IMG/VR virus record: IMGVR_UViG_3300030331_003204
Location: 1 to 20,717 of that record
Strand: one strand, 5' to 3'
Origin: a virus
DNA: 20,717 bases
Below are positions 1-20,717 of this stretch, one piece after another. The translations under genes and the position numbers were made by a program. Every line of letters starts with the position of its first letter. Position 1 is the first letter of the stretch. Below the pieces are notes generated by a model that was not told where the DNA came from, did not search any database, and saw only the letters and a list, made by a program, of their open reading frames with translations.

Positions 1-204
1 TTTTTTTATGTAATTAAAATAAAACGTGTCAGTGGGTGTTATTGTTTTTAAATTATGACCTGATACATTTCTTATATTTTTATCTACACGATTGCTGATC
101 TCCATGGGTTTTTTAGCTTTGTGCTTTATGAAAGGTATCATTCTTTTAATAAAAGTTTTGTTGACTGCCCCGTGTAGAGCTACAATAGCTTCGGTGTAAT
201 CCAT
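1..204 (-). CDS. Hypothetical protein, incomplete at the window edge
   Basis: An open minus-strand frame of 68 codons begins with ATG at 204 and is still open at base 1, so the C-terminus is missing. The visible part starts MDYTEAIVALHGAVNKTF and is rich in Lys and Ile. No domain is recognised. No good Shine-Dalgarno sequence precedes the ATG. It is divergent from the oxygenase gene at 276, and the 71 bases between them hold no other frame. Support comes from the uninterrupted frame in AT-rich DNA, where stop codons are frequent, and from the absence of a competing plus-strand frame. The call is tentative. Confidence 0.5.
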   Translation of the reverse strand, partial: MDYTEAIVALHGAVNKTFIKRMIPFIKHKAKKPMEISNRVDKNIRNVSGHNLKTITPTDTFYFNYIKK

Positions 205-245
205 TATTTAAAAACTTTCATTTCGTAAAAATTTAATATACATAT

Positions 246-254
246 TGTTATGAT
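246..254 (+). promoter_or_regulatory. Candidate extended -10 promoter ahead of the oxygenase gene
   Basis: TGT followed by TATGAT fits the bacterial sigma-70 extended -10 form (TGn plus a TATAAT-like hexamer). No convincing -35 box is seen, which is tolerated for this promoter class. Transcription would start near 261, leaving a leader of about 15 bases with no Shine-Dalgarno sequence before the ATG at 276. In AT-rich DNA such matches arise by chance, so this is only a candidate. Confidence 0.3.
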
Positions 255-263
255 ACAAAACAT

Positions 264-275
264 TAGATTTCAATA
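264..275 (+). repeat. 12-base direct repeat, copy 1
   Basis: The sequence TAGATTTCAATA occurs here, directly abutting the ATG of the oxygenase gene at 276, and again at 812-823 upstream of the next gene. Both copies lie in the only two short intergenic gaps at the head of the structural operon. It could be a shared regulatory element or a remnant of duplication when the oxygenase gene was inserted; neither is shown. Confidence 0.4.
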
Positions 276-809
276 ATGAATTTATACTATTCTGTACCTG
301 GTAAAATTTGGTGGATACATAATTTTTTAGATACAGATATGTACAAAGGTATCCATGATGCTATCATCAAAGAACGTAAACAAATAAATTTACATACATC
401 AAAGGGTGTTTGGGAAGAAGGTTTAATAGAAAGATTAAATCCCCCACTTAGAACAAGCGTAAGTAATTATCAACCTTTTGAAAAATTAAAGTCTTTAGTA
501 AAGTCAAACCCATTTTTTAAATTTGATGAGGTAACTAAAATGTCCTCTAATATTCATTATATGAAAAAAAGTTCTGGAATTAACTGGCATAATGATGGTA
601 GTTGGAAATATGGTGCAACTTATTATATTAATAATAGGTGGAATTCTAATTGGGGTGGTGAGTTTATGTATGCCGACTCAACTGCATATGGTTGGTTACC
701 TTTAAAAGGTAACTCAATAGTAATTATAAAATCACCTTTTCAACATAAAGTTAACCCTGTTCTTACTGATATTATGCCCAGAATAAGTGTACAAATCTTT
801 ATGAAGTGA
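276..809 (+). CDS. 2-oxoglutarate/Fe(II)-dependent oxygenase
   Basis: The 177-residue protein carries the signature of the prolyl-4-hydroxylase-like 2OG-Fe(II) dioxygenase fold. An HxD pair (H105, D107, in WHNDGSW) and a distal histidine (H157, in FQHKV) would bind iron. R169, twelve residues further on (PRISVQ), would hold the 2-oxoglutarate carboxylate. A Trp/Gly-rich stretch (WNSNWGGEFMY, 122-132) fits the core beta strands. Such enzymes hydroxylate protein side chains, sugars or nucleobases using 2-oxoglutarate and oxygen; the substrate here cannot be told. The length suits a compact phage member of the family. The gene stands alone between two short gaps at the head of the tail operon, so it may be an accessory cargo gene. 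The start has no clear ribosome binding site. The family call is firm; the substrate is unknown. Confidence 0.85.
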   Translation: MNLYYSVPGKIWWIHNFLDTDMYKGIHDAIIKERKQINLHTSKGVWEEGLIERLNPPLRTSVSNYQPFEKLKSLVKSNPFFKFDEVTKMSSNIHYMKKSSGINWHNDGSWKYGATYYINNRWNSNWGGEFMYADSTAYGWLPLKGNSIVIIKSPFQHKVNPVLTDIMPRISVQIFMK

Positions 810-811
810 AA

Positions 812-823
812 TAGATTTCAATA
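812..823 (+). repeat. 12-base direct repeat, copy 2
   Basis: Second exact copy of TAGATTTCAATA (the first is at 264-275). It lies just after the oxygenase stop codon, 22 bases before the ATG of the tail protein gene and immediately upstream of an extended -10-like sequence. Confidence 0.4.
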
Positions 824-831
824 TTTTAATA

Positions 832-840
832 TGGTATAAT
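832..840 (+). promoter_or_regulatory. Candidate extended -10 promoter with a consensus TATAAT
   Basis: TGG followed by a perfect TATAAT matches an extended -10 element. Only five bases separate it from the ATG at 846, and no Shine-Dalgarno sequence is present. If used, transcription would begin at or within a base or two of the start codon, giving a leaderless message for the tail gene. The alternative is that the gene is read on a longer transcript from upstream and the match is chance in AT-rich DNA. Confidence 0.4.
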
Positions 841-845
841 TTCGA

Positions 846-3038
846 ATGCCTTTAACAAGTGTACCTATACAACCAGGATTTAATAAACAAGTCACCGAAA
901 CAGGTGCTGAGGGACAATGGGTCGATGGAGATAATGTAAGATTTAGATATGGACTACCAGAAAAAATAGGTGGGTGGTCACAACTTTCAACATCAACTTT
1001 AGCAGGTAATGCAAGACATCAGCACATGTGGACTGATTTAGATGGTAGAGTTTACGCTGCTATTGGAACAGATAAATGTTTATTGGTTTATTATTCTAAT
1101 ACATTTTATGATATTACACCATTAGCATCGACAATATCAGGAGGAACTTTTACTTCAGTGAATGGATCACCTACTGTTACAATTAATAAATCAGGAACTA
1201 ATCTTGTTGCAGGTGATTATATTATATTAGATTCTGTTACATTACCTGGTGGAGGTGCTACAGGTTTTTCTACATCTGATTTTGAAGATGTTATCTTTGA
1301 AGTTCAGTCTGCAACATTTGCATCAGTTGTAATTACAATGCCCTCTAATGAAACTGGCACAGGTATGACAGCTGCTGGAGCAGTGTCTATAAAACCGTAT
1401 GTAGACTTTGGCCCAGCTTCACAAACTTTTGGTTATGGATTTGGTACTGGTCTTTATGGTGGTACAGTTTTAAATCCAGTACAAACAACTTTGAACGGAG
1501 CCTTGAACGCAGATACAGCAGGTACAGGTGGATCAGGGACTAGCATTACATTAACCTCAGTTGCAAACTTACCAACTTCAGGCGTTGTATTGGTTGGTAA
1601 TGAATTAATTACATACAGCGGTATTTCAAGCAATGATTTAACTGGTATAACAAGAGGGGCTAACGGAACAGCGACACCGGGCACCTCAAACGGACAAGCA
1701 CATTCTAATGGTGCTACAGTTACTGATGCATCTAATTTTACTGGTTTTGGTTCATCTTCAGGCACCTCATCTGTAATTTTAGAACCTGCAAATTGGTCTT
1801 TAGATAATTTTGGACAACAATTAATTGCAACTGCTAAGAATGGTAAAACATTTTCTTGGAATCCTATCAACGCAAACCCTGCTGCTTTAACAACTAGAGC
1901 TGCTGCATTATCTAATGCACCGACTGCATCAGTTGCCTCTATTGTTTCTGAGAGAGATAGACATTTAATAATATTAGGAACTGAAACTACAATTGGTACA
2001 TCCTCTACTCAAGATAAACTATTCATTAGATTTTCGGATCAGGAAGATGCAACAAATTATACACCAACATCAACAAATACAGCTGGCACTTTTAGATTAG
2101 ATAGCGGTACAAGAATAGTAGGAGCTGCAAAAGCTAAAGATTATATTTTAATTTTAACAGATACCGCTGCTTACGTGATGCAATTTGTTGGACCACCATT
2201 TACATTTTCTATTCGCCAAGTGGGATCAAACTGTGGGGCGATAGGTCAACATTCTATACAATATGTTGATGGAGCTGTTTATTGGATGGGTCAAGCAGGT
2301 GGATTTTTTGTTTATGATGGAACAGTAAAATCATTACCATGTTTAGTAGAGGACTTTGTTTTTACTACAGGTGGAGATAATTTAGGTTTAAACTTTAGCA
2401 GTGGTGAAATTATATATGCTGGGTATAACACTTTATACTCAGAAATAAATTGGTTTTATCCTAAATCTGGATCTATAAACATAGATAGAATTGTAACTTA
2501 CAATTATTCAGAACGTGTTTGGACTACGGGAACACTAGCAAGGACAAGTTATTATGATGCAAGTTTGTTTGATAATCCATACGCAACTGAATTTAATTCA
2601 ACAGGTGTTCCTAGCTTTCCAGTAATTCAAGGTATTACTAATACTAGAGGAGCCACCACATATTATTCTCATGAAGAGGGAACTAATCAGGTTGCAGCAA
2701 ACGGCACATCTACAGCAATAATTTCTTTTATAAAGTCAGGAGATTTTGATTTAGATGTTGAAGGTAATGGTCAATTTTTCATAAGTATGAGAAGATTTGT
2801 TCCAGACTTTAAAGTATTAACTGGAGATGCTAAAATATCTATATTACTTAAAGATTTTCCAGTCGATAACGAATCGTCATCACCACTAGGACCCTTTACA
2901 ATTAACAGTTCAACGACTAAAGTAGACACAAGAGCTAGAGCAAGATTTGCTAGTTTAAGAGTAGAAAACACTTCAGTAAACCAAAGTTGGAGATATGGAA
3001 CTTTTAGAGCTGATACACAACCAGATGGTATGAGATAA
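846..3038 (+). CDS. Tail nozzle/hub protein (T7 gp12 / P22 gp10 type)
   Basis: A 730-residue beta-rich protein. Its N-terminus (MPLTSVPIQPGFNKQ, then GQWVDGDNVRFRYGLPEKIGGW-like text to residue 44) is a form I recall from many uncultured marine phage proteins annotated as tail or DNA-stabilisation proteins. T7 gp12 (tail nozzle) and P22 gp10 are beta-propeller proteins of similar role, and T7 gp12 has a similar length (about 790). Repeated beta motifs ending in Trp/Tyr-rich strands fit that fold. Two Gly/Ser/Thr-rich segments interrupt the N-terminal half: about 95-180, and about 231-294 with the pattern LPTSGVVLVGNELITYSG then GITRGANGT, like an inserted small beta domain. It is probably a virion part that closes or extends the tail and retains packaged DNA. 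The next gene starts on its stop codon (TAATG). No tail fibre gene is seen near it. The structural role is fairly sure; the exact orthology is inferred. Confidence 0.75.
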   Translation: MPLTSVPIQPGFNKQVTETGAEGQWVDGDNVRFRYGLPEKIGGWSQLSTSTLAGNARHQHMWTDLDGRVYAAIGTDKCLLVYYSNTFYDITPLASTISGGTFTSVNGSPTVTINKSGTNLVAGDYIILDSVTLPGGGATGFSTSDFEDVIFEVQSATFASVVITMPSNETGTGMTAAGAVSIKPYVDFGPASQTFGYGFGTGLYGGTVLNPVQTTLNGALNADTAGTGGSGTSITLTSVANLPTSGVVLVGNELITYSGISSNDLTGITRGANGTATPGTSNGQAHSNGATVTDASNFTGFGSSSGTSSVILEPANWSLDNFGQQLIATAKNGKTFSWNPINANPAALTTRAAALSNAPTASVASIVSERDRHLIILGTETTIGTSSTQDKLFIRFSDQEDATNYTPTSTNTAGTFRLDSGTRIVGAAKAKDYILILTDTAAYVMQFVGPPFTFSIRQVGSNCGAIGQHSIQYVDGAVYWMGQAGGFFVYDGTVKSLPCLVEDFVFTTGGDNLGLNFSSGEIIYAGYNTLYSEINWFYPKSGSINIDRIVTYNYSERVWTTGTLARTSYYDASLFDNPYATEFNSTGVPSFPVIQGITNTRGATTYYSHEEGTNQVAANGTSTAIISFIKSGDFDLDVEGNGQFFISMRRFVPDFKVLTGDAKISILLKDFPVDNESSSPLGPFTINSSTTKVDTRARARFASLRVENTSVNQSWRYGTFRADTQPDGMR

Positions 3039-3637
3039 TGGATGACAAAAGACAAAAATACTCTGCAAAACAAACTCAAACAGGTAAATCACCTGGAATG
3101 GGCACTTCATCAAGAAGATCTAACTATAATCCCGGTGGAGGTTTAGAAGATAGCAAAAGACCATCTGATAGTGGACGTAAACAACAAGCTGCTTTTTTAC
3201 AACAAAACCCAGCTGCAACATTAAATATTTTAAAAAGAGAAGGAGTGCCTACGATTCCAATTGGAGTTCCAGGCGGTCAAGTATTAAATATTTTAAAACC
3301 TTTTAGAGATCGTTTATTAGGTGCAAATGTTGATTATTTTTCTGATTTAAAAAACAGGTTACAAGATGATCCTAATAGAAATATTAATAACTATGAAAGA
3401 TCAGCAGCTGGATATAAACAATACATGGCAGATAGGTTAGCAGGTAAGATTGATGCGGCTGGTAATTTACTAAGAGTAAGTCAAGATGATAGTGGAATAA
3501 TGCCTTTACTTAATGATCCTAATTTACAAAATCCAAACATGAATATGATGAACCAAGGTTTAGGATCTTTAATTGGTGCACCACAAGTAATTAATAATGA
3601 ATATATTTATGGTTTACCTATGGGCTTTCTAAGATAA
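3038..3637 (+). CDS. Small structural-operon protein, function unknown
   Basis: A 199-residue protein starting on the stop codon of the tail gene (TAATG), so probably translationally coupled to it. The first 55 residues are polar, basic and low-complexity (Gly, Ser, Lys, Gln), suggesting a disordered arm. Residues 56-145 are more ordered and hold a PTIPIGVPGGQ segment. The C-terminal part is rich in Asn, Met, Leu and Pro (LLNDPNLQNPNMNMMNQ). No signal peptide, membrane segment or catalytic motif is visible. Position between the tail nozzle gene and other small genes suggests a minor virion or assembly protein. The gene is very likely real; its role is unknown. Confidence 0.7.
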   Translation: MDDKRQKYSAKQTQTGKSPGMGTSSRRSNYNPGGGLEDSKRPSDSGRKQQAAFLQQNPAATLNILKREGVPTIPIGVPGGQVLNILKPFRDRLLGANVDYFSDLKNRLQDDPNRNINNYERSAAGYKQYMADRLAGKIDAAGNLLRVSQDDSGIMPLLNDPNLQNPNMNMMNQGLGSLIGAPQVINNEYIYGLPMGFLR

Positions 3638-3801
3638 TGGCAAAAATAGATATTTATATTCCAGAACCTAAATCTGAATACGATGAATCTAATCAAAGAC
3701 AAATTCTTGAAGCATTAGATACTTTAAAAAATCAACTTAATTTTTCTTTTCAATTTGATTTAAAAGAAGAACAAGATGCTTTTAATTATTTTTTATCATG
3801 A
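3637..3801 (+). CDS. Small acidic conserved phage protein, 54 residues
   Basis: ATG at 3637 shares a base with the preceding TAA, and the gene ends with TGA at 3799-3801, overlapping the next ATG (ATGA). The product starts MAKIDIYIPEPKSEYD and continues with a helical segment (NQRQILEALDTLKNQL, 19-34) and an acidic, Phe-rich end (LKEEQDAFNYFLS). I recall similar short proteins in uncultured marine phage genomes, with no known function. Stop-start overlap on both sides and the amphipathic helix argue that it is translated. It may be a small virion or assembly partner. Confidence 0.7.
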   Translation: MAKIDIYIPEPKSEYDESNQRQILEALDTLKNQLNFSFQFDLKEEQDAFNYFLS

Positions 3802-4148
3802 CCATACAATACAAAAATCAAGGATTTAAACAATCAGACACAAGCAAAACAACTGCATTGACCTGTCCATCGAATGCAACAATTATTATTAAAAGTATTT
3901 ACTGTGCTAACAATGATGCTTCCTCAGCTATTCTAGTAAATATGAATTTAGTAGACTCTTCTGATTCAAATACAGAGTATGAGTTTTTTAGAGATGATCT
4001 AGCTGCAAAAACACAAGTTAATGCTACCCCTAATGGTTTAAACTTAGAAGCAGGTGATGCTATCACAGTTCAAGCAGCAACAGGAAGTAATAAAATTCAA
4101 GGTTCAATAAGTTATGCTTTGATAGATAGATCACAAGAAAATGGCTAA
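3798..4148 (+). CDS. Probable beta-sandwich virion accessory protein, function unknown
   Basis: A 116-residue protein with alternating hydrophobic strands (TIIIKSIYCAN, AILVNMNLVDS, DAITVQAAT, GSISYALID) and few helices, which suggests a single small beta-sandwich. Segments rich in Asn, Ser and Thr resemble decoration, head-fibre or tail-attachment domains of phages, but no family was recognised. The start overlaps the previous stop (ATGA), and the last eight bases overlap the next gene. With no obvious tail fibre in the window, a receptor-contacting or decoration role is possible but unproven. Confidence 0.65.
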   Translation: MTIQYKNQGFKQSDTSKTTALTCPSNATIIIKSIYCANNDASSAILVNMNLVDSSDSNTEYEFFRDDLAAKTQVNATPNGLNLEAGDAITVQAATGSNKIQGSISYALIDRSQENG

Positions 4149-4272
4149 ACGTAAATTTGTAAATTTTGTTCCAAGACCTAAACCAAAAAAGAGACCAAGG
4201 AGACATAAGAAAAGACTTTCAAAGGGTGAAAAAAGAGATTATAAGAAATATAATAGACAAGGGAGGTCATAA
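4141..4272 (+). CDS. Very basic 43-residue protein
   Basis: ATG at 4141 lies inside the end of the preceding gene, and the TAA at 4270-4272 shares a base with the next ATG. The product starts MAKRKFVNFVPRPKPKKRP. It has 11 Lys and 9 Arg among 43 residues, with only two acidic residues (E30, D33). The first third alternates Pro with Lys/Arg; the rest is likely helical and ends YNRQGRS. Such charge suggests nucleic-acid or membrane binding, or packing with DNA in the capsid. I recall near-identical short proteins in related marine phage contigs, which supports a real gene, but no function is known to me. Confidence 0.7.
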   Translation: MAKRKFVNFVPRPKPKKRPRRHKKRLSKGEKRDYKKYNRQGRS

Positions 4273-4469
4273 TGGCGATACAAAGAATACCTGCAAAAGC
4301 TGTTGAAATTGTAAAAAATAAAAGAACAGGTAAAGTCTATGCAGATAAAGCTGAGTTTGATGCAGATGTTGCAGATCCAAACACAGACACAACCGCAGAT
4401 GATTTTAGACAGGATTTAGAGATTACAGTTGCTAAACTTACGCTTTTTGGTAAAACCAAAGACGAATGA
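4272..4469 (+). CDS. Small conserved phage protein, 65 residues, function unknown
   Basis: A 65-residue protein starting on the previous stop (TAATG), preceded by GGGAGG at 4261-4266, a good ribosome binding site. It begins MAIQRIPAKAVEIVKNKRTG. Its middle is acidic (DKAEFDADVADPNTDTTADD), and its C-terminus is a strand-like segment (LEITVAKLTLFGKTK). I recall this type of sequence from uncultured marine phages, always as a hypothetical protein. No domain is recognised. It overlaps the glycosyltransferase start by four bases (ATGA), so the two are probably translated in a coupled way. Confidence 0.7.
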   Translation: MAIQRIPAKAVEIVKNKRTGKVYADKAEFDADVADPNTDTTADDFRQDLEITVAKLTLFGKTKDE

Positions 4470-5395
4470 AACCACGTGGCGGAACAGAACTTCAACTAGA
4501 GCTATTACACAAATATTGCAAAAAAGATTTACTAGATCAAGTAAACATATGCACATCCATTCCTGGAAAAGTGCCTTTAGTTAAAGATAAATTAAATATA
4601 CTTTGGCAAAAAAATTCCTACGATCAACCAAATTTACAAAAATTTTTTGGAGATCAAAACAGACATGATGAATATGACTGGTACATATTTAATTCACATT
4701 GGAATTATGAAAAATTTAGATATTATTTTAGAATACCTGAAGACAAATCAATGGTCATAAAAAATGGGGTAGAACATTTTCCAAAACGTAAACGTTATTT
4801 GCAAGGTGAAAAAATAAAAATATTGTATAACTCAACACCTTGGAGAGGTTTAAATGTTATGTTAGGTGCTATGCAGTTTGTTACAAACCCAAATGTTGAA
4901 TTAGACGTTTATTCATCTACACAAATCTATGGTGATTATTTTGAAAAAGTGAATGAGGGAAAATATGATCCTTTGTTTGATCAAGCAAAAAAATTAAAGA
5001 ATGTAAATTATATTGGATACAAACCACATGAATATATTATGGAAAACATCAGTGACTATCACATATGGTGTCATCCTAGTTGTTGGGAGGAAACGTTTTG
5101 TATCGGAGCTTTAGAAGCGATGGCAGCTGGTATTTATATGATATGCACAAATTATGGAGCTTTATATGAAACTTGTTCTGAATGGCCTGTATATGTAAAT
5201 TACACAGGAAATTATGTTAAATTAGCACAGACGTTTGGCCAAGCTATAGATATGGCCTGTAAACAAATAGGAGAAGATTATTTAGAAGATCATCTAAATG
5301 CTCAGCAAGAGCATGCTAAACGGTTTTATGATTGGAAGAAAAAAGGTGGTGAGTGGGAAATATTTTTACAAGGAGCTATAAATGCAAAATCTTAA
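4466..5395 (+). CDS. Glycosyltransferase, GT4-like (GT-B fold)
   Basis: A 309-residue protein with features of GT-B retaining glycosyltransferases. There is a Gly-rich loop near the N-terminus (RGGTELQ, 4-10) of the type that contacts the acceptor or sugar donor, and an EX7E motif, E209 to E217 (EETFCIGALEAMAAG), that binds the nucleotide-sugar. NSTPWRGLNVML (122-133) matches the start of the C-terminal domain, and HPSCWEE (203-209) precedes the motif. It is shorter than typical bacterial family members (about 350-400), mainly because the N-terminal domain is compact. It starts within the stop of the previous gene and overlaps the next glycosyltransferase by 14 bases. It should move a sugar from a nucleotide-sugar to an acceptor in the infected cell; the acceptor (virion protein, host lipopolysaccharide or DNA) is not shown. 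Confidence 0.8.
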   Translation: MKPRGGTELQLELLHKYCKKDLLDQVNICTSIPGKVPLVKDKLNILWQKNSYDQPNLQKFFGDQNRHDEYDWYIFNSHWNYEKFRYYFRIPEDKSMVIKNGVEHFPKRKRYLQGEKIKILYNSTPWRGLNVMLGAMQFVTNPNVELDVYSSTQIYGDYFEKVNEGKYDPLFDQAKKLKNVNYIGYKPHEYIMENISDYHIWCHPSCWEETFCIGALEAMAAGIYMICTNYGALYETCSEWPVYVNYTGNYVKLAQTFGQAIDMACKQIGEDYLEDHLNAQQEHAKRFYDWKKKGGEWEIFLQGAINAKS

Positions 5396-6200
5396 TGAAG
5401 ACGAATTAATAAAACCAATATGGGTAGAAAAAAAACCAAAAGAAATTTCTCCTTATAGATTATTTGTAGCTACACCTTGTCATTCGGAAGTTTCATTACA
5501 TTATGTTCAGTCGCTTTTAGATATATCTAGAGTGTGTCATACAAATAAAATGCATGTAGAATTTTGCATATTGAAATCATCCTTAGTTACACAAGGCAGA
5601 AACTTGTGTGTCTCTGGTTTTTTAGAATCAAACTGCACACATATGCTTTTCATAGATTCAGATATAAATGTTCAAGCTAAAACTATTATGAAAATGTTAC
5701 AAGCAGAAAAAGAGTTAATCTCTGTTCCATATCCACTTAAAGCTTTTTTATGGGACAAAGGTTTTGATGAAATTAATCAAGGTAAAATAAAAAAACCAGA
5801 AGATTTAGAACAAATATTTAACAGTTATCCCATGAAAGTTATGGATAAAAATGATGTAAAACTTACAGATGGTATAATAGAGATTACTCACGCACCCACA
5901 GGATGCATGTTAATAAAGAGGTCAGTTTTTGACAAACTAATAGATAAATATCCAGAACGAGAGATACGTCAAAATACTGTAATTAATAGTAAATTAGTCT
6001 TAAAAAAGCACATGTGGAATTTTTTTGATACTTTACATGATCCAATTGCTAAAACTTACCTAGGTGAGGATTTTGCCTTTTGTAAATTATGGAAAGATAT
6101 TGGTGGAAAATGTTATGCATATATTTTGGACGAGATCATTCATGTGGGTGAACATTCGTATAAAGGTAAGTTTGTCGATGAGTTGATATTACATAAGTAA
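5382..6200 (+). CDS. Glycosyltransferase-like protein, GT-A fold
   Basis: A 272-residue protein whose core fits GT-A glycosyltransferases. VATPCHSEVSLHYVQSLLD (29-47) forms the first nucleotide-binding strand and helix. HMLFIDSDI (87-95) carries the metal-binding DxD (D92, D94). APTGCMLIKRSVFDKL (171-186) and GEDFAFC (228-234) match the acceptor and catalytic region, and HVGEHSYKG (254-262) the usual closing segment. SSLVTQGRN (66-74) is a phage-typical loop. A strong ribosome binding site (AAGGAG, 5370-5375) lies six bases before the ATG, inside the upstream glycosyltransferase gene, so the pair is co-translated. It presumably acts with that gene on one glycan or virion target. It is the last gene before a 43-base gap. 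The fold call is good; the reaction is unknown. Confidence 0.75.
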   Translation: MQNLNEDELIKPIWVEKKPKEISPYRLFVATPCHSEVSLHYVQSLLDISRVCHTNKMHVEFCILKSSLVTQGRNLCVSGFLESNCTHMLFIDSDINVQAKTIMKMLQAEKELISVPYPLKAFLWDKGFDEINQGKIKKPEDLEQIFNSYPMKVMDKNDVKLTDGIIEITHAPTGCMLIKRSVFDKLIDKYPEREIRQNTVINSKLVLKKHMWNFFDTLHDPIAKTYLGEDFAFCKLWKDIGGKCYAYILDEIIHVGEHSYKGKFVDELILHK

Positions 6201-6243
6201 AATGGTAATATTTAATTTTTTAGATCTATAAGGAGAATAATTT
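6201..6243 (+). promoter_or_regulatory. Intergenic gap with a strong ribosome binding site
   Basis: One of the few plus-strand gaps in the structural genes. AAGGAG at 6230-6235, eight bases before the ATG at 6244, is a near-ideal Shine-Dalgarno sequence and fixes that start. A TGG-TAATAT sequence at 6203-6211 is only a weak -10 match. A T-rich run (6217-6221) has no stem before it, so no intrinsic terminator is supported. The gap separates the glycosyltransferase unit from the internal virion genes, so this could be a transcription restart point. Confidence 0.45.
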
Positions 6244-7194
6244 ATGTCATTTGCTGCTTTAATTCCATATGCTTTAGGAGCCATCGGAGCAGTTCAAGGA
6301 TATAGATCAGCAAGGGATTCAGGAGCTACAGGTTTAGGTTCATTAATATCAGCGGGTCTTGGTGGTTTTGGTGGATACCAATTGGGTGGTAGTCTTGCAG
6401 GTTTACTTCCTGGACAAGGGGTGAGTGCCGCAAACACTTTAGCAGCCAGATCAACTATGCCACCAGGTATAACAGCAAGTCAAGACGCTAGTTTTTTTGC
6501 GAGAAAAAATTTAACTCCACCAAAAAAAGGTAACACATTTTTTGATTTTTTTAAAAAAGCTAATAGTGATGATTATGACCCATTAAAAGTAAGTCTTGCA
6601 GCAGGAGCTGTTCCCTTATTAGCAGGTGCATTTGATCAAGCACCTGTAGATATTTATCAACCTGGTTATAATGTTGGTTATTTAGATATGAGAGATAAAA
6701 GACCAGGTTTTAAATATATTGATCCAGAGACAGGACAAGAAAAAGAATACGAAAGAGTTTATGCACCAGAAGAACAAGCTAGAGGTGATAGAAGACTAGG
6801 TAACTTGTCATTAAATGTTATGAGATTAAATGCAGGTGGAATCGCACAAATAAAAAAATTTAATGAAGGTGGTGTAAATTATTTACCTTCAAAAGTTTCA
6901 CATGATGAAAATGATTCTAACAACTACATAAGAGCAAGTGGTTATGTTGAAGATGGATCAGGAGCAGGTGATAAAGACGAGGATACAATGTTAGCTCAAT
7001 TAGCAGACGGAGAGTTTGTAACGAGAGCAGATGGAGTATTAGGAGCTGGAATCATAGCTGGAGCAAATCCAAACAGCATGAAAGACATGAGAGAAAAAGG
7101 AGCCCAATACTTCTATGAACAACAAAAACGATACAAAAGAGTTTTTGATTTATTAAAGGAGAAGAATGGGGACAGTCAGCAAAAAATCAATTAA
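6244..7194 (+). CDS. Virion structural protein with Gly/Ala-rich N-terminus and DGEFV motif
   Basis: A 316-residue protein. Residues 1-58 are a hydrophobic, Gly/Ala-rich helical region (GLGGFGGYQLGGSLAGLLPG). The middle is polar (PPKKGNTFFDFFKK, 92-105). The C-terminal third has NAGGIAQIKKFNEGG (196-210) followed by LADGEFVTRADGVLGAGI (253-270), an arrangement I recall in short-tailed phage virion proteins encoded just before the internal proteins. Its last residues (YFYEQQKRYKRVFDLLKE) are a charged helix. It overlaps the next gene by 29 bases. It lies immediately upstream of the putative ejection cassette, so a role in the internal or portal-proximal virion is likely, though no orthologue in a model phage is recognised. 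Confidence 0.65.
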   Translation: MSFAALIPYALGAIGAVQGYRSARDSGATGLGSLISAGLGGFGGYQLGGSLAGLLPGQGVSAANTLAARSTMPPGITASQDASFFARKNLTPPKKGNTFFDFFKKANSDDYDPLKVSLAAGAVPLLAGAFDQAPVDIYQPGYNVGYLDMRDKRPGFKYIDPETGQEKEYERVYAPEEQARGDRRLGNLSLNVMRLNAGGIAQIKKFNEGGVNYLPSKVSHDENDSNNYIRASGYVEDGSGAGDKDEDTMLAQLADGEFVTRADGVLGAGIIAGANPNSMKDMREKGAQYFYEQQKRYKRVFDLLKEKNGDSQQKIN

Positions 7195-7633
7195 ACCATT
7201 AGTAAGTGTTTTACCAATAGAGCCAAAAGATATTGATAGGTTTTGGCCTTTGGCTGAATTTATGGTAGCTGAAGCATTAGCATTTTCTGGTAAGTATGCT
7301 GATTCAAGTTTTATTTTTAGAGAATTAAAAAAAGATGTAATGCAATGTTGGATTATGTTTGGATCAGATGAAACAGAAGAGAATAAAGTATTTGGTGTTT
7401 GTGTTGGTAGAATTGCAGAGCTTCCAAACTATAATCAATATGAAATAGTTATATGCACGGGAAAAAGAAGAGAGTATTGGGAAGATCAATTAGTAAAAGA
7501 AGTTACAGAATTTGCAAAACACAACGCATGTAAAAGATTATGTATCATGGCAAGACCAGGTTGGGAGAAAGTTTCAAAAAAATGGGGTTGGCAAAAAAGA
7601 CATGTACAATTAGAGAAATGGATAGATAAATGA
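7166..7633 (+). CDS. GNAT-like protein, T7 gp13-like by position
   Basis: A 155-residue protein with a GNAT acetyltransferase-like layout: an N-terminal helix pair (DIDRFWPLAEFMVAEAL), strands around VFGVCVGRIAEL (75-86), the EIVICTG strand (93-99) followed by a helix, then ACKRLCIMARPGWEKVSKK (121-139) and GWQKRHVQLEKWI (141-153). The segment where GNATs carry the acetyl-CoA loop (Q/RxxGxG/A) reads GKRREYWED, so cofactor binding is doubtful. T7 gp13 is a small protein (138 residues) encoded just before the internal core genes 14-16, and this gene has the same place. AAGGAG at 7156-7161 supports the ATG at 7166, inside the preceding gene. It is probably a virion assembly protein with a GNAT-derived fold; true acetyltransferase activity is not supported. 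Confidence 0.6.
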   Translation: MGTVSKKSIKPLVSVLPIEPKDIDRFWPLAEFMVAEALAFSGKYADSSFIFRELKKDVMQCWIMFGSDETEENKVFGVCVGRIAELPNYNQYEIVICTGKRREYWEDQLVKEVTEFAKHNACKRLCIMARPGWEKVSKKWGWQKRHVQLEKWIDK

Positions 7634-8463
7634 GTTTTTTAGGCGGAGGAAGATCTAGAACACCAAGCACACCATCAACGACTACACAGATAGTACGTGA
7701 AGCACCTGGTATAGAAGAGCGTAAACTAGAGTTAATGGATATAGCGAGGCAGGTCGCTCAAAAACCTATTAACTTACCTACAATCCAAGTAGCACCATTA
7801 TCACAATTAGAACAACAAGCTACAAGGTTAGCTGGACAGACTGGTGTTGGAGCAGGGACAACGGCTCAAGGAATAGCACAGTTACAAGCAGCAGCAGCCG
7901 CTCCTAATATACAACAATTTTTTAATCCATTTGATCAATTTGTTACAGACGAAATACTAAGACAAGGACAACAAATGCAAAATCAATTATCAGCTCAAGC
8001 AGTTGGTAGTGGAGCTTTTGGTGGTGGTAGAGAAGGTGTGCAACAAGCAGAATTACAAAACAGAATTTTATCAAATGTTGGAAGAGCTAGACAACAAGGA
8101 TTTGGAACAGCTTTACAAGCCGCACAAAATCAACAAAGAACACAAGCTGCTGTTGGTCAACAATTGTTGGGTGCAGGTCAACTTCAGCAACAAATGGGTC
8201 AACAAGATATCAATCAATTAATGTCTGCTGGTGGTGTACAAAGGCAACTTGCACAAGCAGCTTTAGATGCACAAAGACAATCTACATTACAACAGCAATT
8301 TGAACCATTCCAAAGAGCTGAATTTTTAGCAAATTTATATGCTGCGGGTCCAAAAACACAATCAGGTGTTACTATAGGCACGGCACCATCGACCAGTCCT
8401 TTAGCACAAGCTGTTGGAACAGGAATAGGAGCATTCACAGCGTTTCAAAATACAAAGGGGTAA
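7630..8463 (+). CDS. Gln/Ala-rich internal virion protein, T7 gp14-like by position
   Basis: A 277-residue protein dominated by Gln, Ala and Gly with long predicted helices. The N-terminal 20 residues are Ser/Thr/Pro-rich and flexible (GGGRSRTPSTPSTTTQ). From about 60 to 240 there are Ala/Gln repeats such as AQLQAAAAAP and LLGAGQLQQQMGQQ. A Gly-rich break (GSGAFGGGREGV) lies near 126-137, and the C-terminus is TSPLAQAVGTGIGAFTAF, a hydrophobic helix. T7 gp14, the channel-forming ejection protein, is likewise Ala/Gln-rich and lies between genes 13 and 15; here the neighbours match in order and size. The start overlaps the previous stop (ATGA), and a five-base gap separates it from the 740-residue gene. 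Ejection of this protein into the host envelope is inferred from synteny only. Confidence 0.65.
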   Translation: MSFLGGGRSRTPSTPSTTTQIVREAPGIEERKLELMDIARQVAQKPINLPTIQVAPLSQLEQQATRLAGQTGVGAGTTAQGIAQLQAAAAAPNIQQFFNPFDQFVTDEILRQGQQMQNQLSAQAVGSGAFGGGREGVQQAELQNRILSNVGRARQQGFGTALQAAQNQQRTQAAVGQQLLGAGQLQQQMGQQDINQLMSAGGVQRQLAQAALDAQRQSTLQQQFEPFQRAEFLANLYAAGPKTQSGVTIGTAPSTSPLAQAVGTGIGAFTAFQNTKG

Positions 8464-8468
8464 GTTAG

Positions 8469-10691
8469 ATGTCATTTAACAAAGTTTTAAATAGACCCTT
8501 ATTTAGGCAACAAGCGTTAAAAAAAGGTTATCTTAAACCGATACACGCTCAAACAGGTGTTATGGTTGGATCACCAACTACTCCTCCGCCATTTCCTGCT
8601 TTGAGAAAACCACCTACATTTATGGAAAGAATGTCTGTAAGTGGACCAGCAAGATTTTTAAGATCCACAATAGGAATTCCCACTGTCGTAGGTTTTGATG
8701 CATCAGGTAAAGTAGCTGATGCCTTTGGTATTGATGATCCAATGGGTAGACTCGCTGTGCAATCATTAGGAGCTTATGGTGCAACAAGAGCACTCCCTGC
8801 CCTTTCTGCTTCCGCTATTGGTTTAGGACCGACAGCGATAGGTTTAGGAACGATCTATGGAGCAAAAAAATTAGTTGATGCAGGTATTGCAGAACGTAAG
8901 AGAATAAACGCAATGTCTCCTAAAGAACGTGAAGAATTTGAACAGGAGCAAAGAGCTAAAGCATTAGGAGGAGAAGCACTTGAAGCACTAGAAAATATTG
9001 ATGTTAGGGCAGGAGCCATTCAACCTAAAAAAGAATTGAAAGTAAGAGTGAAACCAAAAAGAGGTCAACCTGGTTCTGGTAGGTTATCAGATAAAAAATC
9101 AAAAAGCACATTACAAGCGGAAGGAGATGAGCTTGTTAATGATGAGTTTGCATCAGTAGATGGAGCTACAGATATTAATAAAATTCAAAATAAAGCACTA
9201 GGTTTTGATGAAGGTGATATGCAAATGCCACCTACATCTGATGTTCTTACAGCAACTGAAGAGGATGAAAAAAATAAAAAAGCTGAGGCAGATAAAGAGA
9301 AAACAAAAGACAAAAACAAACAACCACCGCCAATAACTTCAGCAATTACAACTGGTGGGGACTCTTTTGATCAAACAATTAAGTTAGCTAAAAGATATCA
9401 AGCTGAATTAGATGCAGGTGATAGATCTCAAGCTAAGTTAGTATTTTTAGCAAATTTAGCATCAGGTTTATTAACAGGTAAAACTACACAAGGTGGATTA
9501 GCTGGTGCCTTGGAAGTCTTTGGACAAGCACTTGGTCCAGCTGTAAACAATTTTGCTACCATAAAACTTAAAGAGGGAGAGTTAAGAAGAAATTCAAGAG
9601 AGGCGTCTTTGAATGCTGCAATAGATCATATGAAATTTTTAAATGATGCTCAAAAAGTTGAAGATCCAGCTGTTGATTCTTATGGAATAGTTCAAATAAG
9701 AGATGTAAACGGTAGATTAATTAATAAAAAAGGTATTAGATACAAAAATGGAACAGCAGCCATACCTGCGGGATTAGGACCAGATGGTAGAGAAAGATAT
9801 GTACCTATCGCTCAAGGTGGTCCAATAATGAGCAGTGGACCTGATGGTATTGCAGGTAATGAAGATGACGTAGTAGTAGGAAGTTTTGAAAACTTTTTAC
9901 CTCAGAAACAAATTAGTGATAAACTTTTTGAAATACATGATGTTTTAGGAAATAGATATAATGCTTTATCTGTTGCAAGAGATGTACTTAGAACTTTAAA
10001 TCAAGTAGATGCTGAAGGTGAAAAACCAAAAGCCGGGGCTGCATTAGTTGTAGATTCATTTATTAGAAGATTTACTGGTGTTGCAAAAGAATTAGCATTA
10101 GGAAAAGTTACAGATGAAGATTTTAGTAATTTAACACCACAAGCATTAAAAGTTAAATTAGATCAATTATATAATGAAGAAGTTGCGAAAATTGAAACAG
10201 CTGATTTAACAGAAGAACAAAGAAAAGCAGAACTTGAACTTATTGATAAAGAAAGATTGTTAAACAAAACTAAAGATAGATTGAAAAAAAGAGGACTATT
10301 TTCAGGTCTTTCAAGAGCAGAACAAGAAAGATTAGCAGTTCAAGAAACAACCCTTGTATATGCTTTAGCAAATACATTTAAAGATCAAGATCGATTAACA
10401 CAGAGAGATATTGATGCTGCTAGAAACATAGTTAACATTTTTTCTTTAACTAGATCATCTGCGGATGTTAGAGCTTCAATAGAAGCTATAGCACAACAAT
10501 TAGAAGCTGACATAAAAAGGCAAGAAGAATTATATGCATTAAGTGGTGGTCTTGAAACATCTGTACAACAATTAAGAGGATTGAAAAATTTCACACCATT
10601 TAGACAACTACCAGGTGGATTACAGGAGCAATTAATGGGTGATTTGACTGATGAAGAAATACAAAAAAGATTAGATGCATTGGAGTTATAA
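8469..10691 (+). CDS. Large internal virion/ejection protein, T7 gp15-like by position
   Basis: A 740-residue, mostly helical protein. Residues 80-140 form an Ala/Gly-rich hydrophobic region (LGAYGATRALPALSASAIG). Residues 150-290 are highly charged and probably disordered or coiled (KEREEFEQEQRAKALGGE, EEDEKNKKAEADKEKTKD). Residues 300-400 are helical, about 410-480 carry a beta-rich insert (YGIVQIRDVNGRLINKKGI, GPDGIAGNEDDVVVG), and 490-740 are again helical with many Glu, Lys and Gln. No catalytic motif is visible. T7 gp15 is 747 residues, mostly helical, and forms part of the ejected channel; size, composition and neighbours agree. AAAGGGG at 8454-8460 lies just ahead of the ATG. The next gene starts on its stop codon (TAATG). 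Homology to T7 gp15 is not visible in the sequence itself. Confidence 0.65.
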   Translation: MSFNKVLNRPLFRQQALKKGYLKPIHAQTGVMVGSPTTPPPFPALRKPPTFMERMSVSGPARFLRSTIGIPTVVGFDASGKVADAFGIDDPMGRLAVQSLGAYGATRALPALSASAIGLGPTAIGLGTIYGAKKLVDAGIAERKRINAMSPKEREEFEQEQRAKALGGEALEALENIDVRAGAIQPKKELKVRVKPKRGQPGSGRLSDKKSKSTLQAEGDELVNDEFASVDGATDINKIQNKALGFDEGDMQMPPTSDVLTATEEDEKNKKAEADKEKTKDKNKQPPPITSAITTGGDSFDQTIKLAKRYQAELDAGDRSQAKLVFLANLASGLLTGKTTQGGLAGALEVFGQALGPAVNNFATIKLKEGELRRNSREASLNAAIDHMKFLNDAQKVEDPAVDSYGIVQIRDVNGRLINKKGIRYKNGTAAIPAGLGPDGRERYVPIAQGGPIMSSGPDGIAGNEDDVVVGSFENFLPQKQISDKLFEIHDVLGNRYNALSVARDVLRTLNQVDAEGEKPKAGAALVVDSFIRRFTGVAKELALGKVTDEDFSNLTPQALKVKLDQLYNEEVAKIETADLTEEQRKAELELIDKERLLNKTKDRLKKRGLFSGLSRAEQERLAVQETTLVYALANTFKDQDRLTQRDIDAARNIVNIFSLTRSSADVRASIEAIAQQLEADIKRQEELYALSGGLETSVQQLRGLKNFTPFRQLPGGLQEQLMGDLTDEEIQKRLDALEL

Positions 10692-13600
10692 TGGCTACAT
10701 TAAAAGAAATACAAGATGCAATTGATAATAAAACATTTGATCCTTCAAAATTATCAAGACAAGAGAGAAATTTAGTTGATGAAGCTATAAAACGTGGTTT
10801 AATTAAAGGTCCAACAACTAGAACCATAACTGGACAAAGACAATCAGCAGCCAGAGATGTAGCAACCATGGATGCAGCATCTAAAAATCCTATAGGTGTG
10901 GCTCTGCAACAACAAGACAGTTTTTTTAAAGGTCGAAATGAGGCCATACTAGCAGGTGATCTAATTGGAAGTATTTACCCATATGTAGCTGATAGAAAAA
11001 AAATATTTAGTGCAGCAAAATCTAAAATACCTGGCAACAAAGATACAGGTTTATTTCCAAGATCTAAAATTTTTAATAATTTTGCTGACAAACTTACACA
11101 AAGATTACCAGGAAGATTTAAATTATTAGGTGGAGCTGTAAAATTATTAGCTAAGGCAGCCGATCCAACACTTGGTAGAGTATTAGCAAGTCCGTTAGGA
11201 AGAACAGAAATAAAATCTGTTTTAGGTGGCACAGTTGGTGCTGGTGTAGGATCAGTGGGTTACGATGTTTTAAATGAAACAGCTGGAGTTGCTGTTATGG
11301 ATGGAATTGCAAATGATTTAGAAAACATGAGCCCTCAAGAAGTAAATACAGATATGATGGCCAATGCATCTGACGCAATGTTTACTGCTTTGGCTTGGAA
11401 TGCGGGAGCAGCAACACTAACTCCTATGATCACAAAAGGTTTTGGTAAATTAGCTAGGTTATCTATTGGTGCAAAATCTAAAGATGCGAAAGAATTAGTT
11501 GCAATAGGTAGAGAAAAAGGATTACCAGTTCCGTTAGTTATGACAGCACAAGAAGGTGTAGGTTTAGCTGGCGGTTTTGCAAGAAAATTTTTTAAAGTGC
11601 TTGGTATCATGCCATTTATTAATGGTATTGGTAAAGAAGCCATGCAAGGAGCTGAACAAAAAGCAGGTAAAGAATTTTTAAATACAAGCGTATTAAATTA
11701 CGGCCCGTTAATAAAAACTGGTTTATTATCTGCTACAGTATTTAAACAAGCAGACGAAGCTTTTAAACAAAATTCTAAATTAATAAATGATAGTTATACA
11801 GCGTTTGAAGAGTTAGCAAATGTAATTGGTAATCCAAGAGTTATCGAATTGAGAAAAACTAAAGAATTTGCAAAAACTATGGTTGATAGAATTTCTGCGT
11901 CCTTTCCTGGTATTAGACAATACGCTCAGGATTCGTTAGGACAAATACCAAGAAAAGAAATAGAGAAACTAACGGGAATAGGCGACCCATTAACAACTTT
12001 TTATAGATATATTAATTCATTAGACGATATGGTTAGTCCTCTTGAGTATAAAGAGTTAATGAAACTAATGAACAGAGCAATAGAAGATACAACATATCAA
12101 AATATAAGACCTACCTTGTGGGCAATTAGAGAGGGATTAGAAAATGATTTAAATGCTTTTGGTACAAATATTTCTAAAGAAAAATTTTTTAAAGATGCTG
12201 CTTTTAAAGAAGCTTATGATACTTCAGTCTCCACATTAGGTAAGGAAGTTGCAGAAAAAAATTTAAATGATCAAATAGCAGAAGCAAAAAAATTAAAAGA
12301 CAAACTTTACGCAGCAAATGATACTTTTTCAACTTTGATGAATTTTTATCAAAGAGCTGGAGTTGTACAAACTTTTAAAAAATTTGATAATACAAAATTT
12401 ACAAACAAAGCTTTAGCAGGAATTAGAGGCATTGAAAGAGGTAAAGCTCAAACATTTTTTAATGATTTAGCTAATGATGTTTTCACACATGGTGATAAAC
12501 AATCTTTAAAACAACTTCGACAATTGTTAGGTGCAGATAAGATTATTTCTCAAAAAACTGGAGCAGAAATTGGTATTGTTAAAGGTGGTGGAGAAGCTCT
12601 TTATAACGCAATGAAAGCTAGATGGTTTTTTAATACTTTTTATAGAAGTTTTGATTCAACGCTGACTCCAGGAGGAAGAACTATGATGGATGATATTCTT
12701 GGGGATTCTACAGTGAGAGCTGGTATAAATGGAACTGTTGATGTTATGCAATCTATGAAAAATATAGCAAGACAAAACGGAGAAGAAATTTTAGATTTTG
12801 ATATTAAAAAGGTTATTGGAAGTAACGGAATATTAGATGCACAAAAAATAAAATTTAGTCCTAAGGATACCTCAAAATTTAATATTAATAGATTTTTAAA
12901 ATCTTTAGGAATAGACAATCCTTTAAATGAAGTGAGAAAAGATGCTTTAGTAGAAATGTTAGGCGGTAGAGCAAAATCAATGGAGTTTGAGAAATTTATT
13001 ACATACATGAAAGCAGTTTCAGATACACCTATTGCTGACACATCTACTTTTATGCAAAGAAGATTACAATTAGGTGGTTTAAATTCTTTTGCAGGTGCTT
13101 TAGTTTTAGGGGGCTCTGCGGCCATTAACCCTTTAGCTCCAGCATTATTTATTTTATTAGCTAGAAGATTTGGACAAATAGTTACTGATCCTATTGCTAT
13201 GAAAGCATGGAATGATGCATTAAATCCTGATGAGCAAATACGTTTATTAATGGGTAAAAAAGTTGGCGATGGTGTACCAGGTTTATTAGGAGTTGGTAGA
13301 AGATATTTTAAAGGTAGAGATATTCAAACCGCTGCTAATGTTTTACAATCTCCTGGCGTTATTGGTAGATTAGGTCTTACACAAAAAAGAGAGGCATTTG
13401 CAAGACTGATGAATTATTTAAATGACAGCGATAGCGATATACCAAGAATTAATCCAAAAGAAGTGGATCCTGAAGAAATTACACAAAGATTATTAGAGTT
13501 AGATGGTAAAATACCAGATCCCCAATATAACGATAAGACTGTTCCAAAACAAACATTTGAAACTTTATTTGCTAATGATTTAACAGATAGTTCAGGTAAC

Positions 13601-13876
13601 GTAGAAATAGATAATAACGCTGTTGCATTTTTAAATACTGCAACAAATAATGAAGCTGAATTAGAAGTAGAAGAAGCTCCAGCAGTAGCAGAGGAAGAAA
13701 CAAAAATAATGGAGGATTTAGAATTAGAAAATCCAGTTCAAAGCACACCTAACGTAGCAGCAATGCCACCGGCAACTGGACAACAAAATGTGAATCCACA
13801 ACAGTTCGCAACTTTATTTCCTAACGATCCAACAGGTGCAGCTATAGCACAAAGGAGAAGAGGTGCCCAAAGATAA
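10691..13876 (+). CDS. Very large internal virion/ejection protein, T7 gp16-like by position
   Basis: A 1061-residue helical protein, the longest in the window, following the 740-residue gene as T7 gene 16 (1318 residues) follows gene 15. Ala/Gly-rich hydrophobic stretches occur near 160-215 and 815-850 (AAINPLAPALFILLARRFG), with long Lys/Glu-rich helices between. No lytic transglycosylase motif (as in T7 gp16) or peptidase motif was found, so cell-wall activity is not supported. The acidic tail (about 985-1015) is flanked by two copies of a QxFxTLFxNDxT motif (954-965 and 1037-1048), the second ending in a basic C-terminus (AQRRRGAQR). It starts on the previous stop codon, and its last 14 bases overlap the holin-like gene. 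It is probably ejected with the DNA; the function is inferred from context. Confidence 0.65.
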   Translation: MATLKEIQDAIDNKTFDPSKLSRQERNLVDEAIKRGLIKGPTTRTITGQRQSAARDVATMDAASKNPIGVALQQQDSFFKGRNEAILAGDLIGSIYPYVADRKKIFSAAKSKIPGNKDTGLFPRSKIFNNFADKLTQRLPGRFKLLGGAVKLLAKAADPTLGRVLASPLGRTEIKSVLGGTVGAGVGSVGYDVLNETAGVAVMDGIANDLENMSPQEVNTDMMANASDAMFTALAWNAGAATLTPMITKGFGKLARLSIGAKSKDAKELVAIGREKGLPVPLVMTAQEGVGLAGGFARKFFKVLGIMPFINGIGKEAMQGAEQKAGKEFLNTSVLNYGPLIKTGLLSATVFKQADEAFKQNSKLINDSYTAFEELANVIGNPRVIELRKTKEFAKTMVDRISASFPGIRQYAQDSLGQIPRKEIEKLTGIGDPLTTFYRYINSLDDMVSPLEYKELMKLMNRAIEDTTYQNIRPTLWAIREGLENDLNAFGTNISKEKFFKDAAFKEAYDTSVSTLGKEVAEKNLNDQIAEAKKLKDKLYAANDTFSTLMNFYQRAGVVQTFKKFDNTKFTNKALAGIRGIERGKAQTFFNDLANDVFTHGDKQSLKQLRQLLGADKIISQKTGAEIGIVKGGGEALYNAMKARWFFNTFYRSFDSTLTPGGRTMMDDILGDSTVRAGINGTVDVMQSMKNIARQNGEEILDFDIKKVIGSNGILDAQKIKFSPKDTSKFNINRFLKSLGIDNPLNEVRKDALVEMLGGRAKSMEFEKFITYMKAVSDTPIADTSTFMQRRLQLGGLNSFAGALVLGGSAAINPLAPALFILLARRFGQIVTDPIAMKAWNDALNPDEQIRLLMGKKVGDGVPGLLGVGRRYFKGRDIQTAANVLQSPGVIGRLGLTQKREAFARLMNYLNDSDSDIPRINPKEVDPEEITQRLLELDGKIPDPQYNDKTVPKQTFETLFANDLTDSSGNVEIDNNAVAFLNTATNNEAELEVEEAPAVAEEETKIMEDLELENPVQSTPNVAAMPPATGQQNVNPQQFATLFPNDPTGAAIAQRRRGAQR
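13550..13585 (+). repeat. Protein-level motif repeat, copy 1 (QxFxTLFxNDxT)
   Basis: Encodes QTFETLFANDLT (residues 954-965 of the 1061-residue virion protein). A diverged second copy, QQFATLFPNDPT, is encoded at 13799-13834. The copies are 83 residues apart, on either side of an acidic, probably disordered linker. Confidence 0.6.
13799..13834 (+). repeat. Protein-level motif repeat, copy 2 (QxFxTLFxNDxT)
   Basis: Encodes QQFATLFPNDPT (residues 1037-1048), thirteen residues before the end of the 1061-residue virion protein and followed by a basic tail. Third-codon positions differ from copy 1 at several places, so the likeness is kept at protein level. Confidence 0.6.
13852..13857 (+). promoter_or_regulatory. 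Shine-Dalgarno sequence fixing a GTG start
   Basis: AAGGAG lies five bases before the GTG at 13863. It supports a non-ATG start for the holin-like gene inside the end of the preceding gene. Confidence 0.6.
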
Positions 13877-14060
13877 CGCATTACAAAAAATAGAATCACA
13901 TGAGAAGCTTTGCAGAATAATGCAAAAGCAAACTCAAGATGATATTAAAAGCTTAAGAGCTGACATAGCTAGAATAGAAAAAATTATGTTGACTTCAGCA
14001 GGCGTATTAATTACTGGTATGGCGGGAGTTATATTAGTATTAATTACAAAAGTCTGGTGA
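13863..14060 (+). CDS. Small single-helix membrane protein, holin candidate
   Basis: A 65-residue protein with a GTG start supported by a good ribosome binding site. Residues 10-41 form a charged amphipathic helix (HEKLCRIMQKQTQDDIKSLR) and residues 43-63 one membrane segment (TSAGVLITGMAGVILVLITK). The pattern resembles XhlA-like small phage membrane proteins, which have a coiled coil then a C-terminal membrane helix and take part in lysis. The size is close to the T7 class II holin gp17.5 (67 residues), also encoded after the internal virion genes. No endolysin is seen next to it. It overlaps the downstream nuclease start by four bases (GTGA). Lysis is the likeliest role, but a membrane anchor for another complex cannot be excluded. 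Confidence 0.6.
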   Translation: MPKDNALQKIESHEKLCRIMQKQTQDDIKSLRADIARIEKIMLTSAGVLITGMAGVILVLITKVW

Positions 14061-14725
14061 AGTTAAATAAAAAATATAGTTACAAACATTACAATAGATT
14101 TTCAGATACTACAGGTCGTAAATATTTAGTTGATAATATTAAAGTTCCATCAGTCACAACCATTCTAAGTGCAACTAAAGATAGAAGATTTTTAGATAAT
14201 TGGAGAAGAAGGGTAGGAGAAAAAGAAGCTGATAGGATTATGAATCAAGCTTCAACTATAGGCACTGAAATGCATCAGGTGCTTGAATATTATCTTACAG
14301 GTCAAGGATATTACAATGCTATGGATGAAGGGACAAAACCACGAATGATGGCTAAAACAATACTTGACCATATTAAAATTGATGAGGTTTGGGGTAATGA
14401 AATAAGTCTTGAATATCAAAATAAATTTGCAGGAACATGTGATTTAACTGCTGTTGCATACGGAAAACCTAGCATAATCGATTGGAAACAAACAAATAAG
14501 CCAAAAAAAGAAGAATGGGTTGAAGATTATAAGTTACAGCTTGGTGCCTATTATTTAGCCCATACAGCGAATTACGGGCCCATAGAGCAGGGTGTAATAG
14601 CCATGTGTAGCCGAGACCTCCAATATCAAGAGTTTAAGCTCTCAGAGGCGGATTTAAGGGAATACGGTGATAAATTTTTAAAAAGATTAGAACAATACCA
14701 TAAATTAGAGCAACCAGGATCTTAA
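14057..14725 (+). CDS. PD-(D/E)XK exonuclease (RecB/MGME1-like)
   Basis: A 222-residue nuclease with the motif series of RecB-type PD-(D/E)XK enzymes: GTEMH (69-73, H73), an acidic residue in NEISLEY (E115 or E119), GTCDL (D129), IDWKQ (D142, K144) and QLGAYYLA (Q161, Y165). The N-terminal VPSVTTILSAT and NWRRRVGEKEAD segments resemble phage MGME1-like exonucleases. It probably degrades or trims DNA ends during replication, recombination or host DNA breakdown. The start is GTG at 14057, overlapping the previous stop; no strong ribosome binding site is seen, which fits translational coupling. Its 3' end runs 21 bases into the end of the convergent helicase gene. The family call is strong; single- or double-strand preference is unknown. 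Confidence 0.85.
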   Translation: MKLNKKYSYKHYNRFSDTTGRKYLVDNIKVPSVTTILSATKDRRFLDNWRRRVGEKEADRIMNQASTIGTEMHQVLEYYLTGQGYYNAMDEGTKPRMMAKTILDHIKIDEVWGNEISLEYQNKFAGTCDLTAVAYGKPSIIDWKQTNKPKKEEWVEDYKLQLGAYYLAHTANYGPIEQGVIAMCSRDLQYQEFKLSEADLREYGDKFLKRLEQYHKLEQPGS

Positions 14726-16138
14726 CTCCTCTTCTCCTAGTGTTTTAGCAGCTATTTGGCCCTTATTTATTAAGGATTTCATAATAGCTTCATCTAAAGT
14801 ATTTCTAGCTAATATATCAATATATACAACAGATCCTGTCTGTCCCATCCTATGAGCCCTATCTTCAGATTGCATTCTTACTTCAAGGTTATAACTATTT
14901 GAATAATAAACGACAGTATTACAGGCAGTAAGAGTAAGCCCAAAACCACCAGTAGTTGGATTACCCACGAGGAATCTTGTATTTTTATCTTTTTGAATTC
15001 TTTCAACGGCATTTTTTCTATCTTGTACACTAACTTCTCCAAAAATAGAAACAACTGATTCTTCACCATATCTAGTTTTTAAAAAATGATTAATTTCATG
15101 TATGTTCCAGAGGTAATTAGCCCAAATAATGATCTTACCATCTGTCTCTTCAATAACCTCCTGCAAAGCTTTTAGTTTAGAATCATGTAATCTAAGCATT
15201 TTGCCCTCATCATCTTTAGTAAAACCATTACACACTTGATGTAATTTTACTATTTCTGTTAGCTTATTTGAAAATGATATAGTGCTATCTTCAACAACTG
15301 CTAATGCTGAAGTTCTTAAACGATCATATATTTTTTTGCTTTCACCCTCAAGATCGATATATCTTTTTTGACGTATTTTTGGTTTTAAGTCTAAGCATTG
15401 GTCTTTTCGTATTCTAGTTGAAAACTGTTGGAGTTTTGTTTCTAATTCTTCAAGTCTTTTGTAATATTTTGGAACAGATATAAATCTACCTGACCCGACT
15501 GGGATATCAGTCATTTCTGCATATCTGTTTCTAAAAGCTAAATAACTAGAAAATCCTAATAATTCTGGACTTAAGAATTGACATTGTGTAAATAAATCTA
15601 ATGGAGATTTTGTTATTGGCGATCCTGTTAGGATTCGCCTTATACTCGACAGTTTTCTTAATCCTAAAATGTTTTTTGTTCGTTTTGCTGATCGGTTTTT
15701 TATTGTGGTGGATTCATCCAATACTACAAAGTTTAGTTTATTTTTAGTTAAATAATCAACACAACCTTCAAATCCTCTTTTTGTAGATAATGCCTCAACA
15801 TTAATTAGAAAGATTCTAAGATCTTTATAATCATTTAAATTTGTATAAACGCTTGGTTTATCAATATTCCATTTATAGATTTTGTATTTTAATTGATCTG
15901 GAAAATGAGTTTCTATTTCAGTTTCCCATACTGTATAAACAGATTTAGGTGCAATAATAAGAGCAGCAGTAATTTTTCTTTGAAAAAATAAATAAGCCAT
16001 ATTATCTATGGTAACCTTAGTTTTTCCTGTTCCCATCTCCATAAAATATGCCCACTGCACTTTTTCAGCAGATTGATTTAGAGCATTACGTTGGTGTTCG
16101 TAAGGTTTAGTTTTATACGGGTATTTCCACATCTGCAT
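14705..16138 (-). CDS. SNF2-type superfamily 2 DNA helicase/translocase
   Basis: A 477-residue minus-strand protein with all main SF2 motifs. These are EMGTGKTK (34-41, Walker A), LIIAPKSVYTVW (60-71), VVLDEST (138-144, a DEST variant of motif II), LTGSPI (170-175, motif III), GKIIIWANY (334-342), TTGGFGLTLTACN (395-407, motif V) and QSEDRAHRMGQ (423-433, motif VI with two arginines). The QxEDRAHRxGQ form is characteristic of SNF2-like proteins. It would use ATP to translocate on or remodel DNA during replication or recombination. The ATG at 16138 is preferred. An upstream in-frame TTG at 16162 and a second ATG at 16132 are alternatives, and none has a clear ribosome binding site. It is the only complete minus-strand gene in the window, convergent with the nuclease and divergent from the coiled-coil gene, which suggests separate control. 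Confidence 0.9.
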   Translation of the reverse strand: MQMWKYPYKTKPYEHQRNALNQSAEKVQWAYFMEMGTGKTKVTIDNMAYLFFQRKITAALIIAPKSVYTVWETEIETHFPDQLKYKIYKWNIDKPSVYTNLNDYKDLRIFLINVEALSTKRGFEGCVDYLTKNKLNFVVLDESTTIKNRSAKRTKNILGLRKLSSIRRILTGSPITKSPLDLFTQCQFLSPELLGFSSYLAFRNRYAEMTDIPVGSGRFISVPKYYKRLEELETKLQQFSTRIRKDQCLDLKPKIRQKRYIDLEGESKKIYDRLRTSALAVVEDSTISFSNKLTEIVKLHQVCNGFTKDDEGKMLRLHDSKLKALQEVIEETDGKIIIWANYLWNIHEINHFLKTRYGEESVVSIFGEVSVQDRKNAVERIQKDKNTRFLVGNPTTGGFGLTLTACNTVVYYSNSYNLEVRMQSEDRAHRMGQTGSVVYIDILARNTLDEAIMKSLINKGQIAAKTLGEEELRSWLL

Positions 16139-16142
16139 TTTA

Positions 16143-16169
16143 AATATATTTTCTTGTTGCAAAATTCAA
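16143..16169 (-). promoter_or_regulatory. Candidate minus-strand promoter for the SNF2 helicase
   Basis: On the minus strand, TTGAAT (16164-16169) and TATATT (16143-16148), separated by 15 bases, resemble -35 and -10 boxes. The -10 box ends four bases before the ATG at 16138, so the message would be leaderless or use the ATG at 16132. The short spacer and AT-rich setting make this a weak candidate. Confidence 0.25.
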
Positions 16170-16190
16170 GAGGATAATTTATGGAGGTGC

Positions 16191-16196
16191 AGGAGG
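16191..16196 (+). promoter_or_regulatory. Strong Shine-Dalgarno sequence deciding between two starts
   Basis: AGGAGG lies five bases before the ATG at 16202. An in-frame ATG at 16181 also has a weaker AGAGG-type site at 16169-16173. The stronger site favours 16202, although both starts may be used. Confidence 0.5.
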
Positions 16197-16201
16197 AATA
16201 T

Positions 16202-16744
16202 ATGGATATAGAAAAAATGTCATCCATTGACATTGATCAAGATAATATTAAATCAATATCTGATAAATGTCACCAACTCAATAAACTACAACAGCAAATC
16301 AAAGACGAAGAAGAAAAACTATCTTTACTAAAAAACAAAGCCAGAGATTTTGAAGAACGTATCATTCCAGAAATGATGCAGGAGGCAGGAGTCGCTAAAT
16401 TAAAATTAGAGGATGGTACTGAGGTTGAAGTAAAACCATTTTACGCAGCTAAAATACCTGAGTCTAGAGTTGATGAAGCTTTTGGTTGGTTAAGAGAAAA
16501 AGGTCATGAAGATTTAATAAAAAATACAGTGACTACTTCTTTTAGTCGAGGTCAAGATAATCAAGTTGCAGAGCTTATAAGTGTCTGTGAGAAGTTTGGT
16601 TTTAACTATAATAAAAAACAAAAAGTTGAACCAATGACTTTAAAAGCATTTGTAAGAGAGCAAGTTGAAACTGGTAAGGAATTACCATTTGATTTGTTTG
16701 GTGTGTATATTGCAAATAAAACAAAAATAACAAATAATAAATAA
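16202..16744 (+). CDS. Coiled-coil phage replication-module protein, function unknown
   Basis: A 180-residue protein from the ATG at 16202, or 187 from the ATG at 16181. The N-terminal third is a coiled coil (LNKLQQQIKDEEEKLSLLKN and onward to about 55). Next come a small beta unit (VAKLKLEDGTEVEVKPFYAAKI), a helix (GWLREKGHEDLIKNTV) and the C-terminal PMTLKAFVREQVETGKELP then FDLFGVY. I recall this layout in phage proteins encoded next to single-strand-binding and primase genes, but know no function. The next gene follows eight bases later behind AAGGAG, so the two are likely co-expressed. It is divergent from the helicase and appears to begin the plus-strand replication operon. It may be an accessory DNA-binding or assembly factor. 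Confidence 0.7.
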   Translation: MDIEKMSSIDIDQDNIKSISDKCHQLNKLQQQIKDEEEKLSLLKNKARDFEERIIPEMMQEAGVAKLKLEDGTEVEVKPFYAAKIPESRVDEAFGWLREKGHEDLIKNTVTTSFSRGQDNQVAELISVCEKFGFNYNKKQKVEPMTLKAFVREQVETGKELPFDLFGVYIANKTKITNNK

Positions 16745-16752
16745 GGAGTAAT

Positions 16753-17529
16753 ATGTCGATTAAGAACCAGATAAAAGTAAAGGAGAATAACGCTTTACAA
16801 ACAGTTAATATCGAACAGTTCGCAGACGAAGGTTTTGACAACGTAGACTCAAAGAGTCTTGCATTACCTTTTTTAAAAGTCTTGGGACAGCTATCACCGC
16901 AAGTTACGCAAGGGGATAGTAATTTCATTCCAGATGCAAAAGCAGGAATGATTTATAACACGGTAACAGATGAATTATATGACGGCCATAAAGGCATAAC
17001 TGTAATTCCTTGTTATTATAAATTAGAGTACATTGAATGGAAGGATAGAGACAAAGGAGCTGTTGCACCTGTGAATGTTTATTCAAGTGACTCTGATATC
17101 ATGACCAAAACAACAAGAGGAGATGATGGTAAAGATAGGTTAGAAAATGGAAACTATATCGAAGAAACTGCATCTCATTATGTTATGGTTGTTGAACCTG
17201 ATAAAACATCAACAGCTTTAATTACAATGAAGTCTACTCAAAGAAAAAAATCTAAAAAGTGGAATTCAATGATGATGTCTTTAAGGCAACAAAGAAAAAA
17301 TGGTAAAGGTTTTTTTAAACCTGCTCCATTTACACAGAAATATCTTTTAGCTACTGTATTAGAGAAAAATAATATGGGCTCTTGGTTTGGTTGGGAGATA
17401 TCTCATGTAGGTCAAGTAGAAAATGAAGAGGTTTTAAAAGCGGCCTTTGATTTTTATGAAAGTTGTAAAAAAGGTTCTGTGAGAGTGAATCATAACACAG
17501 AGGAACAAGTCGAAAAAACTCCATTCTAA
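16753..17529 (+). CDS. Probable single-stranded DNA-binding protein
   Basis: A 258-residue protein. Residues 35-85 (LALPFLKVLGQLSPQV, then AGMIYNTVTDELYDGHKG) and 86-100 (VIPCYYKLEYIEWKDRD) match a phage family I recall as annotated single-strand DNA-binding or recombination-associated. Further conserved-looking parts are ENGNYIEETASHYV (131-144), ITMKSTQRKKSKKWNSMMM (157-175) and a Trp/Gly segment (GSWFGWEI). The C-terminus is Glu-containing and ends TPF, reminiscent of the partner-binding Pro-Phe tip of bacterial SSB. It lies between the coiled-coil gene and the primase, as expected for a replication SSB. AAGGAG at 16743-16748 supports the start. It would coat single-stranded DNA at the fork. 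The family call rests on memory and context, since no OB-fold signature can be proved by eye. Confidence 0.6.
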   Translation: MSIKNQIKVKENNALQTVNIEQFADEGFDNVDSKSLALPFLKVLGQLSPQVTQGDSNFIPDAKAGMIYNTVTDELYDGHKGITVIPCYYKLEYIEWKDRDKGAVAPVNVYSSDSDIMTKTTRGDDGKDRLENGNYIEETASHYVMVVEPDKTSTALITMKSTQRKKSKKWNSMMMSLRQQRKNGKGFFKPAPFTQKYLLATVLEKNNMGSWFGWEISHVGQVENEEVLKAAFDFYESCKKGSVRVNHNTEEQVEKTPF

Positions 17530-17531
17530 TT

Positions 17532-19103
17532 ATGGAAGTTTCGGACAAAACTTTGGAAGAGTTCATAGAGCTCTTCCAAGGTTCTAGTTCCTATTTCGGT
17601 GTTTCAAAACCAACTGGAAAAAAGAACCTTAAAGGTAAAGCAGAATTTAAACATTGGATAGAACCAACTCCAATGACTAAACAGCATTGGATTGATCATT
17701 TAAAAGGCGATTCTTATTACGGCAGTGTGCCGATAAAAGATGACAACACCTGTAATTGGGGTGTTATCGATGTGGATAGGTACAATATTAAGCATCAGGA
17801 ATTAATATCCATTATAAGAAAAAGAAAATACCCATTAGTTCCATACAGGTCTAAATCAAATGGATTACATTTAATTTTACATATTGAGGGCTCAGTGACT
17901 GCTTCTGAAATGAGAAAAAAATTAATCGAGATAGCTTCTGATTTAGGAATAAATGATACCACCACTGACATATTTCCTGCACAAGATGAAGTCGATCTTA
18001 CACCTGAACACTGGGATGATAAAAGAAAAGGAAATTTTGTAAACTTACCATATCAAAAGGCACATATGACAACCAGAGTCGCCATGGATGACGAGGGTAA
18101 TGCAGTTAAATTAGAAAATTTATATGAGTTTGTAAAAAAATATAAACTTAATATTACACAATTTAAAAAATTAAAAATATTTAAAGACGATGAAACAAAA
18201 GATTATCCGCCTTGTGTAGTAAATTTTATGAAGAATAAAATAAAAAAAGGAGAGGGTAGAAACGATGCCATGTTTAACGTTGCTGTTTTAGCAAAAAAAA
18301 TAAACCCAGATCCAGTGATGTATGAAGAGTGGACAAGAGATATGATGATTAAAGTTTGTGATGAAAAGTTACACCCTAAGGAATTACAAAATATATTCAA
18401 AGGTGTAGAAAATAAAGAATATGCGTACAAATGCAAAACAAGTATTGCTCGAATGCATTGCGTCTCAAGTGAATGCGTTAAGCGTAAACTTGGGATTGGT
18501 GCTAACGAAGTGCTCCCAGAAGTTGGAAAATTATTAAAAGTAAACTCATATCCAGAACCATATTGGATTTTACCAATTCAAGGTAAGTCTATAAGACTAT
18601 CAACAAAACAGTTGTATCAACAGCAATTATTAGGAGAACAACTTTTAAACTATGATATTGTATGGAGGCCTTTAAAACCAACTAAAAGAGATCCAGATCC
18701 TTATCGTGATTGGTTAGAGGAGCTCATGGAGAATAAGCAGGATATGGAGGGCTATGATGCTGTTGAAGAAAGAGATGATGTATTTAACTCTAGAATGTCT
18801 AGATTTTTAGAGGACGTAGAAGATACTACGGATTTCGATCAAATTGATTCAGGTAACATCTGGAGAGATGATAAAGAAATGAGATTTAAATTAGAAACAT
18901 TTAGATCTTTTATTAAAAAGATGGGTTACAATTGGAATGAAAAAGAATGCACAAGATTTTTAGAACAAGGAGGTGCGTCACCTAAGAAAAAATTTCAGGG
19001 TGTGGATAGCCGTCATTGGATTGTTAAGCTGCCTAAACAAACAGAACACAGGAATAAAGATGTTAAATTTAATAAACCAAAAGCTCCGTGGGAAAACAAT
19101 TAA
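17532..19103 (+). CDS. Archaeo-eukaryotic-type DNA primase (PrimPol-like)
   Basis: A 523-residue protein with the three catalytic motifs of the archaeo-eukaryotic primase superfamily: GVIDVD (77-82, metal-binding D80 and D82), SNGLHL (109-114, the SxxxH motif with S109 and H113) and TDIF (145-148, D146). GNFVNLPY (167-174) closes the catalytic domain. A cysteine cluster (C301, C310, C315) before RKLGIG may bind a metal. The remainder (330-523) is a charged helical region and a likely winged-helix C-terminus, with no ATPase motif. It would make primers, and perhaps extend them, on SSB-coated DNA. The gene starts two bases after the SSB-like gene, and its end overlaps the SF1 helicase, so the helicase activity is supplied by a separate gene, unlike the fused T7 gp4. 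The primase call is strong; polymerase activity is untested. Confidence 0.85.
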   Translation: MEVSDKTLEEFIELFQGSSSYFGVSKPTGKKNLKGKAEFKHWIEPTPMTKQHWIDHLKGDSYYGSVPIKDDNTCNWGVIDVDRYNIKHQELISIIRKRKYPLVPYRSKSNGLHLILHIEGSVTASEMRKKLIEIASDLGINDTTTDIFPAQDEVDLTPEHWDDKRKGNFVNLPYQKAHMTTRVAMDDEGNAVKLENLYEFVKKYKLNITQFKKLKIFKDDETKDYPPCVVNFMKNKIKKGEGRNDAMFNVAVLAKKINPDPVMYEEWTRDMMIKVCDEKLHPKELQNIFKGVENKEYAYKCKTSIARMHCVSSECVKRKLGIGANEVLPEVGKLLKVNSYPEPYWILPIQGKSIRLSTKQLYQQQLLGEQLLNYDIVWRPLKPTKRDPDPYRDWLEELMENKQDMEGYDAVEERDDVFNSRMSRFLEDVEDTTDFDQIDSGNIWRDDKEMRFKLETFRSFIKKMGYNWNEKECTRFLEQGGASPKKKFQGVDSRHWIVKLPKQTEHRNKDVKFNKPKAPWENN

Positions 19104-20685
19104 AATATTTGGGCCACCAGGTACAGGTAAAACAGAAAATCTGTTAAAGAGAGTGCAAAGATATTTAAAAAAAGGATATTCACCAGATGAAATTTGTTAC
19201 ATATCATTTACCAATAAAGCAGTGGATGAGTGTGTTGATAGAGTTAGAAAAAGATTTAAGGAATATAACGAAGATGATTTCAAATATTTTCGAACATTAC
19301 ATTCTTTGGCAAGACAACAGTTTGCTGAAATTCCCGTTTTAGATCCAAAAGCAGATATGCTTATATTCCATACTCAGTATGGAACTATTAAAGTTAATTA
19401 TAAAGATAGTTGGGATGATCAAAAAGTTTTTAACAATTGGTCTTTGCAAATATATGACAGGGCAAGAAATATGAAAGTAGACCCTGTATCATTGTATAAG
19501 CAACAACCAAGAAAAGCTGTACGACTTCAACAGTTTAAATCAATCATAGCAGGTTATGAACAATTTAAAACTATGGAAATGGAAAACGGACAACGGACAC
19601 CTGACAGATTAGATTTCACTGACATGGTAGAGAAATATATAAAACATGGTTTAGTTATTCCATTTAAAGTTTTAATGGTAGATGAAGCTCAGGACCTTAC
19701 TCCTTTACAGTGGGACATGGTTGTTAAAATAGCTAAACAAGTTAATAAAGTTTATATTGCAGGTGATGATGACCAAGCTATTTATGAATGGAATGGTGCA
19801 GATGTTACTCTTTTTCAAAGTTTTCCTGGTAGAGCTTTAGTATTAAAAAAATCAGTTAGATTAAACAAGAACATACATTTTTTTTCAAAATGTTTATTAA
19901 GCAGTATGGGAGATAATAGAGTGCAAAAAGATTTTTATTCGAATCAAAAGGATGGAGCCATATACAAATGGAATACATTAAAAAAAGTTCCTTGGGATTT
20001 AGATGGTGATTGGATGGTTTTAGCCAGAATAAATGATGTTAAAAAAGAATTACAAATAGAAGCAAAAAATCTTGGTTTGTATTATCAAGATGTTAAAAAT
20101 AATAAATCTTTTGATCCAAATCATTTTTTAGCAATAGAATATTGGGAGAAAATTTGTGCTGGTGGAGTGCTAACTAGGTCTGAAGCTTGTGTTATGTATG
20201 AGTATTTATTAAATATAGATCACGGATACCGGTCACAGGATAGTAAAAAATGGTCTTTTGCTCATCCAAATCAAGTATTTAATTTTGATGAATTACATCT
20301 CAGATGTGGTATGAGAGAGGATAAAGGATCATGGGAAAAAGTGTTTAAGAGAAAATTTAAAGATAAAGAAAAACAATACTTTCAAAAATTAATGAAAGAG
20401 GGTGTGGATTTATCTAAACCACCTAAAATTATAATAGATACAATACATCAAGTTAAAGGTGGAGAGGCGGATAATGTGGTGTTGGCTAGTAAATGTAATT
20501 TTCCATCACACTTTGATAAAAAAAATATACAGGAAAAAGTAAAAGAGCTGCGGGTGTGGTACACAGGAGCAACAAGATCAAAAAATACATTACATTTATT
20601 AGGAACTTACCATCAATACAACTTTCCGTTAGGAAAATATTACAAATTATATGAGGCTAATTATGACAGACAAAAGCATATTTGA
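19060..20685 (+). CDS. UvrD/PcrA-like superfamily 1 DNA helicase
   Basis: A 541-residue helicase with SF1A motifs in order: IFGPPGTGKT (16-25, Walker A), YISFTNKAVDE (46-56, motif Ia), MVDEAQD (206-212, Walker B/motif II), AGDDDQAIYEWNGAD (234-248, motif III), TIHQVKGGEADNVVL (461-475, motif V) and YTGATRSK (501-508, motif VI, R506). Such enzymes unwind duplex DNA 3' to 5' using ATP. ATG at 19060 is chosen because it lies just ahead of the Walker A strand and has AGGA at 19050-19053 six bases upstream. A longer frame opening at 18973 would overlap the primase gene by 131 bases and adds a non-conserved leader. The chosen start still overlaps the primase end by 44 bases. It probably serves as fork or recombination helicase alongside the minus-strand SF2 protein. 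Confidence 0.9.
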   Translation: MLNLINQKLRGKTIKIFGPPGTGKTENLLKRVQRYLKKGYSPDEICYISFTNKAVDECVDRVRKRFKEYNEDDFKYFRTLHSLARQQFAEIPVLDPKADMLIFHTQYGTIKVNYKDSWDDQKVFNNWSLQIYDRARNMKVDPVSLYKQQPRKAVRLQQFKSIIAGYEQFKTMEMENGQRTPDRLDFTDMVEKYIKHGLVIPFKVLMVDEAQDLTPLQWDMVVKIAKQVNKVYIAGDDDQAIYEWNGADVTLFQSFPGRALVLKKSVRLNKNIHFFSKCLLSSMGDNRVQKDFYSNQKDGAIYKWNTLKKVPWDLDGDWMVLARINDVKKELQIEAKNLGLYYQDVKNNKSFDPNHFLAIEYWEKICAGGVLTRSEACVMYEYLLNIDHGYRSQDSKKWSFAHPNQVFNFDELHLRCGMREDKGSWEKVFKRKFKDKEKQYFQKLMKEGVDLSKPPKIIIDTIHQVKGGEADNVVLASKCNFPSHFDKKNIQEKVKELRVWYTGATRSKNTLHLLGTYHQYNFPLGKYYKLYEANYDRQKHI

Positions 20686-20717
20686 TGATGCATTTCCGCA
20701 AAATAAACAAATAGGCG
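20663..20717 (+). CDS. Start of the next gene, incomplete at the window edge
   Basis: ATG at 20663 follows GAGG (20653-20656) by six bases and opens a frame reading MTDKSIFDDAFPQNKQIG to the window end. It overlaps the end of the SF1 helicase gene by 23 bases, in keeping with the packing here. Only 18 residues are visible, so no function can be given. Position suggests another replication gene. Confidence 0.5.
   Translation, partial: MTDKSIFDDAFPQNKQIG

Follow-up and report, generated by a model that had tools for sequence, protein, structure and literature searches.

In phage T7, genes 13, 14, 15 and 16 encode proteins of 138, 196, 747 and 1318 aa (sizes that the first-pass annotation of the locus described here had quoted correctly), and gp13 has the role of helping assembly. 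In P22, a Lederbergvirus, the corresponding run is 14-7-20-16, and in Sf6 it is gp10 to gp13. P22 gp16 also lacks the hydrolase domain of T7 gp16, according to PMC8954989. In the LUZ24-type phages, represented here by Pseudomonas phage tf (gp57-gp51) and UFV-P2 (ORF64-ORF58), several products of the region are listed as particle or structural proteins, both in the tf record and in table rows of PMC3890496. Also close are the cultured pelagiphages HTVC023P (gp80-83) and HTVC027P (gp83-85), whose proteins were deposited as hypothetical except for gp85, a “putative structural protein.”

By sequence comparison, the window, by which we mean the whole 20,717-nt stretch analyzed (IMG/VR record IMGVR_UViG_3300030331_003204), is a fragment of a relative of the HTVC023P-type pelagiphages. 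The virus is short-tailed and related to phages of Pelagibacter, an abundant ocean bacterium. At issue is a cassette of four consecutive plus-strand ORFs, each with an ATG start, in which neighbors overlap by a few nucleotides or lie 5 nt apart (Table 1). The first-pass annotation had read these ORFs as a match to T7 genes 13 to 16; the ORFs are real, with the coordinates and sizes given there. It had also placed a gp12-type nozzle gene upstream, and a nozzle gene is present but not adjacent, since about 4.1 kb with six plus-strand ORFs separates it from the GNAT-like gene. The nozzle protein shares 60% identity with HTVC023P gp72, and its family profile reaches phage tf gp57, which is of the LUZ24 gp56 type (E 7.3e-22). 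The tf57 profile gave probabilities of only 0.4 against T7 gp12 and 5.8 against P22 gp10. The counterpart of the nozzle protein is labeled “stabilization protein” in some relatives.

Table 1. Features of the cassette and its flanks (window coordinates)
Feature	Position	Strand	Size or residues	Remark
Tail hub/nozzle-type protein	846..3038	+	730 aa	PHROG 3287 “virion structural protein,” E 4.5e-86
316-aa protein	6244..7194	+	316 aa	Immediately before the GNAT-like gene, 29-nt overlap
GNAT-like ORF	7166-7633	+	155 aa	
Gln/Ala-rich ORF	7630-8463	+	277 aa	
gp15-position ORF	8469-10691	+	740 aa	
N-terminal conserved region of gp15-position protein	8469..8570	+	Residues 1-34	Column counts
gp16-position ORF	10691-13876	+	1061 aa	
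Small protein	13863..14060	+	65 aa	PHROG 38642, E 4e-27

The arrangement of these genes is not chance. In a set of 126 non-redundant loci, the GNAT-like gene lies immediately 5′ of the homologue of the 277-aa protein in 120 of the 125 with an upstream gene, and a homologue of the 316-aa protein precedes the GNAT-like gene wherever a further upstream gene is available for comparison (115/115 loci). Downstream, a gene of the 740-aa type comes next after the 277-aa homologue in 88 of 121 loci, and a gene of the 1061-aa type follows the 740-aa type in 74 of 76. In the window and its relatives, the 1061-aa gene holds the last cassette position behind the tail hub gene. The 316-aa protein is possibly an extra member of the cassette. 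At the other end, the 65-aa protein has one strongly hydrophobic segment (residues 43-61), and its gene often sits directly 3′ of the cassette in the neighborhood table of relatives.

The 277-aa protein, at the position of T7 gp14 and P22 gp7, is Gln/Ala-rich as first noted (18.4% Gln, 14.1% Ala) and matches PHROG 4287, “DNA ejection protein,” at E 6.9e-8; the same PHROG is matched by 62 of its 65 relatives at E up to 0.01. BLAST links it to HTVC023P gp81 and DB2 gp18, and its family has profile matches to HTVC027P gp83 and to tf gp54 (E 1.4e-5), which also falls in PHROG 4287 and whose record says “phage particle protein.” By hhalign, tf54 reached a probability of 3.7 with the window family and 46 with the HTVC027P-type family. 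A test for hydrophobic segments is uninformative for the small proteins, as it detects none in T7 gp14 or P22 gp7 either.

The label “GNAT-like” for the 155-aa protein rests on thin evidence: a Pfam Acetyltransf_10 match in 1 of 48 family members (E 7.9e-5), and an N-acetyltransferase as the best PDB profile match of the family (E 0.014). BLAST connects the protein to Octadecabacter virus DB2 gp16, an “acetyltransferase” by annotation (E 9.8e-5), and the family profile, built without phage tf, matches tf gp55 at E 2.9e-11. We infer that the protein probably serves in assembly and is not an enzyme. Probabilities of 100 obtained for tf55, DB2gp16, DB2gp18 and HTVC023P gp80 and gp81 were set aside as partly circular, the profiles having come from the same loci.

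The 1061-aa family looks to be distantly related to P22 gp16. By hhalign, the two match with a probability of 96 (E 4.2e-9, score 84.5) over 433 columns that align residues 182-812 of the 1061-aa protein with 75-559 of P22 gp16, whose profile contains no window-type sequence. Ten shuffled-column P22 gp16 profiles scored 13 to 21, and with the query reversed, P22 gp16 fell outside the twelve best of 74 references, the lowest listed of which scored 20.7. The match recurred when 15 relatives were drawn at random, three times over (probabilities of 78, 88 and 91), with the 20 distant members alone (96.2) and with the two most diverged members removed (87.3, E 3.8e-6). Against the 74 references, the 1061-aa profile also found Sf6 gp13, a homologue of P22 gp16, at E 1.7e-5. 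HTVC023P gp83, the counterpart in a cultured phage, independently matched P22 gp16 at 96.6, or 95.2 once a locus shared between the profiles was removed, and matched the 1061-aa family itself at 98 with a shared locus (L163) and at 92.4 without it. The link is one of profile against profile and appears only when the profile includes distant relatives: a profile of the window protein plus the 24 nearest to it gave a probability of 1.4, and the window protein alone gave 0.3, both of these weak alignments sharing one register (232-280 to 163-211 of P22 gp16). Direct searches were negative or weak, with PHROG 770, the P22 gp16 family, matched by 0 of 45 relatives of the 1061-aa protein at E up to 0.1 and the P22 gp16 HMM reaching HTVC023P gp83 at only E 0.26. 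A match of Roseobacter phage CRP-901 gp31 to P22 gp16 at a probability of 99.7 was rejected, that profile having contained a P22-type sequence (L258); as a single sequence, CRP-901 gp31 gave 45.

The first-pass annotation had described the third and fourth proteins as helical, and their AlphaFold models are mostly so. The model of the 740-aa protein (mean pLDDT 68.2) includes a beta stretch at about residues 402-478, and that of the 1061-aa protein is poor (mean pLDDT 54.9); the confident parts are residues 344-710 of the former and 340-660 of the latter. Searched against BFVD with Foldseek, the 1061-aa model gave 11 matches to phage proteins with E values of 0.001 or lower and probabilities of 0.97 to 1.00, in alignments with low TM-scores by query (0.13 to 0.27); two further matches, named “LT_GEWL domain,” had E values of 2e-3 and 1.3e-2 (probability 0.99). 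The 740-aa model found nothing in BFVD at E up to 0.001. Against PDB folds, both models returned only common helical arrangements and nothing specific; the copy of the PDB that was searched contains no chain related to P22 gp16 or gp20, and profiles of the 277-, 740- and 1061-aa families found nothing useful among its sequences. The matches listed in these fold searches include no T7 ejection protein, an absence that carries no weight. The 1061-aa protein has one hydrophobic segment (residues 805-823), and no relative of it came up when bacterial and archaeal genomes were scanned. The earlier remark that this protein appears to lack the transglycosylase domain agrees with our Pfam and PHROG scans, in which no hydrolase or transglycosylase match was found; the PHROG scan does recognize T7 gp16. 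Since P22 gp16 is likewise described (PMC8954989) as being without that domain, its “lack” here would be the usual P22 state.

Based on its position, that of T7 gp15 and P22 gp20, the 740-aa protein is a candidate channel protein. It has no profile match to T7 gp15, P22 gp20 or any known tunnel protein, and direct BLAST of the 740-aa and 1061-aa proteins against named phages gave no match. What is new in this analysis is a motif at the N terminus of the gp15-position protein, with the core K-V-L-x-R-P-[ML]-F-R at residues 5-13. In the form K-x-L-x-R-P-M-F-R, it occurs at the N terminus of 103 of 116 gp15-position proteins versus 3 of 1,552 other ORFs, counts that are a description rather than a blind test given that the expression was written after the N termini had been inspected. 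A later DNA-pattern scan, in which the commonest codons were fixed and at least four of the contigs had already been seen, comes closer to a blind test; among the matches listed, 71 of 80 loci had a gp14-type gene immediately before the motif. The motif is present on HTVC023P gp82 and HTVC027P gp84, and the latter joins the HTVC023P gp82 group via intermediates. It is common to the same-position gene of many related ocean viruses.

Does the motif have a role of its own? It may simply be where an ordinary, fast-evolving family has changed least, with no special function, and we place this reading only a little short of an even chance. When the first 35 residues are removed, BLAST still gathers 180 of 208 gp15-position proteins into two clusters; the 740-aa family has two other conserved islands besides the motif; and one profile build links the 740-aa and 286-aa groups at E 2.8e-6, although the match is lost in a broader build (probability 0.8) and nine small motif-bearing groups stay unlinked. 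The 740-aa HMM does recognize one of these nine (L145), which is a fragment. With slightly lower probability, the motif could be a signal dedicated to loading or docking ejection proteins, in which case its conserved partner would be the portal or the gp14- or gp16-position protein, and the rest of the tunnel protein would thereby be free to diverge or be replaced. If this is true, the motif would be a sequence signature by which to identify the tunnel protein in marine podophages where that protein is otherwise hard to recognize. The view that the gp15-position proteins are wholly unrelated apart from a common tag is rejected in that strong form, given the match between the two large groups in one profile build and the connection of HTVC027P gp84 to the HTVC023P gp82 group.

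In total, we consider it probable that the products of the cassette are internal (ejection) proteins of an HTVC023P-group marine podovirus, with a detectable ancestry nearer to P22 and LUZ24 than to T7; an ejection cassette is the most probable reading because of the PHROG 4287 matches among relatives of the 277-aa protein and the P22 gp16 profile match. The conserved gene order, the nozzle gene upstream and the motif counts also speak for it. In the likely mechanism, the proteins would be packed in the capsid near the portal and, at infection, would exit ahead of the DNA and assemble into a passage through the cell envelope. First to act, in the role of T7 gp14 or P22 gp7, would be the 277-aa protein, at the outer membrane or close to it; the tube through the periplasm would be made of the 740-aa protein, as for gp15 or gp20; and the 1061-aa protein, of the P22 gp16 type, would extend to the inner membrane, where it would guide the entering DNA. 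The 155-aa protein would help assembly, as T7 gp13 does, and the N-terminal motif might be the site at which the gp15-position protein docks or loads onto its conserved partner. With a name for the cassette, a link from its last gene to P22 gp16 and a motif that marks the candidate tunnel protein, these genes could be annotated in metagenomes. Two questions also become testable: by what route do such phages get through the SAR11 envelope, and how can ejection proteins evolve so fast and still assemble?

Two other accounts of the cassette deserve consideration. Some of its genes, above all the 740-aa gene, could specify parts of the external tail or of head completion, which would remain on the particle, and not channel proteins that are ejected. 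The failure of the 740-aa protein to match any known tunnel protein fits this account, as do other labels among cassette relatives (DB2 gp18 is called a “tail spike protein/chaperone”) and the head morphogenesis annotation of P22 gene 14, which lies at a similar place. We nonetheless regard it as unlikely: gene order indicates ejection, as do PHROG 4287 and the P22 gp16 match, and the third gene is flanked by two ejection-type genes in most loci examined.

The cassette could also be a direct, deeply diverged version of T7 gp13-14-15-16, with the P22 gp16 match going back to a still older shared ancestor or to an exchange of the last gene. The order is identical, a small first gene occupies the gp13 position, the first and third genes are similar in size, and T7 gp13, HTVC011P gp31 and epsilon15 gp13, for which the epsilon15 record notes a GNAT match, form one family by shared members (E 1e-6). 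In the profile-profile check suggested by the first-pass annotation, however, none of the four proteins found a T7 counterpart that beats the best reversed-profile score against the 74 references, and T7 gp16 scored no better than a reversed profile against the 1061-aa family. This is weak evidence, because the same test misses accepted T7-type pairs (T7 gp16/P-SSP7 gp16, probability 1.8; T7 gp14/SP6 gp35, 4.7). Also against direct T7 descent, which we judge improbable, the gp16-position match goes to P22, P22 shows the identical order and the nozzle protein has its relative in tf gp57. In size, the departure from T7 is greatest for the second and fourth genes (277 versus 196 aa; 1061 versus 1318 aa), and T7 gp16 matches transglycosylase families, whereas the 1061-aa protein matches none.

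The nearest known systems share some features with the cassette and differ in others. P22 and Sf6 share with the window the gene order behind the tail hub gene and a last protein related by profile, with no hydrolase domain found in it; P22 differs in the length of gp16 (609 versus 1061 aa), in having gp14, gp7 and gp20 without detectable similarity to the first three cassette proteins and in including a needle gene (26) in its set. The LUZ24-type phages share the order and have related nozzle, GNAT-like and gp14-position proteins, as found with profiles built without the phage tf sequences. They differ in an extra 126-aa gene (tf53), in the absence of the N-terminal motif and in tf gp52 and gp51, which were unmatched to the 740- and 1061-aa proteins in a comparison of low power, because both were single sequences. 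HTVC027P differs in that no GNAT-like gene was recognized next to its cassette and its last protein, gp85 (1342 aa), has no match to P22 gp16; HTVC027P gp84 (279 aa) and HTVC023P gp82 (286 aa) are far shorter than the 740-aa protein. Both pelagiphage regions are nonetheless syntenic with the window cassette, and HTVC023P gp80 and gp81 are related to it by BLAST and gp83 by profile. Thus, the likeness to T7 13-14-15-16 with which the annotation of this locus began holds for order and, roughly, for size, but a specifically T7-like cassette is not supported: the detectable homology lies on the P22/LUZ24 side.

Judged from sequence, the four genes probably form the DNA ejection cassette of a podovirus of the P22/LUZ24 type. 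Four closely packed + strand ORFs of 155, 277, 740 and 1061 codons stand at 7166-13876, where the first-pass annotation had placed them, and the sizes that it quoted for T7 gp13 to gp16 (138, 196, 747 and 1318 residues) are right. Its likening of the cassette to T7 genes 13-14-15-16 holds for gene order and, roughly, for size, but the homology that we detect is to P22/LUZ24-type phages. A nozzle-type gene does precede the cassette but does not adjoin it, as six + strand ORFs and about 4.1 kb lie between.

Features of the window and of compared loci (L-numbers)
Sequence	Positions	Feature	Observation
Window	846-3038	Nozzle-type gene (730 aa)	
Window	4466-6200	Glycosyltransferase-type gene (309 aa) and 272-aa gene	Between nozzle gene and cassette; same place in HTVC023P and HTVC027P
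Window	6244-7194	316-aa gene	Directly before GNAT-like gene
Window	13863-14060	65-aa protein	One strongly hydrophobic segment; PHROG 38642, unknown function
Window	14705-16162	Helicase	Nearest relatives as for the nozzle protein
L011 (Roseobacter phage CRP-901)	15099-17375	gp31, deposited as hypothetical	Weak P22 gp16 candidate (prob 45, single sequence)
L012 (Octadecabacter virus DB2)	14136-15704	Cell wall hydrolase in the gp15 position	Pfam Hydrolase_2, E 3.9e-19
L162	248-2218	657-aa ORF	Contains 277-aa homologue; next gene without the N-terminal motif

Based on an hhalign comparison, the family of the last, 1061-aa protein (45 sequences) matches P22 gp16 over 433 columns (prob 96, E 4.2e-9), with residues 182-812 of the family aligned to 75-559 of P22 gp16, the profile of which was free of window-type sequences. 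Ten P22 profiles with shuffled columns scored 13-21 versus 84.5 for the real one, and a reversed 1061-aa query reached at best 31.5 over 74 references, with P22 gp16 outside the top twelve. The match was still seen without the most diverged member (E 1.1e-8) or the two most diverged (E 3.8e-6), in three random sets of 15 relatives (prob 78, 88 and 91), and with 20 distant members alone (prob 96.2); the window protein, by contrast, gave only prob 1.4 with its 24 closest relatives and 0.3 alone, the register being the same in both. Independently, gp83 of the cultured pelagiphage HTVC023P matches P22 gp16 when the shared locus is taken out (prob 95.2), the P22 HMM scoring against gp83 at E 0.26 only. 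The family profile also matches Sf6 gp13 (E 1.7e-5), and no member matched PHROG 770 directly. The single hydrophobic segment of the 1061-aa protein (residues 805-823) lies within its best conserved part; a passage in a review describes a membrane segment near the C terminus as common among gp16-like proteins (PMC8954989). Predicted proteins of 2,172-2,688 aa in six loci (L364-L368 and L372) resemble gp85 of the pelagiphage HTVC027P over part of their length.

T7 gp16 scored 26.1 against the 1061-aa family, below the 27.4 of the reversed query. Little weight attaches to this negative, since the same test also misses accepted T7-type pairs (T7 gp16/P-SSP7 gp16, prob 1.8; T7 gp14/SP6 gp35, prob 4.7).

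PHROG 4287, named “DNA ejection protein,” recognizes the 277-aa protein (E 6.9e-8), 62 of its 65 relatives, and gp54 of the LUZ24-type Pseudomonas phage tf, a “phage particle protein” in the tf database record. The 277-aa profile finds tf gp54 (E 1.4e-5), the nozzle profile finds tf gp57 (E 7.3e-22), and the GNAT-like profile, made without tf, finds tf gp55 (E 2.9e-11). The tf paper counts a gp54 with the proteins predicted to be membrane-bound and reports that seven tf proteins are homologous to LUZ24 virion proteins, the passage in question not naming gp54 (PMC3517423). The LUZ24-type phage UFV-P2 is tabulated with the same gene order, and several of its genes are listed there as coding for particle or structural proteins (PMC3890496). 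For CRP-810-type phages, a related roseophage paper mentions GNAT genes and an “internal virion protein D” (PMC11288001). In the main text of the pelagiphage genome paper, the terms “ejection” and “internal virion” do not occur (PMC9599517).

Relatives of the 740-, 1061- and 277-aa proteins were taken from IMG/VR (for the last, 80 of 431 matches), and gene order was counted in 126 nonredundant loci with a 277-aa homologue. Among the matches listed, a GNAT-like gene lies directly upstream of that homologue in 120 of 125 loci, a 740-aa-type gene downstream in 88 of 121, and a 1061-aa-type gene behind the latter in 74 of 76. The five loci without the upstream GNAT-like gene are HTVC027P, DSL-LC04, 023Pt_psg01, CRP-901 and DB2; in the last two, annotated GNAT genes adjoin or stand near the gp14-type gene. 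Loci lacking the 740-aa type have a third gene of another type (e.g., HTVC023P gp82, 286 aa). The 316-aa protein is as constant a neighbor as the GNAT-like one, its homologue preceding the GNAT-like gene in 115/115 loci among the matches listed. The 740-aa-type gene is broken into two ORFs in L043, L066 and L069, maybe through sequencing errors or frameshifts. In L135, L137, L149 and L151, where the third gene encodes 409-455 aa, the cassette is followed by one more large gene (572-834 aa).

The 740-aa protein matched neither T7 gp15 nor P22 gp20. Conservation within its family is concentrated in three islands, at residues 1-40, about 321-380 and about 621-680. The model has a mean pLDDT of 68.2, with the highest values in about 400-540 and 610-700; it predicts long helices set round a small beta domain, and fold searches with it gave no specific match.

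What is new in the cassette, and lends itself best to testing, is the N-terminal motif of this tunnel-position protein. After M and a few residues, gp15-position proteins read K-[VIT]-L-x-R-[PK]-[ML]-F-[RK]. Scored by a loose expression within the first 25 residues, the motif occurs in 103 of 116 such proteins, whereas just 3 of the 1,552 remaining ORFs in these loci have it. The proteins with it include 78/87 members of the 740-aa group, 24/25 of the HTVC023P gp82 group, and HTVC027P gp84 and those of 023Pt_psg01 and DSL-LC04; the gp15-position proteins of CRP-901, DB2 and L162 lack it. Across the complete genome of HTVC023P, gp82 is the sole ORF of at least 90 codons to carry it. HTVC027P-type loci have it in 28 of 29 N termini listed; in the exception, L370, the gp14-type gene immediately precedes the last gene. 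It was not found in the stretches compared from T7, P22, Sf6, SP6, P-SSP7, phiKMV, VpV262, epsilon15, HTVC011P, tf, HMO-2011 or HTVC010P. When 208 gp15-position proteins were clustered by BLAST without their first 35 residues, 14 clusters resulted, two of which together hold 180 proteins; the motif occurs in 11 of the clusters, in 195 proteins. Its codons vary synonymously at several positions, which points to the peptide, although the Leu codon is TTA in 89/90. An IMG/VR scan with a DNA pattern for L-x-R-P-M-F-R returned at least 80 loci; among those listed, the peptide opens an ORF that immediately follows a gp14-type gene in 71, and in 2 more a small ORF intervenes between the two. Of the rest, 2 begin at a contig end, 1 is truncated at the 5' side, and 4 lack a motif-bearing ORF of at least 60 codons. 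A search of the available full texts for the five-letter core returned no phage paper, judged by titles and abstract starts.

The 65-aa gene often stands immediately behind the cassette in relatives and may encode a membrane protein or a lysis protein. The HTVC023P counterpart of the 309-aa gene is annotated “glycosyl transferases group 1,” and the last 44 residues of HTVC027P gp82, the protein at the position of the 316-aa one, are also present in a DSL-LC04 protein of 759 aa annotated “tail tape measure protein.”

The window is an IMG/VR virus record of 20,717 nucleotides. Its nozzle protein is nearest to that of HTVC023P (60% identity), followed by 023Pt_psg01, HTVC027P and DSL-LC04, and HTVC023P gp72-gp86 have the same order as the genes around the window cassette. 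In T7, gene 13 lies directly behind gene 12, whereas here the nozzle-type gene stands apart from the cassette; P22 has the same gene order as the cassette.
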